DNA of 64,000 nt from Chitinophagaceae bacterium (lineage in GTDB: Bacteria > Bacteroidota > Bacteroidia > Chitinophagales > Chitinophagaceae). The stretch's first letter is position 1. Each line of letters opens with the position of its first letter. Positions 1-64,000 of this stretch are shown piece by piece. The notes under the pieces are model-generated. The model saw only the letters and a program-made list of their open reading frames with translations. It searched no databases and was not told where the DNA came from. The position numbers were made by a program, and so were the translations under genes. The stretch covers positions 62,001-126,000 of the forward strand of contig JAEUVO010000028.1 of NCBI GenBank assembly GCA_016786885.1, read 5' to 3'.

Positions 1-126
1 GAAGAACAGTTTATGAAATTCATGGAACTGAAAGGAAAGCTGGGCAGCCAGCATAAATTTCCCCGGGTGATGAAGGGAAAAATGCTGGAGGAATGGGAGC
101 GGTTCTTACAATCAGGAAAAGTATAA
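1..126 (+). CDS. C-terminal fragment of GH3 auxin-responsive promoter family protein (partial)
   Basis: Only the last 41 codons and the TAA stop are inside the window, so the start is missing. The visible tail contains a Gly-Lys-Leu-Gly-x-Gln-His-Lys-x-Pro-Arg pattern, which resembles the C-terminus of bacterial GH3-family acyl-adenylate enzymes common in Bacteroidota. The assignment rests on this short tail alone and is tentative. A hairpin terminator follows within six bases of the stop. Confidence 0.5.
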   Translation, partial: EEQFMKFMELKGKLGSQHKFPRVMKGKMLEEWERFLQSGKV

Positions 127-131
127 AAGAC

Positions 132-166
132 AAAACCCCTTTTCAAAAACTGAAAGGGGTTTTTAT
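132..166 (+). terminator. Rho-independent terminator after GH3-like gene
   Basis: A-rich and CCCC-containing left arm (132-144) pairs with a right arm ending in GGGG (152-163) with one bulged base, followed by a T-rich tract. It lies directly after the stop at 126 and before the ATG at 175, separating the two genes. Confidence 0.75.
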
Positions 167-174
167 TTATTTCT

Positions 175-813
175 ATGGCAGAAGCGTTATTAAAAGGAAT
201 AACTATTGGTTTTTTACTGAGCATAGCAGTAGGGCCGGTTTTGTTTTCCGTTATCAAGCAAAGTCTGAATAACGGGCACAACGGTGGGATGGCTTTTGCG
301 TTTGGTGTATCTGCCAGCGACATTACTTTGGTGTTGGCAGCAAATGTTTTTACTGAACTTTTTCGCAGTTTGCGGTTATATGAGATGCAGATCGGTATTG
401 CCGGAAGTATCCTGCTGATATTGATGGGTATTTTTTTCCTCTATTTTAAAAAAGTAAAAGTAAATGAGGCGGGGCAACTAATATTTAAGCAACGAAAAAG
501 AGACTTGCTGAAGATATCCTTGTCAGGATATTTTATGAACCTGATGAACCCGGGAGTGATCATATTCTGGATAACAATATCAACCTCCCTGATAAATTTT
601 TCCAATAAACATAAGATTGTTATTTATACATCATCCCTTGTGATAGTGCTGCTGGCTGATCTGCTGAAAGTTTTTCTGGCCGGCAAGATCAGGAACAAGC
701 TTACACCGCACAATATTCATATCCTCAACCGGATCAGTGGTATCATACTTATTATTTTTGGCCTTGTTTTAATTGGAGGACTAATTTTCTATGGCGACTG
801 GAACGACAAATAA
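175..813 (+). CDS. LysE/RhtB family amino-acid exporter-like membrane protein
   Basis: The 212-residue protein is hydrophobic throughout, with about six predicted membrane segments. Its N-terminus carries the family pattern of a Gly-rich first helix ending in AVGPVLFSVI, typical of LysE/RhtB exporters that expel amino acids or related metabolites across the inner membrane. Length matches the family (about 205-215 residues). The ATG lies just after the upstream terminator. Its 3' end overlaps the next gene by 23 bases, suggesting cotranscription and translational coupling with mtgA. The substrate cannot be told from sequence. Confidence 0.85.
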   Translation: MAEALLKGITIGFLLSIAVGPVLFSVIKQSLNNGHNGGMAFAFGVSASDITLVLAANVFTELFRSLRLYEMQIGIAGSILLILMGIFFLYFKKVKVNEAGQLIFKQRKRDLLKISLSGYFMNLMNPGVIIFWITISTSLINFSNKHKIVIYTSSLVIVLLADLLKVFLAGKIRNKLTPHNIHILNRISGIILIIFGLVLIGGLIFYGDWNDK

Positions 814-1549
814 TAAAAAAGGAGCAAGGGGTTTTTTAAACAAGTGCTGGAAGTGGGGAAAAAGAGTTTTTCTCTGGCTTTTTATATTTCAATTCTTATA
901 TATTATCCTTCTAAGATGGGTAAACCCTCCGGTAACAATGACGCAACTGGTAAGCTGGGTAAGCGGACACGGATTGAAAAGAGATTATATCAGCAGCGGT
1001 AACATGTCCTCTAATGCAAAACTGGCGGTGATTGCTTCAGAAGACCAGTTGTTTCCTGATCATAGTGGTTTCGACTGGAAGAGTATAAAAAAGGCCATGA
1101 AGTATAACGAGAAAAAACCGGGGCGAATCCGCGGTGCCAGTACCATCAGCCAACAGGTAGCCAAAAATGTTTTTCTCTGGCAGGGAAGAAGCTGGATACG
1201 AAAAGGACTGGAAACCTATTTTACTTTTATGATAGAAACCTTCTGGAGTAAAAAAAGAATACTGGAGGTATACCTGAATGTGATAGAAACAGGAGACGGA
1301 GTTTTTGGTATTGAAGCGGCAGCACAGGAATATTTTAATAAGCCAGCAAAGAGTTTAACAAGACAGGAAGCCGCGATGATAGCTGCCTGTTTACCCAACC
1401 CCAAAAGATATAAAGTAAAACCGCCTTCCTCTTATATAAACTTTCGGTCAAGGGTAATTGTGCAGCAAATGAATAATCTGCAAACAGACCCGGATATTCA
1501 AAAGGTTATAGGTACAGATACTCCTGTTGAAAAGAAAAAGACTAATTGA
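791..1549 (+). CDS. mtgA: Monofunctional biosynthetic peptidoglycan transglycosylase
   Basis: This 252-residue GT51 enzyme polymerises lipid II into glycan strands at the outer face of the inner membrane. A single N-terminal membrane anchor lies around residues 27-43. The catalytic motif EDQLFPDH includes the probable catalytic Glu at residue 84. The second conserved motif, RGASTISQQVAKN, is at about 114-126, and the third (KKRILEVYLNVIETG) at about 154-168. No transpeptidase domain follows, so this is the monofunctional type. The gene starts inside the end of the LysE-like gene and its stop overlaps the convergent glycosyltransferase gene by eight bases. Confidence 0.93.
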   Translation: MATGTTNNKKGARGFLNKCWKWGKRVFLWLFIFQFLYIILLRWVNPPVTMTQLVSWVSGHGLKRDYISSGNMSSNAKLAVIASEDQLFPDHSGFDWKSIKKAMKYNEKKPGRIRGASTISQQVAKNVFLWQGRSWIRKGLETYFTFMIETFWSKKRILEVYLNVIETGDGVFGIEAAAQEYFNKPAKSLTRQEAAMIAACLPNPKRYKVKPPSSYINFRSRVIVQQMNNLQTDPDIQKVIGTDTPVEKKKTN

Positions 1550-3209
1550 CGATAAGTTTTATCTTATCGCTGTTATGTGTAGCGTTACGATAACCACTGT
1601 TAATTGCAAAACGAAGAAAATAATTCCCTTTTGCCAGGCCCGGGTTAATAATGACAGATACTTTTTTCTGTTCAACCATTTCTTTCAGTGATAAGCGGGT
1701 ATAAATATCTTTTTTCCATTTACCGGACTGGTAAACACCAATTCTTATTGTATCATATAGGTTGGCAGACTTATTGATAAAATTGGCATACTGCTCAGGA
1801 ATAGTAAAGGAGCAATCCAGGGTAAACTCAGCTCCTTCCCGTAAACTCACTTCATTTTGACTGACTTCTATTTTCACTTTGGCAAATGAAATGAAAGATG
1901 AATCATATTTATAGCCTATCCGGCCGATACTGGTTTTTAATGAATCGTTGAAACGGTATAAGTCATACTTATCCAGGTAATAAACTTTCTTTCCTAGCAG
2001 TGAATCCTCAACAGGCCAGAAATTGTAATTATTTTTTCTCTCCCTGTAAGAATTTAGCGAGTAGGTCAGTTGTCCGGAATAGAACCAATACTTGGAGGCC
2101 CGCTGGTACGAGTTGCTGAATACAATTGGAAAGCCTTCAGTTTTTTCTTTCATTTGCCGGGGCCATTCTTTCCATGCATGATAGCGGTCTTTGATAGCTT
2201 TGACCGGAAGCAGGTCTGCTATCATTACAATTCTTGCAAAAACCACAAGTATAAGTGTTACAGGCAGTAGTTTAAAAAGAGTTTTTTGCCACTGTATTTT
2301 TTCATAAAGGAACTGGTGGGCCAGCACTATTAATGGTACCATGACAGGGGAGGTCCAGTTACCTTCTACTTTTCCGCGAAAAGAACTAAGGAGGAAAAAT
2401 ACATAGATACCGATCATTGTAAAGCGTAATGCCTTTTCTGTATCACTTTTGGTTTTGTATAAAATAGCAGCCGGTATCAAGATGAACCCAGCAACAGGCC
2501 CGGGGAGCAAAAGCTGGCCAATGATATAATCAAGAGTGAATGATGGCCTGTAAGTATTTACATTACTTTCAAATAAATGATAACGAAAACTTACCCAATT
2601 ATGCTGATACTGCCACCAAAGGTGCGGGACAAACAGTAATAAAGCAATTATACCTGCCAGGTACGTCTGGTACTTTGTAAACAGTTTGATGTTGGAAAGC
2701 AAGGTAAAGAAGACGATCAGCACAGCATGATACTTACTATAAAATAAAAGAGCAATAGAAAGCCCTAATAAAAAAGTGTTCAGCAATGAATAATTACCGA
2801 TGAATCTTTTATATAACCAAAAGAATAGGGCAGTAAAGAATATTAACGGAATATCCGGAACGGCAGCGAAACCGATGATCTGTAATACGGCAACTGAAAG
2901 TACAATAGCATAAAACAAAAAGGGATTTTTTTTAGCAATCAATTTTTCAATGATAACGAGGGAAAAAAGGTTCAGCAATAATGGAAAAAAACGGACACCC
3001 AGTTCATTTGGAAAAATGGAGTACCCGGCTTTCACCAGCAACCCGATCATCGGCGGGTGATCGAAGTAGCCCCAGTCAAGGTACTGGCCGTATACCCAGT
3101 AATATGCTTCGTCATCCTGCAGCTCTGTAAGACCTGATTGAACAAGACCTAATAACAACCATAAGCCGTAGAAAAATAACCTGTGTTTTGTATGAAAAAG
3201 TTGCTGCAT
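1542..3209 (-). CDS. Glycosyltransferase family 39/ArnT-like integral membrane protein
   Basis: A 555-residue multi-spanning membrane protein. The N-terminal periplasmic loop carries the acidic ELQDDEAYYW motif (residues 29-38) and a DHPP motif (50-53), the signature of GT-C enzymes of the ArnT/PMT_2 group, which transfer sugars from polyprenyl-phosphate donors outside the cytoplasmic membrane. About ten hydrophobic segments fill residues 10-340. The C-terminal part, about 200 residues, is soluble and likely periplasmic. The acceptor (lipid, protein or polysaccharide) is unknown. The stop codon overlaps the end of mtgA on the opposite strand. Confidence 0.8.
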   Translation of the reverse strand: MQQLFHTKHRLFFYGLWLLLGLVQSGLTELQDDEAYYWVYGQYLDWGYFDHPPMIGLLVKAGYSIFPNELGVRFFPLLLNLFSLVIIEKLIAKKNPFLFYAIVLSVAVLQIIGFAAVPDIPLIFFTALFFWLYKRFIGNYSLLNTFLLGLSIALLFYSKYHAVLIVFFTLLSNIKLFTKYQTYLAGIIALLLFVPHLWWQYQHNWVSFRYHLFESNVNTYRPSFTLDYIIGQLLLPGPVAGFILIPAAILYKTKSDTEKALRFTMIGIYVFFLLSSFRGKVEGNWTSPVMVPLIVLAHQFLYEKIQWQKTLFKLLPVTLILVVFARIVMIADLLPVKAIKDRYHAWKEWPRQMKEKTEGFPIVFSNSYQRASKYWFYSGQLTYSLNSYRERKNNYNFWPVEDSLLGKKVYYLDKYDLYRFNDSLKTSIGRIGYKYDSSFISFAKVKIEVSQNEVSLREGAEFTLDCSFTIPEQYANFINKSANLYDTIRIGVYQSGKWKKDIYTRLSLKEMVEQKKVSVIINPGLAKGNYFLRFAINSGYRNATHNSDKIKLIVN

Positions 3210-3231
3210 CCGGAAACAAAAGTAAATACAA

Positions 3232-3789
3232 TCAGAGTAGTAACTTGTCTACGGAAACAATAGCTTTTGCTAATCTCTCTTCATGATCACCGCTGATTTC
3301 CGCCCATGGCACGGGCTGGTTTACCAGGATGTCCTTATAAATATGGTAAAATTTTTTTCGTGTATGCAGATCGGGATACTCCCGCAGCCCGTCCTGTACC
3401 CAAGGCAGATCAGTACTGCAAAGCAGGTAAAGGTCGTACCTTCTTTCGCCTATTTGTTCAAGAATAAAACGATGACAGTTGTTAAATACAAATTCACACC
3501 ACACTTTCATCACATACATATCTGTATCGATGAATAAGGGAAGATGGCCACCGCTTTCCAGCAAGGGTAATGAATTCCTTTCAAGAGTGGCGGTGTATTC
3601 ATCTTCCATCGCCAGCTGACCCTTTGCAATAGTGAGCAGGTCGTCATACTCATAGCTGGTGCCATTGGTGAGCAGGTATTCACGGGCAAACTCCGGGCAC
3701 CACATGGTTTCATAATGCTGTGCCAGCTGCTCACATAACGTACTCTTACCGGTGCCCTCGGGCCCGATGATGACGATTTTTTTAAGCAT
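3232..3789 (-). CDS. NadR-like P-loop kinase (ribosylnicotinamide kinase-type ATPase)
   Basis: A 185-residue P-loop protein with Walker A GPEGTGKST at residues 9-17, followed by a CPEFAREYL segment and a LFIDTDMYVMKVW segment. This is the layout of the C-terminal kinase domain of NadR, which phosphorylates nicotinamide riboside to NMN. I chose the ATG at 3789 because it places the P-loop near the N-terminus and overlaps the end of pnuC by eight bases. The pairing with a PnuC transporter supports nicotinamide riboside uptake and trapping. No adenylyltransferase domain is present. Confidence 0.8.
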   Translation of the reverse strand: MLKKIVIIGPEGTGKSTLCEQLAQHYETMWCPEFAREYLLTNGTSYEYDDLLTIAKGQLAMEDEYTATLERNSLPLLESGGHLPLFIDTDMYVMKVWCEFVFNNCHRFILEQIGERRYDLYLLCSTDLPWVQDGLREYPDLHTRKKFYHIYKDILVNQPVPWAEISGDHEERLAKAIVSVDKLLL

Positions 3790-4426
3790 GATGTTGATTT
3801 GCTCTTTTTTTCCATTCAATATAACCCCACCAGGCCATTGCAAGGAATAAAATATACATCAGTGAAAAAAGCATCAGGCCTTTATAAAAATTCAAAGGTA
3901 TTGCCACAATATTGCTGAATATCCAGGCCAGCCAGTTTTCAATTTTACGTTTTGCCATCCACCACATGGCTGTGACAGCGGAGGCGGATACAAGCGAGTC
4001 AAGAACCGGGGTATTGCTGTCGGTAAATTTCAGCAATACATAATAAATAACAGCCCAGAAAAGTAAAAAGAAACCAATACCAAAAACCAGCTGAGGCCTG
4101 TTACACCAACTGATGGGATATGTAAAATGTTCACTGTCTTTTTTCTGTACCCAATTATACCAGCCATAAACACTCATCAGGAAGTAATAAACATTCAGGG
4201 ACGCATCAGCATACAGTGGCGGATGAATCATAAAGAAATAAACATAGGCGGCTAACAGCACACCAACAATGCCGGTGGGGTATACCAGCACATTGTTTTT
4301 TCTCGCATACCAAACACTGATGATTTGAAAAAAGGTGCTGACCCACTCGGGCCATTTGGTTTGCTGTACATTAGAAACAAACTGTTGCCATATTTCCTGT
4401 AAGCTCAAAATCTTTTTTGTAAACAT
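3782..4426 (-). CDS. pnuC: Nicotinamide riboside transporter PnuC
   Basis: A 214-residue, seven-segment membrane protein of the PnuC family. It contains the segment NVYYFLMSVYGWYNWVQKK, matching the family's conserved aromatic-rich helix, and ends with a basic, aromatic tail. PnuC carries nicotinamide riboside by facilitated diffusion and depends on intracellular phosphorylation, here supplied by the overlapping NadR-like kinase. I chose the ATG at 4426 because a hairpin terminator for the upstream gene occupies 4431-4452, so the longer reading frame from 4468 would start before that terminator. Thiamine-transporting PnuT relatives exist, but no TPP riboswitch fits in the short leader. Confidence 0.87.
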   Translation of the reverse strand: MFTKKILSLQEIWQQFVSNVQQTKWPEWVSTFFQIISVWYARKNNVLVYPTGIVGVLLAAYVYFFMIHPPLYADASLNVYYFLMSVYGWYNWVQKKDSEHFTYPISWCNRPQLVFGIGFFLLFWAVIYYVLLKFTDSNTPVLDSLVSASAVTAMWWMAKRKIENWLAWIFSNIVAIPLNFYKGLMLFSLMYILFLAMAWWGYIEWKKRANQHHA

Positions 4427-4430
4427 AAAT

Positions 4431-4452
4431 AAAAATCCCGCCACCGGCGGGA
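4431..4452 (-). terminator. Rho-independent terminator of the methyltransferase gene
   Basis: Perfect 7-bp GC stem (4436-4442 with 4446-4452) and 3-nt loop. On the minus strand it is followed by five T residues at 4435-4431. It lies between the methyltransferase stop and the chosen pnuC start. Confidence 0.8.
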
Positions 4453-4480
4453 TGAAGAATGCTACCACAAAACAGGAACT

Positions 4481-5263
4481 TTATTTTTCTGCAATAAAAA
4501 GAAGAAAACTATTTTGCAGATGATACATGTCTTCCGTTAAGTGATAAGGCTGCATGGCTGCGGCAATTGTTTTCTGTACAGTTTTTTCGCTTACATGGTT
4601 TAAAGCTGCTGCTGCAGGCCCGGTACCCAAGAAGCTTTTAACAGCATCGTCAGTAGAATAATAAAGGAAAGGGCAGGGAACTTTTGTTTTGTAAAGCATC
4701 TTTAATCCAATACTGGTACAAACAGCTTCGATCCTCCCTTCTTCAGATAACGCAAAGGGACCGGGTGTGCCGTGAGGTGGCGGTGGTAATAAAGAACCAA
4801 TAGCTTTTAATACGTTCGTTGCATCACTGAATTCCGGCATATCCCAGATGCCAATAACAAGACGACCGCCCTCTTTCAATACTCTTTTTGCTTCGGACAA
4901 GGCGCTGATAAAGTTGCCTGCGTACTGAAAAGAATTAAAGCCCACTACCACATCAAAGCTTCCGGTAGCGAAAGGCAATGCTTCCAGGTCTTCCTCCATA
5001 AAATTGTTATGCGGGTTTCTTTCCCTTGCCATTTCCAGCAGGCCAGGTGCGGCATCCACTCCTATCACCTGCGCCCCTGTACTGATAGCCATATGGCTGA
5101 ACAAGCCAGAACCACAGCCTGCGTCCAACAATAAACTTTTTTCATCCAGTATGAGTTGCTCCAGTGTTTTTTTATACATCGGTAAAAAGAATGGTTCAAA
5201 ATATTTTGACCAATACTGCGGAGCAATGCTCCATAATTTTCCCTGTACTTGTTTTGTGCTCAT
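4481..5263 (-). CDS. Class I SAM-dependent methyltransferase
   Basis: A 260-residue soluble protein with the Rossmann methyltransferase motif LDAGCGSG (residues 47-54), the acidic ribose-binding GVD segment shortly after, then an EEDLEALPFATGSFDVVV region and a KRVLKEGGRLVIG motif. This is the UbiE/Methyltransf_11 type. The methyl acceptor is unknown, and no neighbouring biosynthetic genes point to one. It is followed by its own terminator, so it is probably a single-gene unit. Confidence 0.82.
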   Translation of the reverse strand: MSTKQVQGKLWSIAPQYWSKYFEPFFLPMYKKTLEQLILDEKSLLLDAGCGSGLFSHMAISTGAQVIGVDAAPGLLEMARERNPHNNFMEEDLEALPFATGSFDVVVGFNSFQYAGNFISALSEAKRVLKEGGRLVIGIWDMPEFSDATNVLKAIGSLLPPPPHGTPGPFALSEEGRIEAVCTSIGLKMLYKTKVPCPFLYYSTDDAVKSFLGTGPAAAALNHVSEKTVQKTIAAAMQPYHLTEDMYHLQNSFLLFIAEK

Positions 5264-5374
5264 TTGATAAGGTTTAATGATGAATTGATTTTAATAACAG
5301 TAATAACAGCACAAAAATATCGGCCTGCCAGGTGGCGGACATTACTGAGAAGTCCAAAGAGTTTGCTAAAAAGC

Positions 5375-6238
5375 TCAGTTTGAAATTTGTTGTTTCACTG
5401 AAGCGGGAGCAATACCAAAATGCTTCCGGAAAGACCGGCTGAAATGAGAAGGGTTTTCAAAACCGGCCTCAAAAGAAGCTTCCGTAACAGTTTTTTTCTG
5501 ATTCGAAATTAAATGCATGGCATGTGTAAGACGTTTTTCCATAAGCCATTTACCAGGAGTGGTATTGAGCTGTTTTTGAAAATCTCTTTTAAAAGCTGAT
5601 AAGCTGCGGTTAGAGAGACGGGCAAATTCTTCCAGCTTTAAATTGAAGGAGAAATTATCTTCCATTACCCGCTGTAATGTTACCGCTTGCGGCTCTTGCA
5701 GCAATGAACAGAAGTAAGATAACAACTCAGTATTTTTATGATTGTCTGCAATAGTGAGGACAAGTTCCCTGAATTTTAGTTCCAGCAATGACTGATCGGG
5801 CTCATGCGGGGCGCCAAAATATGGCATCATGGAGTGAAAAAAAGACTGAACAGATTCATTATTATCAATAGGTATTACCGGATCAAATCTTTTTCCTGGC
5901 TTGTTAATAGGCTTTTTCCGGGACCTCAGTACATCACAAATGAAATCATCCGGCAGAAAAAAAGCAATCAGGCAAAACCGGGTATCAAAAAATTGTTCAA
6001 CAATACTTGCCCCTTTTCTTATAAGCACACAACTGTCTTTTGTTAAATCATACGACCCATGAGAAGTGTGCCATATTTTACGACCTTCCATAACATAAAC
6101 AATATAGTTATGATGGCTCCAGGTATCTTCAAAATCTTTTTCTAAAGGACAATCATATTTGGCTATTAAAATTTCCCCACAACTAAGTTGTTTGAAATGC
6201 AGGGGGTCTTTTTTTATATTGTTGTAAAGGTTAAACAA
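5375..6238 (-). CDS. AraC family transcriptional regulator
   Basis: A 287-residue regulator. The N-terminal 150 residues form a cupin-like sensor domain, and the last 100 contain two helix-turn-helix motifs: LEEFARLSNRSLSAFKRDF and a second ending in the family signature GFENPSHFSRSFRKHFGIAP. The ligand is unknown. It stands alone on the minus strand between the methyltransferase gene and a broken peptidase gene, so its target cannot be read from context. Confidence 0.9.
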   Translation of the reverse strand: MFNLYNNIKKDPLHFKQLSCGEILIAKYDCPLEKDFEDTWSHHNYIVYVMEGRKIWHTSHGSYDLTKDSCVLIRKGASIVEQFFDTRFCLIAFFLPDDFICDVLRSRKKPINKPGKRFDPVIPIDNNESVQSFFHSMMPYFGAPHEPDQSLLELKFRELVLTIADNHKNTELLSYFCSLLQEPQAVTLQRVMEDNFSFNLKLEEFARLSNRSLSAFKRDFQKQLNTTPGKWLMEKRLTHAMHLISNQKKTVTEASFEAGFENPSHFSRSFRKHFGIAPASVKQQISN

Positions 6239-6343
6239 GAATATAAATTCAATTGTAAAAATAAGCGATATATCAGAGCCCTGATAGCGGAAACTTGTTA
6301 GGTATGTTAAGATAAAATCAAAAGAAAAATTCCGGGGTAACGA

Positions 6344-6940
6344 CTATTCCGCGAGCCGTTTATATTTTTTCCAGCTCCTCAGGTATTTGATGCCCTTGCT
6401 GGTCTGAAACCGGGTTGGCACCTGTTGCCATTGCCCGCCGCCCGAACGCTATACCAGGAAATGTAAATGTGGTGTCATAGCGTATCCCGTCTTGCCGCTT
6501 AATGCAATTACCTGGCCCTTAGTGACCGTATCACCCACTTTTACCAACGCACCATTGTGTTGCAAATGCCAGTAACCGGCTCTTGATCCGTCAGGATGCT
6601 GAATGATAATATTGTTTCCGTGGGAACGATATTATCTCTTCAGCCCGCCAAGGCTGCCATCTTCTTTTACCCTTACCACAACCCCTTCTCTTGCGGCGGT
6701 TATTTTTGTACCCCGTTTCATATTAAAGTCAAGCGCTGCCCTTTCTTTATGGGTAAACCGGCTGAAATAACCCTGGATAACCCGGAAAGTTTTTCCTTCT
6801 TCATATGGCAGTGCATACACATAACTGGTATCGTCCTGAATAATTCCCTTTTGTAAAAGCTTTACTTGTTTACGCATAGGATTTTTACTGACTGAGCAGG
6901 CGGCTGATAAGAGCAGGAATAAAAACAAGATCGTTTTCAA
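6344..6940 (-). pseudogene. M23 family metallopeptidase, inactivated by two in-frame stops
   Basis: The frame begins with a probable TTG at 6940 and a lipoprotein-like signal (LFLFLLLSAACS). An M23/LytM-like domain follows, interrupted by a TAA after GGLKR (about 6632) and a TAG directly after HLHFLV (about 6445), then continuing in the same frame to a TAG at 6344. The remainder aligns without frameshift to the intact paralogue at 11362-11952: YWHLQ with YWHFQ, HLHF with HLHF, and VPTRF with LPTRF. The zinc-binding HxH is kept but the following Glu is Leu. Point mutations rather than indels inactivated it. An upstream ATG at 7054 is also in frame. Confidence 0.8.
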
Positions 6941-7078
6941 AAAAAATATTTTTAAAACCGGTAAAGGTATAAAACTACACTCATCCTGAAAATACCCGGT
7001 TTCATAATTATTTAATGCTTTACTATATAAAAACGACGTAGCTTCTCTGTCCATTTTTTAACCTTTAAAACTATTACT

Positions 7079-7456
7079 ATGTCAACAATGGAAGCGGTCA
7101 TGACAACACAGGATGTTGCCAACCGGTTTAATGAACTGGCCCAGACCGGCCAGTGGGAGCAGATACAGAATGAATTATATGCAGACAATGCAGTAAGCAT
7201 TGAACCAGCCCATTCACAGGGTTTGCAAACAGTAGAGGGAATGGAAGCCATCAGGCAGAAAGGGAAACAATTTGGTGAAATGGTAGAAGAAATGCATGGT
7301 GGTTATTCTAACGAACCCATCGTGGCCGGCAATCATTTTAGCCTGGCTATGGGGATGGATGTAACGATGAAAGGAATGGGCCGGATGAAAATGGATGAAA
7401 TTGCTGTGTACGAAGTAAAAGACGGTAAGATCGTTAAAGAACAATTCTTTTATTAA
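7079..7456 (+). CDS. SnoaL-like/NTF2-like fold protein
   Basis: A 125-residue soluble protein with the SnoaL/NTF2-like pattern: an N-terminal helical part (VANRFNELAQTGQWEQIQNELY), a mid segment on DNAVSIEPAHSQG, and a C-terminal strand pair ending in YEVKDGKIVKEQFFY. Such proteins bind small hydrophobic ligands or act as isomerases. No catalytic role can be assigned. It is a single-gene unit bounded by a strong hairpin. Confidence 0.82.
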   Translation: MSTMEAVMTTQDVANRFNELAQTGQWEQIQNELYADNAVSIEPAHSQGLQTVEGMEAIRQKGKQFGEMVEEMHGGYSNEPIVAGNHFSLAMGMDVTMKGMGRMKMDEIAVYEVKDGKIVKEQFFY

Positions 7457-7462
7457 AATGAG

Positions 7463-7500
7463 CAAACCTCACAGGTTAATACAGTCTGTGAGGTTTGTTT
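7463..7500. terminator. Bidirectional terminator hairpin
   Basis: Perfect 12-bp stem (7463-7474 with 7486-7497), 11-nt loop, followed by T residues on the plus strand and an AT-rich stretch on the minus strand. It sits between the convergent SnoaL-like and alpha/beta hydrolase genes. Confidence 0.8.
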
Positions 7501-8222
7501 TACTCTGCAGCGATCTCGCAAAATATGTCAGTTAGTATTTCCGGCTGGCTAAAAAATGGAGAATGGCTGGTTGCCATACGATAAACTTTTTTACAGGGAG
7601 TCTCTTCATACATCTTTTCCTGAATGAACGGTGTTACCGCCCTGTCTTCTGTGCATTCAATATAATACCGCGGCACAGAGCCAAAATTTTCTTCTGTCAG
7701 CTGAAGAGCTGTAATACCGGATTCAACAGGTTCATGACTCAGTAAAAGGTTGGCCAGTTCGGTTATATCATCATCACAATCATGATAAAGCCCTTCTTTA
7801 TAGATAGCCGGTTGTAATGTATGTGCATTCAGTTCGGGGAATGCTGTAACATAAGGTTTGAGCACCCCGCCTGTATCCAGCAAGGAATATTCCCGTTGTG
7901 TTTTTCCATCTGGTACCAGGTAAGCAGCGAGATAAATGAGCTTCTCGATTTTGTTTGGCCGGTATTCTGCTGCCTGCGAGATCATGATTCCATTTTTGCT
8001 ATGACCAACCAACACCACTTTGCCTTCAACACTATCGATCAGGCGGCAAATTCTTTCCACGGTTGTTTTCATTTTCACTTCTTGTATAGGTGTTTTATCT
8101 CTCCCCATACCGGGCAGATCAACTGCAATAGCTTTGTGACCGGCTTTCTCTAATAATGGCACTACTTTGTGCCAGTTCCATGCACTATGCCAGGAACCAT
8201 GAATTAAAATAAATGTCTTCAT
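7500..8222 (-). CDS. Alpha/beta hydrolase (plant MES/hydroxynitrile-lyase-like type)
   Basis: A 240-residue cytosolic alpha/beta hydrolase. It has the oxyanion-hole segment LIHGSWHSAWNW at residues 6-17, the nucleophile elbow GHSKNG with Ser75, and a C-terminal TSHSPFFSQP segment supplying His. This layout is typical of methyl-esterase/hydroxynitrile-lyase-like hydrolases such as EstC. The longer frame from 8300 has no clear start, and the ATG at 8222 places the first strand at the N-terminus. It follows the Ada-like gene by 64 bases on the same strand and may be cotranscribed. Substrate unknown. Confidence 0.82.
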   Translation of the reverse strand: MKTFILIHGSWHSAWNWHKVVPLLEKAGHKAIAVDLPGMGRDKTPIQEVKMKTTVERICRLIDSVEGKVVLVGHSKNGIMISQAAEYRPNKIEKLIYLAAYLVPDGKTQREYSLLDTGGVLKPYVTAFPELNAHTLQPAIYKEGLYHDCDDDITELANLLLSHEPVESGITALQLTEENFGSVPRYYIECTEDRAVTPFIQEKMYEETPCKKVYRMATSHSPFFSQPEILTDIFCEIAAE

Positions 8223-8286
8223 TGTATTTTTTTTGGATGTAAAAATGAAAAGAAGATAGAAGGACAACAACCCGGAACTTGCGGAC

Positions 8287-9117
8287 TTAATTTTCTGCAA
8301 ATACTTTAGCAGACTCCCAGCCGATAATGGCTGTTTTTCGATTGCTGCCCCAGTGATACTGACCGATAGAACCAGTTGATTTAATGACCCGGTGACAGGG
8401 AATTAAAAAGGCAACAGGATTATCACCAACTGCTGTACCAACCGCTCTTGATGCTTTTTCATTGCCGGCCGCCGCTGCAATGGAAGAATAAGTAGATAAA
8501 CCACCGAGTGGTATTTTCAATAGAGTTTCCCACACTTTTAGTTGAAACGCAGTTCCTTTTAAGTGCAATTTTATGGCAGCGAGATTTTTCCAGTCCTGTG
8601 TAAAGATGAACAACGCATTTTGTTGTATTGTATCTACCACCTGCCTGAAAGTAGCTTTTGGAAAAAGTCGTTTTAATTCTTCTAATGCCAGCTTTTCATC
8701 ATCTGCAAAAGCCAAATGGCAAATACCTTTTGTAGTGGAAGCGACAATGATATTGCCAAACGGGGATTCTGCATAACTGTAATTAATGTGTAACTGTTCC
8801 CCGCCATTTTTATATTCACCCGGCGTCATTCCTTCAATGCTGATGAACAGATCATGCAGGCGGCTGGTACCTGAGAGTCCTGTTTCATAACTTACATCAC
8901 TCAGACTCATGTTTTGCTTCAGCAGTGTTTTGGCATGTTCTGCACTGATATATTGCAGAAATTTTTTTGGGCTCACCCCTGCCCATTCTTTAAACATCCG
9001 CTGAAAATGATAAGGACTTACATGCACCTGTTTCGCCACTTCATCCAGGTCGGGTTGCCGGGTAAAATTTTCCTGCAGGTAGTGAATGGCCCTTTCAATT
9101 CTTTCGTAGTCTGTCAT
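8287..9117 (-). CDS. Ada-like AraC-HTH plus O6-methylguanine-DNA methyltransferase fusion
   Basis: A 276-residue two-domain protein. An AraC-type helix-turn-helix domain occupies residues 1-105 (PYHFQRMFKEWAGVSPKKFL), and a methylated-DNA-protein-cysteine methyltransferase domain fills the rest, with active site PCHRV (Cys241). It directly repairs O6-alkylguanine and may autoregulate. The N-terminal zinc methylphosphotriester domain of E. coli Ada is absent, so phosphotriester-triggered activation is not expected. I chose the ATG at 9117, since the longer reading frame from 9195 only adds unaligned residues. Confidence 0.9.
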   Translation of the reverse strand: MTDYERIERAIHYLQENFTRQPDLDEVAKQVHVSPYHFQRMFKEWAGVSPKKFLQYISAEHAKTLLKQNMSLSDVSYETGLSGTSRLHDLFISIEGMTPGEYKNGGEQLHINYSYAESPFGNIIVASTTKGICHLAFADDEKLALEELKRLFPKATFRQVVDTIQQNALFIFTQDWKNLAAIKLHLKGTAFQLKVWETLLKIPLGGLSTYSSIAAAAGNEKASRAVGTAVGDNPVAFLIPCHRVIKSTGSIGQYHWGSNRKTAIIGWESAKVFAEN

Positions 9118-9221
9118 TGTTTTAAATTTACGACACAAAAATCGCATACACTGTTCCTGGGAACAACCCGTTTCTTGCGGAAAACCGGACTTCACTATTT
9201 TTATAACTTATTGATAGTATT

Positions 9222-10385
9222 ATGCACAAAAAAATTCTTCTTCTCGGCAGCGGTGAATTGGGTAAAGAACTGGTGATAGCATTAAAAAGACTCGGGCAAA
9301 CAGTGATTGCTGTTGACAGCTATGCCGGCGCACCAGCTATGCAGGTAGCTGACGGGTTTGAAGTGATCGATATGCTCAATGGCGAAGAATTAGATTCGGC
9401 AGTAACCAAACATCAGCCTGATTTGGTAGTACCCGAAATCGAAGCCATCAGAACAGAACGGTTCTATGAGTATGAAAAACAAAACATACAGGTAGTGCCC
9501 AGTGCCAGAGCGGCCAACTTCACCATGAACCGGAAACTCATCAGGGACCTGGCAAGTAAAGACCTGGGACTACGAACAGCGAAATATTTTTATGCAACTA
9601 CTTATGAAGAGTTTACGAAGGCAGTTAGTGATATTGGTTTTCCCTGTGTGGTAAAACCATTGATGTCGTCCAGCGGCAAAGGACAAAGCGTATTGAAGAA
9701 AACAGAAGACCAGCAAGCGGTATGGGAATATGCCATCAATAATTCAAGAGGTGATATCAAGGAAGTAATAATTGAAGAGTTCATTTCTTTTCATACTGAG
9801 ATAACATTGCTCACAGTTACACAAAAGAACGGAACAACACTTTTTTGTCCTCCGATCGGCCACCGGCAGGAAAGAGGCGATTACCAGGAAAGCTGGCAGC
9901 CCGTTGCCATTAGCGAAAGTGATTATAACGATGCCTGTGCTATGGCAGAAAAAGTAACAACAGCATTGACAGGTGCCGGCTTATGGGGAGTGGAGTTTTT
10001 CCTGACAGATAAAGGAGTATTTTTTTCGGAACTCAGTCCAAGGCCGCATGATACAGGAATGGTAACACTGGCCGGAACACAAAATTTATCTGAGTTTGAG
10101 TTGCATGCCCGAACAATTTTAGGATTACCTATTCCGGAAATAAAATTAGAAAGAGCAGGCGCCAGTGCCGTAGTATTAGCAAATAAAACAGCAGCACAAT
10201 TTACTATTGCAGGCGTTGAAAAAGCATTGGAGAAGATCAATACCGATGTCCGCATATTTGGTAAACCAACAACAAGGCCTTACCGGAGAATGGCGGTGGC
10301 ATTGGTATATGATGCCGTGGATGCAGATGTAAATGAATTACGGAAAAAAGCAAAGAATGCAGCCGATCAAATTACTATTCAATAA
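9222..10385 (+). CDS. purT: Phosphoribosylglycinamide formyltransferase 2 (formate-dependent)
   Basis: A 387-residue ATP-grasp enzyme converting GAR, formate and ATP to formyl-GAR in purine synthesis. The N-terminal segment [19 protein letters not shown] matches the PurK/PurT nucleotide fold. Also visible are [10 protein letters not shown], the ATP-grasp loop [15 protein letters not shown] and the metal-binding region [23 protein letters not shown]. Length matches the family (about 390). The cupin gene starts eight bases downstream, suggesting one transcript. Confidence 0.94.
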
Positions 10386-10392
10386 TTATAGT

Positions 10393-10752
10393 ATGGATAA
10401 AGTAAACCTTGCAGAAAAATTGTCCGGGTTCAGCGATTATTTTAATCCCCGTATTGCCGGTGAGCTAAACGGGCAACATATAAAGCTGGTAAAATTCAAA
10501 GGAGAGTTTGTGTGGCACCATCACGATAATGAGGATGAACTGTTTTATGTGGTCAAAGGAAGTTTTGACATGCATATGAGGGATAAGATTGTTACTATCA
10601 ACGAAGGCGAATTCATCATCATGCCTCGTGGAGTCGAACATAAACCAGTGGCGAATGAAGAAGTTGAGGTCATGCTGTTTGAGCCTGCTTCTACATTAAA
10701 TACAGGAAATGTCATCAATGAGAAAACAAGGACAAACCTGGAATCTATTTGA
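10393..10752 (+). CDS. Small cupin domain protein
   Basis: A 119-residue single-domain cupin. The first metal-binding motif is WHHHDNEDELFYVVKG and the second lies around IMPRGVEHKP, together giving the His/Glu ligands of a beta-barrel metal site. Cupins of this size act as isomerases, dioxygenases or ligand sensors. I chose the ATG at 10393, because the longer frame overlaps purT and adds residues unlike a cupin start. It is probably cotranscribed with purT; function unknown. Confidence 0.85.
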   Translation: MDKVNLAEKLSGFSDYFNPRIAGELNGQHIKLVKFKGEFVWHHHDNEDELFYVVKGSFDMHMRDKIVTINEGEFIIMPRGVEHKPVANEEVEVMLFEPASTLNTGNVINEKTRTNLESI

Positions 10753-10775
10753 ACACAGTTACCCGAATTAACAAA

Positions 10776-11300
10776 TTAACCAGTAGCCTCTACCATTTTC
10801 TTCAGGTTATTCAATCCCTGTTCAAACTGGTGATTCAGATTTTTGTTGATCATCGGCCCCATCAGTCTTGCCATCGGCCAGGGCAGATCTCCACTGTTTT
10901 GCCATGTTACTTTTGTTTCACCACCATCTCCCCATGGCTCAAACATCCAGTTGTCTTTCGCTTTGCTCTTCCATGGTTTCAGGAACTCCAGTTCAAAATG
11001 AATATGCTTATCATCTATGCGCTGCAGGGTTAAGCTGCCCACTCCAACTTTTTTTCCGGTCCATGAATATTTATGCCCCGGTGTGGCTGCTATGCCGGTG
11101 ATGGTGCTTTTGGCTGTAGGATCACTTTGCTGCCAGGGATTCCACTGACTGTAATAGTTCATATCACTGATGCGGTTCATCACATCAGTAACAGGGCGGC
11201 TGATGACAATAGTTTTTTCAACATTATAAATCTTAGGCATTAATGCTGCAGCGATCAGCAAACCGGCGATAAGACCGGCGAGTATATATATAATGATCAT
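10776..11300 (-). CDS. SRPBCC (polyketide cyclase-like) membrane-anchored protein
   Basis: A 174-residue protein with one N-terminal membrane segment (residues 2-22), followed by a START/Bet v 1-like domain: IVISRPVTDVMNRISDMNYYSQWNPW is a typical SRPBCC opening. Such domains hold hydrophobic ligands in a deep pocket. Catalytic function is unknown. It is convergent with the cupin gene, separated by about 23 bases. Confidence 0.8.
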   Translation of the reverse strand: MIIIYILAGLIAGLLIAAALMPKIYNVEKTIVISRPVTDVMNRISDMNYYSQWNPWQQSDPTAKSTITGIAATPGHKYSWTGKKVGVGSLTLQRIDDKHIHFELEFLKPWKSKAKDNWMFEPWGDGGETKVTWQNSGDLPWPMARLMGPMINKNLNHQFEQGLNNLKKMVEATG

Positions 11301-11361
11301 GGCAAACTTATTTGAACCAGTAAGGTAGCGAATAAGGATGGGCCTGACAATGATTTATATA

Positions 11362-11952
11362 TCAGCGGCGGGTGCGATAAAATTTTCCGGGCCGCAGATA
11401 GATAACACCCTGCTGTGTATAGAACCGGGTTGGCAGATCGGTATAACTACCATTGGCATCATACCCTCTTACTTCAAAATGTAAATGAGGAAAAGCGGAG
11501 TAACCTGTATTACCGCTTTTGCCAATAAGCTGCCCCGTTATTACTGTATCACCTGCTTGTACAAATACACTGTCTTTTTGGAAATGCCAGTAGTTAGCTT
11601 CAGAACCATCAGTATGTTTGATGAAGACATAATTGCCATCAGAAAGATTAGCTTGCTTTAAGCCACCAACATCGGAATCTTTCCGTACAGCAGTTACCAC
11701 ACCGCCCCTTGCTGCACACACCTTAGTGCCTGTCTTTACTTTAAAGTCAAGTGCTTTGGAACCCTTGTGGCTGAACATACTTTCGTATCCCTGCACCAAA
11801 AAAACTTTTTTACCTGTTTCAAATGGCAGAGTGTAGATATGACTGCTATCCTCTTTGAACTTTCCATCCTTTAATTGTGCAACAGTAAATTGCTGCTGTG
11901 CCCGGCAACAGATAGAAACAAGAAAACAATATAGCAGGAGTAGTGGCTTCAC
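11362..11952 (-). CDS. M23 family metallopeptidase (LytM-like), secreted
   Basis: A secreted peptidase of 196 residues if started at GTG 11952. The hydrophobic stretch KPLLLLYCFLVSICCRAQQQ acts as signal peptide. The M23 domain shows SKALDFKVKTGT with the first zinc ligands, and HLHFEVRG supplies His-x-His. M23 enzymes cut peptidoglycan cross-links or interpeptide bonds. The frame is open to an ATG at 12084, but that extension would run across a terminator hairpin. It is the intact paralogue of the broken gene at 6344-6940. Confidence 0.83.
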   Translation of the reverse strand: MKPLLLLYCFLVSICCRAQQQFTVAQLKDGKFKEDSSHIYTLPFETGKKVFLVQGYESMFSHKGSKALDFKVKTGTKVCAARGGVVTAVRKDSDVGGLKQANLSDGNYVFIKHTDGSEANYWHFQKDSVFVQAGDTVITGQLIGKSGNTGYSAFPHLHFEVRGYDANGSYTDLPTRFYTQQGVIYLRPGKFYRTRR

Positions 11953-12002
11953 AACAATTAAACGGGAGTCTACTATTGAAAAGTAATTTACATAGTAAAA
12001 TA

Positions 12003-12030
12003 AAAAAGCGGTCCTTTTAAGACCGCTATA
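12003..12030 (-). terminator. Rho-independent terminator of the alcohol dehydrogenase gene
   Basis: Perfect 7-bp GC-rich stem (12007-12013 with 12021-12027); on the minus strand the hairpin is followed by a run of T residues. It lies downstream of the stop at 12065. Confidence 0.78.
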
Positions 12031-12064
12031 ATAAAAATTAACATCTTGTTTACCGCATAAGACG

Positions 12065-13108
12065 CTACAAGCTTGCCATATCAATCACAAACCGGTATTT
12101 CACATCACTTTTCAATAACCGCTCATACGCCTCATTGATCTGATCCATGCGGATCATTTCAATATCACTTACAATATTGTGTTCGGCACAATAATCAAGC
12201 ATCTCTTGTGTTTCGGGTATACCGCCAATGAGTGAACCCCCAAGGCTTTTACGTCCGAAGATGAGACTTATAGGATGTAACGCTGCAGGTTCCGGCGGCA
12301 CACCCACACATACCATCACCCCATTGGTGCGAAGCATGCCAAGGTAAAAATTATAATCATGCGGTGCAGAAACAGTATCAAGTATAAAATCAAAATAGCC
12401 GGTTACACTTTTTGCCTGCTCTTCATTACTGGTCAGGATGAATTTATGCGCCCCCAGCCTTTTTGCATCTGCTTCTTTTGAAGGAGAATGACTCAGCATG
12501 GTTACTTCTGCTCCCATACTAACAGCAAACTTAACACCCATATGTCCCAAACCACCCAAACCAAGTATGCCCACCTTCATGCCCTTACCCACTTTCCAGT
12601 GACGCAGCGGTGAGTAGGTAGTAATACCTGCACAAAGCAAAGGAGCTGTAGCAGCAAGGTCCAGTTTGTCAGAAATATGCAGTACAAAATCTTCATTAGC
12701 AACAATAGCTTTGCTGTAACCACCATAAGTAATGCCGCTACCATCTCTTTCGTAACCGTTGTAACTGAATACAGCTCCGCCGGAGCAGTACTGTTCAAGA
12801 CCCTCTTTACAATTATCACATTCACGGCAACTGTCTACCAGGCAACCGATACCGGCAAGGTCACCGACCTTGAATTTTTTTACATGATCACCCACTGCCG
12901 TCACACGGCCCACAATCTCATGACCGGGCACTACCGGAAACACGGTCATTCCCCATTCATTACGGGCAAAGTGAAGATCACTGTGGCAGACGCCGCAATA
13001 GAGTATTTCTATGGCCACATCATGTGGCTTCGGAGTTCTGCGATCAAGCGTCCATGGTTCAAGAGGAGTAGTGGCAGTATGTGCGGCATAGGCTTTGGTA
13101 GCTGGCAT
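12065..13108 (-). CDS. Zinc-dependent NAD(P) alcohol dehydrogenase (YahK/cinnamyl-alcohol type)
   Basis: A 347-residue medium-chain dehydrogenase/reductase. Catalytic zinc ligands are Cys41 in GVCHSD and His63/Glu64 in PGHE. Four Cys at 94, 97, 100 and 108 bind the structural zinc. The nucleotide-binding Rossmann motif GLGGLGHMG is near residue 185. It is closest in pattern to YahK/CAD-type aldehyde reductases that use NADPH. It is a single-gene unit ending in a terminator, with a 291-base divergent region upstream toward the outer-membrane gene at 13400. Confidence 0.92.
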   Translation of the reverse strand: MPATKAYAAHTATTPLEPWTLDRRTPKPHDVAIEILYCGVCHSDLHFARNEWGMTVFPVVPGHEIVGRVTAVGDHVKKFKVGDLAGIGCLVDSCRECDNCKEGLEQYCSGGAVFSYNGYERDGSGITYGGYSKAIVANEDFVLHISDKLDLAATAPLLCAGITTYSPLRHWKVGKGMKVGILGLGGLGHMGVKFAVSMGAEVTMLSHSPSKEADAKRLGAHKFILTSNEEQAKSVTGYFDFILDTVSAPHDYNFYLGMLRTNGVMVCVGVPPEPAALHPISLIFGRKSLGGSLIGGIPETQEMLDYCAEHNIVSDIEMIRMDQINEAYERLLKSDVKYRFVIDMASL

Positions 13109-13399
13109 AGTGAGTTGGTTTGGTTATTCTGTGAATGTAATACAATAATGTATCTCAAAAGTTTAAATAAAAGAAAATGAAGAAATTATTAAAAGAGAAA
13201 CATATCTTTTTTTTAAGGACTGCCCGGTTAAAATGAACTGCAAAACATAAACTACAAAGGTAACATCACCGCATGCCCGAAACCAATGATATTAATCAAA
13301 GTAGTTCTACTCCGTTATCATTGTTATCAACGGGTTCATAAATTATATTAGTCAGGTGACAGGGATAAAAGTGAAAAGGATAACTATAAAAAGAGTGAT

Positions 13400-14092
13400 A
13401 TGAAAAAGCTTCTCTTGATGACGCTTGTTCTGCTGGTTAGCGGGGCAATGCTGGCCCAGGGAAGTAAGGAGACAAGAGTGACAAAATCTGTACTTGCTTT
13501 CCATGCCGGGCCTTCTTTTCCTATGGGAGACTTTAAAGACAACAATATCGATAATGAAGAAGCTGGTTTTGCAAAGACTGGTTTCACTGCCGGCATTAAC
13601 TATGGCTACCAGTTTCACAAGAATGCAGGTATAGCGGCAGGTGTATTTTTCAATAAGTATAAAGCCAGCAATGTTACAATTGAAATTATCGATGGCGGTG
13701 AAATACCTGAACTGGTAGACCTCGAACTGGATAACTGGCAGTTCTATGGTATCACAGCCGGACCGATGCTCACATTTGACCTGGCCAAAAACATTGCTGC
13801 TGATCTGCGGGTAATGGGCGGAATAGCCAATGCCAAAACCCCAACGATCGTTTATGAACATACAGTAGCAGCAGAGAAAGACTGGAGTGTAGCACCCGTA
13901 ATACAGGGAGGATTGAACCTGCGTATAGGAACAGGCAGCAACCTGTTTATTTTTACCGGTCTCGATTACCTGTATATGAAACCGAAATTTACTGTAAACT
14001 ACCTGGAAGGTTATGAGGATGAAGCACCGGACAGGATTAAACAAAAAATTTCCGTACTCAATCTCACCGGCGGAATTGGAATCAAATTCTAG
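13400..14092 (+). CDS. Outer-membrane beta-barrel protein, porin family
   Basis: A 230-residue secreted protein. A signal peptide occupies residues 1-20 (cleavage after AMLAQG). The mature part alternates short hydrophobic and polar stretches, with Gly/Tyr-rich strands (AGINYGYQFHKNAGIAAGVF) and a C-terminal amphipathic strand ending in Phe. This is the pattern of small Bacteroidota beta-barrels of the outer-membrane beta-barrel/PorT-like group. Cargo or ligand is unknown. It is followed by a strong terminator. Confidence 0.78.
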   Translation: MKKLLLMTLVLLVSGAMLAQGSKETRVTKSVLAFHAGPSFPMGDFKDNNIDNEEAGFAKTGFTAGINYGYQFHKNAGIAAGVFFNKYKASNVTIEIIDGGEIPELVDLELDNWQFYGITAGPMLTFDLAKNIAADLRVMGGIANAKTPTIVYEHTVAAEKDWSVAPVIQGGLNLRIGTGSNLFIFTGLDYLYMKPKFTVNYLEGYEDEAPDRIKQKISVLNLTGGIGIKF

Positions 14093-14114
14093 CAGGACAT
14101 TGGTGACAAAGGAT

Positions 14115-14146
14115 AACCTCCCGGCGTATGGCCGGGAGGTTTTTTA
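14115..14146. terminator. Rho-independent terminator between convergent genes
   Basis: Perfect 11-bp stem (14115-14125 with 14131-14141), 5-nt loop, followed by six T residues on the plus strand. It lies after the barrel gene and before the stop of the minus-strand lipoprotein gene. Confidence 0.88.
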
Positions 14147-14157
14147 TGCTGATACGA

Positions 14158-15651
14158 TCAGTTTGTCTGGTAGATCTTTACTGTACCATCCACTTCACTG
14201 CTTACCACCAGCAGGCTTTTTCCTGAAGGACTGTCTTTAGCAGGAATAAATAATAGACCTTCGGGGCCAATACCGGTGCGCAACAATTTTATAAAAGAAG
14301 GTTGTGCAGGATTGTTGATATTATATATTGCCACAGCATTGGAACGTTCCATGCCTACAAACGCAATAGCCTTATTGCCCACATAACCCAGCGTTACACC
14401 TTCAGGTTCCACTCCTTTATCATCACTGCGGGTATCATCATAGTAACCGGCGGCAATGCATTTATCTTCGAGTTCATTATTACTATCAAACAACCGCTGC
14501 CCGTTATTCCCGTTCCATACAGAGAAGGACCTGGCGCCAAAAGAATACAATACATCATAATCACCATCATTATTAGTATCGCCCATTGTATTGGTGATCT
14601 TTAATCGGCCGGCATTGGCATCGGTTCTTATGACCGCACCGTTAGGGAAAGCAGTTTCGTCCAGTACCACATCTTTCACTCTTTGTTCTTCCAGGAAGCT
14701 GGTATATTCTCTTGCATCACCTTCATTGGCAGTAAAGAGAAAAGGAATGCCCTTATCTTCCACCACGGCAATCGCATCGGGCAGGTACATGCCTTTTACC
14801 GGCCAGCTATTTTGTATAATTCTCCCATCCCTGTCGCTGGGATCAATGGCATTGTCAGCAAGGTTATAATCTTTAAAACCCAGCGGCATTATTTTAGTGA
14901 TCCTCCGTGCAGGAATATTAATTTCTGCAATAGCATTGTTTTCCTGCAGGGTTACCCATGCAGTGGTTGAATTTTTAGAGACAGCAACATACTCCGGCTC
15001 CATATCCTGTGCAAAGCTGGCACCGGGACCAAACAACCGGAGACCTTTTGCTTTCAGTGTATTCACCTGGCCGGCAAAAGAACCGAAATCAAGCGTAGTA
15101 ACTGCATAGTGCTGGTTAACGGAAATAATAGAAACCGAACCAACGGGATCATAAGAATAATCAGCGTTCGGTTCACCTTCATTGGCTGTAAGTATATATT
15201 TTCCGTCATATGTGTACGTAACCATATCAGGGAGTGCACCCACGGTTACCTGTTTTACCACAGCGTAATCAGTTGTTTTGAACACCACCACTTTCCCATC
15301 ATCCGTTTTATTAAAACCTTCCACGGCAGCAGCCAGTTTGCCATTATATACTGCTACACTGTTTACGCCGCCACCATAAGGGCTGATGTCAATAAAACCA
15401 GCAGGTACAGGGACAGCAGGATTGGACAGGTCAAGGATATCAATTTGTGTAACACCTGTATTGGTTACAACAAATAATTTTTTTGTTTGCGGATCAAAAG
15501 CAGAAATTTCGGCCGCACCTTCAGTGCCGATCACCGTACTGCTGATCTCGGTAAATGTGGAAGGGTCTTCATGCGGGTTGGGCAGGTCGTGTGGATTACA
15601 GGATACCAGCGCTACAAGGGCCGCCAGCGGTAACAGTTGTTTTAGTTTCAT
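14158..15651 (-). CDS. Choice-of-anchor I family lipoprotein
   Basis: A 497-residue lipoprotein. The signal peptide ends in a lipobox with Cys18. The body is a WD/beta-propeller-like array with segments EISAFDPQTKKLFVVTNTG, TYDGKYILTANEGEPNADY and FTANEGDAREYTSF, characteristic of the choice-of-anchor I family (secreted propeller proteins sometimes fused to alkaline phosphatases). No catalytic residues are evident and function is unknown. I chose the ATG at 15651, which starts the signal peptide. Confidence 0.8.
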   Translation of the reverse strand: MKLKQLLPLAALVALVSCNPHDLPNPHEDPSTFTEISSTVIGTEGAAEISAFDPQTKKLFVVTNTGVTQIDILDLSNPAVPVPAGFIDISPYGGGVNSVAVYNGKLAAAVEGFNKTDDGKVVVFKTTDYAVVKQVTVGALPDMVTYTYDGKYILTANEGEPNADYSYDPVGSVSIISVNQHYAVTTLDFGSFAGQVNTLKAKGLRLFGPGASFAQDMEPEYVAVSKNSTTAWVTLQENNAIAEINIPARRITKIMPLGFKDYNLADNAIDPSDRDGRIIQNSWPVKGMYLPDAIAVVEDKGIPFLFTANEGDAREYTSFLEEQRVKDVVLDETAFPNGAVIRTDANAGRLKITNTMGDTNNDGDYDVLYSFGARSFSVWNGNNGQRLFDSNNELEDKCIAAGYYDDTRSDDKGVEPEGVTLGYVGNKAIAFVGMERSNAVAIYNINNPAQPSFIKLLRTGIGPEGLLFIPAKDSPSGKSLLVVSSEVDGTVKIYQTN

Positions 15652-15878
15652 GTGTTTATTTTTGTTTTTAATTATTGCCACATGTTATGCCCTAAATAAA
15701 CATCTTCGGTTGGTAAACGTAAGCTTATGGGCATTTCATGTCTGTGCTTTTTAGTTAAGGACCTGCAACTAACCATATCCATATTAACTGAATATGAACA
15801 AAGTGTTACCGTACTATAAATAAACAGCTTTGTTATCTTAGCAACAGCATTGCACATAACGATAAAAAATATTTTAAC

Positions 15879-16112
15879 ATGAAACTTGACCTGGCAGCAC
15901 TAAGACCTATCAATGTACAGCGGGCTATTGAAGGATTCAACTGTTACGATAACCAGCCCCTCACCTACCGGACCACGGCGCTGGCTGGTGAAGTGGGTGA
16001 ACTCTGCAACATGATCAAGAAAATGCAACGGGTAGAAAAAGGCGGATTTTTACTGCAGCTCACCAACAGTGATTATACACCGCTGGTTTATACTTTATTC
16101 AGAACTAATTAA
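15879..16112 (+). pseudogene. Truncated MazG-like NTP pyrophosphohydrolase fragment
   Basis: The first 53 residues read like a MazG-type pyrophosphatase start: VQRAIEGFNCYDN, then LAGEVGELCNMIKKMQR, which carries the metal-binding Glu residues of the first helix pair. After GG the sequence diverges into an unrelated tail and stops at 77 residues, whereas family members continue with a second EExxD helix. That helix is not visible in the other frames downstream. The gene is therefore probably broken by a deletion, although a short expressed peptide cannot be excluded. Confidence 0.55.
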
Positions 16113-16144
16113 ACTAATTTCATTAATAACCAAACACTCTCCGT

Positions 16145-16975
16145 ATGAAAAAAATAGTATTTGCCATTACACTTTTCTTTAGTTGTATATATGTGCAGGC
16201 ACAGACAGACACTCTGCCCAAATTAGATATGCCTTCAATTCCCTATACTCCTAAAATAAAAAAAGGATGGGTGGGACAGTTTGTGTATGAAGTTCATTTC
16301 GATGGTGAATCAAGCGGCATGTTTGGAAAATTCAAACAGTATTATAAAGTGAAGGCCGACTGTGTACATAGCGGCTTTATAGAATTTCCGCTTGAAGTAA
16401 GGGGCGCCATAAGAGTAAACCAGCCCGATAAAAACAATTCCACCCGCTGGGAAAGCTGGATACGTTCAGGAACCTCATTCACTTTTTCCAATGTGGATGT
16501 TACCGTTAAATCAGATGAGCGAACCGGCGCCCTTGCCAATGATGCCATCACCGGCAGCATAGAGAAAACAACAAATTATTCATCGGCCGGGGGCTGGGCC
16601 AAAGGATGGCTGTCCAATACGGATTTACAAATAGATCATACCACAGGTAAATACACTTTTGCTATTCCGGACCTGGAGTATGAGCAGCGGGGCAAAGAGC
16701 AATTCATCACTACTACGGTTGGTAAAGAAAAAAAAGATACCATCATAAGAGATATTAATTCCCGCCGTAATTATAAAGATCTTTATTATGTACAGATGAA
16801 GGCTGATTGGGCTATTGTGGAAGGCGATTTTAAACCCGGGCAAACCGAAATAGTTATCCGAAAGCGGTTGCCGCTGCTGCTGCAGCAAACAGTAACCAAT
16901 AAAGGCAAAGATGTAAAGCTTTCGGCCGCCAGGGGATATATGGATTTTTATGTTGTATTAAGAAGAATAGGATAA
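16145..16975 (+). CDS. Secreted protein of unknown function
   Basis: A 276-residue protein with a clear signal peptide (residues 1-19, ending VQAQT). The mature part is soluble, with no lipobox and no recognisable catalytic motif; it is rich in beta-strand-like stretches such as GWVGQFVYEVHFDGESS and ends VVLRRIG. It starts 32 bases after the truncated MazG frame. I do not recognise the family. Confidence 0.65.
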   Translation: MKKIVFAITLFFSCIYVQAQTDTLPKLDMPSIPYTPKIKKGWVGQFVYEVHFDGESSGMFGKFKQYYKVKADCVHSGFIEFPLEVRGAIRVNQPDKNNSTRWESWIRSGTSFTFSNVDVTVKSDERTGALANDAITGSIEKTTNYSSAGGWAKGWLSNTDLQIDHTTGKYTFAIPDLEYEQRGKEQFITTTVGKEKKDTIIRDINSRRNYKDLYYVQMKADWAIVEGDFKPGQTEIVIRKRLPLLLQQTVTNKGKDVKLSAARGYMDFYVVLRRIG

Positions 16976-17018
16976 CAGGGTGTAGGCTTTACTGTGCTGG
17001 TACCGAAAATGAAAAAAT

Positions 17019-17855
17019 TTATGGCAGATCTATCTGCATACCCTCTGCTGCCAGTTCGTAGTTGAAGAAGTAGTTGTTTCTTTTTTTCAGGTCAGCAAAG
17101 AGCTCATCCAGTTGCGCATCTGTATGTGCAGGATCATGATGCGCCAGCAGCAATTGCTTTACTCCGGCTAGTGAAGCAAATTTTACTGCATCATCCATAC
17201 TGCTGTGGCCCCAGCCTTTTTTGGATTGATATTGCTGAAAGGAATATTGTGCATCGTGCAGCAAAAGGTCAGCAGCAGCAGCAAGGTCAAAACCGGAAAG
17301 CCATTTTGTATCCGTAAGCATACCGTTGGCACCAAGCGCCGGTTCATGATCGGGTATATAGGTAAAAACAGAACGGCCATTGCTTACCCGGAAACCAACC
17401 GTTGGCCCAGGGTGGATCACAAACCGTGAATCAATGGTAAAGGGCCCGATATGGAATGTACTGTTTCCTACTTCGTGAAGACTGAGCTTACAGGGCAGGT
17501 CACGCAGCTGCACTGGGAACAGGGGCGGAGAAAGATAACGGCTGAGCCTTGCATGCAGGCTGTTTGTTTTACTGGCCGGTCCCCAGATATGAACATCATT
17601 CTCCGGGTTGAAGAACGGAATGAAAAAACCGAGACCCTGTATATGATCGAGGTGCAGGTGAGTTAATAATATATCCACCCGGTTGATACCCGTGCCTTCC
17701 AGCAGGTTGAACTGCTGCATACCCGATCCGCCATCCATCACCAGTATACAATCACCTTCCTGTACCACGGCGCAGGATGTATTACCTCCATAATGTGACA
17801 TATGGGGGCTGGTAGTGGGTATGGAACCACGAACACCCCGCAGTGTGATCTTCAT
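17019..17855 (-). CDS. MBL-fold metallo-hydrolase
   Basis: A 278-residue metallo-beta-lactamase-fold hydrolase. The zinc-binding motif is THLHLDHIQG, and further ligands come from a downstream HP segment, the LLLHDAQY segment and AHHDPAH. The opening KITLRGVRGSIPTTSP is typical of MBL phosphodiesterase-like proteins related to RNase Z/PhnP. The GHSSMDDAVKFA segment also fits. Substrate unknown. Its start codon overlaps the PAS protein's stop by four bases, so the two are translationally coupled. Confidence 0.88.
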   Translation of the reverse strand: MKITLRGVRGSIPTTSPHMSHYGGNTSCAVVQEGDCILVMDGGSGMQQFNLLEGTGINRVDILLTHLHLDHIQGLGFFIPFFNPENDVHIWGPASKTNSLHARLSRYLSPPLFPVQLRDLPCKLSLHEVGNSTFHIGPFTIDSRFVIHPGPTVGFRVSNGRSVFTYIPDHEPALGANGMLTDTKWLSGFDLAAAADLLLHDAQYSFQQYQSKKGWGHSSMDDAVKFASLAGVKQLLLAHHDPAHTDAQLDELFADLKKRNNYFFNYELAAEGMQIDLP

Positions 17856-18250
17856 GATGCATCTTTTACCTGCCAGAAAATAGCCACAGCGCCAAGGAAA
17901 TTTCCCGCCCGGCCGATGATGGGATAAGCCGTTACAGATATTTTTTCTGTTTTGCCCTGAAGGCTTACGATCCAGAATGTTTTGTGGTTGGGGTTTTGTT
18001 CCTTTAATGTTCTTACCAGCGGCAGGCTGTCCGGCGGCAGCAGGTTGCCCTCATCATCCTGTTGCTTGAAAATGGTGGACCATGTCTCCACTTTCATTTC
18101 GCCGGTCTCTTCAAACCGGGTGCCCAGCACATTTTCTGCGGGCTCATTATAAAATATAAGATTACCGGCCGTATCGGTAATGAAAACCGGCATGGACAAA
18201 CAATCGGCCAGCTGGCGATTAAGGATAATTTCTATAGCGTATGCAGGCAT
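17852..18250 (-). CDS. PAS domain protein
   Basis: A 132-residue protein that is almost entirely one PAS domain: FITDTAGNLIFYNEPAENVLG is the typical PAS opening, and the C-terminal strands include VSLQGKTEKISVTAYPI. There is no output domain, so it may act through the overlapping MBL hydrolase gene product or a separate partner. The ligand or cofactor is unknown. The four-base overlap with the MBL gene suggests the two work together. Confidence 0.83.
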   Translation of the reverse strand: MPAYAIEIILNRQLADCLSMPVFITDTAGNLIFYNEPAENVLGTRFEETGEMKVETWSTIFKQQDDEGNLLPPDSLPLVRTLKEQNPNHKTFWIVSLQGKTEKISVTAYPIIGRAGNFLGAVAIFWQVKDAS

Positions 18251-18358
18251 ACAAAAGAATTACCGGTGTAGCAAACCCTCTTAAAGCTACACCAAATAAA
18301 AGAAAAGAAGAACTTTCTTCCCCGCCGATAATTTTGCCCATGCCAGTACCTTTATGGC

Positions 18359-18775
18359 ATGGCCGATGTACATAACAGGAAAACAAGAAGCTATAATATG
18401 AGCCGCATACGCAGCGGTAATACCAAACCGGAGATGCTGGTGCGAAAATTCTTACATGCTAATGGGTTTCGTTATAAACTCCACGATAAAACACTGCCGG
18501 GTAAGCCGGATATCGTATTGCCCAAATACAAAACCATCATCTTTATACACGGCTGCTTCTGGCACGGGCATGCCAACTGCAAATACTTTAAAGTACCCAA
18601 AACAAGAACACAATGGTGGCTGGATAAAATAAACCGTAACAAGGCCAATGATGCAAAGGCGGTGAAGGTTTTGAGAAAAGATGGCTGGAAGATTATTACT
18701 GTCTGGGAATGTAAACTGAAGCCAAAAAATCAAAAAGGCACTTTGTTGAATCTGATAAAAAAACTGACTGTGTAA
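18359..18775 (+). CDS. vsr: Very short patch repair endonuclease (Vsr)
   Basis: A 138-residue Vsr endonuclease, which nicks next to T:G mismatches formed when 5-methylcytosine deaminates. Visible family motifs are RSYNMSRIRSGNTKPEMLVR near the N-terminus, the catalytic GKPDIVLP Asp, and the zinc-site HGCFWHGHANC. Vsr genes normally accompany C5 methyltransferases, and one lies in the convergent operon at 23778-25010. The stop is only two bases from the end of that operon's last gene. Confidence 0.94.
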   Translation: MADVHNRKTRSYNMSRIRSGNTKPEMLVRKFLHANGFRYKLHDKTLPGKPDIVLPKYKTIIFIHGCFWHGHANCKYFKVPKTRTQWWLDKINRNKANDAKAVKVLRKDGWKIITVWECKLKPKNQKGTLLNLIKKLTV

Positions 18776-18777
18776 GG

Positions 18778-19296
18778 TTATTTTTTTATTCTGTTAAATA
18801 GCAGAACATTAAGCGTATCAATATTCAAATCTTTTCTCATTTCAGAAAGAATTCTATCCGCCTTCTTGTGACATTCATTGATGATTTCATCTTCAGTTTT
18901 TAAGGAGTTATTCTCAATATCACTTTTGAGCAGATACTCACTGAAATTATCCAGCATAGAGACCAGGGTTGTGGGAAGCACAAGTGAATTGGCTGCAATA
19001 ATACTTGTAAAGAGTATAACCTTGGCATCAACATTGTCCGCCATTTGTTCTAACGCTTCTTTTTCTTCATCTGTTGCTTTCTCTTTTATGGAGTTTGCAT
19101 AATGCCAGGCATTATCAATCAAATCAAGAACCTGAGTAGTTTCATTCAGAATATTGCGACAGGCTTCGATCTTTAGTTTATATATGTGATTTTCGTTGTC
19201 AAATCTTCTGTTTCTTTTGTGTGCTAAAAGGGCTATAATAAAGCCTCCTATAGAAATTAATATTGCAACTACCGAAAGTATAATGTTAGAGTCCAT
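18778..19296 (-). CDS. Membrane-anchored helical protein of unknown function, last gene of the defence operon
   Basis: A 172-residue protein with one N-terminal membrane segment (about residues 5-25, ISIGGFIIALLAHK), a basic flank (KRNRRF), and a long helical cytoplasmic part with coiled-coil-like acidic heptads (EEKEALEQMADNVDAK). No catalytic motif is visible. It starts six bases after the HNH gene stop and on the same strand, so it is most likely part of the same transcript. A role in the defence system (for example an effector or sensor at the membrane) is inference from position only. Confidence 0.6.
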   Translation of the reverse strand: MDSNIILSVVAILISIGGFIIALLAHKRNRRFDNENHIYKLKIEACRNILNETTQVLDLIDNAWHYANSIKEKATDEEKEALEQMADNVDAKVILFTSIIAANSLVLPTTLVSMLDNFSEYLLKSDIENNSLKTEDEIINECHKKADRILSEMRKDLNIDTLNVLLFNRIKK

Positions 19297-19302
19297 AATA
19301 TT

Positions 19303-20073
19303 TTAGCTGTTAATAAAAATCTTGTTTCTGTGATACTCCAAAAATTCAGAATTCGGCATAAATCTTACCGGTTTAATTATTTCCTTACCTGAGTAAGGGA
19401 GAAAATACTTTTTTATCCATTCATCTTTTTTCTTTTTAATCAAGACCGGTGAAAGAATTATCCGCAAATCATCAGATAATGATATAAGGCCCTTATCAAA
19501 CGCTTTGTCATGAAGAGCATTCAGATACAAGCCATTTTCAGGATTGGCGGCCTGCTTTAAATCTTTTGACCAGGGTTTGATGTGACTCGCTACTAGCAGT
19601 TCAAGATTTGAAATACCAGTAATACAGCATTTATTCTGATATGATAAACGAACCGTCTTTCTGAAAAATTCCTGATTTACTCTGACCTTTACAAGTGCAA
19701 GTCTTTCCTTCCCGTCTTTAGGCAGATCCTTTGTTTGTATACCGCTAATTTTTTCGACAGAGCTCCCCATTCTTTCAGCAATAATTTTTTCAGCAGAATA
19801 AGCAAGTTCATTCCAGTTGCCATAAAACTCATTCCATACCGGCTCCTCCGCTTTACTGCCTCGACTCATTCCTTTCACCCCTCTGGCCTGTAATGCCGGG
19901 TCTAATCTTGCGAAGTTGACAAGTTTAAATGCAGCAGCTGATGGTGAACGACTAACCAAATTTGCTAATTCAATAATCTCTGGTTTCGTGTATTTTATTT
20001 TAGAAAAAGGAATTTTTGTACAATACCAGTATAGTGCAAGAATTAACTCTTCTCTTGACCAATTGTTTTTCAT
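19303..20073 (-). CDS. HNH endonuclease, probable restriction nuclease
   Basis: A 256-residue protein with an N-terminal SAP/HTH-like helical region (residues 1-60) and a C-terminal HNH_2-type nuclease domain. Visible HNH residues are Cys149/Cys150, His164 in VASHIKPW, Asn180 in NPENGLYL and His188 in LHDKAFD. It is probably the restriction nuclease of the C5-methyltransferase operon. I chose the ATG at 20073: the preceding gene's stop ends one base before it, so the two are translationally coupled. Recognition sequence unknown. Confidence 0.85.
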   Translation of the reverse strand: MKNNWSREELILALYWYCTKIPFSKIKYTKPEIIELANLVSRSPSAAAFKLVNFARLDPALQARGVKGMSRGSKAEEPVWNEFYGNWNELAYSAEKIIAERMGSSVEKISGIQTKDLPKDGKERLALVKVRVNQEFFRKTVRLSYQNKCCITGISNLELLVASHIKPWSKDLKQAANPENGLYLNALHDKAFDKGLISLSDDLRIILSPVLIKKKKDEWIKKYFLPYSGKEIIKPVRFMPNSEFLEYHRNKIFINS

Positions 20074-20074
20074 T

Positions 20075-21673
20075 CTATTTAAATTCAATAATTCCAATTC
20101 TGCTCGCATGGCTTGCCAGCCTTGTCAATATATCAGCCATTGGTTGTTCTTTAATTTTAAACAGGAATTTTCTTGATCTTCTTTTTCCTTTAGACAAATC
20201 AAATGATTTTAATAGTTTAAAACAAATAATTAACCGGGTTACTTCTCCATTAATACTAAGAAGAGGAAATTCGTCATAGATTGAATCATCTCCTTTTAGA
20301 TTTTTATCAAGGGCCCCAGGATAAAGAATTCCAGAAATAGTACGATGTTTTAACCATTTGTTATTTGCAAAATCACAATTGGGAGAAACCTCTAATTCTA
20401 CGAATCGGTATCTATTAACTTCATCATCTGTTATTTTATAAAAGCCATCTTGGTTTTTATCTAAGAAATTTGCCGTAAAATATGTTTGTAAGAAATTTCG
20501 TTTAACTTCTGTTTCTACATCTATTTCGTAAACAATTCCCGGTTGAAATGGAAACCGAGTATGTAAGTCTACATTTAGCTTAGTGTTTAATTCAGGATTA
20601 ATAAGAGTATAAGAAGTCGTCATATCGGCGATAACCTGTTTAAGAGCCTGATTATTTCCACCAATCCCTTTAAGGGTTTCTATTTTTTTGTGATCCCCAC
20701 CAGTTTTTACAGTATCAATCAAGAATTCAAACCGCTCATAGTCTTTCCAAACAATTTTATATTCTACTCCCTCAATCATAACAGCGTATCCAGACGATTT
20801 ATAAGAAGCTTCCTCGCTCGGTGTTAGCGAAATTATTGATAAGACTTCGCCATCCAGATAGTCAGAAAATGCAGCATTAAGTGTTTTAATAGAAGCTTTA
20901 ATAAACGACTTTCGATCCAAATTTTTTAAAGACGCTCCTACTTGAGCCTGCGCTAGTCTTGATACAATGTTTTTGAAATTAAAATCCCAATATTGATTAG
21001 CGGCATGGATAGAAGCAAACCCTGAAGTTAATTTAGTGGCAGCACGATGCACCAATGCTTCCCATTTAATAAGTAACTCAAAGCCCTGATAGTTTTTTAA
21101 TTCTTTCCTGATTCGAGTTGAAATTTTCTTTAAAGCAGACGCATTGCATATTTTATCTTCTTCGACTGGGATATTTTCGTCTATTTTTGAAATAACATAT
21201 TCAATATCTTCCTTAGAAAATCGGGTTTCTAAATCTTCTTTCAAATTTTCAATCTCATAGATTTTCCTAGAAGTTGTCTTGAAATAATCTGATTTATTAA
21301 TTTCAATAAAAGCAATGGGTTTTTTTACGAAAGCGGGAGCATCTACCATTTCTTTAAGCCTTTGGAAATAAAGGTCCCCTTTCCCGCTCCATACAAGAAG
21401 TATATATGGTCCATTATTATCAGAAATTAATAAATTTAAATGATCAATTATTATTGCAGCATATTGTTGTTCATTAAGCGCAGGAGTTAACTGAATATCC
21501 GCAAAAACAATTCGAACTCTTTCTAAACTGGTTTCTGGTAAATTGTCTATCGTTCCAGTAAAATAAATAGAGGGATGCCCTTTTTTGGTGAGAATATCAA
21601 TAAGCGGTTTAGCGTCATTATATTGATCGTCAATAATCACAATTGAGCCATCTTTCGGAAGTAATAAACTCAT
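20075..21673 (-). CDS. Receiver-like N-terminal domain protein in the R-M operon
   Basis: A 532-residue protein. Residues 1-120 look like a divergent receiver domain: SIVIIDDQ gives the acidic pair Asp15/Asp16, and IVFADIQL places the probable phosphoacceptor Asp at 59; a late PIAFIEINKSDYF segment fits the beta5 region. The remaining 400 residues have no clear known motif and include a region of mixed helices and strands ending in KRRSRKFLFKIKEQPM. It lies between a protein with histidine-kinase-like features and the HNH nuclease, so it is probably the partner of the former. Whether it is phosphorylated is unknown. Confidence 0.65.
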   Translation of the reverse strand: MSLLLPKDGSIVIIDDQYNDAKPLIDILTKKGHPSIYFTGTIDNLPETSLERVRIVFADIQLTPALNEQQYAAIIIDHLNLLISDNNGPYILLVWSGKGDLYFQRLKEMVDAPAFVKKPIAFIEINKSDYFKTTSRKIYEIENLKEDLETRFSKEDIEYVISKIDENIPVEEDKICNASALKKISTRIRKELKNYQGFELLIKWEALVHRAATKLTSGFASIHAANQYWDFNFKNIVSRLAQAQVGASLKNLDRKSFIKASIKTLNAAFSDYLDGEVLSIISLTPSEEASYKSSGYAVMIEGVEYKIVWKDYERFEFLIDTVKTGGDHKKIETLKGIGGNNQALKQVIADMTTSYTLINPELNTKLNVDLHTRFPFQPGIVYEIDVETEVKRNFLQTYFTANFLDKNQDGFYKITDDEVNRYRFVELEVSPNCDFANNKWLKHRTISGILYPGALDKNLKGDDSIYDEFPLLSINGEVTRLIICFKLLKSFDLSKGKRRSRKFLFKIKEQPMADILTRLASHASRIGIIEFK

Positions 21674-21675
21674 AG

Positions 21676-23781
21676 CTATTTTTTAAAAGCAAGAATTATT
21701 TTGGCTCCTTTTTGAAACTCTGCTGGAATGTCAAGATCATGTTCTTGAGGGAAAATCAGTTTTCCTTTTAATCCAAGCATCATAACTTCTACTAAGTGTA
21801 ATCCAAGCCCCATACCGTCTGGCTTATCAGTAATAAACGGTTTTATTGCATCTTCTGTAGGGATGCTAAAACCGGGGCCATTGTCCGCAATTAACAACGA
21901 AGTATATCCGGGCTCGTAATTATTCAATATATCAATATATACCTTTTTTACCTTTCTGTTTGCATATGTCATCCACCAAATTGAGTTATCAATTATGTTC
22001 ATAATTGAGCTAATAAATAGACTAGCAACACATGTAACGGTTGTATCTGATGACACCCTGTCTTTGTATGGGGTTATTAAAATTATTTTATGGGCTTTAA
22101 TTCTAAATTGTGTATTTGAGATAGCTCGGGATATTAATAAAATCAGATCTTCTTTTGTTTTAGCGCTTTTTCTCACGACTGAAGCATAATCAGTAACGGT
22201 CTTATCAAGCGTTTTAATCAAATCCTTTAAATACTTGTTGGTTGGAATTTCATCAACGGCTTTAACTAACTCATCGATTATCTTTTCTACTTCATGGATA
22301 ACAATACTCAAACTAAGTCCGGCAGAAGAACTTCTTGTATAGACATCGACTATTGTTTTATAATCAGTTTCTATACTTTTAATAGTTTTTAAAATATCAT
22401 CTCTTTTCTTTCCGGTTGGTATTATGCGATTTATTTTTTCTTTTAAGGTTTTTAACCTTCCAACAACTGGTTCTGAAACAGAGGTTGCCCCAAGTAATTT
22501 TCTAAGTTTTTCTTTATCAACATTTCTAAGGGATAAAACTTTTTCTATGAAGAAATTTACAGCGTCATGGAATGTTTCATAAACCTGATTTTCAATAAAC
22601 CCTTCCCGATTTGTTTTTTCTTGCAAACCGAGGCTTTTTAACCGATCAAGTTCAACGGCTCCGATTACAATATTGTTGCTAATATTTTCACCAGGCCGAT
22701 TTACTCTTTTAATATCAAGTTTTAACCAGTCATTATCTTTTTCGCCGTAATTAAAAATTCTTATGCCATCTCTATATACCCTTATGCCTCCATTAGCATC
22801 GAGATATTGTCTGAGCCCCTCTTTATCTGAGACTCCATAGTTTAAAACTTTAGGCTCTCTGTCAAAAATTAGCAATTTAATCGAAATTGGACCGATGTCA
22901 TATTTACCGATGTTTATTTCAACTTGTTTTTTTCTTTTTGTTTTCTCGTCTTTTACTTCTTTAATTAATTTAATATTGTTCAGGGTCTCTTTTCGGCCAT
23001 TAATCTTTTTCATGGCGTCCCACGGAATAAATTCATATTTTAATTTTTTAATTAGCCGGTTTTCTATAATCCCCTCTATTTTATAAAGACAATATTCTTT
23101 AATGTCTTCAAATTTGATTAACCCTCTTAGCCACTCTTGATTATCAAGCTTGAAAACAACATTGAAGGCATCAAGTGAAGCGAAAGGAGAGTTTAATGAA
23201 ATAGCAGACCGGTACAACTCTCTAACTGATGCCCTGTCCCAATCTTTTTTGAGTTTTTTAATTTTAATTAGTGTTCCGGATCTGCCATTAATAAAATAAA
23301 TTGGACGTTTTCTGTTCTCAAAGTCAATTTTAACTTTGTTTAGTGTTGTGTTTTTTTCAAAATCTGTCCAATTAATTTTTACAGCAATTTCTTCATCACT
23401 AGCGGTTTTACTTATTAGCTCAATATAATTGCCAAGCTTATGAACACCGAAGCGACCAATGCCTTTTTCACCAATGGGAATTCTATTTGATTTGACTCTT
23501 TTTTTAATTGAGGTTATGATTCTAAGTTTGTAATCACTTCCTGGCTGCATCCATACATTTCTAAAAATATCTTCATTCATTCCCACTCCATCATCTTCGA
23601 TTATTATTTCACCATTATCGATGTCGTCAATTCTTTTCATTATAACGCTTACTTTAGAAGCATATGCATCATAAGAGTTTTTGATTAATTCAAGTAGGGC
23701 TACCCCTTCATTACGGATTAATTGATCACCTAATTGTAGTAACAATCTAGCTCTAGGCTCAAAATTTATTTGTGTGTTCAT
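21676..23781 (-). CDS. Dual GHKL ATPase protein (HATPase_c_3 N-term plus histidine-kinase-like C-term)
   Basis: A 701-residue protein with two ATP-binding modules. The N-terminal one (about residues 20-190) is MutL/Hsp90-like: N-box ELIKNSYDA, G1 IEDDGVGM and lid GEKGIGRFG. The C-terminal module (about 590-700) is histidine-kinase-like: N-box IDNSIWW, G1 ADNGPGF and G2 GMGLGLHLV. A possible dimerisation helix with IHEVEK and His496 precedes it. No transmembrane segments or sensor domain are evident. It overlaps the methyltransferase gene by four bases and precedes the receiver-like gene by two. The long middle region has no known motif. Confidence 0.75.
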   Translation of the reverse strand: MNTQINFEPRARLLLQLGDQLIRNEGVALLELIKNSYDAYASKVSVIMKRIDDIDNGEIIIEDDGVGMNEDIFRNVWMQPGSDYKLRIITSIKKRVKSNRIPIGEKGIGRFGVHKLGNYIELISKTASDEEIAVKINWTDFEKNTTLNKVKIDFENRKRPIYFINGRSGTLIKIKKLKKDWDRASVRELYRSAISLNSPFASLDAFNVVFKLDNQEWLRGLIKFEDIKEYCLYKIEGIIENRLIKKLKYEFIPWDAMKKINGRKETLNNIKLIKEVKDEKTKRKKQVEINIGKYDIGPISIKLLIFDREPKVLNYGVSDKEGLRQYLDANGGIRVYRDGIRIFNYGEKDNDWLKLDIKRVNRPGENISNNIVIGAVELDRLKSLGLQEKTNREGFIENQVYETFHDAVNFFIEKVLSLRNVDKEKLRKLLGATSVSEPVVGRLKTLKEKINRIIPTGKKRDDILKTIKSIETDYKTIVDVYTRSSSAGLSLSIVIHEVEKIIDELVKAVDEIPTNKYLKDLIKTLDKTVTDYASVVRKSAKTKEDLILLISRAISNTQFRIKAHKIILITPYKDRVSSDTTVTCVASLFISSIMNIIDNSIWWMTYANRKVKKVYIDILNNYEPGYTSLLIADNGPGFSIPTEDAIKPFITDKPDGMGLGLHLVEVMMLGLKGKLIFPQEHDLDIPAEFQKGAKIILAFKK

Positions 23782-25010
23782 CCTAATATTTTACTCTTAA
23801 TTGAAGTAGCAATTTTTTTTGCCATAAGTGGTGGCACTGCATTTCCAATTTGTCTGAAGGCGGCTGATCTTACTTTTAATACATCAATACCTTCAAAAAA
23901 ATAATCATCCGGGAACGACTGAATTCTGGCTGCTTCCCGTACAGATATTGACCTGAGTTGAGTTGTTGACGGATAAATGAAGTGGTGTCCATCTCTTGAA
24001 AGATGTGCTATTACTGCATGAGGTTTTTTCCCGACAACTTTAAACCGGTCTAGAAAATCAGTAATATTTTTTTGTGTTCTTTTCCTTTCAGGTATTTCGT
24101 TGTTCTTTAAAATTCTACCTTCATTTTCCAGTTTTTCAACTGCCATCTTGTAGATTTCCAGGTCTTTTTTGTTATGCGGTCTGGTTATATGCTGACTTAC
24201 AAAATCAACACAGTTTCTGATCTCTGTCTTCTTAAGGTACTCATTAATTGGATGTATATATTGAGATGTCCTGTCATTCTGATTAGGCATAATTGGAGGT
24301 AAATCTGAAAAAATATCAGCTCTGGTAAATGTGTGATTAAGTTTCTTGAATTTAGGATATGAGAACTTCAGGTTCTTTCTCCATCCTATAACAATCACCC
24401 TTTCCCTGTTTTGAATAACACCAAAGTCAAAAGCGTTTACCTTAGAATCATTAAGATTGTACCCAAGTCTTTTAAAATATTTTTTCAGATTCTTGTAATA
24501 CTCACCGTTACCCGCCGTCTTGATTCCCGGAACATTCTCAAATACGAACATTTTAGGTTTATATTTCTTCAGAAACTTGCCATACTCTTTATAAAGAAAA
24601 TTTCTTTCGTCATTTTTCACCTTGCTTTTTAATGCTGCTCTTCCAATGTAAGAATAAGCCTGACAAGGCGGCCCACCAACAATCAGATCAATTCTTCTTT
24701 TATCTTTTAACTTGTCAATTGCTTGAAAAATTTGTTTAGTCGTTTTCCCGCCAACTGATGCATTAATTACAGACGAAAGTTCTTTTTCCGGAACATAAGA
24801 ATATAACTGATCTCTGCTGATCTCACCCCGGAGATATTGCTCATAGATATGTTTTTTTCTGATACGGCGGAGATAATGATATGCAACCCTTGTTTTCAAC
24901 GTTAAACAAGCTGCTTTATCTTTTTCAACATGAGCAATTGGCTTGAAGCCTGCCTTTATAAAACCTTCGGATAAACCCCCGGCTCCGGCAAACAGGTCAA
25001 TAAAATTCAT
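23778..25010 (-). CDS. DNA (cytosine-5) methyltransferase
   Basis: A 410-residue C5 methyltransferase with motif I FAGAGGLSEGF, motif IV GGPPCQAYS (catalytic Cys116), motif VI ENVPG, motif VIII QNRERV, motif IX SVREAARIQSFPDDY and motif X RQIGNAVPP in canonical order. The variable target-recognition region lies between about residues 225 and 360. It methylates DNA to protect self from the operon's nuclease. Recognition sequence is unknown. It is the first gene of the minus-strand operon; the convergent vsr gene fits a C5 methylation system. Confidence 0.95.
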   Translation of the reverse strand: MNFIDLFAGAGGLSEGFIKAGFKPIAHVEKDKAACLTLKTRVAYHYLRRIRKKHIYEQYLRGEISRDQLYSYVPEKELSSVINASVGGKTTKQIFQAIDKLKDKRRIDLIVGGPPCQAYSYIGRAALKSKVKNDERNFLYKEYGKFLKKYKPKMFVFENVPGIKTAGNGEYYKNLKKYFKRLGYNLNDSKVNAFDFGVIQNRERVIVIGWRKNLKFSYPKFKKLNHTFTRADIFSDLPPIMPNQNDRTSQYIHPINEYLKKTEIRNCVDFVSQHITRPHNKKDLEIYKMAVEKLENEGRILKNNEIPERKRTQKNITDFLDRFKVVGKKPHAVIAHLSRDGHHFIYPSTTQLRSISVREAARIQSFPDDYFFEGIDVLKVRSAAFRQIGNAVPPLMAKKIATSIKSKILG

Positions 25011-25104
25011 ACTTGCTAAAATATAAAGTTTTTTCCCGACTTTGTTGATTCACAGGCAATTATTTTTTAGATTTAGTGTAATCTGTTTTAAACAGCACCA
25101 AAGA

Positions 25105-25356
25105 ATGTCAACTGTGAAATATATGGAAGCCAGAGCCAAACAGGCAATAATTAATTTAAGAATCAGTAAGCTTAATTCAGGGTTTCCATTCATGATAAAC
25201 ACTCCCGAACTGCCATCCAATCAATGTTGGCTAGAATATCCTGACGGATATATTCATCTCGTGACATTATCAAAATCAAAAATGGATTTTGATAATGTCA
25301 AAATACTGTCAATCCATGAATCATATGCTTTAAAAAGGAAATTGGGTTTAGAGTAG
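25105..25356 (+). CDS. Small hypothetical protein, divergent from the methyltransferase
   Basis: An 83-residue basic protein beginning MSTVKYMEARAKQAIINLR and ending SYALKRKLGLE. It is divergent from the methyltransferase gene and 95 bases away, which would allow a shared control region. No helix-turn-helix motif is evident. A perfect 16-bp inverted repeat lies inside its coding region at 25262-25300. I do not recognise the family. The longer frame from 25042 starts nearer the methyltransferase gene and adds a hydrophobic stretch that looks spurious. Confidence 0.55.
   Translation: MSTVKYMEARAKQAIINLRISKLNSGFPFMINTPELPSNQCWLEYPDGYIHLVTLSKSKMDFDNVKILSIHESYALKRKLGLE
25262..25300. repeat. Perfect 16-bp inverted repeat with 7-nt loop
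   Basis: Bases 25262-25277 are exactly complementary to 25285-25300, giving a hairpin with a 7-nt loop. It lies within the small ORF beside the defence island. Confidence 0.85.
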
Positions 25357-25403
25357 AATTTCTTTTTACTTTATTTGCCTCCCAATATTTATGTCGTTAA
25401 ACC

Positions 25404-25632
25404 TGACCAAAATCATAAAACAAAGTGTTTCAATTAATTGTAATGGCCTGCCTGCGGGGTTATCCTAAGTGAGATTATAAAAGTTCTTTCGCTCCTCTTT
25501 TGTGCCGAAACGAATGGGCTTTTACAGCTATTCGTACACTCAAACGACCGGCATATGAAAAAAAGATTCATGGCTGTTTTCCTGCCGCTTTCTTTATCAT
25601 ACAGCAGCTCCCTGGCAACATTGTACTTATAA
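25404..25632 (+). pseudogene. Remnant copy of the OmpA-family gene's promoter and first codons
   Basis: This stretch is a near-copy of 33160-33380, the upstream region and start of the OmpA-family gene at 33309. The 25-codon frame 25555-25632 (MKKRFMAVFLPLSLSYSSSL) matches the intact signal peptide but has Ser in place of the lipobox Cys and then stops. It is a truncated duplicate, not a functional gene. The remaining 100 bases to 25733 hold only the terminator of the next gene. Confidence 0.75.
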
Positions 25633-25686
25633 CATCACTTTGTTCCACATCAGGTATTTTATACCCCTTTCCTCCAACAGCAAAAA

Positions 25687-25710
25687 AACCCGCTGTATGT
25701 GCAGCGGGTT
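25687..25710 (-). terminator. Rho-independent terminator of the S9 peptidase gene
   Basis: Perfect 9-bp stem (25687-25695 with 25702-25710), 6-nt loop; on the minus strand the stem is followed by a T run (plus strand A run at 25682-25688). Located downstream of the S9 peptidase stop. Confidence 0.82.
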
Positions 25711-25732
25711 GATGAAACGGTGATTGTACCAT

Positions 25733-27664
25733 TTATTTTTTAGGTTCTTCTTTTACCGGGGCAAGATGTTTGGCAAAGAAGGCATCCATTGCTTTGTAAA
25801 AATCAATCTGGTTGTTTTCGTTGGCAAAGCCATGTCCTTCATCATTTTTTACCATGTATTCAACAGCAACACCTTTTTTCTTCAGCGCTTCTACTACCTG
25901 GTCGCTTTCGGCCTTGTTTACACGGGGGTCGTTGGCACCCTGTGCAATGAATAACGGCACCTTTATTTTGTCAACATGAAAGGCGGGTGATACTTCAGCC
26001 AGCATTGCACTGTCTTTTACAGGGTCGCCTACCAGTTCATAGAACATGGCTTTGTATGGCTCCCAGTATGGAGGGATGGTTTTCATAAATGTAAACATAT
26101 TGGATACACCTACATAGTCAACAGCGCAGCAATACAGATCGGGTGTAAAAGTGATGCCGGCAAGTGTGGCGTATCCTCCATAGCTGCCACCATAAATGGC
26201 TACCCGCTTTGGATCGGCAATTCCTTCATCAATAAGATACTTTACTCCATCACTAATATCGTCCTGCATCTTTTTGCCCCATTGTTTTGCTCCCTTTAGC
26301 CAGAACTCTTTACCATAACCGGTAGAGCCGCGGAAGTTCATTTGCAAAACAGCATAGCCACGGTTGGCCAGAAACTGCACTTCGCCATTATAGCCCCAGC
26401 TGTCACGAAACCATGGGCCGCCATGCGGATTGATAACTACCGGCAGGTTCTTTGCTTTTACACCTTTGGGTAGTGTGAGGTACCCATGAATAGTAAGTCC
26501 GTCCCTGCTTTTGTATTGAACAGGTTTTACGGTTGACATATGTTCCTCTTTCAACCAGGGGAATGCATCTGCAAGGAATTTGGTGTCGCCTGTTTTTTTA
26601 TCGTAGAAATAATATTTGGCTGCCAGCTTATCATTACCAACCCACACGATGAATTTGTCTTCTTCATTATTGCTGCCGTAGATGCCTATTTCATACCCTT
26701 TGAACTTCTCTTTCATTTTATTGTACTCTTTCTCTGCTTCTTTATCCAGAAAGTAAAACTCTCTTTTCCAGGAAGTGTAGAATACATCTTCGAGTACTTT
26801 GCGTTTGTGCGAATAAGAAAGGCCATCCACATCATAATCAGGATTAGTATATAGTTCTTTTATTTCCTTACGGGCGGCAAGGTCGTACTCCACGATGGCT
26901 GTCTTATCTCTGCCAATGTTGGTGGATACGTATAAATTCTTGTTGTCGAAAGTGAAGAGCTGGATGCCAAAATTGTCTTTATAAGTGGTAGTAAGCAAAG
27001 AGTCGAAGGGAGCTGTTTCGGCGGCACGGTGATAGTAAGTAGTATTAACACCATCTGTCTTGGTAGCTATACGGATAAAGCCGGTATGGTCGGTATACCA
27101 GCCATCAAAGTTTTTATCATTCTGATACAGAACTTTTGTTTCGCCGGTTTCAATATTAATGCTGTAAGGATCAAAGAAACGGGGGTCTCTTTTATTCATC
27201 TGTATCAGCACTTCTTTTTCCTTCCCGGTGATGTAGCGCAGGTTGTCAAGAATGGATGTCCGCACTTTTGCAAAAGGGGTAAGGGCTTTCATGTTTTTAC
27301 CATCATTTCCAACAGAAAACAACTGGAAGTTTTCATCCCCGCCAACATCCTGCAGGTATAATATCCTGTTGCCTTTCCAGGAATAGTTATAAATATTGCG
27401 TACCGAGTCGCTGGTAACGGGTATGCCGGTGCTGTCTGTTATTTTACGCACAAAAACATTGGTGTGGCCTTTGTAAGGCGACAGGTAAGAAATGTATTCA
27501 CCATCCGGTGAAATCTGCCATCCAAAGTTTTCAGGGTTTTTGAAGAATGTTTCTACTGGAATAACAGGAGGCTTCTCTTCTGTTTTTTCTTTTGTTTTAC
27601 ATGCTGTAAAAAATAAAATGCTGAGAGCAGTAACTATCAGCAAGTGAAGTTGAAAACGTTTCAT
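25733..27664 (-). CDS. S9 family (prolyl oligopeptidase) lipoprotein
   Basis: A 643-residue exported peptidase. A lipobox ends the signal peptide (FFTACK). An N-terminal seven-bladed propeller region covers about residues 40-380, and a C-terminal alpha/beta hydrolase domain carries the nucleophile GGSYGGY, the Asp in QGANDPRV and the His in DEGHGFA. This is the S9C acylaminoacyl/dipeptidyl-type peptidase layout, acting on short peptides in the periplasm or at the cell surface. It is a single-gene unit with its own terminator. Confidence 0.93.
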   Translation of the reverse strand: MKRFQLHLLIVTALSILFFTACKTKEKTEEKPPVIPVETFFKNPENFGWQISPDGEYISYLSPYKGHTNVFVRKITDSTGIPVTSDSVRNIYNYSWKGNRILYLQDVGGDENFQLFSVGNDGKNMKALTPFAKVRTSILDNLRYITGKEKEVLIQMNKRDPRFFDPYSINIETGETKVLYQNDKNFDGWYTDHTGFIRIATKTDGVNTTYYHRAAETAPFDSLLTTTYKDNFGIQLFTFDNKNLYVSTNIGRDKTAIVEYDLAARKEIKELYTNPDYDVDGLSYSHKRKVLEDVFYTSWKREFYFLDKEAEKEYNKMKEKFKGYEIGIYGSNNEEDKFIVWVGNDKLAAKYYFYDKKTGDTKFLADAFPWLKEEHMSTVKPVQYKSRDGLTIHGYLTLPKGVKAKNLPVVINPHGGPWFRDSWGYNGEVQFLANRGYAVLQMNFRGSTGYGKEFWLKGAKQWGKKMQDDISDGVKYLIDEGIADPKRVAIYGGSYGGYATLAGITFTPDLYCCAVDYVGVSNMFTFMKTIPPYWEPYKAMFYELVGDPVKDSAMLAEVSPAFHVDKIKVPLFIAQGANDPRVNKAESDQVVEALKKKGVAVEYMVKNDEGHGFANENNQIDFYKAMDAFFAKHLAPVKEEPKK

Positions 27665-28069
27665 TGTATGTAATTGATTTGTATTTATGAATTAAAGTAG
27701 TGGAAAGGATTTCAGAGGGAAGACAGACAAAAAATGAAGGTAGGATGTTTCCATATAAAAAATCCTGACCTTAAATAGTTAGTAGTGCTTCAGTTCGAAA
27801 AGCCTTGTCAACCTGGGTTTGTCGAAGGAGAATATGAAACTTCGACAAACCTGACTGCCGACAGGCAGGCTCACCCTGCAGTTCGTTTTAACGAACAATG
27901 CATTTTTCAAACTGAGATACTACCAAAAGGTAAGCGTTGCTGAGAATGCCACCATTTAAAGAATAAAAGATCACCCTTCAGCGCTTCCTCATTTTTGAAT
28001 GCATCGGCTGGCCATCCAACTCGTTGTACTAAGGTTATAAACCATGCCCGATCAATTCTACACCCCGGA
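27665..28069. other. Intergenic region with hairpin and REP-like palindrome
   Basis: A 405-base stretch without a convincing gene. It contains a perfect 12-bp inverted repeat (27816-27827 with 27840-27851, 12-nt loop) followed closely by an imperfect palindrome rich in CTGCC/GGCAGG (about 27851-27871). No other copy was noticed in the window. No tRNA or ORF with a family match was seen. Confidence 0.5.
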
Positions 28070-28339
28070 TTAAATAGTAACCGGTTTTCTCCAACGCTTT
28101 AACATAGGCAAGCTACCCACAGCCATATTAATGATGGCTTCATCCATCTTCCTGATCTCCATTTGCTCCCTTACCAGTTTTTTCATTCCATCCAGCGTCA
28201 TGTCCGGGTTCAGAAATGCCCCTTTCTGGTAACAGTAAACACAGTACTCACTGCTTTTAGTTCCATCTTTTTCGGTGCCGGCTAATTCAGCATGGTCAAT
28301 TGGCATGCTGCAACTCTGGCAAAATTGTTTGTTTTCCAT
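28070..28339 (-). CDS. Putative zinc-ribbon domain protein
   Basis: An 89-residue protein with two Cys pairs, FCQSCSMPI near the N-terminus and YCVYCYQKG about 25 residues later, as in the putative zinc-ribbon family (PF12674-like). A helical C-terminal half follows (MTLDGMKKLVREQMEIRKMDE). Such small proteins are common in Bacteroidota; function is unknown. A 57-codon frame lies just upstream on the same strand. Confidence 0.8.
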   Translation of the reverse strand: MENKQFCQSCSMPIDHAELAGTEKDGTKSSEYCVYCYQKGAFLNPDMTLDGMKKLVREQMEIRKMDEAIINMAVGSLPMLKRWRKPVTI

Positions 28340-28374
28340 ACTTATTATTTTTTTGGTGGTGCTTTACCGGCCTT

Positions 28375-28548
28375 TTAAACCGGTTCAGCTTTAATCTGTT
28401 TTCTTTCAAAAGCTTCCTGTATCCATTTCATCAGCGTATTGTCTATTTCTTTATCACTGCTGATGTCAACCGCATAGAGGTAACGGCCAGCCGATGTTTG
28501 TACCCGGTCATACAGGCGGCTACTTTTTATTTTCCGGCCCAGGTCCAT
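28375..28548 (-). CDS. Possible small gene or remnant (57 aa), unknown function
   Basis: A 57-codon frame starting ATG at 28548 and ending TAA at 28375, reading MDLGRKIKSSRLYDRVQTSA and then RYLYAVDISSDKEIDNTLMK. An in-frame TAA sits shortly upstream, so this start is forced. The sequence looks protein-like, with a helical tail, but I do not recognise it; it may be the end of a degraded gene. It is 35 bases upstream of the zinc-ribbon gene. Confidence 0.35.
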   Translation of the reverse strand: MDLGRKIKSSRLYDRVQTSAGRYLYAVDISSDKEIDNTLMKWIQEAFERKQIKAEPV

Positions 28549-28591
28549 AAACTTTTATCCTTCATCATTTTATTTTAAAGTATTAATTCTC

Positions 28592-31500
28592 TTATTCTTT
28601 TATAAACCTGGTTGTAAAAACTTCATCCTGTAGCCTGATCCTGATAAAATAGACTCCTTTTGACAGTTGCTGTACAGGAACCGTAGTAACAGAGGAATTT
28701 ATTATTTGTTTCCTTATAATTCGTCCGCTCAGATCTATTATATCCATACTGCCTTTTGCAAATGGCGTTTGAACAAATAAATTTTCAGTTACAGGATTTG
28801 GCCATACCAGTATTTTATTATCCCTGTTCATTCTTATCATGTTCACAATAGAATATTTATAAGCGCCGTCAACGTCAACCTGTTTGATCCGGTAAAAATA
28901 GATCCCGTCCGTTACAGAATTATCCATGTATTCATATTCATGAGAAGGTTGTGGCTGTACAACTGATAATCTCATCCAGTTTCTTCCATCTGTACTCCTT
29001 TCCACTTCAAACCGGGCATTATTAATACCACCATCTGATGTTTTCCAGGTTAATAAAACAGTATTATTGCCCCGGAGAGATACATTAAATAAAATAAAGT
29101 TGACCGGCAGCGGATTGCTGACAGAACTTGATGCCAATGTAAAGGGGCTGAAATTGCTTACCGCAGCTAATGACAGAATAGTTCCTGCTGTATTGGATCC
29201 TGTCGTGCCGCCATTACCTTCGTCTTTCCACATGCTTCCATTCCACCTGGCAACCCGCAGTTCCGGCATATTATTCACCAAGCCGCTACGGATGTTACTT
29301 TCCCAGCTTAGTGTAACGAAGACGTTTGAGGTACCTTCAATCCTGTCAAGCAACCAATACTCGTTTTTGGAAATATGATGTAGTGATTGATCTTTCAGTG
29401 TGCTATCATATCCGTCATCATGTGGCCGGCTGTAAAAGTATTGTGCCATGAATACATCTGTACCAATACCGGGTGCAGAAATTCCAATTGAAGCCAGAAC
29501 GCCATTTTTTCCTACCGGGAAGATAAATGCATCGTTACCTGTTTTTTTACAAGGGCCGTTTACAAAACTTGTATTGGATGCACCTGTATAACTGGTATTA
29601 TCCAAAAAGATAAATTCTTTACCCGTGCTGCTGTTGATGATACCACTAATAAAACTGGTGCTTGTATTGATACTTACCGAATCATTTAATGTTACTGTTC
29701 CGCTTGCTGTTTTATCTATGATCAACTCAGCAATATTTATTGGTTGAGTGGAAAGCTGTTCTATAACACTAGCTGTACTGCCATTGAATTTTATTTTTCC
29801 CAGCCCGATACCATCGGTGGAATTTAAAGTAAGGTTACCGCTGATCTCAACTACATCACCAGCACCAACGCTAACACCAGCACCGGTTTTGATATATGTT
29901 ACATTACCCAGGTATTTATTTCCGGTGCCTGCCTGGTCGGCATCAAATAATACATTGCTGCCGTTATTGGCAATGCTGGTATTACCAGTGATGATATTGC
30001 TCCGGAGATAAGTATAATACCCTCCGGCATAAGTGATGTCGTTGGCAATGCTTACGTTTCCGGTAATAGCATTGTTATAAAAATACCCGAATTGACCACC
30101 TTTATAGCCGGTAATGCTCATGGTGGTGAGTAATAAGGTATCATTCTGCACACTAAAGCCTAGTGAATTGGTTACAGTTATGCTGCCGCCATTTGTTTGA
30201 TTAACCAAACGGTGCATCCCAAAATTATTGGGTGAGGTAAAGTTTGCAGTAATATTAATAAGACCACCGATACTTGTTTTATAAGCCAGGTTACCAAATC
30301 CTGCTTTACCAGCAGTGTTGTTCGTATAAGTAAAATTACCGTTGATGGTGGCACCGGCATTAAATGCTAATGTTTGTCCCGCTGCTGTACGGCTGATGTT
30401 GACATTGCCAGTGCAATGCAATGTATCTAAATATGCAATGAACATACTGGCAGGGCCCGCACCTGTAAAATTTACATTGCCATTATAGCGGTTGGCGAAA
30501 CCCACACCGTCTGCTTCAGCAAAAGCATTGATACCGCTGATAGTAAAACTGCTGTTACCATTAATGGTATTGTTGCGGATATTAGTTGTAAAACCTCCGC
30601 TGAAAGAGGCATCGTCGGCAATGGTTACATTGCCCGTAATGGCGTTGTTGAATAAATAAGCATACTGTCCACCTTTGTAACCGGTGATATTCACTTCGGA
30701 AAGCAGCAGGGTATCGTTCAGCACACTAAAGCCGAGTGAATTGGTTACAGTAATGCTGCCGCCATTTGTTTGGTTAACCAAACGGTGCATCCCGAAATTA
30801 TTGGGTGTGGTAAAGTTTGCAGTAATATTAATAAGACCGCCGATACTTGTTTTATTAGCCAGGTTGCCAAAGCCGGTTTCGCCTGCTGTGTTGTTGGTAA
30901 AAGTAAAGTTGCCCCCTATAACAGCGCCTGAATTAAATGCTGAGGTTAGCCCAGCAGCAGTGCGGTTAATAGTAAGGTTACCTGTGCATTGCGTGGTATC
31001 CAAATAGGAAATGAAAACATTTCCATTACCTGCACAATTAAATGTAAGGTTACCATTATACCGGTTACCGTAATCCGCACCGTCTGCTTCAGCAAAAGCA
31101 TTGGTACCGCTGATGGTAAAGCTGCTGTTACCATTAATGGTATTGTTGCGGATATTAGTTGTAAAACCTCCACTGAAAGAGGCATCGTCGGCAATGGTTA
31201 CATTGCCCGTAATGGCGTTGTTGAATAAATAAGCATACTGTCCACCTTTGTAACCTGTGATATTCATTTCGGTAAGCAGCAGGGTATCATTTTGCAAGCT
31301 GAAGCCGAGTGAATTGGTTACAGTAATGCTGCCGCCATTTGTTTGATTAACCAAACGGTGCATCCCAAAATAATTGGGTGTGGTAAAGTTTGCAGTAATA
31401 TTTATTGTACCACCGACACTGGTTTTGTTGGCAAGGTTGCCAATGCCGGTTTCGCCAGCTGTATTATTGGTATAAGTGAAATTCCCTCCTATAATGGCAC

Positions 31501-32671
31501 CCGCACTAAATGCAGAGGTTAACCCTGTGGCAGTGCGGTTAATGGTAAGGTTACCGGTGCATTGCAGTTGTGCTCCGTAACCGATCAGTACAGACGAACC
31601 ACTTGCTGCATTAAATGTTACATTACCATTATAAATATTTCCTGAACCGATCACATCAGCTTCTGCAAAAACATTGCTTCCATTATTAGAAAAACTGCTG
31701 TTGCCTGTTATTACATTGTTGCGGATATAAGTGAGAAAACCTCCTCCGTAAGAGGCATCATCTGCAACGGTTACATTTCCCGTTATGCTGTTGTTCATTA
31801 AATTAGCATACTGACTGCCCCGGTATCCGGTAATACTTAAAGTGGTAACCAGCAGTGTATCATTCTGCAAATTGAAACCCTGCGAATTTTGCACATCAAT
31901 TGTACCTCCCGTAGTTTGGTTAACAACCCGGTACATTGCAAATGGAGCAGTGCTGGTATTTTTGTTTGTTATGTTTACAGTTCCCGTAATTGCAGTTTTA
32001 AAAGAAAGATTACCTATTGATACTGCAGAACTGGTATTGTTGGTATAAGTAAAATTGCCCGTAATTGTTGCTCCGGCATAAAACAGGCTGGTTGGCCCGG
32101 CAACTGTTCGGTTTACAGTCAGGTCACCATTAAACTCTGAGGGTACTCCATAAGAAATATAAGTAGTGAGCACATCATTAATATTGAAAACCGCATTGCC
32201 ATTATACACATTGACAGGTGCGGCAACCGCTTCAATAAACTGATTATTACCGGTAAGATTAAATACAATATTATCATTGATGGTATTGCTTCTGAAATAA
32301 CTAAGAAAACCATTTGAGCCGGTGTTGATATTAAATACAATATCAGTAGCACCATTACTGTTATTGATAATGGCCCCGTTAAAATTAATATTCATATTAA
32401 CGCCATTGATGGTAAGGGCAAATCCATTTACATCCAGCCGGCAACCCGGCTGCATATCGATACTGTTGATGGTAACATTACCAGTAAATACCGGCCAGCT
32501 ATTACTGGCAACCGATCCCGGAATTATTACATTACCTGCGCTGGTAGGCACACCCGCAGGAGTCCAGTTGGATGCATTATTCCAATCGGTATTTACAGAG
32601 CCATTCCATGTTTGTGCATATAATAAGCTGCAGGATAATAATAGCTGTAGAAAAATGTATATCCTTTTCAT
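28592..32671 (-). CDS. Large secreted T9SS-sorted protein with about 191-residue internal repeats
   Basis: A 1359-residue secreted protein. The signal peptide is at the N-terminus (cleavage after SLLYAQ), and a type IX secretion sorting domain fills the last 80 residues (WPNPVTENLFVQ, GVYFIRIRL). Between them, a block of about 700 residues repeats with a period of 191 residues, rich in Asn, Thr and Gly (ITGNVTIADDASFSGGF and variants), typical of a beta-helix adhesin. I chose the ATG at 32671, which begins the signal peptide. Ligand unknown; it is probably displayed on the cell surface. Confidence 0.83.
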   Translation of the reverse strand: MKRIYIFLQLLLSCSLLYAQTWNGSVNTDWNNASNWTPAGVPTSAGNVIIPGSVASNSWPVFTGNVTINSIDMQPGCRLDVNGFALTINGVNMNINFNGAIINNSNGATDIVFNINTGSNGFLSYFRSNTINDNIVFNLTGNNQFIEAVAAPVNVYNGNAVFNINDVLTTYISYGVPSEFNGDLTVNRTVAGPTSLFYAGATITGNFTYTNNTSSAVSIGNLSFKTAITGTVNITNKNTSTAPFAMYRVVNQTTGGTIDVQNSQGFNLQNDTLLVTTLSITGYRGSQYANLMNNSITGNVTVADDASYGGGFLTYIRNNVITGNSSFSNNGSNVFAEADVIGSGNIYNGNVTFNAASGSSVLIGYGAQLQCTGNLTINRTATGLTSAFSAGAIIGGNFTYTNNTAGETGIGNLANKTSVGGTINITANFTTPNYFGMHRLVNQTNGGSITVTNSLGFSLQNDTLLLTEMNITGYKGGQYAYLFNNAITGNVTIADDASFSGGFTTNIRNNTINGNSSFTISGTNAFAEADGADYGNRYNGNLTFNCAGNGNVFISYLDTTQCTGNLTINRTAAGLTSAFNSGAVIGGNFTFTNNTAGETGFGNLANKTSIGGLINITANFTTPNNFGMHRLVNQTNGGSITVTNSLGFSVLNDTLLLSEVNITGYKGGQYAYLFNNAITGNVTIADDASFSGGFTTNIRNNTINGNSSFTISGINAFAEADGVGFANRYNGNVNFTGAGPASMFIAYLDTLHCTGNVNISRTAAGQTLAFNAGATINGNFTYTNNTAGKAGFGNLAYKTSIGGLINITANFTSPNNFGMHRLVNQTNGGSITVTNSLGFSVQNDTLLLTTMSITGYKGGQFGYFYNNAITGNVSIANDITYAGGYYTYLRSNIITGNTSIANNGSNVLFDADQAGTGNKYLGNVTYIKTGAGVSVGAGDVVEISGNLTLNSTDGIGLGKIKFNGSTASVIEQLSTQPINIAELIIDKTASGTVTLNDSVSINTSTSFISGIINSSTGKEFIFLDNTSYTGASNTSFVNGPCKKTGNDAFIFPVGKNGVLASIGISAPGIGTDVFMAQYFYSRPHDDGYDSTLKDQSLHHISKNEYWLLDRIEGTSNVFVTLSWESNIRSGLVNNMPELRVARWNGSMWKDEGNGGTTGSNTAGTILSLAAVSNFSPFTLASSSVSNPLPVNFILFNVSLRGNNTVLLTWKTSDGGINNARFEVERSTDGRNWMRLSVVQPQPSHEYEYMDNSVTDGIYFYRIKQVDVDGAYKYSIVNMIRMNRDNKILVWPNPVTENLFVQTPFAKGSMDIIDLSGRIIRKQIINSSVTTVPVQQLSKGVYFIRIRLQDEVFTTRFIKE
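29900..32250 (-). repeat. Four tandem units of 573 bp (191 codons) within the T9SS protein gene
   Basis: A landmark segment encoding the LGFSLQNDTLLL-type strand recurs at about 31874, 31301, 30728 and 30155 with spacing of exactly 573 bases each time, so the reading frame is kept. The middle copies are the most alike. The edges of the array are approximate. Confidence 0.85.
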
Positions 32672-33159
32672 AAAATAAAAATTTAGGAGGAAGACTAAAT
32701 CAATCGACCCTTGGAATAGAATAATAATTGCAATTGTTATTGCAGGCATTATTCTCTTCTGTATTGTTTTGTGGATTTTTCGTAATGTAGCCTTACGATA
32801 AGCACCGGTCAGCAATCCTCAAACCGGTGTAAAAACGTTTGTCCATAGTTTGAGAATTTCTATTACGAAGGTAGATTAAGGATAAAGGGGTTCAAAAATT
32901 CTTTGGATGATTTTAATCACCGTATTTCGGAAATTTCAGATATCAAAAGATTACACTTTCCGGGACCATCCGTGCAATAAGAATTAGGGTCATTAAATTA
33001 TGCATCGAATTGTATCCTGAAGCAATTAATATTTATTACAGACCCCGGTTCAAAGTATTTCCTAAGATGATCTTGTTTCTTTTTTCTCCAACAGTACTAT
33101 CGGGTTTAAACTTAACACAGTTCCAGTAAAAGTGAGCATATCTTCTTCTCTACCATGAC
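32672..33159. other. Divergent intergenic region without a gene
   Basis: Together with the following 150 bases (duplicated at 25404-25632), this forms a 637-base divergent region between the T9SS protein gene and the OmpA-family gene. It should hold promoters for both. No ORF, tRNA or hairpin terminator was convincing. Confidence 0.4.
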
Positions 33160-33308
33160 TAAAATCATAAAACAAAGCGTTTCAATTAATTGGATTTGGG
33201 CTGTTTGCGGGTTTACCTTACAGTGAGATTATAAAAGCTCTTTCGCTCCTCCTTTGTGCCGAAACGAATGGGCTTTTACAGCTATTCGTACACTCAAACG
33301 ACCGGCAT

Positions 33309-34391
33309 ATGAAAAAAAGATTCATGGCTGTTTTCCTGCTGCTTTCTTTATCATACTGCAGCCCCCTGCCAGCCCAGGACAATGATTCCCTCACCCGTAT
33401 TTATTCCAAATTCGATTTTATTCCCGGAGAGAAAGTCTTCTTCTTCGATGATTTTGCATCCGATAATATCGGTGATTTTCCCGCCCTCTGGAATACCAAT
33501 GGCTCCGGCGAAGTGGTCACCTATGGTAAATATCCCGGAAAATGGTTGAAGATCACCAACCCCCGCTGCGTCGTTACACTACTCGATCCGCTGACGCTGC
33601 CGGAGAACTACACCATCGAGTTTGATATTGTACCGCAGAAACATTTGCCTGCGAATAATAACACCTACTATGCCTTTTATCTCATCAGCACCATCAAACC
33701 AAAAGATATCCTTTACGGGCTGGCAAGACCGGGAGGCACCGGCATCAAACTGTCCTTTGCCTATAACCAGTACTTCGCATCTTACTATGCAGACGGTACC
33801 CCCGATGTTAAAAGCATAAACTCCGATGCTGCCATCCGCCAGCAGGGCGAAACAAAATATCATATCTCCATATGGGTGCAGAAACAACGCATCCGTGTTT
33901 ACCAGGATGAAGTAAAGATCTTCGACCTTGCCCGTGCCATCTCTGATAAAGTAAAGTATAACATGATCCGTTTTGCCGAAGGCACGCCGCTGATCGGTAA
34001 TGTAAGAATAGCAACAGGCCTTCCTGATATGCGCAACAAACTCATTACCGAAGGCAAACTGGTGAGCTACGGTATTTACTTCGATGTGAACTCCGACAAA
34101 CTAAAACCACAGTCAGCAGGTACACTCAAAGAAATAGCTGGTATACTGACAGACAACCCGGAACTGAAGATCAGGATCGTTGGTCATACTGATGCCGATG
34201 GTAATGATGCGGCCAATCTTGATCTTTCCAAACGCCGTGCTGCTTCTGTAAAGAATGCACTTGTTGCTGCATACAGCATTGAGGCAGCCCGTATAGAAAC
34301 CGATGGTAAAGGGGAGAAAGAACCGGTGGCGCCAAATGATAACGGTACCAATAAAGCACTGAACCGGAGAGTGGAGTTCATTAAACTGTAA
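33309..34391 (+). CDS. OmpA-family lipoprotein with N-terminal lectin-like domain
   Basis: A 360-residue lipoprotein with a lipobox at Cys17 (LSLSYCS). The N-terminal 200 residues are beta-rich (VFFFDDFASDNIGDFPALWN, ENYTIEFDIV) and resemble a concanavalin-like or LamG-type fold; this is tentative. The C-terminal 110 residues are an OmpA peptidoglycan-binding domain (GIYFDVNSDKLKP, VGHTDADGND, NRRVEF). It anchors something to the cell wall. A near-copy of its promoter and first codons lies at 25404-25632. Confidence 0.87.
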   Translation: MKKRFMAVFLLLSLSYCSPLPAQDNDSLTRIYSKFDFIPGEKVFFFDDFASDNIGDFPALWNTNGSGEVVTYGKYPGKWLKITNPRCVVTLLDPLTLPENYTIEFDIVPQKHLPANNNTYYAFYLISTIKPKDILYGLARPGGTGIKLSFAYNQYFASYYADGTPDVKSINSDAAIRQQGETKYHISIWVQKQRIRVYQDEVKIFDLARAISDKVKYNMIRFAEGTPLIGNVRIATGLPDMRNKLITEGKLVSYGIYFDVNSDKLKPQSAGTLKEIAGILTDNPELKIRIVGHTDADGNDAANLDLSKRRAASVKNALVAAYSIEAARIETDGKGEKEPVAPNDNGTNKALNRRVEFIKL

Positions 34392-34420
34392 CACATTTTT
34401 TACTGTTCAAACTAAAAAAA

Positions 34421-34816
34421 ATGAAAAAGCTATTAATATTATTGAGTGCGGCTGTTGCCATGCTGATGCTTATGGCCCTTCGAACCAATAATCATAATGT
34501 TACTTTGATCAAAACAGATAAAGTAAGCGAGATAACCCTGACGGGTGTGCGGTGCTTTTTTACTCTCGCAGGTAATAATATGCAAAAGGCCGGGGTATGC
34601 CTGAACCAGACCGGTAACCCGACCATTCCTTCCAAGATCGATATTCCGTTGACTGTGCCAACGGTTTTACTGAATTCAGCAAAACCCAAACAGTTTAATG
34701 TAGGAGTAAAAGGGCTTAACTGGAATACGACTTACTATATCCGGGCTTACGTAAAGAATAACGACGGCACTGTGGTTTATGGAAACGAACTGAGCTTTAA
34801 AACACTGTCGAAATAA
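34421..34816 (+). CDS. Secreted fibronectin type III-like small protein
   Basis: A 131-residue secreted protein with an N-terminal signal peptide. The C-terminal strands NTTYYIRAYVKNNDGTVVYG and NELSFKT form the final strands of a fibronectin type III-like domain of the kind found in Bacteroidota surface proteins. Function unknown. It starts 29 bases after the OmpA-family gene and is probably cotranscribed. Confidence 0.6.
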   Translation: MKKLLILLSAAVAMLMLMALRTNNHNVTLIKTDKVSEITLTGVRCFFTLAGNNMQKAGVCLNQTGNPTIPSKIDIPLTVPTVLLNSAKPKQFNVGVKGLNWNTTYYIRAYVKNNDGTVVYGNELSFKTLSK

Positions 34817-34971
34817 TAGTTGAACGAGGACTGGATAACGGAGAGGGATTATTTTTTCTGCGGCTAATAAAATGGCCAGATCACCCACAGCAAAAAATAC
34901 GGAGACTGTAAATTTTGACAGCAGACGGTGTTTATATAGGTGAATGCCTGGTCAGTTTATTAACTTTAAGT

Positions 34972-35958
34972 ATGAACCAGATAGAAATATACCAGACTAA
35001 GGGTAAGCAGGTTGAAGTGAAATTTGAGGGAAACTCTGTGTGGCTAAACCAATACCAATTATCGGAACTATTTTCCACAGACAGAACCTCTGTGCTTAAA
35101 CATCTGAAAAATATATTTAAAACCAAGGAGTTAGATGAGAAAATAACTTGTGCAAAATTTGCACAAGTTCAAAAAGAAGGAAACAAAACAGTAAAGAGGG
35201 AAATCCTGCACTACAATTTGGACGCTATAATTTCCGTAGGGTATCGTATCAATTCCAAAAGGGGTACCCAGTTTCGCCAGTGGGCCACACAGCGGTTAAA
35301 TGACCACCTTGTAAAAGGATATACACTTAATGAAAAAAGACTGGAGCGGGTACATCAGAGTTTGTATGAACTGAAAAAAGCAGTAACACTGATTGAAAAA
35401 TCAGGGAATGCCGGGCAGCTAAGTATATCCGAAGCCCAAGGCCTGCTGGAAATTATTACTAACTACACCCAAAGCTTCATTCTGCTCAACCAGTTTGACA
35501 GCAACAACCTGCCCGAGGCAAAGCTGAGTGAGAATATTACTTATGAAATTGAGTATAATGAAGCGATAAAAGCAATTACAGAACTGAAGAAACAGTTAGT
35601 AAAAAAGAAAGAAGCTTCTGCTTTGTTTGGCAATGAACGGGACGGAGCTTTTGGCGGGATTTTAAATTCAGTGGTACAAACTTTTGACGGCGAATACTTA
35701 TACAAAAGCATTGAGGAACAGACAGCTCACCTGCTGTATTTTGTTATCAAGAATCACCCGTTTACTGATGGTAATAAGCGAATCGGCGCTTTCCTGTTTG
35801 TATGGTTCCTGGAAAAGAACAAACACCGCTTTAAAAAATCAGGAGAACTAAAAATTAATGACAATGCATTAGTGGCTCTTGCATTGTTGGTGGCACAAAG
35901 CAACCCGGATGATAAAGATATCATGATCAAACTGGTGGTCAATTTGATCAGAAGTTAA
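34972..35958 (+). CDS. RhuM-Fic/Doc fusion protein
   Basis: A 328-residue protein in two parts. The N-terminal 115 residues are a RhuM-type virulence domain (VWLNQYQLSELFSTDRTSV and ILHYNLDAIISVGYRINSK), which may bind DNA. The C-terminal part is a Fic/Doc fold with motif HPFTDGNKRIG starting at residue 262. The last Arg of the classical Fic motif is absent, as in Doc-type proteins. Activity (AMP transfer or phosphorylation) cannot be told. No antitoxin gene is evident nearby. I chose the ATG at 34972, as the upstream extension starts with an unusual codon. Confidence 0.82.
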   Translation: MNQIEIYQTKGKQVEVKFEGNSVWLNQYQLSELFSTDRTSVLKHLKNIFKTKELDEKITCAKFAQVQKEGNKTVKREILHYNLDAIISVGYRINSKRGTQFRQWATQRLNDHLVKGYTLNEKRLERVHQSLYELKKAVTLIEKSGNAGQLSISEAQGLLEIITNYTQSFILLNQFDSNNLPEAKLSENITYEIEYNEAIKAITELKKQLVKKKEASALFGNERDGAFGGILNSVVQTFDGEYLYKSIEEQTAHLLYFVIKNHPFTDGNKRIGAFLFVWFLEKNKHRFKKSGELKINDNALVALALLVAQSNPDDKDIMIKLVVNLIRS

Positions 35959-36079
35959 ACTCTGTATGACTGATGCAGGAAAGCAGCAGGTAATAAAGGA
36001 ACGGATATAGCTGACTGCCGGCAAAATTTTTTTATCAAGTGCTTTGGTATTATTTTACACCGCAGCAATAAAATAATAC

Positions 36080-36571
36080 ATGGAAGAAAATCAACCAGCA
36101 CCACAGCAGGAACAACACCTTTTCGACGACTTCAACCAGCAATTGACCCAGGCCGGTTCCGGCAAACGGCTGGCCAATTATATTATCGACCTTGTCAGTT
36201 TTTATGTGTTCATGTATTTCTTCAGCTATGTAATAGTGGAGATCAGTATTGACCTGGCCATTTTGATCTATGGCGAAGGAGATGGCGGGTTCAACCTGTT
36301 GGGCAACCTTGTTGTACTGCTGTTCTATGGTGCCTATATGGGATTGATAGAAGCGATGTTTAAAGGAAGATCACTGGGCAAACTCATTACCGGCACTATT
36401 GCAGTGAATGAAGATGGCAGCCGCATCAGTGCATTAACGGCTTTTCTTCGTGGCATCAGCCGGGCTGTTCCTTTTAATGCCCTCAGTGCATTGGGCAGCC
36501 CCTGCTATCCATGGCACGACAAATGGAACAAGACCTATGTAGTGGAGTATAAGGATCTGAACCGAGGATAA
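36080..36571 (+). CDS. RDD family membrane protein
   Basis: A 163-residue membrane protein with the RDD signature early in the sequence (RLANYIIDLVSFYVFMY) and the second conserved region GRSLGKLITGTIAVNEDG. Three or so membrane segments are visible. RDD proteins are of mostly unknown function, with some linked to ion transport. It is flanked by short intergenic gaps and appears to be transcribed alone. Confidence 0.85.
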   Translation: MEENQPAPQQEQHLFDDFNQQLTQAGSGKRLANYIIDLVSFYVFMYFFSYVIVEISIDLAILIYGEGDGGFNLLGNLVVLLFYGAYMGLIEAMFKGRSLGKLITGTIAVNEDGSRISALTAFLRGISRAVPFNALSALGSPCYPWHDKWNKTYVVEYKDLNRG

Positions 36572-36779
36572 GAATCATCGCTCACTTTTTTTATAAAAGG
36601 ATGCTGCTTTCCCTTGTATCCTTACTGGTTTATCATATAAAGAAGATAAACACAGGATTATCTTTTTATCATCATCTCATAGTATTAACAGCTGTGGATA
36701 ATACTTAGTATACATTAGTTGTATATCTAATTTTTTATATACATCTTGACCCTCGTTAATTAAAAACCACACATCACTT

Positions 36780-39770
36780 ATGAGAAAAGTTTTCAAGGCA
36801 CTGCCAGTGGCTATAGCCTGCCTGCTGGCTTGCGAGACCGTTTTTGCGCAGGTAAACATTACATCTACGGCGACAGCCTATACACAAAACTTCAACACCT
36901 TAAGGGCAACGGCCGGCACTTCGAGCACTTTGCCCCCCGGCTGGAAACTACTGGAAACCGGCAGCAGTGCTAATACCACCTATGCATCGGATGCAGGAGC
37001 CACGGCTACCGGTAATACATACAGCTATGGCACCGGCACGAATACCGAAAGAGCATTTGGCGCTTTGCGTTCCGGTTCGCTTATACCAACACTGGGGGTA
37101 CAGATCCGTAACAGTACCGGCACTACGATTACATCACTTACTATCAGTTATACAGGAGAACAATGGAGATGTGGCGCCACCGGCCGCAATGATCAGCTGG
37201 ATTTTCAATATAGCCTGAATGCGACTTCGCTTTCCACCGGTACCTGGACTGATAATAATACACTGGACTTTGCTTCACCAAGTACCACTGCCACAGGAGC
37301 AAAGGATGGTAATGCTGCAGCTAACCGTACTGTTAAGTCTGCTGTGATAACAGGATTGAATATTGCCAATAATGCAATTTTCTGGTTGCGCTGGAATGAC
37401 CTGGATGCAACTGGTGCAGATGATGGATTGAGTATTGATGATTTTTCTATCCAGCTGAATGGCAGTGATGTAACGGCACCCACAGCTGTTACTTATAATC
37501 CCGCCAGCGGAACAACAGGTGTTGCCCTGAATGGCAATCTCGTTCTTACGTTCAGCGAAAACATACAAAAAGGTACAGCCGGAAATATCCTTGTTAAACG
37601 AACAAGTGATAATGCAACAGTACAAACAACAGCAGTTACTTCTGCTGCCGTTACAGTGAGCAGTGCTACGGCCACTATTCCTTTCAACGGCCTGGCTTAC
37701 AGTACCGGTTATTATATAAACATCGATGCAGGTACTTTCAGAGACCTGGCTGGAAATAACTATGCAGGCATCAGCGCCACCGGCACCTGGACTTTCACCA
37801 CTATGGCAGCGCCGGCAGCTTCTGTTACTGTTAATCCGGCTTCGCTGGATTTTGGTTTTACGGCAGCAGGCTCTTCTTCCGTTGCACAAACATTTACATA
37901 TACAACAACTAATCTGAGTTCTTCACTAACGCTAACAGCACCGGCATCTTTTGAACTGTCAAAAGACGGATCAGCGTTTACTTCATCAGTGAATTATACG
38001 CTGGCAGAAGCACAGGCGGGACAAACGGTATATACCCGGTTCGTTCCTGGAACAGCCAATACAACATATAATGGCACGATCAACTTCAGCGGCACAGGGC
38101 TGAATGATAATAAAGTAAACCTTAGCGGCAACAGTATTGTGAGTTCAGGAACACTGAATCACTATTTTGGTAACCTGCATGCACACAGCAGTTATTCTGA
38201 TGGTAATGCTGATAATACAACCAAGATCCCGGCAGATGATTATGCTTATGCCAAGACAGCACTATGTATGGATTTTCTTGGTATCAGCGAACATAACCAT
38301 GCAACGGCAGGTATGAGTATTAATGACTGGCAACCCGGACGCAACCAGGCAGCCGCAGCCACTACGTCTGCCTTTGTTGGTTTATATGGTATGGAATGGG
38401 GTGTTATCAGTGGCGGCGGACATGTGATCGTATATGGAATGGACTCGCTGGTGGGATGGGAAGCCGGTAATTACCAGGTGTATGTTCCTAAGAATGTATA
38501 TACCGGGGCAGGTGGTTTGTTTGATATCCTCAATCGTCACGGAGGTAATGCATTGGCCTACCTTGCGCATCCTAACAGTACAGATTACAATAATGTACTG
38601 AACACCACATTTGATGTGAATGCAGATAATGCTATTGTTGGGGCTACTGTCGAAAGTGGCCCTGCTTTCTCCACCAATACTTCTTACACAGATCCGGGTA
38701 CTTCCATGTCGTACCTGAGTTATTACCGGAATATGCTGGCAAAAGGGTATCATCTCGGTCCGACAATTGATCATGATAATCACAATATGACCTTTGGTCA
38801 TACAGCAAAAACAAGATTGGTGATCATGGCCCCTTCACTGAGTGAAAACAATTTGTTATCAGGCATGCGGAATATGCGATTTTATGCCTCGCAGGATTGC
38901 AATGCCAAAATCAATTTTACTGTAAGTGCAGAATATATTGGCAGTATTGTTACAAAAGTGGGGGCGCCTGTTATTGAACTGAATACTGTCAGCACCACAT
39001 CGGCTATTACATCGGTGGCGATAATGTATGGTGTTCCCGGCAGCGGAACAGCGGCTACTCAACTGACCAGCTTCTCATCCGGTAACTTTACCTATACGGA
39101 TAATGCACTAGCAAACGGGGAACAACGCTATTATTACCTGGATATTACTGAAGCAGATGGCTCAAGAATTGTTACTTCACCTATCTGGTATACCCGTAAT
39201 GATGCAGCCCGCAGTACACCATCACCAGTTACCTCTTTCTTTACAGTGAATGAAACAGACCGTGTGATATTGAAATGGACAACAGAAAATGAAGAAGCTG
39301 ATCAGTGGTTTGAAATATTAAGATCAACGGACGGGGCCAAAACATTTGTCAGTTTAGGTACGGTTAACGGAAAAGGGTTTTCTTTCTATAACCAAACCTA
39401 TGCACTGACAGATATGCAACCCTTTGCAGGGCTGGCTTATTACCGCCTGGTACAGCGAAATAAAAATGGAGAGATACGCTTTACCGACATGAAAGTGGTT
39501 AGCCGCAGCGCTATACCATCTTCTTACTTCACTGTTTATCCCAACCCGGTACAGGGCATGCTGAATATTAAAATATCATCGCCGGTAAATGATAAAACCA
39601 TAGCTGAAGTATTTGACATGAATGGTAAACGTATTATCAGCCGCTCCTTTACTATAACTGCCGGTATGCAAACAGTGAGCCTGGATATGAGCCGGCTTGG
39701 CAATGGTACTTATATGCTGAGAATGACACTGGATGGCAAAACAACATCACAACTGGTGAACAAATTTTAA
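36780..39770 (+). CDS. Secreted PHP-domain phosphoesterase-like protein with T9SS sorting domain
   Basis: A 996-residue secreted protein. Signal peptide: residues 1-23. A Big_5-like Ig domain follows (VTAPTAVTYNPASGTTGVAL), then a second beta domain. The PHP module begins with FGNLHAHSSYSDGN, and metal ligands continue with GISEHNHA, AHPNS and DHDNHN. This matches secreted CehA-like PHP phosphoesterases. The last 80 residues are a T9SS sorting domain (YPNPVQGMLNIK, GTYMLRMTL). The substrate is unknown, but phosphate ester cleavage at the cell surface fits. Confidence 0.85.
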   Translation: MRKVFKALPVAIACLLACETVFAQVNITSTATAYTQNFNTLRATAGTSSTLPPGWKLLETGSSANTTYASDAGATATGNTYSYGTGTNTERAFGALRSGSLIPTLGVQIRNSTGTTITSLTISYTGEQWRCGATGRNDQLDFQYSLNATSLSTGTWTDNNTLDFASPSTTATGAKDGNAAANRTVKSAVITGLNIANNAIFWLRWNDLDATGADDGLSIDDFSIQLNGSDVTAPTAVTYNPASGTTGVALNGNLVLTFSENIQKGTAGNILVKRTSDNATVQTTAVTSAAVTVSSATATIPFNGLAYSTGYYINIDAGTFRDLAGNNYAGISATGTWTFTTMAAPAASVTVNPASLDFGFTAAGSSSVAQTFTYTTTNLSSSLTLTAPASFELSKDGSAFTSSVNYTLAEAQAGQTVYTRFVPGTANTTYNGTINFSGTGLNDNKVNLSGNSIVSSGTLNHYFGNLHAHSSYSDGNADNTTKIPADDYAYAKTALCMDFLGISEHNHATAGMSINDWQPGRNQAAAATTSAFVGLYGMEWGVISGGGHVIVYGMDSLVGWEAGNYQVYVPKNVYTGAGGLFDILNRHGGNALAYLAHPNSTDYNNVLNTTFDVNADNAIVGATVESGPAFSTNTSYTDPGTSMSYLSYYRNMLAKGYHLGPTIDHDNHNMTFGHTAKTRLVIMAPSLSENNLLSGMRNMRFYASQDCNAKINFTVSAEYIGSIVTKVGAPVIELNTVSTTSAITSVAIMYGVPGSGTAATQLTSFSSGNFTYTDNALANGEQRYYYLDITEADGSRIVTSPIWYTRNDAARSTPSPVTSFFTVNETDRVILKWTTENEEADQWFEILRSTDGAKTFVSLGTVNGKGFSFYNQTYALTDMQPFAGLAYYRLVQRNKNGEIRFTDMKVVSRSAIPSSYFTVYPNPVQGMLNIKISSPVNDKTIAEVFDMNGKRIISRSFTITAGMQTVSLDMSRLGNGTYMLRMTLDGKTTSQLVNKF

Positions 39771-39789
39771 CGGAGTCAATAAAACATAA

Positions 39790-39825
39790 ATAAACCCATC
39801 CTGAGCAGGATGGGTTTATTTATTT
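39790..39825. terminator. Bidirectional hairpin terminator
   Basis: About 11-bp stem (39791-39801 with 39806-39816) with a tight loop, followed by T-rich sequence on the plus strand. It separates the convergent PHP and lipoprotein genes. Confidence 0.78.
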
Positions 39826-39838
39826 ACTGTTTTAGGTA

Positions 39839-40384
39839 TCACATCTTCCGTTTAGCCCGGTTATATTGCAGCAGCATATCTGCTTTACCATCTTTATTGA
39901 TGCGCCATGTTTCCATCAATGAAGTAGTGTCTTTTTTTCCTTTGGTGTCAGTGTTGATCTCGGTAGCCCATACCAGCACCCAGTTTTCTTTTTTATCAGT
40001 ACTGTATACTGGCATCACAGCATCAATGGTGTCTATCACAGTAGTGTACCTTGCTCTTGCTCTTTTCCAGTCAGCCATCAGGCTGTCGGCTCCTTTGATC
40101 ATTTTGTTGTCGGCGTGAAAAGCGACAATGGTGTCAGCCACCCAGTTCTTCATATTATCAAGGGTGTTGTTTTCCCAGTCTTTCCAGCTGCCTTGCAGTA
40201 TGGTGGCCACATATTCAGGATGGCTGCCCATTTCAAAAGAAGAAGAATAAGCGGCTTTGTAGGGAAGTTCCACTGCCGGCTTGTTAACGGGTGTTGCCTC
40301 GCCGGTTCCGGTGTCAGATTTTTTTTCGTTGTTGCAGGCAACCATGAATGCTGCTGCAACGAACAGCAATACGATCTTTTTCAT
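39839..40384 (-). CDS. NTF2-like lipoprotein of unknown function
   Basis: A 181-residue lipoprotein with lipobox at residue 17 (AAFMVACNN). The mature part shows an NTF2/SnoaL-like pattern (MKNWVADTIVAFHADNKMI, WRINKDGKADMLLQY), as in other Bacteroidota proteins annotated only as hypothetical. Function unknown. It starts about 170 bases from the divergent saccharopine dehydrogenase-like gene. Confidence 0.6.
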   Translation of the reverse strand: MKKIVLLFVAAAFMVACNNEKKSDTGTGEATPVNKPAVELPYKAAYSSSFEMGSHPEYVATILQGSWKDWENNTLDNMKNWVADTIVAFHADNKMIKGADSLMADWKRARARYTTVIDTIDAVMPVYSTDKKENWVLVWATEINTDTKGKKDTTSLMETWRINKDGKADMLLQYNRAKRKM

Positions 40385-40552
40385 TATTATGTTGGTTTAT
40401 AGATGACCTCTTCCGGAACGGATGCAATGTTGCTTTAATGGGGGACAGGTAGCTGGGCGAAGGATAAGGAGGTCGCAAACAGAAAGGTAAGTAATTAATT
40501 CCGGCAAACCCTTTTTTTGCTTCCGTTACCTTTGCACCAAATTTGATACGCT

Positions 40553-41662
40553 ATGACGATTGCAGTTTTAGGAGCAGGCATGGTAGGCCGTGCCATAGCA
40601 TTGGATCTCGCCAAAAAATATTCTGTTACTTCTTTTGACCTGAGCAAAGAAAATTTGCTGGCCCTGCAGCAACGAAATAGCGCCGTACAAACAGTAACGG
40701 CTGATCTTTCCCGCTTTGATGAATACAAAAAATGGTTATCTCCATTTGATATAGTTGTAACAGCTGTACCCGGTTTTATGGGATATAAAACACTGGAAAC
40801 AGTAATACAGGCAGGAAAGAATGTGGTGGATATATCTTTTTTTCCCGAAGATGCATTGCAACTCGATAAGCTGGCCAAAGAAAAAGGAGTAACGGCAATA
40901 ACCGACTGCGGTGTGGCGCCGGGAATGAGCAATTTCATTATCGGCCGGTATAATGCAGCCATGAAAGTAAAAGCATTTGAATGTTATGTGGGAGGATTAC
41001 CCAAAGAACGAAAACCACCATTTCAGTATAAAGCACCTTTTTCTCCCGTGGATGTGATACAGGAATACATACGTCCTGCAAGACTGGTGGAGAAGGGAAA
41101 TGTTGTAATCAAACCGGCACTAAGCGAAAGAGAAAGAATACATTTTGACAAAGCCGGAGAACTGGAAGCATTTAATACAGACGGGCTGCGGTCATTACTA
41201 TTTACGATGGATCATATTCCGGATATGAAAGAAAAAACATTGCGCTACCCCGGTCATATTGATCTCATTATCGCCTTGCAGCAGGCGGGTTTTTTTGATA
41301 CCACTCCTCTTGTAGTTAATAATACACCGGTTTCTCCTCTCGATTTCACTTCCAGGCTGCTGGTGAACGAATGGAAACTGGGTGAAGAGGAAGAAGAATT
41401 TACGGTGATGAAAGTGATTATAATAGGAGAGGATAAAATGGTTGAGTACGACCTGTATGATGAGTATGATCCCGTTACCAAAACTTCTTCCATGGCGAGA
41501 ACAACCGGTTATACCTGTACTGCTGCTGTGAATTTAATTACCAAAGGATTGTTTACTGGAAAAGGTGTCTTCCCTCCTGAGTTGATCGGCGATAAGGAAG
41601 AGTGCTTTGATTTTGTACTGGGATATTTGAAAGAACGCAATGTTATTTGGAAAAAAAGTTAA
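40553..41662 (+). CDS. Saccharopine dehydrogenase family protein
   Basis: A 369-residue NAD(P)-dependent enzyme. The N-terminal Rossmann motif is VLGAGMVGRAIALDL. A middle segment matches the family's substrate region (TAITDCGVAPGMSNFIIGRY), and the C-terminal domain includes TGYTCTAAVNLITKG. Relatives act in lysine or carboxynorspermidine metabolism. The exact substrate is not clear from sequence. It ends close to a terminator shared with the NifU-like gene on the other strand. Confidence 0.85.
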   Translation: MTIAVLGAGMVGRAIALDLAKKYSVTSFDLSKENLLALQQRNSAVQTVTADLSRFDEYKKWLSPFDIVVTAVPGFMGYKTLETVIQAGKNVVDISFFPEDALQLDKLAKEKGVTAITDCGVAPGMSNFIIGRYNAAMKVKAFECYVGGLPKERKPPFQYKAPFSPVDVIQEYIRPARLVEKGNVVIKPALSERERIHFDKAGELEAFNTDGLRSLLFTMDHIPDMKEKTLRYPGHIDLIIALQQAGFFDTTPLVVNNTPVSPLDFTSRLLVNEWKLGEEEEEFTVMKVIIIGEDKMVEYDLYDEYDPVTKTSSMARTTGYTCTAAVNLITKGLFTGKGVFPPELIGDKEECFDFVLGYLKERNVIWKKS

Positions 41663-41675
41663 TCAGAAGCCAATA

Positions 41676-41700
41676 AAAAAGCGGCCATCGGCCGCTTTCC
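41676..41700 (-). terminator. Rho-independent terminator of the NifU-like gene
   Basis: Perfect 9-bp stem (41678-41686 with 41690-41698) with a 3-nt loop; T run follows on the minus strand. It lies between the convergent saccharopine dehydrogenase-like and NifU-like genes. Confidence 0.82.
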
Positions 41701-41728
41701 TGTTAAACTTTATAAATCGTAGTTCTGC

Positions 41729-42325
41729 TTACTCCGCTTCTGCCACCACTTCTTTCACTTCAGGTATCATCCGTTTCATCATTCCTTCAATACCTGCTTT
41801 CAGGGTGATCATGGATGAAGGACAGCCACTGCAGCTTCCTTGCATAGCAAGGTTTACGGTGCCGGCTTCATAGCTTTTAAATTGGATAGCGCCGCCATCC
41901 ATCTCTACGGCCGGGCGAACATAATTATCTAATAATTCTTTGATACGTTTTACTACATCATCGTCGTCAGCCGCCACTTCATTACTGCTGGATTGTTTTA
42001 CTGCGGCGAGTTCTTCTTCATTTACCACGGCCTTACCCTCTTCGAGATAATCCTTTAAAAACTGGCGGATAGAGGGGATCACATCATTCCAGTCTGTTTC
42101 CGGAGTCTTGGTCATGGTCACAAAATTGCTGGCAATAAATACAGCTTTAATAAAAGGGAAACCAAATAATTCAGTAGCCAGCGGTGAGGGTTTGGCGCTT
42201 TCAGCATCCGGAAAATCGATGCTCTTACCCGGGTATAACAATTTGTTAGCCACAAACTTCATAGTCTCCGGGTTGGGCGTCATTTCGGTATAAATGCTGA
42301 TGATAGGGTTGCCTGTTTTGATCAT
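41729..42325 (-). CDS. NifU-like iron-sulfur scaffold/carrier (Nfu type)
   Basis: A 198-residue protein with an N-terminal Nfu_N domain (TEMTPNPETMKFVANKLL) and a C-terminal NifU domain with the CxxC cluster motif in GSCSGCPSS. It carries 4Fe-4S clusters to apo-enzymes in the cytosol. The linker contains an acidic low-complexity stretch (DDDDVVKR). It ends at a strong terminator. Confidence 0.92.
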   Translation of the reverse strand: MIKTGNPIISIYTEMTPNPETMKFVANKLLYPGKSIDFPDAESAKPSPLATELFGFPFIKAVFIASNFVTMTKTPETDWNDVIPSIRQFLKDYLEEGKAVVNEEELAAVKQSSSNEVAADDDDVVKRIKELLDNYVRPAVEMDGGAIQFKSYEAGTVNLAMQGSCSGCPSSMITLKAGIEGMMKRMIPEVKEVVAEAE

Positions 42326-42396
42326 AACTCACTATTTGATGTGTAAAAATAACAACAATTCCCGGTGGATGTTTACGAAGGCGGGAAAGAGGAATT

Positions 42397-42475
42397 ATGA
42401 AGTATGAGGTAAGGGATCTGCTAATTGACTGGACGACAGAGCGGTTAGCCGTTCCTCTCTTATTTCATACTTCAT
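42397..42475. repeat. Long inverted repeat between nfu-like and ICMT-like genes
   Basis: A 17-bp arm (42397-42413) pairs with 42459-42475 with two G-T wobble positions, around a 45-nt loop that itself has a small CGG/CCG hairpin. It lies in the 160-base gap upstream of the NifU-like gene and downstream of the ICMT-like gene. It could be an intergenic mini-element or a transcription attenuator. Confidence 0.7.
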
Positions 42476-42485
42476 ACGTCTTTTT

Positions 42486-43244
42486 CTATTCTTTAAACTT
42501 TCCTGTCTTTTTAAAGTAGCGGATCAGCAGATAAACCAAGAGCAGAATTCCCAACACAACAGCAAGGCGAATTAAATGTGCATAGCCCATTCCCAAAGCC
42601 TCAAGGCCATTTGCAGCCTCCCCTTTATACCCCGTTAACTTAGGATAGTTGAGAAAAAGTATTAGTGTGATACCGATCAGCCAGATGAACTGGGTAGTAT
42701 GTTCTTTCAGTATCCACCTTTTCCAGTTAAATTCCATGCTGCCAAATGTTTTTCCGATTCCTTTCAGGTTGGGGAACCAGCGGTTTACTTTCTTACAGTA
42801 GGCATCAAAGCCAGCGCCGAACTTTCCGCGGAGAAAATTTTCTTCTGCTAATACTATAGCCTGGTAAATAAACAGGAAAACAGGGATCATAATACCAACA
42901 TAGAATAAAGAATTGGCAAGGATACCTACTCCAAGCAGCATTAAAATATTTCCAACATATAAAGGATTGCGGCAATGATTGAAGATACCATCTGTTACCA
43001 GCCCTTCTGCATAAGGTTTCCCTTCTTTGCCACCACGAACAATATAGGCAAGCCCGATAGTAAGCCCCCGGGTAAGCTGGCCTAAACAGGTAACGAATAA
43101 ACCAATACTGATGGGCCATACGTAATAATAATCTCCAAATTGCTCTTTGGAAAATAAGGGCCAGGAAGGAATAAATAAAGCACCGTAAAAAAGAATGAAT
43201 ATCCAGTTGCGGTACTTGAAGAAAAAATTACCAATACTAACCAT
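42486..43244 (-). CDS. Isoprenylcysteine carboxyl methyltransferase-like membrane methyltransferase
   Basis: A 252-residue membrane protein of about six segments. It carries the ICMT/PEMT-type SAM-binding signature GIFNHCRNPLYVGNILMLLG and the downstream EENFLRGKFGAGFDAYCKKV motif. Such enzymes methylate lipids or small molecules in the membrane. The target is unknown. It starts six bases downstream of cmoA's stop and is cotranscribed with it. Confidence 0.85.
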   Translation of the reverse strand: MVSIGNFFFKYRNWIFILFYGALFIPSWPLFSKEQFGDYYYVWPISIGLFVTCLGQLTRGLTIGLAYIVRGGKEGKPYAEGLVTDGIFNHCRNPLYVGNILMLLGVGILANSLFYVGIMIPVFLFIYQAIVLAEENFLRGKFGAGFDAYCKKVNRWFPNLKGIGKTFGSMEFNWKRWILKEHTTQFIWLIGITLILFLNYPKLTGYKGEAANGLEALGMGYAHLIRLAVVLGILLLVYLLIRYFKKTGKFKE

Positions 43245-43249
43245 GCCAA

Positions 43250-43978
43250 TTATTTTTTTACTGCAACAAGACCCGCAAAATTATACCACTTAAAAAAAAC
43301 TTCGCAATGAGCAAAGCCTTTGTCCCGTAGCAGGGTGATGTTTTCACTTAATTTGTAAGGGACCAATACATTTTCCAGTGCTTCTCTTTTCTGGGAGATC
43401 TCCATCTCGCTGTAATTGTTGCGGCGTTTGTAGTTATAATAGTAATTGATAAAATCACGGTTGAAATTGCTTTCTTCTGCCAGTATCTTTTCTACCAATA
43501 TGAGCACACCACCCGGATTTAATCCGTTATAAATATCCTGCAGTAGCCGTTCCCGGTAGATAGGCCGCACAAACTGCAACGTAAGACAAAGAACAACCAC
43601 GGAAGCATTTTCAATTTTTACTCCCTGCCCCAGGTCCGCACAGCGCAATTCATAAGGACGGGAAAAGCCCAGCTCCATCAGCTTGGATTTGCATTTATCC
43701 AGCATCTCCTGCGAATCATCCACTCCAATGAATTTGATCTGCTGATTCACCATCGTGTCCATACCAATCATTGTGGTACCGGTAGAACAACCCAGGTCGT
43801 AAACAAAAGTTTCTTCCCGGGCATGATCAGCAGCAAGTTCAGCCATCATACGTTGTATCTCTCCGTAGTACGGTACCGAACGATTCACCATATCATCGAA
43901 CACCTTGGCTACATTAGCACCAAACTTAAAATCACTGGCTTTTTCTATTTCGCCTTTAAAAACTTCATCTTTGCCCAT
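43250..43978 (-). CDS. cmoA: Carboxy-S-adenosyl-L-methionine synthase
   Basis: A 242-residue SAM-dependent protein that converts SAM and prephenate to carboxy-SAM, the donor used by CmoB for tRNA wobble uridine modification. Visible: methyltransferase motif YDLGCSTGTT, VVLCLTLQFV, and the family's C-terminal helices. I chose the ATG at 43978 (MGKDEVFKGEIE). CmoB is not in the window. The ICMT-like gene is directly downstream on the same strand. Confidence 0.87.
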   Translation of the reverse strand: MGKDEVFKGEIEKASDFKFGANVAKVFDDMVNRSVPYYGEIQRMMAELAADHAREETFVYDLGCSTGTTMIGMDTMVNQQIKFIGVDDSQEMLDKCKSKLMELGFSRPYELRCADLGQGVKIENASVVVLCLTLQFVRPIYRERLLQDIYNGLNPGGVLILVEKILAEESNFNRDFINYYYNYKRRNNYSEMEISQKREALENVLVPYKLSENITLLRDKGFAHCEVFFKWYNFAGLVAVKK

Positions 43979-44054
43979 AACAAGAATTAAGGCCACAAAG
44001 TAACGCATTTTACAGCGGAGTAAACCAAACGATGGCCTGTAACGTATTAACTAT

Positions 44055-44408
44055 ATGAAGAAAATCTATCACCTCGGTAACTGCACCACCTGCCAGGCTA
44101 TTATCAATGAGACTAAAGTGGATCAAAAGGGGTTTGCTATGCAGGATATCAAGTTCGAAAAGATTACTCCGGCGCAACTGGAGGAAATGAAAGTTATGAC
44201 TGGTAGTTACGAAGCGTTGTTCAGCCGCCGGGCCATGAAATATAAAGAGCTGGGATTAAAAGATAAAAAGCTGGAAGAAAAAGATTACCGGAAGTATATA
44301 CTGGAGGAATATACTTTTCTTAAAAGACCTGTTGTTATCCTTAATGATAAGATCTTCATTGGAAGTGAAAAGAAAACAGTGAAAGCATTGAAGAACGCTG
44401 TTAAATAA
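44055..44408 (+). CDS. ArsC/Spx-like thioredoxin-fold protein
   Basis: A 117-residue ArsC-family protein with CTTC near the N-terminus (GNCTTCQA, Cys10/Cys13), LFSRRAMKYKELGLKDKKL, and the conserved FLKRPVVILNDKIFIG segment. It could be a glutaredoxin-dependent arsenate reductase-like enzyme or a redox-active relative; the function is not certain. Its stop lies one base from the end of the convergent transporter gene. Confidence 0.82.
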   Translation: MKKIYHLGNCTTCQAIINETKVDQKGFAMQDIKFEKITPAQLEEMKVMTGSYEALFSRRAMKYKELGLKDKKLEEKDYRKYILEEYTFLKRPVVILNDKIFIGSEKKTVKALKNAVK

Positions 44409-44409
44409 A

Positions 44410-46080
44410 CTACATCAATAACAGGATCAATAACTGTGCTGCTACAATTCGTAAGATCATTGTCAGCGGATAAACTGTAGCATAAGTGACCGATGGAATA
44501 TCACTGCCAGCCAGTTTGGTGGCAAAAGCCAATGCCGGCGGATCAGTGGAGGCACCGGCGAGTAATCCGCAAACTTCGAAATAGGTTTTCTTAAAATATT
44601 TGCGGGCAATAAATCCTACGAGTAACAATGGAATGACAGTTATGAGAATGCCCATGCCGATCCAGATCCAGCCACGGCCATCTGCAAAGGCAATTGATAA
44701 ATTCTTACCGCTGCTTAATCCCACACTGGCGAGAAACAGGCTGATGCCGAGTTCACGGATCATCAGGTTAGCGCTATTTGTAGTATAATTATTCAGGTAA
44801 AATAAATTTCCAAAGCGGCTTAGCGTCAATGCAATGATCAGCGGGCCGCCGGCCATGCCTATTTTCACTGCTACCGGCATATTGGGAAAATGAAAAGGAA
44901 TGCTGCCCAGAATAACACCCAGTACAATGCCCATGAATATGGGCGCCAGGTCCGGCACTTCTAATTTTTTAAGAGAGTTACCCAGTGCTTCAGTTACTAC
45001 CTGCACACCTTCTTCTGTACCCACCACTTTTATTGTATCTCCCAGTTGTAAAAAAATATCTCCATGCGGTACCATCTCAATACCGGCACGGCTTAATCTT
45101 GTTAAAGTGAATTCCTGCTGATGCAGTTCCGGGATATCACCAAGCCTTTTATGTGTTACGGCTGTTCTTGTTACCACAATATGCCTGGAGATCAAATCAC
45201 TTTCTTTAGCTGTTTTCAGGTTCATGGAGCTGGGAGGGCCAATCAATAATTTCAATTGCTCCATTTCTTGTTTAGAAGCTACTACCAGCAACACATCATT
45301 CTCTGCAAGTACTATATCAGGAGTAGGAGTGATAATTTCTCCTTTGTGAAACATTCTTGACACTACCACTGGTTCTTTTAATAAGTCAAACAGTTTTCGC
45401 AAAGGTTGCCCCAGCAATTGTTTATTCTCCAGGCTCAGATGCATAGACACCGGCCTGTTGCCCCGTAATACTCCCAGCTTGCGGTGAAGCTCCTGTTCTT
45501 TTTCAATTTTTACATTGAATATCTTCTTCAGTAATAACAAAGAACCAATGATACCAAATACACCTAACGGATAGGTAACGGCATAGGCCAGGGTGATCAA
45601 TGATTTGTCTGCTACGGCCACATGCATATCGCTTACAGCAGCCTGCGCAGCCGCCAGACCCGGCGTATTGGTAACAGCACCACTCATCACACCAGCCATT
45701 ACTGCAATACTGTTGCTGCTTAACAGGTAAAGTACCACCGTAATGATGACACCGGTTGCCACAATTGCTAAAGCCAGCAGGTTATTGGTCATTGCATTTT
45801 TCTTCAGGGATGCCCAGAAGCCCGGACCTACCTGCAAGCCGATGGAATAGACAAATAAGATGAGGCCAAACTCTTTGACAAAATGTTCAGTACCCGGATC
45901 TATCTCCACACCGAGATAAGAAAATAAAAGACCGGCAAAAAGCACCCATGTTATGCCTAAAGAGATACCGGCTATTTTGATGCGACCCATCCAGATGCCA
46001 ATAGCAATCACCAGTCCATATATAATGACTGACTGAGCAATGGATGCTTTTGTAAAAAGATCATGTAACCATTCTGGCAT
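44410..46080 (-). CDS. Aspartate:alanine exchanger (AAE) family transporter
   Basis: A 556-residue inner-membrane transporter. Two membrane halves of about five segments each (residues 10-180 and 375-556) flank two TrkA_C/RCK_C-like cytoplasmic domains (GQPLRKLFDLLKEPVVVSRM and DIPELHQQEFTLTRLSRAGI). This is the YidE/YbjL-type AAE family layout. Substrate unknown. The gene is preceded by a long hairpin after pckG. Confidence 0.88.
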   Translation of the reverse strand: MPEWLHDLFTKASIAQSVIIYGLVIAIGIWMGRIKIAGISLGITWVLFAGLLFSYLGVEIDPGTEHFVKEFGLILFVYSIGLQVGPGFWASLKKNAMTNNLLALAIVATGVIITVVLYLLSSNSIAVMAGVMSGAVTNTPGLAAAQAAVSDMHVAVADKSLITLAYAVTYPLGVFGIIGSLLLLKKIFNVKIEKEQELHRKLGVLRGNRPVSMHLSLENKQLLGQPLRKLFDLLKEPVVVSRMFHKGEIITPTPDIVLAENDVLLVVASKQEMEQLKLLIGPPSSMNLKTAKESDLISRHIVVTRTAVTHKRLGDIPELHQQEFTLTRLSRAGIEMVPHGDIFLQLGDTIKVVGTEEGVQVVTEALGNSLKKLEVPDLAPIFMGIVLGVILGSIPFHFPNMPVAVKIGMAGGPLIIALTLSRFGNLFYLNNYTTNSANLMIRELGISLFLASVGLSSGKNLSIAFADGRGWIWIGMGILITVIPLLLVGFIARKYFKKTYFEVCGLLAGASTDPPALAFATKLAGSDIPSVTYATVYPLTMILRIVAAQLLILLLM

Positions 46081-46105
46081 AAAAAGAATTCAAATCAACA
46101 AACAC

Positions 46106-46146
46106 CACAAACCGGTGGCAGGCCAATGTCTGCCGCCGGGTTTGTG
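46106..46146 (-). terminator. Hairpin terminator of pckG
   Basis: A 16-17 nt arm (46106-46121) pairs with 46130-46146 with one bulge and a wobble pair, 8-nt loop. On the minus strand it is followed by a T-rich stretch. It lies between pckG and the AAE transporter gene. Confidence 0.7.
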
Positions 46147-46183
46147 ATTGTAAAAATAGCAGGCAATCAATCAGAGGTCACTC

Positions 46184-48037
46184 TCACTCCGGCTGTAACC
46201 CCCAATGTTCGGGAGAACGCCATAATGCAGAGAGGAGCAATTCACGCATAAAGAAAAATTCTTTAGGCAGTTTATCATACATTTTTTCAAACAACTCTTC
46301 ATGTGACAATAATTCTTGTTTGCCGGGTTCCCTGTCTACTGTCATGATCTTTGCAAAATCCTCCCTGGAAAAATTTTCCATACCTGTCCAGTCCATATCC
46401 TCGTACCGCGGCATCCATCCGATAGGGCTTTCTACAGAAGAGGCATTTCCCCGGATACGTTCTACGATCCATTTCAATACACGGATATTTTCACCAAACC
46501 CCGGCCACTGAAACTGTCCATTCTCATCCTTACGGAACCAGTTCACCCCGAATATTCTTGGTGCATTAGGAAGATCACGGCCAAACTGTAACCAGTGATT
46601 TACATAATCACCAATATGATAACCCATAAATGGCAACATAGCAAAAGGATCACGGCGCACTTTACCTATTTCACCAAAAGCAGCAGCGGTCATTTCGCTT
46701 CCCATCGTAGTTGCCAGGTACACACCAAAGTTCCAGTTGAAGGATTGATATACTAAAGGTACACCGGTACTTCTTCTGCCACCAAAAATGAAACCGGCAA
46801 TAGGCACACCATTCGGGTTGTCCCAATCTTTATCAATAGCCGGATTCTGATAAGCAGGTGCGGTGAATCTTGAGTTAGGATGAGCAGCAGGTTTTCCGCT
46901 GGCCGGATCATAAGGTTTGCCATGCCAGTCAGTCAGGCCTTCAGGAATTTCTTTTGTCAACCCTTCCCACCACACATCTTTATCTGCAGTGACAGCCACA
47001 TTGGTAAAAATGGTGTTGGCTTTAATACTTTCCATTGCATTGGGATTGGTCTTATAGTTAGTGCCCGGTGCCACACCAAAATATCCTGCTTCCGGATTGA
47101 TAGCATATAGACCACCATCATTCCCTTTATGTATCCAGGCAATATCATCACCCACGGTAGTTACTTTCCAGCCATCAAACTCTTTTGGAGGAATCAGCAT
47201 CGCAAAATTTGTTTTACCACAGGCACTGGGAAAAGCGGCAGCCACATAGGTTTTTTTCTTATCAGGAGATTCAACTCCCATAATGAGCATATGCTCGGCC
47301 AGCCAGCCTTCTTCCCTGCCCATTGTTGATGCAATGCGGAGAGCAAAACATTTTTTACCCATCAATGCATTTCCACCATAGCCACTACCATAAGAAATAA
47401 TCAATCGTTCTTCCGGGAAATGTGATATATATTTTACATCCGGGTTACAAGGCCAGCTGCTGTCTTTCTGATTGCCCTGCAAAGGAGCGCCTACAGTATG
47501 GAGACATTTTACATAGCTTTTCTTTTGCAAATAGGGTAATACCTCACTTCCCATACGGGTCATGATCCGCATATTCACTACTACATATTCAGAATCGGTG
47601 ATCTGTACACCATATCTTGATAAAGGAGAACCGAGTGGCCCCATACAAAATGGGATAACATATAATGTTCTTCCCTTCATACAACCCTGCATCAGGTCCT
47701 GTAATTTCTTCTTCATCACTACAGGTTCCATCCAGTTGTTGGTAGGGCCAGCATCTTCTTTGCGCAGGCTGCAGATAAATGTTTTATCTTCTACCCTGGC
47801 CACATCGCTGGGATCACTGAAACAGGCAAAGCTATTAGGACGCTTTTCAGGATTAAGTTTAATAAAAGTGCCTTTTGTAACAAGCAACTGGCAAAGGTTA
47901 TCATATTCTTGCTGTGAGCCATCACACCAATGTACATGTGCGGCTTCACAGAAAGAAGCAATTTGTTTTACCCATGTTTCCAGTTCTGCCCGTGCGGGGG
48001 CTGTTTCCATGGCAAAAAAGTTGGATTGTTGTGACAT
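46184..48037 (-). CDS. pckG: Phosphoenolpyruvate carboxykinase (GTP)
   Basis: A 617-residue GTP-dependent PEPCK, converting oxaloacetate to PEP in gluconeogenesis. The phosphate-binding P-loop FPSACGKTN lies around residues 269-277. The motif [17 protein letters not shown] and an N-terminal substrate region ([20 protein letters not shown]) also match. Length agrees with the family (about 600-620). It has its own terminator. Confidence 0.96.
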
Positions 48038-48226
48038 AGTTCTTTCTTTTAAAATGGAATTTATAAAAAGGCAGGCAACCGTAGCGATGAAACGTAGAAT
48101 TTATTTCAGCACTGTAAAAATGAGTAATTCCTGTTTATTGACTAATGGTCTATATCATAACGAAGTATGAGTTTAATTAGGTTTTATCCCCGAACGGTGG
48201 ATGAATAAATAATTATTAACGCCTGC

Positions 48227-49447
48227 CTACACTTGTTTTTTCTCTTTACGTAATACATACCATGCAATCAGCAGGCTAAAGAGCATAAAGAATGCACCAA
48301 GCAAAAAGAATAACCCCGGGAAATAGAACGGAGCTTGTGGACTGGTGAAGTATTCAAAAATATTGTTCATAATAAGCGGGCCAATAATTGTAGTAAGGCT
48401 CATCAGACTTGTTAAGGCACCTTGCAACTCCCCTTGTTGTGACGGAGGGACATGTTCTGCTAATATGGCCTGTAAGGAAGGCCCGGCGATACCGCCAAGG
48501 CAGTAAGGAACAAGGAAAGCAAACATCATCCATCCCTGAGTGGCAAAAGCAAAGAGAACTAGTCCAGCAGTATATAACAATAATCCCAGGTAAATACTTT
48601 TATTATTACCAATTCTTGGAGTAATAATTCTTGTTAAACCTGCTTGTACAGCCCCAACCAGCACACCTACGACAGCCAGGGAAAGTCCTACCATTCCTTC
48701 ACTCCATTCGAAACGATAAATGGTGAAGAAACTCCAGTTGCCCTGTACTGCCTGGGCAGCAAGATAAATGAGGAAAAAAGAAATGGCTAAACTGCCGATA
48801 GAGGGGGTTTTTCTTAAGAACTGTAAAGAGCCAAAAGGGTTGGCTCTCCTCCATTCAAACGGCCGGCGATGTTCTTTACTGAGCGACTCAGGTAATACAA
48901 AATAGCCATATAGCGCATTTAATAAACAGAGCCCGGCAGCTGCATAGAAAGGGGCCCTGATGCCGAAACCTGCCAGCAGTCCGCCTAATGCGGGACCAAT
49001 AACAAAACCCAAACCAAATGCAGCGCCGATCATTCCAAAATTCTTTGCCCTTGTTTCAGCGGTACTCACATCAGCAATATAGGCAGCAGCAGTAGTAAAA
49101 CTGGCACCGGTGATTCCGGCAATGATGCGCCCTGCAAACAACCAGCTATAATCAGGGGCTAAAGCGAGTATGATATAATCAATTCCAAACCCCAACAACG
49201 AAAATAATAATACCGGGCGCCTGCCATACTTATCGCTCAGGTTACCGATCAGGGGGGCAAAAATGAATTGTGTAATAGCATATACTGATATCAGCCATGC
49301 ACCATCCGAACTGGCTTCATTAACAGGAATGCCTTTTAACTCAGATATCAGTTTAGGCATTACCGGGATGATCAATCCCCAACCCATTACATCGATCAGT
49401 AAGGTGACAAAAATAAAACCTACAGCAGCTTTACGGGAATCTTTCAT
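48227..49447 (-). CDS. MFS transporter, TetA/TCR-like drug exporter
   Basis: A 406-residue transporter with twelve predicted segments. MFS motif A is LIGNLSDKYGRRPVLLFS. The start (FIFVTLLIDVMGWGLIIPVMPKLI) and the mid-protein VIGPALGGLLAGFGIRAPF resemble the TetA/TCR group of proton-driven multidrug or tetracycline exporters. No regulator is adjacent, and the substrate is unknown. Confidence 0.87.
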   Translation of the reverse strand: MKDSRKAAVGFIFVTLLIDVMGWGLIIPVMPKLISELKGIPVNEASSDGAWLISVYAITQFIFAPLIGNLSDKYGRRPVLLFSLLGFGIDYIILALAPDYSWLFAGRIIAGITGASFTTAAAYIADVSTAETRAKNFGMIGAAFGLGFVIGPALGGLLAGFGIRAPFYAAAGLCLLNALYGYFVLPESLSKEHRRPFEWRRANPFGSLQFLRKTPSIGSLAISFFLIYLAAQAVQGNWSFFTIYRFEWSEGMVGLSLAVVGVLVGAVQAGLTRIITPRIGNNKSIYLGLLLYTAGLVLFAFATQGWMMFAFLVPYCLGGIAGPSLQAILAEHVPPSQQGELQGALTSLMSLTTIIGPLIMNNIFEYFTSPQAPFYFPGLFFLLGAFFMLFSLLIAWYVLRKEKKQV

Positions 49448-49652
49448 GAACAGTAAAAGGAGTTAAGTGCTAAGATCAGTTATTGTTATGAAGTATGAAA
49501 ATTTTACATAAAACCTCTCTTATAGTTAATACTAATAATTAACAAACTGGTGAATGATCATCGGTTTGCTGCTTTTATCTTTGTCTCTCTTAAGGCAGTA
49601 AAGCAAAACGGATACATTCCGTTATTTTTTTATTCATCATAAATTCATCTGT

Positions 49653-50540
49653 ATGAAACTACAGCACCTGGTATTAGTAGCAGCATCTCCTGTTTTATTA
49701 TTTTCTTGTGTCAGCAGTAAAAAATTCAAAACGGCACAGGCTGATTATGCAAACCTTGAAACAAAATATAAAACACTGGAAAGCGACCTGTCAGAGTGCA
49801 GCACTGAAAAGGCTACACTAACACGGCAAAAAGAAACACTGGAAAGAGAAAAAGCATTATTGAATACAAGAGTGGCCGACCTGATCGCCCAGGCCGATTA
49901 TTTAAAAGAGAATAACAACCAGGCGTTAAAACAATTGGAAAACCTGTCGGTAATCTCCGGTAAGCAGGCAGAAAGTATTAAAAAATCAATGGAAAACATT
50001 GGGGCTAAAGATGCCTATATACAAACCCTGCAGCAACAGATGGCCCATAAGGATTCACTGAACATGGCATTGGTGATGAACCTAAAAGGTGCCATTGGAA
50101 ACCTGGATGACCAGGATATTAATATTAAAGTGGATAAGGGAGTTGTTTATATTGATATTTCTGACAAACTGCTTTTTAAAAGCGGTAGCTATGAAGTAAC
50201 AAACAGGGCAAAAGAAGTGTTGGGTAAAGTGGCGCAGGTATTAAAGAATCAGCCGGATATGGAATTCATGGTAGAGGGTCATACTGATAATGTACCCTAC
50301 AAAGGGGGTGTATTAGCAGATAACTGGGATCTGAGTGTAAAAAGGGCAACTGCGGTAGTGAGAATTTTACAAAAACAATATGGACTTGATCCTGCAAAAA
50401 TGGCAGCTGCTGGCCGTGGTGAGTACAGGCCTGTACAGGAGAATACAACCAAAGAAGGAAAAGCAGCAAACAGAAGAACAAGGATTGTGATATTGCCACA
50501 ACTTGATCAATTCTTCAAACTGCTTGAACCGGCAAAGTAA
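49653..50540 (+). CDS. OmpA-family lipoprotein with coiled-coil spacer
   Basis: A 295-residue lipoprotein with lipobox at Cys19 (VLLFSCVSS). A long coiled coil with regular heptads fills about residues 25-130 (LETKYKTLESDLSECSTEK). A C-terminal OmpA domain follows, with KSGSYEVTNRAKEVL, VEGHTDNVPYKGG and NRRTRIVI. It tethers the outer membrane to peptidoglycan. It ends in a bidirectional palindromic terminator. Confidence 0.9.
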   Translation: MKLQHLVLVAASPVLLFSCVSSKKFKTAQADYANLETKYKTLESDLSECSTEKATLTRQKETLEREKALLNTRVADLIAQADYLKENNNQALKQLENLSVISGKQAESIKKSMENIGAKDAYIQTLQQQMAHKDSLNMALVMNLKGAIGNLDDQDINIKVDKGVVYIDISDKLLFKSGSYEVTNRAKEVLGKVAQVLKNQPDMEFMVEGHTDNVPYKGGVLADNWDLSVKRATAVVRILQKQYGLDPAKMAAAGRGEYRPVQENTTKEGKAANRRTRIVILPQLDQFFKLLEPAK

Positions 50541-50558
50541 CCGGCATATATAAAGTAA

Positions 50559-50590
50559 CAAAGCCATTGAAAATATTTTCAATGGCTTTG
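50559..50590. terminator. Bidirectional palindromic terminator
   Basis: Perfect 32-base palindrome (50559-50574 with 50575-50590), likely forming a long stem with a small AT loop, followed by T residues. It separates the OmpA-family and cytochrome c genes. Confidence 0.8.
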
Positions 50591-50610
50591 TTTGTTAAAC
50601 GAATAATACT

Positions 50611-51021
50611 CTATTTAAATGTTCTCATATAATTAACTATGGCCCAGATATCATTAGCGACAGGGATCTTGGTTTTATAAGAAGGCATATCTTTTCTACC
50701 CTGGTAAGTTTTGTAAAATAATGAGCCATCAGTTTGGGACTGGAAAGAAGCTTTTGTAAAATCACCACTTTCTGTATCCAGTTGGGCTGCTTTAGGGCCA
50801 TCTCCTTTTCCTTTTGTTCCATGGCATGATTTGCAGTGCTGGGTATACAAGGTCTTACCTGTAGTCAACGACCCGGCATCGTCCTTAAGAGGATTCACTT
50901 TGTTCTTGTAATTATCAGGCACAGGCCATGGCTCCTGTGAAGTTTCTTTTGGCACAAATGCGAGTAAGCCAATGGTAAAAAGGCTAAAGAGCAGAACAGT
51001 TACATTTTTTTTCATTTTCAT
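50611..51021 (-). CDS. Small periplasmic c-type cytochrome
   Basis: A 136-residue secreted class I cytochrome c with a signal peptide (residues 1-22). The heme motif is CKSCHG (about 63-67), and the axial Met is in KDMPSYK. It ends with the helix DIWAIVNYMRTF, typical of cytochrome c555/caa3-like domains. It is the last gene in the minus-strand operon that begins at 54613 and probably carries electrons from the NrfCD-like module. Confidence 0.92.
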   Translation of the reverse strand: MKMKKNVTVLLFSLFTIGLLAFVPKETSQEPWPVPDNYKNKVNPLKDDAGSLTTGKTLYTQHCKSCHGTKGKGDGPKAAQLDTESGDFTKASFQSQTDGSLFYKTYQGRKDMPSYKTKIPVANDIWAIVNYMRTFK

Positions 51022-51050
51022 TGATTTTACTTATTAAAGATGTATGTGTA

Positions 51051-51977
51051 TTAAGAATTAGTTGCATTGCCTGGTAAAACCGGTTGTTCTTTTCTTAAAC
51101 GAAACAGTTCATATACAATGACAATATAGTGCCCCCAAACTGCCACCATTAAGATAGCAAATGTGATCAACATCCACATCGGTGGATGCGAACTCCATAA
51201 AGCTCTTGGTTGTTCTTCCAGTTTGTCTGACACCGGAACACCCCATTTTTCAATGGCAGAAGCTTCAAGATTACCATAGGTATCATTTTCTTCCAGCCTG
51301 GCAATCAGTGTAATATTTCCTTTTGCATCACCGGGAAGATTGTTGGGTATTTCAATGGTTGCTTCACCATTTTCATCTGTGGCGCCCTCTCCTACTTTTA
51401 AAGGATTGAATAAACGCTTAACAAAAATACCCAGTGTGATTTCCGGTACAGGTGTCTCAGTTCCGGACCCAACATCAACCAGTTTTACCTGTACGGTTAG
51501 TAAAGAATCTTCTTTAACGGGAGTCAGTGTAAGCAGGGCTCTTTTTATAGTTACTTCTCCTTCTGCCCCTTCCATTGATTTATTGCCGGCTACAATTGCT
51601 TTAAAATAAAGCTGCCCCTCCTTATTGGTAACCACCTGTTCTGCTTTTACATTCAGCACCGCATTACCGTTTCTGTCGGTGATAGCAGTACCTAATTCGT
51701 TTTCCGCAGAATCGGTAACGAGGTAGAATTTTATTTTAAAGCTATGCAATTGGGTAAGCGTACCCTTGATCTTTGCTTTAAGAGATGCTTTCAGATCAAT
51801 AGTATTGTCACTTTTCTGCACGGTTACCAGATCAAGTGTCGGAGAGATCAGTGCCGGTTCATCTGCTGTCGCCTCTGTTGCTTCCTGCTGTGCAGTACTG
51901 TCGGTTTGCCCGGCAAGGGTTATTGAAAAAATGAGACAGCAAAGTAAACCGGTTATTAATAATAATGGACGTTTCAT
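51051..51977 (-). CDS. Periplasmic protein with C-terminal anchor, operon partner of NrfD-like protein
   Basis: A 308-residue exported protein with a signal peptide and a single membrane segment near the C-terminus (about 267-293, MWMLITFAILMVAVWGHYIVI). The exposed part has two or more beta-sandwich-like repeats (DRNGNAVLNVKAEQVV, DENGEATIEIPNNL). No heme or Fe-S motif. It lies 10 bases after the NrfD-like gene, so the two are likely to function together. I do not recognise the family. Confidence 0.65.
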   Translation of the reverse strand: MKRPLLLITGLLCCLIFSITLAGQTDSTAQQEATEATADEPALISPTLDLVTVQKSDNTIDLKASLKAKIKGTLTQLHSFKIKFYLVTDSAENELGTAITDRNGNAVLNVKAEQVVTNKEGQLYFKAIVAGNKSMEGAEGEVTIKRALLTLTPVKEDSLLTVQVKLVDVGSGTETPVPEITLGIFVKRLFNPLKVGEGATDENGEATIEIPNNLPGDAKGNITLIARLEENDTYGNLEASAIEKWGVPVSDKLEEQPRALWSSHPPMWMLITFAILMVAVWGHYIVIVYELFRLRKEQPVLPGNATNS

Positions 51978-51987
51978 ACAAAATATT

Positions 51988-53346
51988 TTAAGCAGGTTGT
52001 ACTTCTTCTTTTTTAATAACTGGATGAACAGATTCCTGATGTTTATTATTTGTGTCTTCCAATCCAGTTATTGGAACAACGGTTACAAACTTTGACATCA
52101 CCGTAAAGAACAAAAGGAATGTGGCAATACCAGCAATGGTAAGCACCCATTCGGGCCAGGTAGCAGCATATTTTACATATTCGGTTCTTGTATCCTGCAT
52201 AGGAAGCAAAGTTGTTTCAAGTGTAGGTACAATAATGAGGTAACGTTTTACCCACATGGCTATCACCATTATAAAAGCTACTAAGGTTATCCAGTTGGGT
52301 TTTCGTGTAGCAGGGATTGCCACAATAAGAATAGGAATAAAAATTCCTGCCAGATTAGCAAACAGCGTCCACCAGCCATATTCAGAAGGGCTGAATAATT
52401 TATGGATCAGTTCTCCATCCCATTTTTCTGAGCCAAACCAGCTGGTAAAATATTCGGAAAAAGTAAAATAGCCATAGCCTGCAGCCAGCACCAGCATAAT
52501 ATAACCAAGGTAAGTAAAGTGTTTATCGGTAAAATAATTATTGAGCTTGTACATTTTTCTGTAAAACCACATAGCCACGATCAGTACACCACAACCGGAA
52601 TAAAGAGCACCAATTACAAAATAAGGCCCGAAGATAGTGCTATGCCACCCGGGGCGTAGTGTCATACCAAATATCCAGGAAAGAATGGATGCTACTATGA
52701 TGGAAAGTGGTATCATAATAATGGCCAGCAGATTTTGAGAAATGATCAGGTGTCTTTTCTGACTGGCAGCTCCCCGGTAACCAAGAGATAATGCTTTATA
52801 TAATTTTTGCTTCCATTTAGGAATATCCAGTTTGGCATCACGATATACAGCAAAGTCTTTTATCAGTGCCATATAAAGGAACAGAACACTTCCCGCAAAA
52901 AATGTAACAACAGCCATCACATCCCATGTCATAGGAGACTGTATCCTTGGGTAAACAAATAAGTGGTGCAGCCTGTCGAACCGGCCCACACATAAAAGAA
53001 TAAAAACAGGACCGACAACCACCGAGATAATGGTCATGAACTGCGCCAGCCTTACAATGGGTTTACCCCAGCTTACTTTAGACAAATGCAGTATACCAGC
53101 TATAATAGCTCCTGCATAACTAAGGCCGATAAAGAAGATAAAGTTGACAATAAACAGACCCCATACCACATTATCCCGCATACCAGTAACGCCATGCCCC
53201 TTTGCGATCTGCAGGTACAATGCATATGCCCCCGCTATGATACATAGCAGGTAAAAAATGGTCCAACCCCATGCCCTTTTGCCATACTTCTCGATAGTCT
53301 TCCGCTGGTAATTGAAAGCTTCCTGTTGGTAGTTATTGAGTTCCAT
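51988..53346 (-). CDS. NrfD/PsrC-like quinol-interacting membrane protein
   Basis: A 452-residue membrane protein with about ten segments. It resembles NrfD/PsrC and ActC-like quinol-binding subunits of electron transfer complexes (NVVWGLFIVNFIFFIGLSYAG near the N-terminus, QKRHLIISQNLLAIIMIP mid-protein). It probably passes electrons from menaquinol to the partner Fe-S protein or in reverse. No catalytic molybdopterin subunit is present in the operon. Confidence 0.85.
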   Translation of the reverse strand: MELNNYQQEAFNYQRKTIEKYGKRAWGWTIFYLLCIIAGAYALYLQIAKGHGVTGMRDNVVWGLFIVNFIFFIGLSYAGAIIAGILHLSKVSWGKPIVRLAQFMTIISVVVGPVFILLCVGRFDRLHHLFVYPRIQSPMTWDVMAVVTFFAGSVLFLYMALIKDFAVYRDAKLDIPKWKQKLYKALSLGYRGAASQKRHLIISQNLLAIIMIPLSIIVASILSWIFGMTLRPGWHSTIFGPYFVIGALYSGCGVLIVAMWFYRKMYKLNNYFTDKHFTYLGYIMLVLAAGYGYFTFSEYFTSWFGSEKWDGELIHKLFSPSEYGWWTLFANLAGIFIPILIVAIPATRKPNWITLVAFIMVIAMWVKRYLIIVPTLETTLLPMQDTRTEYVKYAATWPEWVLTIAGIATFLLFFTVMSKFVTVVPITGLEDTNNKHQESVHPVIKKEEVQPA

Positions 53347-53387
53347 AATTCAGCTATTCGTTGAGTGATTGGTGTAATCTTTCCGCA

Positions 53388-54356
53388 CTAATTCTTTTTC
53401 TCAAAAATGTCTTTGTATTCTTTAAATCTTTCTTTCAGGTCATCGCTTAATGATTCATATCCTCTTTCTACCGGGAACTGCCTGTCTTTTGGTGGCAGAT
53501 AATATACTCTTGGTTTAGTGCCCAACTCTTCCATATACCGATAACCAGCTCTGTCTTTTATTAATTGGGTGAAGCTGACCGTTTCGCTGCCATTGGTTAC
53601 AGTGTCTTCATTTTCATCACCGAAATAGAATACACCATTCGGGCAAGCTTCCACACAAGGAGGAAGCAAACCTTCTTTTGCTCTGTCAGGACAGAAATCA
53701 CATTTTTCCACGGTACCCACTTTGGCAGGGATACCTGTTTCGGGATTGTAAACAAGATTTTTTATATCGAACGAAAGATCAGGTTCATCCCAGTTAAATA
53801 CCCTGGTGGAATAAGGACAAGCCGCCATACAGAATTTACACCCAATACAACGGTCGTTGTCGATCAACACTATACCGTCCTGCCTTTTATAAGTGGCGTC
53901 AACCGGGCAAACTTTTACACAAGGGGGATTATCACAATGGAAGCATTGTTTGGGAAACCAGTAAGGAGCTCCTTTATCACTATCTTTTAATAATTTAACG
54001 GTGAGCCATTCTGTTTCTTCCGGACGATAGTGCCATTTCTGGCAAGCGGTTATACACTTACGGGCATTTTTGCAAAGAGCCAGGTCAACCACCATTACAA
54101 ATTTTTTTCCGGCAATGCCCTCCCTTGCTTCCAGTTTGGAAACAATAGCCATATGCTCCTGGTGATTCAAATAAGCAGAATCAATTTCAACTATTTCTCC
54201 ATCAGGAGAAAGCAATTTGACTTTTTCGTTGATACCTGCTTTTTTAGAAGAGCAGGAACAGGCCAAGCTTCCGCAGGCAGCAGTTGCTACGGTAGCTATA
54301 GTTGCGGTTTTCAAAAAATCCCGCCGGCTTTTGTCATTTACTTCTTCTTGTTTCAT
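53388..54356 (-). CDS. NrfC-like 4Fe-4S dicluster protein with Tat signal
   Basis: A 322-residue exported protein with a Tat signal (SRRDFLK, residues 10-16). It carries four Cys clusters: LALCKNARKCITACQKWH, CFHCDNPPCVKVCPVD, RCIGCKFCMAACPYS and CDFCPDRAKEGLLPPCVEAC. This matches NrfC/PsrB-like proteins with four 4Fe-4S clusters. I chose the ATG at 54356. It passes electrons between the NrfD-like protein and periplasmic carriers. Confidence 0.92.
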   Translation of the reverse strand: MKQEEVNDKSRRDFLKTATIATVATAACGSLACSCSSKKAGINEKVKLLSPDGEIVEIDSAYLNHQEHMAIVSKLEAREGIAGKKFVMVVDLALCKNARKCITACQKWHYRPEETEWLTVKLLKDSDKGAPYWFPKQCFHCDNPPCVKVCPVDATYKRQDGIVLIDNDRCIGCKFCMAACPYSTRVFNWDEPDLSFDIKNLVYNPETGIPAKVGTVEKCDFCPDRAKEGLLPPCVEACPNGVFYFGDENEDTVTNGSETVSFTQLIKDRAGYRYMEELGTKPRVYYLPPKDRQFPVERGYESLSDDLKERFKEYKDIFEKKN

Positions 54357-54388
54357 TGTTAAGTATAATAAGGAGTGATAAGAATTGG

Positions 54389-54613
54389 TCAACTGTTTTC
54401 TTTGGAGGGATTCTTCATCCAGTTATAGATCTCTTTATTGGTAGCTTTTTGTTTTTTTGTCACTGCGTCAAACAAGGCCTTATTCACTTCCACCAATTTC
54501 CCATCTGCAGTCAGCATTTTAATCTTCTCTGAGCTGTTCTTTTCTTTTTGTGATAACAGAAGTGAAAAGAACCAGCGGCGGGATTTATCTGCTGTTTTTT
54601 TATTGTTTCCCAT
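54389..54613 (-). CDS. Small Tat-like protein with segment shared with the Fe-S protein
   Basis: A 74-residue protein beginning with a Tat-like SRRWFFSLLL stretch and continuing with SEKIKMLTADGKLVEVNKAL. That segment parallels the Fe-S protein's NEKVKLLSPDGEIVEIDSAY. It has no Cys clusters. Its stop is 32 bases from the Fe-S gene start, making it the first gene of the operon. It may be a small maturation or assembly partner, or a relic of duplication; I do not recognise a family. Confidence 0.6.
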   Translation of the reverse strand: MGNNKKTADKSRRWFFSLLLSQKEKNSSEKIKMLTADGKLVEVNKALFDAVTKKQKATNKEIYNWMKNPSKENS

Positions 54614-54878
54614 ACATAACCGGTTTGTAATTATTTAATAAAAAAAGGTGATGCAACTTATTTATGAGTTTTTGACCATCTCATGACAAGGGTCAAGCTA
54701 ATAAGTGAGAAATGTCACAAATACACGGTTTTGATGACAATTAGTTTACAATGTGACTAAAGTCATATATCAAACAGTTGCCTGTCATGGAACTGTCAGA
54801 ACCCTCTAAATATTTTTGACAGTGCATTTCTAAAAGTTCTTATTTGTATCAATCTTCAATAAGTTAAACTAGCTTTTT
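54614..54878. promoter_or_regulatory. Divergent control region of the two electron-transfer operons
   Basis: A 265-base region between the minus-strand Fe-S/NrfD operon and the plus-strand cytochrome/barrel operon. It contains six TGACA or TGTCA half-sites (at about 54684, 54713, 54735, 54783, 54794, 54817) and a TTGACC...GGTCAA inverted repeat (54672-54696). A transcription factor of the CRP/FNR superfamily acting on both operons is plausible, but no binding is shown. Confidence 0.5.
54751..54768. promoter_or_regulatory. CRP/FNR-like palindrome
   Basis: The site reads ATGTGACTAAAGTCATAT. It matches TGTGA-N6-TCACA at nine of ten core positions and is nearly symmetric. It lies about 111-128 bases upstream of the plus-strand start at 54879 and about 140 bases from the minus-strand start at 54613. 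Confidence 0.45.
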
Positions 54879-56069
54879 ATGAAAAAAGTTTCAATCATGC
54901 AAGCAGCCGCCCTGTTCCTAGTGGTTTTCTTTCTATCGGCTTCTTTGCTGCAGTGTACAAAAGATGGGGAACTCGTAAAGAACCTCGACAGGTCTTATAC
55001 GGGTGGGCCAGACTCAACCGTTTATGCAGCTTTTTATGAAAGCAATACGATTGCTACTGCCGATGCTGTACCAGATGTAAATGATGTGATCAAGATGAGG
55101 GGTGTACAAACCATCATTCATGAGTATTGCAACACCTCAAATTGTCATGGCGGGCCTATTGCACCACGTTTTGAAATCTACTCCCAGATCATGCAATATG
55201 TGAAACCCGGCGATCCGGAAAGAAGCAAGCTGTGGGAATATATTACTACCAATGATTTTGATAATGCAATGCCTCCTGTAAACTCCAATTATGAATTAAG
55301 TACAAGAGATAAAAGCATAGTATATAACTGGATCAAGAATGGAGCTAAAGAAAAACCCGATTTGAGTGATTTCAGGCCAGCAGCGATCAGAATATTAGTA
55401 GACGGATGTAGTTCAGCCAACTGTCACAATACAGCTACAGCTACAGGAGGATGGGCAAGAAAGGGGCTGATTCCCGGACTTACTTCTGCAGATACTACAC
55501 AATTTACCTATATAAATCCTACAACGGGATCAGTTACTGTTTACTGTCAGTTGTCCAATCAAACACTGAGGAACCAGGCATGGACAGCTTATAAAGACAG
55601 TGTGAAAAGGTTCTATGCAGATACTGTCGCCAATGCCAGCTTCCGTCCATGGAAAACTGTCAGTACTCCCGTTTCAGCATTAAGCACAAGAGGACCATTG
55701 AATAATTATGATGATATCCTGATGGATATTCTTTATCCAAAGTCAGTAAGGACTGTTAGCTCTGTAGTATATACAGACCCGGTTACTCTTAAAGGATATT
55801 ATGTAAGAGGAAATCCGCTTGTAAGCACCGATTGTTTTGTACGTCGCATGGATTCTACATTGATCTATCGTAACCCACTAACCCTTGTTGAAGCTTCTGT
55901 TAGCGGTAATATGTCCTATGATGATGGTGGATTTAAACCTTCAGAAGTAGCTCTTTTTAAAGCTTGGTATTTTGCTGATCCTAACATTCCGGATGTATGG
56001 AAATATGGTTTTGCTAATGTCGGCATCTTCAAATACAGGAAGACCGGTAACTATATCATTAAGCGATAA
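54879..56069 (+). CDS. Lipoprotein with two CX4CH heme-like motifs
   Basis: A 396-residue lipoprotein with lipobox at Cys26 (SLLQCTKD). Two heme-like motifs are CNTSNCH and CSSANCH, each with four residues between the Cys. Otherwise it is unlike classical cytochromes; the body is polar with a Tyr/Asn-rich region. The CX4CH motif is known from some cytochromes, so heme binding is likely but not proven. It is followed at 33 bases by a second heme-motif protein and then a beta-barrel. Confidence 0.7.
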   Translation: MKKVSIMQAAALFLVVFFLSASLLQCTKDGELVKNLDRSYTGGPDSTVYAAFYESNTIATADAVPDVNDVIKMRGVQTIIHEYCNTSNCHGGPIAPRFEIYSQIMQYVKPGDPERSKLWEYITTNDFDNAMPPVNSNYELSTRDKSIVYNWIKNGAKEKPDLSDFRPAAIRILVDGCSSANCHNTATATGGWARKGLIPGLTSADTTQFTYINPTTGSVTVYCQLSNQTLRNQAWTAYKDSVKRFYADTVANASFRPWKTVSTPVSALSTRGPLNNYDDILMDILYPKSVRTVSSVVYTDPVTLKGYYVRGNPLVSTDCFVRRMDSTLIYRNPLTLVEASVSGNMSYDDGGFKPSEVALFKAWYFADPNIPDVWKYGFANVGIFKYRKTGNYIIKR

Positions 56070-56102
56070 ACCTCATCAACTCATTCAAAAATTATCAGGT
56101 AT

Positions 56103-56726
56103 ATGAAAAAGAAAATAACCTTAGCAGCACTGGCAACTTCATTGATGGTGTACCTGTTTTCATCCTGTTATCAGAATAAAGAAGATATTTTGGAACTTCC
56201 GAGAGTTTCATTTCGGAGTGAAGTAGTTCCGATTGTTACCGCAGGTCCTTGTGGTTGCCATAATACCAGTGTAAACGTCCGGGCCGTCTTATTCTCCGAT
56301 CAACGGACCAATACAATATTTTATGATGCCATTTTGGCCCGAAGAGGAGCATTTAGTAGTTGGGTTAACGGCGGAACACACCCCGGAGCTGGAGCTATTG
56401 ATTTTTCTCTTACAGAGAAAAACATTATTAAAAAATGGATTGATCAGGGCGAACCTTACGATGATGGTGCAGGCTGTACTGTTTCTGGTAACCTCACATA
56501 TACTGCCGATATAGTCCCTATATATACTACCAGCTGTAAAGGGGCAACCTGTCATGGAGGTATTGCCGCACCTATCGATTACGCAAAAATGGTGGCTAAA
56601 AAAGATGTATTGCTGACCATTTTGAACAGTGGGGGCAACCAAGGACATCCAGGCGGAGCATTGAGTCTTACTACCTGTACAGTCAACAAGATGAAAGCAT
56701 GGATTGCCCAAGGGCAACCTCAATAA
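56103..56726 (+). CDS. Lipoprotein with CX4CH heme-like motif
   Basis: A 207-residue lipoprotein with lipobox SSCYQN (Cys21). One CX4CH motif is CKGATCH near residue 150, and a shorter CGCH pattern is near residue 50 (VTAGPCGCHN). It parallels the preceding protein in arrangement. Function is inferred from motif and context only: a heme-binding electron carrier at the periplasmic or outer face. It lies 33 bases after the preceding gene and 36 bases before the barrel gene. Confidence 0.65.
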   Translation: MKKKITLAALATSLMVYLFSSCYQNKEDILELPRVSFRSEVVPIVTAGPCGCHNTSVNVRAVLFSDQRTNTIFYDAILARRGAFSSWVNGGTHPGAGAIDFSLTEKNIIKKWIDQGEPYDDGAGCTVSGNLTYTADIVPIYTTSCKGATCHGGIAAPIDYAKMVAKKDVLLTILNSGGNQGHPGGALSLTTCTVNKMKAWIAQGQPQ

Positions 56727-56762
56727 AAGAAAATAAATGTTCTTACTAAAAAATAAGACAAT

Positions 56763-57680
56763 ATGAAAAAGATACTACTGCTTTTTGTTTTCGGATTTGG
56801 CCTGATGGCAATGGGTGTTGCGCAAGACGAACCCGAAGCTGAAAAAAAAGAAACGCCTAAGAGAAAATATGCCCGGGCAACATTTAATGCTACCAAGATC
56901 ATTAATATGCAGAGCACAGAAATTGTAAGTAAGGGTAATTTGCAATTTTTAATCTCTCACCATTTCAGCAACCTGTGGAATAAAGATGCTACAGAAGGTG
57001 AAAACTTCGCCCAACTGCTGGGCTTGAACTCAGGTGTTGCTAACACTTATCTGTCCTTTGATTATTCCATTACTGACTGGGCTAATATTGGATGGGCTGC
57101 AGCAGGACGCAGCCGCTTTGAAGGCTTTGCCAAGTTTCGACTGCTGCGTCAGCAAACAGGATTGAAAAATATTCCTGTATCTATTAGTTGGTATTCTGCG
57201 GCACATGTAAATGCTGCTAAAAATGCTGATATAATTTTTGGATGGAACAAATGGGCATTTATGCACCAATTACTGGTTGCCCGGAAGTTTTCCGACAAAT
57301 TCTCATTGCAGTTTAACCCGGCGTTGATTCATTTTAACGTTGTGCCTTATGGTATCAACAACAGCAATATGGTTTATTCATTAGGATTCTCCGGCAAGTA
57401 CAAAATGTCCGCCAAAAAGAACCTTACATTTGAATACAGCAGGCAACTGAACATGCATAAAAACCTGATCGATAAGAATGGTAATATCGTTAACTACAGC
57501 CCTGATTTGCTCTCTGTTGGCCTTGAATTAAATACAGGAGGTCACTTGTTCCAGTTTTATGTAGGAAGCACTACTGCTGCTTCACCAATTGATCAGCTGG
57601 CAAGAAATACAAGCTGGATAAAAGACGGAGAATTTGCCTTTGGTTTCACAATTAACCGAACAATGAGTCTGAAAAAGTAG
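56763..57680 (+). CDS. DUF5777-type outer-membrane beta-barrel protein
   Basis: A 305-residue exported protein with a signal peptide (residues 1-20, cleavage after GVAQ). A barrel-like pattern runs to the C-terminus (FAFGFTINRTMSL), with strands such as ANTYLSFDYSITDWANIGWA and KYKMSAKKNLTFEYSRQL. This resembles the DUF5777 beta-barrel family found with periplasmic cytochromes. It may host or export the preceding heme-motif lipoproteins, but that is inference. A terminator follows. Confidence 0.75.
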   Translation: MKKILLLFVFGFGLMAMGVAQDEPEAEKKETPKRKYARATFNATKIINMQSTEIVSKGNLQFLISHHFSNLWNKDATEGENFAQLLGLNSGVANTYLSFDYSITDWANIGWAAAGRSRFEGFAKFRLLRQQTGLKNIPVSISWYSAAHVNAAKNADIIFGWNKWAFMHQLLVARKFSDKFSLQFNPALIHFNVVPYGINNSNMVYSLGFSGKYKMSAKKNLTFEYSRQLNMHKNLIDKNGNIVNYSPDLLSVGLELNTGGHLFQFYVGSTTAASPIDQLARNTSWIKDGEFAFGFTINRTMSLKK

Positions 57681-57709
57681 GATAAATAGAAATCCAAGAT
57701 CCAAAACAG

Positions 57710-57742
57710 AAAGAGCCGGTATTTATACCGGCTCTTTCTGTT
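57710..57742. terminator. Bidirectional terminator
   Basis: Perfect 12-bp stem (57710-57721 with 57726-57737), 4-nt loop, followed by T-rich sequence on the plus strand. It separates the barrel operon and the asparaginase-like gene. Confidence 0.85.
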
Positions 57743-57756
57743 TTTATGATTAAAAT

Positions 57757-58245
57757 CTATTTCACTTCTTCAAACATTCCTGTTTGTTTGTTCTTGCGTA
57801 CATTATCAGCAGTAAAATAACGTCCATTCATGGCTACATACACACCGGTAGATAATGTTTGTGCAAAAGCCAATGCGCTGCCAAGATTAAACAAACCATC
57901 CGAGCTGCCGAACTTGATCGGTATCATGGCACCGGTAAGGATCACGGTTTTATTTTTTACTTTTTGTGCCAGCACTTTAGCAGTATCGGCCATCGTATCA
58001 GTACCGTGGGTAATAACAATACGATCTTCGTCACAGTTATTGCATTGATGAACAATCAGCTCACGGTCTTCATCTGTCATTTCCAGGCTATCGATCATCA
58101 TCAGGGTCCTGATTTCAACCGATACTTTACTCCGTCCCATTTCAAGCAGGTCATGCATATGAGTATCATTGAAGTAAAGCTGACCTGTTATTTCGTTGTA
58201 TTCTTTATCAAATGTGCCGCCAGTGATGAAAATGCGGATAGCCAT
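57757..58245 (-). CDS. Short asparaginase-like protein (N-terminal domain only)
   Basis: A 162-residue protein with only the N-terminal domain of type I/II asparaginases: FITGGTFDKEY with the first catalytic Thr, and the second motif VITHGTDTMADTA with Thr and Asp. Full-length asparaginases have about 330 residues, so the C-terminal domain is missing. Such short proteins occur in Bacteroidota and may act as amidases with another substrate. I chose the ATG at 58245. Confidence 0.8.
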   Translation of the reverse strand: MAIRIFITGGTFDKEYNEITGQLYFNDTHMHDLLEMGRSKVSVEIRTLMMIDSLEMTDEDRELIVHQCNNCDEDRIVITHGTDTMADTAKVLAQKVKNKTVILTGAMIPIKFGSSDGLFNLGSALAFAQTLSTGVYVAMNGRYFTADNVRKNKQTGMFEEVK

Positions 58246-58695
58246 AGCAATCATTTTGCTGTGAAGGTAAAAGAAACGCCGAATTACTCAGAAATTGGAA
58301 AGATGATAGCCAAAGAAAAAGTAGCAGAAAAAGAGCTCCTGATCCTTTGTATATATCAATAAATTGCTACTTTAGCAGGCCTTTAAACAAAAAAGGTCCT
58401 TCCGTAGAAACGGACTGACCTCTAACGATTGCTTGCCATATGAAAATTCTTCCTAGTAAGAGTTTTGTTTGCTGACTAAAGGGCCAATTATCAGCTTTTG
58501 AAGATTTTTGGCTTTAACTTTGACCTCTGACGTTTGCCCTTCTGACGATTGCTGCCGTATGATTTAATCTTCTGACACAAAAGTAGTGAGCAACACCTTG
58601 TCCCCGAAAACAAATCCGGCATCATTTCATTATGCCTAAAGGACCGGGAAATTTGCTAAACCCTTGCCAGCAGAGGATTTCAGCAAAAAATCTCT
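58246..58695. other. Intergenic region with short direct repeats
   Basis: A 450-base region between divergent genes. It contains three imperfect copies of a 12-base motif TCTRACGWTTGC (at 58421, 58527 and 58541). No ORF with convincing coding signature, tRNA or terminator was found. It probably holds the promoters for the two flanking genes. Confidence 0.4.
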
Positions 58696-60249
58696 ATGAT
58701 GCCCAACCGCACAACCGACATATTGTTCCAGCTTATTAAATCGCTTGAAAAAGCCGAAAAAAGACATTTTAAGCTGTACATAAAGCGAAGTTCAGGTAAC
58801 GAAAACCTCAAAATTGTCCGGCTTTTTGATGTGGTGGACAAACTGAATGAATATGATGAAAAAATATTATTGAAGAAAATGGAGGGTGTCACCAAGCCTC
58901 AGCTGGCAAATCTTAAAACGCATTTATACAAACAGATACTGGCCAGCCTGCGCTTGCTAAAAAGTGCAGATAGCATGGATCTGCAATTAAATGAGCAGTT
59001 TGACTATGCGCATATTTTATATAAGAAAGGCCTGTTTATGCAAAGCCTGCGCATCATTGACAGGGCCAGAGAAATTGCAAAGGTCAACCAGAAATTCTAT
59101 TTTCTTCCACAACTGATTGCACTTGAAAAAAGAATAGAAGGTCTTCATATTACCCGGCATATTCAGCACAGGGCAGATACTCTTTCCACAGAGGCGAACG
59201 ATGTAAACATGCATATCGATAAGGTGACAAGGCTGTCTAACCTGGCTTTGCAACTTTTCAGCTGGTTTGTGCAAAACGGCCATGCCCGTGATGAATATGA
59301 TGAAAAGGATATCCGCAAGTTCATGACACAAAACCTTCCTTCCGGCGCATGGAAAGAAACGGGTTTTTATGAACGGATGTATCTGTACCAGAGCTATACA
59401 TGGTACGCATTTATTCGCCAGGATTTTTTACAGTACTACCGGTATACGCAAAAATTGGTAAACCTGTTTGATGAACAGCCGCTGATGAAACGGGTAGAGA
59501 CGAGTCATCATATCAAAGCCATGCATTATCTTCTTAATGCTCATTTTGATTTGCGAAATCACCGGGGTTTTGAAAAAACACTCAGGCAGTTTGAACAATT
59601 GGCACAAACCGACCGGGTAAGGGACCATGATAATTTCCGGATGCAGGCCTTTATATATACCAGCCAGGCCCGTATCAACCAGCATTTCATGCGGGGTACT
59701 TTTAAAGATGGGCTTACGATCATTCCTTCTATAGAAAAAGAATTAACTGAATATGATTTATTTCTTGACAGTCACCGGGTGCTGGTACTGAATTATAAGT
59801 TTGCTATGATGTATTTCGGAAGCGGCGAGTACAATACCTGTATTGACTATCTCCAAAAGATCATCAACGATAATACTAACCTCAGGTACGATTTGCAATG
59901 CTATGCCCGGGTGCTGCACCTGATGGCGCATTATGAACTTGGAAATGACATGCTGATGGAATCACTCAGCAAATCTGTATACCGCTTTATGGCAAAAATG
60001 AAAAACCTCACAGCTGTCGAAGAAGCCATGTTTAAATTTTTGCGCCAATCTATTCCACTATCTCCCCGCCAGCTAAAGCCAGAATTTGAAAAATTGTTGA
60101 ATACTATTAAGCATTTGGAGAATGATCGTTTCCAGACCAGGTCATTTGCTTATATTGATATTATTTCATGGGTAGAAAGTAAGGTATACAACAAACCAAT
60201 GGCCGCCGTAATTCATGAGAAATATGTAGGCAGCAAAAGGAGGAAATAA
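58696..60249 (+). CDS. Conserved helical repeat protein of unknown function
   Basis: A 517-residue soluble protein, strongly alpha-helical with TPR-like hydrophobic spacing (LYKQILASLRLLKSADSMDL, YAHILYKKGLFMQSLRIIDR). It has no signal peptide or membrane segment and no catalytic motif. Similar uncharacterised proteins occur in Chitinophagaceae. It may act as a protein interaction scaffold. It precedes the UvrD-like helicase by 69 bases. Confidence 0.65.
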   Translation: MMPNRTTDILFQLIKSLEKAEKRHFKLYIKRSSGNENLKIVRLFDVVDKLNEYDEKILLKKMEGVTKPQLANLKTHLYKQILASLRLLKSADSMDLQLNEQFDYAHILYKKGLFMQSLRIIDRAREIAKVNQKFYFLPQLIALEKRIEGLHITRHIQHRADTLSTEANDVNMHIDKVTRLSNLALQLFSWFVQNGHARDEYDEKDIRKFMTQNLPSGAWKETGFYERMYLYQSYTWYAFIRQDFLQYYRYTQKLVNLFDEQPLMKRVETSHHIKAMHYLLNAHFDLRNHRGFEKTLRQFEQLAQTDRVRDHDNFRMQAFIYTSQARINQHFMRGTFKDGLTIIPSIEKELTEYDLFLDSHRVLVLNYKFAMMYFGSGEYNTCIDYLQKIINDNTNLRYDLQCYARVLHLMAHYELGNDMLMESLSKSVYRFMAKMKNLTAVEEAMFKFLRQSIPLSPRQLKPEFEKLLNTIKHLENDRFQTRSFAYIDIISWVESKVYNKPMAAVIHEKYVGSKRRK

Positions 60250-60318
60250 ATGTTTTTGCTTCAGGCCAAATTAATCCACAACTTATAGTTTACTTCGTTT
60301 TCAGCTTAACTTGCAGCC

Positions 60319-62682
60319 ATGCAGGATTATTTAAGTGGATTGAACGAACAGCAAAAAGAAGCCGTATTACATAAAGATGGACCGGTAATGATTGTGGCCG
60401 GCGCAGGCAGCGGGAAAACCAAAGTACTCACCACCCGAATCATTCATCTCATGGCGAATGGGGTGGATGCATTCAATATACTGGCTCTTACTTTTACTAA
60501 CAAGGCGGCCAAAGAAATGAAGGAAAGAGTAGAGAAGATTTTGGGTAATGGGGAAGCAAGAAATCTTTATATCGGCACTTTTCATTCTGTGTTTGCACGG
60601 ATTCTTCGTTTTGAGGCGGATAAGATCGGCTATCCCCGAAATTTTACCATCTATGATACGGATGATGCTAAAAATGTGGTGAAAACTGTCATTAATGAAA
60701 TGAACCTGGATGACAAACACTACAAACCAAATATTGTTTACAACCGGATCTCGGCGGCGAAAAATGCATTAGTGGGTCCGGCAGAATACAGAAATGACTA
60801 TGCCATACAACAGGAAGATATGCGGGCCAACCGGCCTGCTATCGGGCAGATATATGATGCGTACGTAAAGCGTTGTTTTAAGAACGGGGCTATGGACTTC
60901 GATGATTTATTGCTGAAATTTTATGAACTGTTGAAAAACGTTCCGGAGAGTTTATCAAAATACCAGCACAAATTCAGGTATATATTGATTGATGAATACC
61001 AGGATACCAATCCGGCACAGTATGAGATCATCAAACTGCTTGGTGCTATGCATGAGAATGTATGTGTGGTGGGAGATGATGCACAAAGTATCTATTCATT
61101 CCGGGGAGCAACCATTCAGAACATACTTCAGTTTCAAAAAGATTATGATGATGTGAAGATTGTAAAACTGGAACAGAACTACCGAAGTACCAAAAGCATC
61201 CTGCATGTGGCCAATGAAGTAATAAAAAATAATAAGGGCCAGATCGAAAAAGTATTATTTACGGAAAACAGTGAAGGAGAAAAGATAAAGCTTGTCCGAA
61301 CCATGACAGATAATGATGAGGGAAAATTTGTGGCTGACAGCATCCAGGAGCAAAAACTCAGGAATCATTACAGTAACAAAGATTTTGCAATTCTCTACCG
61401 CACTAATGCACAAAGCCGGGCTTTTGAAGAAGCGCTTCGGAGAATGGGTATAACCTATACTATTTATGGAGGTATAAGTTTTTATCAGCGCAAGGAAATT
61501 AAAGACCTGGTGGCGTATCTCCGCATCATTGTCAATCCCAGCGATGAAGAAGCGTTAAAACGAATCATTAACTACCCGGCAAGGGGAATTGGTAAAACAA
61601 CAATTGATAAACTGGTATTAGCTGCCAATGAAAATAATATCAGCATGTGGAAGGTGCTGGAGAACGCAGTGCAGTATGGTTTTAAAGCAGGTACATTATC
61701 ATCACTGGATGAATTTGTGATTATGATCAAAAGTTTTACCAGCATGCTGACCAAACAAAACGCCTATGAAGTCGCCTTTCATGTAGGTAAGCAAACTAGC
61801 CTGGTAAAAGAACTGTTCAATGATAAGAGTACTGAAGGGGTACAGCGCTATGAAAACATCCAGGAATTGCTGAACTCCATAAAAGAGTGGACAGAAAGCC
61901 CCGATAATGAAGATGGTGAACTGGTGGATAAAAGCCTTGCGTCTTATTTGCAGCAAATTACTTTGCTTACCGATGCGGATGAAAAAGATCCTGATGCAGA
62001 CACAGTAAAGCTGATGACCATACATGCAGCAAAAGGATTGGAATTTAGCTGTGTGTTCGCCGCCGGTTTGGAAGAAATGCTTTTTCCTAATGCAATGGCT
62101 ATTAATACAAGAGAAGAACTGGAAGAGGAGCGAAGATTGTTTTATGTAGTTGTGACAAGAGCAAAGCAACGTCTCTGGGTCACTTATGCCAATACCCGTT
62201 ACAGGTTTGGCCAATTGGTACAGAATGAGCCTAGTCGTTTTATCGAGGAGATACCCGAACAGTATATGGACAGAAGTTTTGCCGGAGGCGGATCAAAAAA
62301 TCAAACACAGAGTAAATGGAGCGGCGGTGCTGCATTCAACAGGATGAAGGGCTGGGGTAATGATTCTTCTTATGGTGATGTCAGGGAAGCAGAAAAGAGG
62401 TATGGACCAGCTGCCACCAAAAAAGAACCTTCCACACCTTCCTACCTTGCGCCAAAAACCACGCAACCAAAAGTGGTGGAGCATACACCTTCTGTGGATT
62501 TTGTTGCGAGTGACACTTCAAATTTGCAAGCCGGACAAAAAGTGGAGCATCAGAAATTTGGTTTTGGAGAAGTATTGAAAATGGAAGGAGCTGCTCATAA
62601 TCCTATTGCTACGGTAAAGTTTGAGCATAATGGCGAAAAGAAAATCATGCTGAATTATGCAAAGCTTAGAATTATTGAATAA
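60319..62682 (+). CDS. UvrD/PcrA-type superfamily 1 DNA helicase
   Basis: A 787-residue helicase. Walker A is GAGSGKT (residues 28-34), motif II is DEYQDTN, motif III is GDDAQSIYSFRGA, motif IV is QNYRST, and motif VI is VVTRAKQRLW. The C-terminal region (about residues 740-787) holds a small Tudor-like domain (GQKVEHQKFGFGEVLKM), as in PcrA. It acts in nucleotide excision and mismatch repair and in replication restart. It is probably transcribed separately from its neighbours. Confidence 0.93.
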   Translation: MQDYLSGLNEQQKEAVLHKDGPVMIVAGAGSGKTKVLTTRIIHLMANGVDAFNILALTFTNKAAKEMKERVEKILGNGEARNLYIGTFHSVFARILRFEADKIGYPRNFTIYDTDDAKNVVKTVINEMNLDDKHYKPNIVYNRISAAKNALVGPAEYRNDYAIQQEDMRANRPAIGQIYDAYVKRCFKNGAMDFDDLLLKFYELLKNVPESLSKYQHKFRYILIDEYQDTNPAQYEIIKLLGAMHENVCVVGDDAQSIYSFRGATIQNILQFQKDYDDVKIVKLEQNYRSTKSILHVANEVIKNNKGQIEKVLFTENSEGEKIKLVRTMTDNDEGKFVADSIQEQKLRNHYSNKDFAILYRTNAQSRAFEEALRRMGITYTIYGGISFYQRKEIKDLVAYLRIIVNPSDEEALKRIINYPARGIGKTTIDKLVLAANENNISMWKVLENAVQYGFKAGTLSSLDEFVIMIKSFTSMLTKQNAYEVAFHVGKQTSLVKELFNDKSTEGVQRYENIQELLNSIKEWTESPDNEDGELVDKSLASYLQQITLLTDADEKDPDADTVKLMTIHAAKGLEFSCVFAAGLEEMLFPNAMAINTREELEEERRLFYVVVTRAKQRLWVTYANTRYRFGQLVQNEPSRFIEEIPEQYMDRSFAGGGSKNQTQSKWSGGAAFNRMKGWGNDSSYGDVREAEKRYGPAATKKEPSTPSYLAPKTTQPKVVEHTPSVDFVASDTSNLQAGQKVEHQKFGFGEVLKMEGAAHNPIATVKFEHNGEKKIMLNYAKLRIIE

Positions 62683-62744
62683 CAGAATTAACAAATAGAA
62701 TATTTTCTGCAGTATACATTTGCCCGAAGCATTTTACCCACTAC

Positions 62745-63518
62745 ATGCCATCAGCCAGACAAAAAAGAAGAAACCGGAACCTGGTTTTAAGCATATTTAT
62801 TACCGGATTATTAGGGTTGGTTAGCTATATGCTTTACCGGGGGCTCACTTATCCTAAAGCCCGGTATACCCGTTACCCCGAGTTTGGTATTTCTATTCCC
62901 GGTGGTTACTCTATTCATGGTATAGATGTTTCCAAATACCAGCATACCATTGCCTGGGAAGAAGTAAAAGCTATGAAAGTTCAGAATATTCAGCATGGAT
63001 TTTCATTTATTAAAGCAACGGAAGGAACAGGCAATACTGACCCGCAATTTAAACGCAATTGGAAAAAAGCCAGGGAGGCTGGTATTGTGCGGGGTGCGTA
63101 TCATTTTTTTATTGCATCAAGAGATGGCAGAGATCAGGCCGGGAATTTTATAAGCAAAGTGGAATTGGAAGAAGGAGATCTTCCCCCGGTTCTTGATATA
63201 GAGCAACTGAACGGAACTTCGCCGGCACAATTGAGAAAAGAAGCAATGCAATGGCTCGATATAGTAGAAAAGAAATATGGCGTGAGGCCCATTATTTATA
63301 CCAATGTTGATTTTTATGTAAAAAATCTGGGCAGCGATTTCGATAAATATCCTTTATGGGTGGCCCATTACTATCAGCCTGAACAGCCCCGGATCAACAG
63401 GGGGTGGGTATTCTGGCAGCACAGTGACAGGGGAAGGGTTAATGGAATTATTTCTCCGGTAGACTTCAATGTTTTTAGTGGTGATTCGGCTGATTTTAAT
63501 CGAATTCTTATTCGCTAA
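62745..63518 (+). CDS. Glycoside hydrolase family 25 lysozyme-like protein
   Basis: A 257-residue protein with one N-terminal membrane segment (about residues 12-32), followed by a GH25 domain. Visible: HGIDVSKYQHTIAW with the first Asp (Asp61), the catalytic pair in PPVLDIEQLNG, and WVFWQHSDRGRV near the end. It would cut peptidoglycan glycan strands, with the anchor keeping it at the inner membrane. The start was taken at the first ATG. Confidence 0.9.
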   Translation: MPSARQKRRNRNLVLSIFITGLLGLVSYMLYRGLTYPKARYTRYPEFGISIPGGYSIHGIDVSKYQHTIAWEEVKAMKVQNIQHGFSFIKATEGTGNTDPQFKRNWKKAREAGIVRGAYHFFIASRDGRDQAGNFISKVELEEGDLPPVLDIEQLNGTSPAQLRKEAMQWLDIVEKKYGVRPIIYTNVDFYVKNLGSDFDKYPLWVAHYYQPEQPRINRGWVFWQHSDRGRVNGIISPVDFNVFSGDSADFNRILIR

Positions 63519-63572
63519 ACAGAAAAACTAAGGATATGCAAATTGCATTACCTTACTATTTCAATATTTTCT

Positions 63573-63800
63573 ATGGAACAGGGTTGGGATCCTGAGATTA
63601 AAAGATTCTTTGTAAGAATCATGAATTCAATTGCCATTACCTTGTTATGGATGATGGCTTGTGCTACCGCCGGGTTATACTTTCAATTGGCTTATTCCAA
63701 CGGCAAACCGGTTATTTATACTGTTATTTTCTACATTCTGATGGCAGTAACATTTTTCATGTTGGTTCGTTATTTGTACAAGACGTGGAAACACTCATAA
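63573..63800 (+). CDS. Small two-segment membrane protein of unknown function
   Basis: A 75-residue protein starting MEQGWDPEIKRFFVRIMNSI, with two hydrophobic segments (about residues 19-36 and 46-66) and a basic C-terminus (YLYKTWKHS). It starts 54 bases after the lysozyme gene and may be cotranscribed. I do not recognise a family. Confidence 0.55.
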   Translation: MEQGWDPEIKRFFVRIMNSIAITLLWMMACATAGLYFQLAYSNGKPVIYTVIFYILMAVTFFMLVRYLYKTWKHS

Positions 63801-63880
63801 ACTCTTTTTTGAAAATACCCGCTTTCACTGATGGTCAGGAATATAAAAGAGTTTATTTTGAAGCCTAACTATACCAGCAC

Positions 63881-64000
63881 ATGGAGTTAAAGCAACTAAG
63901 TAAATGGGTAATGATAACAGGAGCTCTGTCTATATGGACTATAAAGCTTTTTATCAGGCCGCAGTTTCATTTTGATGAGCCATTACATTTCTTCTTTGGA
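63881..64000 (+). CDS. N-terminal fragment of a gene running out of the window (partial)
   Basis: A 40-codon open frame starting with ATG at 63881 (MELKQLSKWVMITGALSIWT) and reaching the window end without a stop. One hydrophobic stretch is visible. Too little remains to name a family. Confidence 0.45.
   Translation, partial: MELKQLSKWVMITGALSIWTIKLFIRPQFHFDEPLHFFFG

Follow-up and report, generated by a model that had tools for sequence, protein, structure and literature searches.

A conserved pairing of an NrfD-type module with heme lipoproteins and a DUF5777 barrel suggests a low-oxygen respiratory route in Bacteroidota

Organization of the divergent operons

The window analysed here is a stretch of 64,000 nt from Chitinophagaceae bacterium GCA_016786885.1 (contig JAEUVO010000028.1, positions 62,001-126,000 of the forward strand), and two operons diverge from a common region within it (Table 1). 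Reading outward from that region, the leftward operon encodes a 74-aa TAT-like ORF, an Fe-S protein, an NrfD-type protein, an Ig-like protein and a cytochrome c, and the rightward operon encodes the lipoprotein L1, the lipoprotein L2 and a DUF5777 barrel. Domains were called with Pfam and NCBIfam models at their curated cut-offs, and structures were predicted with AlphaFold (AF2). The seven genes of a first-pass annotation were confirmed at their positions, and the 74-aa ORF is an eighth gene. That annotation had described an NrfC/NrfD-like module devoid of a molybdopterin subunit, and indeed no molybdopterin gene adjoins it; its cytochrome c in the leftward operon was upheld by the Pfam match and a single CXXCH, and the two heme-motif lipoproteins and DUF5777 protein opposite were likewise recovered, with lipoboxes, CX4CH/CXCH motifs and a PF19089 match. 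An Rfam search of the window returned no match.

Table 1. Genes, heme motifs and promoter palindromes of the divergent locus (positions in the window)
Feature	Coordinates	Strand	Evidence
Monoheme cytochrome c	50611..51021	-	PF00034 (Cytochrom_C) 46.6 bits, one CXXCH
Ig-like extracytoplasmic protein (308 aa), C-terminal TM helix	51051..51977	-	Sub-threshold Ig-type matches
NrfD-type membrane subunit	51988..53346	-	PF03916 102 bits (cut-off 25.8)
TAT-exported Fe-S protein	53388..54392	-	Fer4_11; best NCBIfam model DsrO
74-aa TAT-like protein	54389..54613	-	KSRRWFF; KIKMLTADGKLVEV motif
Putative CRP/FNR-type palindrome TGACAAGGGTCA	54684..54695	.	TGACN4GTCA
Putative CRP/FNR-type palindrome TGACTAAAGTCA	54754..54765	.	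TGACN4GTCA
L1 lipoprotein	54879..56069	+	Two CX4CH; PSCyt1 26.5 bits
L1 first CX4CH (C84/C89-H90)	55128..55148	+	Motif scan, alignment
L1 second CX4CH (C177/C182-H183)	55407..55427	+	Motif scan, alignment
L2 heme lipoprotein, HL family	56103..56726	+	HL profile E 6e-15
L2 CXCH (C50-G-C52-H53)	56250..56261	+	Invariant, 9 aligned sequences
L2 CX4CH (C145/C150-H151)	56535..56555	+	Invariant, 9 aligned sequences
DUF5777 outer-membrane barrel, 12 predicted strands	56763..57680	+	PF19089 214 bits (cut-off 23.1)

The inner-membrane module

Among solved chains, ActC of alternative complex III (6f0k_C, E 3e-50) has the sequence most similar to that of the NrfD protein, whose best NCBIfam model, DsrP, gave 75 bits and did not reach the cut-off of 350. 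D142 is invariant in 85/85 sequences and aligns with D165 of the ActC encoded in the same genome, in the quinone-site region. At the quinone-site position of TMH2, which is occupied by His139 in ActC and by Asp in DsrP (PMC8076601), the NrfD sequences of the module carry Asp in 47 cases and Cys in 30, the window sequence being one of the latter. NrfD is most likely the membrane quinol-oxidising subunit and is predicted from its sequence to oxidise menaquinol; a Cys in place of the acid or His at the quinone site in the window's clade weakens a reading of the locus as an envelope-spanning respiratory branch.

The Fe-S protein scored 186 bits against the DsrO model, just below the cut-off of 200, and QrcD/QrcC were other near NCBIfam models for the Fe-S/NrfD pair. 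It carries an invariant RR of the TAT type and 15 cluster cysteines in four motifs, most sequences having lost the second Cys of motif one; this number fits three 4Fe-4S clusters and one 3Fe-4S cluster, which is probably the arrangement, as in ActB. The ActB-like clusters and the proximity of NrfD to ActC support a quinol-oxidising entry into the pathway. Given the position of the 74-aa ORF, translation of the Fe-S protein probably starts at the ATG at 54356 and not at the listed TTG, and its orthologues start at MKQEE. The KIKMLTADGKLVEV motif of the 74-aa protein recurs in the Fe-S protein, in its N-terminal part. No domain exceeded its cut-off in the Ig-like protein, which is a conserved partner of NrfD, and the monoheme cytochrome c, which has a signal peptide and no lipobox, is a candidate periplasmic shuttle.

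Heme lipoproteins and the DUF5777 barrel

Both lipoproteins have good lipoboxes (LLQ-C26 and FSS-C22), and their heme motifs are mainly CX4CH rather than CXXCH, with two in L1 and one in L2 beside a CXCH. The motifs are invariant across the 6 aligned sequences of L1 and the 9 of L2, in alignments whose relatives are 47-71% identical, and L2 has the further invariant histidines H93 and H182; these motifs predict heme binding by L1 and L2. A heme-motif scan of the window set found no protein with >2 heme motifs and no multiheme cytochrome. The AlphaFold model of L1 (pLDDT 35, from only 6 sequences) was not used. After its lipobox, L1 begins with C-T-K-D-G-E, which resembles the Bacteroidota surface-export signal C-X-K-(D/E)2 (PMC5080379), though with K-D-G-E instead of K-(D/E)2. 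Lysine at +3 from the lipid-bearing Cys was found in 57/102 module lipoproteins versus 9/69 other lipoproteins of the same loci, counts that come from related sequences and hence are not independent. On the basis of this N-terminal pattern, the heme lipoproteins may be exposed at the surface.

The AF2 model of the DUF5777 protein has 12 strands (mean pLDDT 86.9, pTM 0.81), and its best structural matches (VIA) were FapF (Z 18.4) and KdgM (Z 18.1), with NanC and a COG4313 channel as further matches and all four at Z 17-18; a DUF5777 profile gave no convincing match among PDB sequences. MtrB and PioB barrels have 26 strands (PMC10654088) and the Cyc2 barrel has 16-17 (PMC8406198, PMC10654088), and by this measure the predicted DUF5777 barrel looks too narrow for a cytochrome plug of the MtrAB type. 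The window protein contains no cysteine and no heme motif, and a barrel of this size without a heme motif, together with the lack of a multiheme protein in the window, weakens the case for electron transfer across the outer membrane. A heme between the invariant H66 and H261 of DUF5777 was considered as a candidate, on strand alternation only. No paper on DUF5777 by name was found in the literature searched.

Conservation of the pairing in Bacteroidota

Four other genomes among 117 of the family encode NrfD orthologues of 70-88% identity, and all four (G091, G086, G019 and G027) retain the complete set in divergent layout, which is also found at loci L037, L038 and L079, taken from another collection. 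A more distant group, with NrfD at 33-38% identity, has the same parts in one co-directional operon. A scan of that other collection, which consists of genome contigs, yielded 80 loci from Chitinophagaceae, Sphingobacteriaceae, Saprospiraceae, Cyclobacteriaceae, Flavobacteriaceae and Bacteroidales, some of which may belong to the same species as the family genomes compared. Carriers that can be cultured include Lutibacter oceani, L. litoralis, Niastella vici, Flavihumibacter profundi and Solitalea agri. At 49 of these loci the flanks were long enough for scoring, and both halves were scored within ~10 kb. A heme lipoprotein gene and a DUF5777 gene adjoin the Fe-S/NrfD genes in 43/49 Bacteroidota loci, usually in one operon, and the HL-DUF5777 pair is missing at the remaining 6; homologues of the cytochrome c are present in 48/49 and of the Ig-like protein in 44/49, and homologues of the 74-aa protein precede the Fe-S gene in 28/49. 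Of 296 genomes sampled across the phylum, 7 encode the Fe-S protein, with DUF5777 <=2.5 kb away in 7/7. The first-pass annotation would have given up the pairing if the two operons did not co-occur elsewhere, and both surveys came out strongly in its favour.

DUF5777 was present in 115/296 genomes of the sample, and in 108 of these 115 no Fe-S/NrfD module was found, so DUF5777 is not specific to the module. The dependence is one-way: where the inner-membrane module occurs, DUF5777 is almost always present too, whereas DUF5777 is often found in the absence of the module, usually next to a monoheme lipoprotein and a YceI protein. Since genomes with DUF5777 have just ~1-4 copies each, the frequency of pairing at the eligible loci is far beyond chance. 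Altogether, these data indicate that the pairing of the two operons is real and widespread in Bacteroidota.

The slot upstream of the HL-DUF5777 pair is filled by an EB_dh (PF09459), YceI (PF04264), hexaheme or diheme (L1) lipoprotein. At a Ferruginibacter locus (L033), an in-operon EB_dh-HL-DUF5777 unit and a divergent L1-L2-DUF5777 unit accompany a single inner-membrane module; its Fe-S protein is 84% identical to that of the window, and its DUF5777 proteins are 66% (divergent unit) and 28% (in-operon unit) identical to the window's. It thus appears that different outer-membrane units can be exchanged on a given inner-membrane module. In relatives, the hexaheme lipoprotein gave a sub-threshold match to MtrC/MtrF, and several Bacteroidales loci add a seven-heme cytochrome and a cytochrome b561, the 7-heme proteins being found in no other loci. 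Because hexaheme, EB_dh or YceI lipoproteins fill the slot elsewhere, L1 probably defines the terminal acceptor, which would most likely be extracellular or at the cell surface.

Putative CRP/FNR-type sites

The palindrome TGACN4GTCA occurs twice in the window, both times in the divergent region between the operons. Over the 80 loci, the 46.9 kb upstream of module genes contained 24 copies; the 53.8 kb upstream of other genes contained 11, and so did 1,158 kb of coding sequence. The window, L011, L038 and L079 are the divergent loci with a site, the TGACTAAAGTCA palindrome being the one also present in L011; L012, L013 and L014 gave no match in their divergent regions. A Crp/Fnr gene lies near the module in 23 of the 80 loci; none was found in the window. 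Elsewhere in the same genome, the extended site TGACN4GTCAT is located upstream of the gene for RIC (Fe-S repair), which adjoins ccoG. It likewise precedes a further gene for a cytochrome c like the one in the leftward operon, and a type III SQR/DsrC/DsrE2 locus. A cytochrome with a SoxA/TsdA domain is encoded near the last of these. By analogy with FNR boxes, low-oxygen control would be the simplest reading of the putative CRP/FNR sites.

Comparison with known systems

By analogy, the closest functional precedent is SirCD of Shewanella oneidensis, a quinol dehydrogenase that supports extracellular respiration and can stand in for CymA in the respiration of ferric citrate, DMSO and fumarate (PMC11434368). 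SirCD, as well as NrfCD, MccCD and CbcTU, resembles the module in joining a 4Fe-4S protein to an NrfD/PsrC-type subunit with no molybdenum subunit, and gene maps of the window and the 80 loci display a gene set of this kind, without a molybdopterin subunit and with a c-type cytochrome. Dehydrogenases of the SirCD type pass electrons to periplasmic cytochromes, and the module likewise has a c-type cytochrome as partner; unlike SirCD, however, its gene set also includes the Ig-like protein, the small TAT-like protein and the unit of outer-membrane barrel and heme lipoproteins.

Alternative complex III is approached in the NrfD subunit (near ActC), in the 3+1 clusters of the Fe-S protein (as in ActB) and, weakly, in the cytochrome (ActE), but the module is without the ActA pentaheme, the Mo-like domain of ActB, ActD and ActF. 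This identity was rejected on the absence of the first two from the operon, and a complete ACIII-caa3 operon is encoded elsewhere in the genome (at C71). DsrO and DsrP of DsrMKJOP are the best NCBIfam models; however, neither reached its cut-off, no DsrM, DsrK or DsrJ adjoins the module, and identity with DsrMKJOP was rejected on the equivalog scores given above.

The barrel gene adjoins heme lipoprotein genes, as in MtrCAB and other porin-cytochrome systems, but DUF5777 has 12 predicted strands and not 26, there is no decaheme plug, and each heme protein of the window carries one or two heme motifs. Membership of the MtrAB/PCC group was rejected, as the barrel is predicted to be small and the window set has no multiheme cytochrome to fill one. 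The first-pass annotation had called the locus similar in principle to porin-cytochrome systems, a comparison that was not supported in that form; it is best abandoned as an assignment to a family, though it may still serve as a possible functional analogy. Cyc2 similarly pairs a monoheme-type domain with an outer-membrane barrel, whereas here the genes are separate, a lipoprotein takes the place of the fused plug, the predicted strands fall short of 16-17 and no Fe(II) oxidation is known; Cyc2 membership was rejected because there is no fused N-terminal cytochrome and the window's DUF5777 is free of cysteine. The same families of barrel and monoheme lipoprotein make up the HL-YceI-DUF5777 sets of Bacteroidota, one of which contains a further DUF5777 copy of this genome (at C85), but in the stretches seen these sets have no adjoining Fe-S/NrfD module. 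No published name for the HL-YceI-DUF5777 sets and no paper on a YceI/NrfD/barrel combination were found in the literature searched, and the searched portions of an Mtr survey (PMC8805035) and of a paper on deep-sea chitin (PMC13374861) do not describe the gene set.

Discussion

We consider it moderately likely that the two operons form one envelope-spanning respiratory branch, which would operate at low oxygen and carry electrons from quinol to heme lipoproteins at the outer membrane. When oxygen is low, as the CRP/FNR-type sites would imply, the NrfD protein would oxidise menaquinol and hand the electrons to the exported Fe-S protein, whose four clusters would relay them to the monoheme cytochrome c. 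From there they would reach the heme lipoproteins, which would be anchored at the outer membrane alongside the DUF5777 barrel; the terminal proteins would be swappable, the L1 slot setting the terminal acceptor. This reading is built on observations of the gene content, the motifs, the conserved co-occurrence, the exchange of proteins in the slot and the palindromes, from which we infer heme binding, exposure at the surface, low-oxygen control, the direction of electron flow and the way in which electrons or acceptors would pass the outer membrane. The quinol-to-outer-membrane route put forward in the first-pass annotation is supported in part, by the co-occurrence, by the shared promoter region with its putative CRP/FNR sites and by the SirCD precedent, and its porin-cytochrome likeness is unsupported as originally phrased. 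A more specific and decidedly tentative proposal, to which we give less than an even chance, is an extracellular respiration specific to Bacteroidota, in which a dedicated menaquinol dehydrogenase would feed surface heme lipoproteins via or beside the narrow 12-stranded barrel, with a plug-in slot for the terminal reductase and a mechanism unlike those of MtrAB and Cyc2.

The lipoproteins could instead constitute an outer-membrane reductase that faces the periplasm, with DUF5777 as a solute channel admitting a small acceptor or shuttle and with no electrons crossing the outer membrane. We regard this as rather unlikely, although the number of predicted strands, the structural matches to FapF, KdgM, NanC and the COG4313 channel, the missing heme motif of DUF5777 and the restriction of the window set to monoheme- and diheme-type motifs would all fit it, and to our knowledge no conduit role is known for EB_dh or YceI domains. 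The C-X-K pattern enriched at the lipoprotein N-termini, however, is like a surface-export signal, and the same slot in relatives takes hexaheme lipoproteins that are weakly MtrC-like.

It is improbable that electrons run inward, from sulfur or another donor oxidised at the outer membrane via the cytochrome and the Fe-S protein to quinone. Such a direction would agree with DsrO, DsrP and QrcD/QrcC being among the closest NCBIfam models, and with the extended palindrome upstream of the type III SQR-DsrC-DsrE2 locus and its nearby SoxA/TsdA-domain cytochrome; yet the NrfD sequence is closest to the quinol-oxidising ActC, the presence of the site at RIC, a neighbour of cbb3 accessory genes, speaks for low oxygen and not for sulfur, and no recurrent sulfur gene adjoins the module in the 80 loci. 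Scarcely credible is a chance meeting of two unrelated operons, despite their opposite strands and the occurrence of DUF5777 elsewhere in the genome, because the palindromes lie within the shared promoter region and the pairing is conserved across loci, usually as a single operon; chance adjacency was rejected on this conserved pairing.

Redox-stratified lakes, sediments and soils are rich in Bacteroidota, yet no description of an electron route linking their quinone pool with the outer membrane was found in the literature searched, and eight genes that travel together across the phylum suggest an undescribed route of low-oxygen respiration. A DUF5777 gene adjoining a DsrO-like Fe-S gene provides a search marker for metagenomes, and the combination of a fixed inner-membrane part with a changing terminal lipoprotein allows the acceptors used by Bacteroidota to be investigated directly.

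Variation of the Fe-S/NrfD module and of its genomic surroundings

Among the module loci found in the scan of Bacteroidota contigs, the NrfD sequences fell into two types, distinguished by Cys versus Asp at the quinone-site position of TMH2. Both types are encoded at locus L034, one copy of each; tandem duplicates of the Fe-S, NrfD and Ig-like protein genes lie within a single operon at L034, L066, L084, L092, L107 and further loci. In some Bacteroidales loci (L044, L045, L081 and L087), a seven-heme membrane cytochrome of about 500 aa with a NapC/NirT-type N-terminus is encoded close to the module.

Contig C85 of the window's own genome carries a paralogous outer-membrane unit that lacks the Fe-S/NrfD module and consists of a pair of heme lipoproteins together with an OB-like protein, YceI and DUF5777, followed by a TonB-dependent receptor. 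The same contig harbors a sulfur locus bearing the extended palindrome (TGACN4GTCAT) of the window's system; it encodes a type III SQR, for which the selenoprotein subtype is the top-scoring model at 644 bits, along with TusE/DsrC, DsrE2, a protein of the Sulf_transp type and a diheme cytochrome with a SoxA/TsdA domain. Within the window, the methylase/HATPase_c_3 pair is possibly a restriction or defence island.

Coordinates of the features discussed
Feature	Location	Remark
CXCH motif of L2	window:56250-56261	invariant in nine relatives
DUF5777	window:56763-57680	
C5-cytosine DNA methylase and HATPase_c_3 protein	window:21676-25010	adjacent to each other
RhuM/Fic-domain protein	window:34915-35958	amid OmpA-family and T9SS-sorted (Por_Secre_tail) proteins
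Paralogous unit	L006 (G000:C85:120000-139000), 6522-12254	
Sulfur locus	L164 (G000:C85:57000-68000)	

Conserved residues of the outer-membrane components

The CXCH of the heme lipoprotein L2 is an unusual candidate heme-attachment motif, for which the invariant H93 could serve as distal ligand; the homologous second half of the protein has CX4CH in its place. In DUF5777, H66 and H261 are both invariant and are located in strands 1 and 11, where strand alternation would have them face outward alongside aromatic residues, and they could form a partner or cofactor site.
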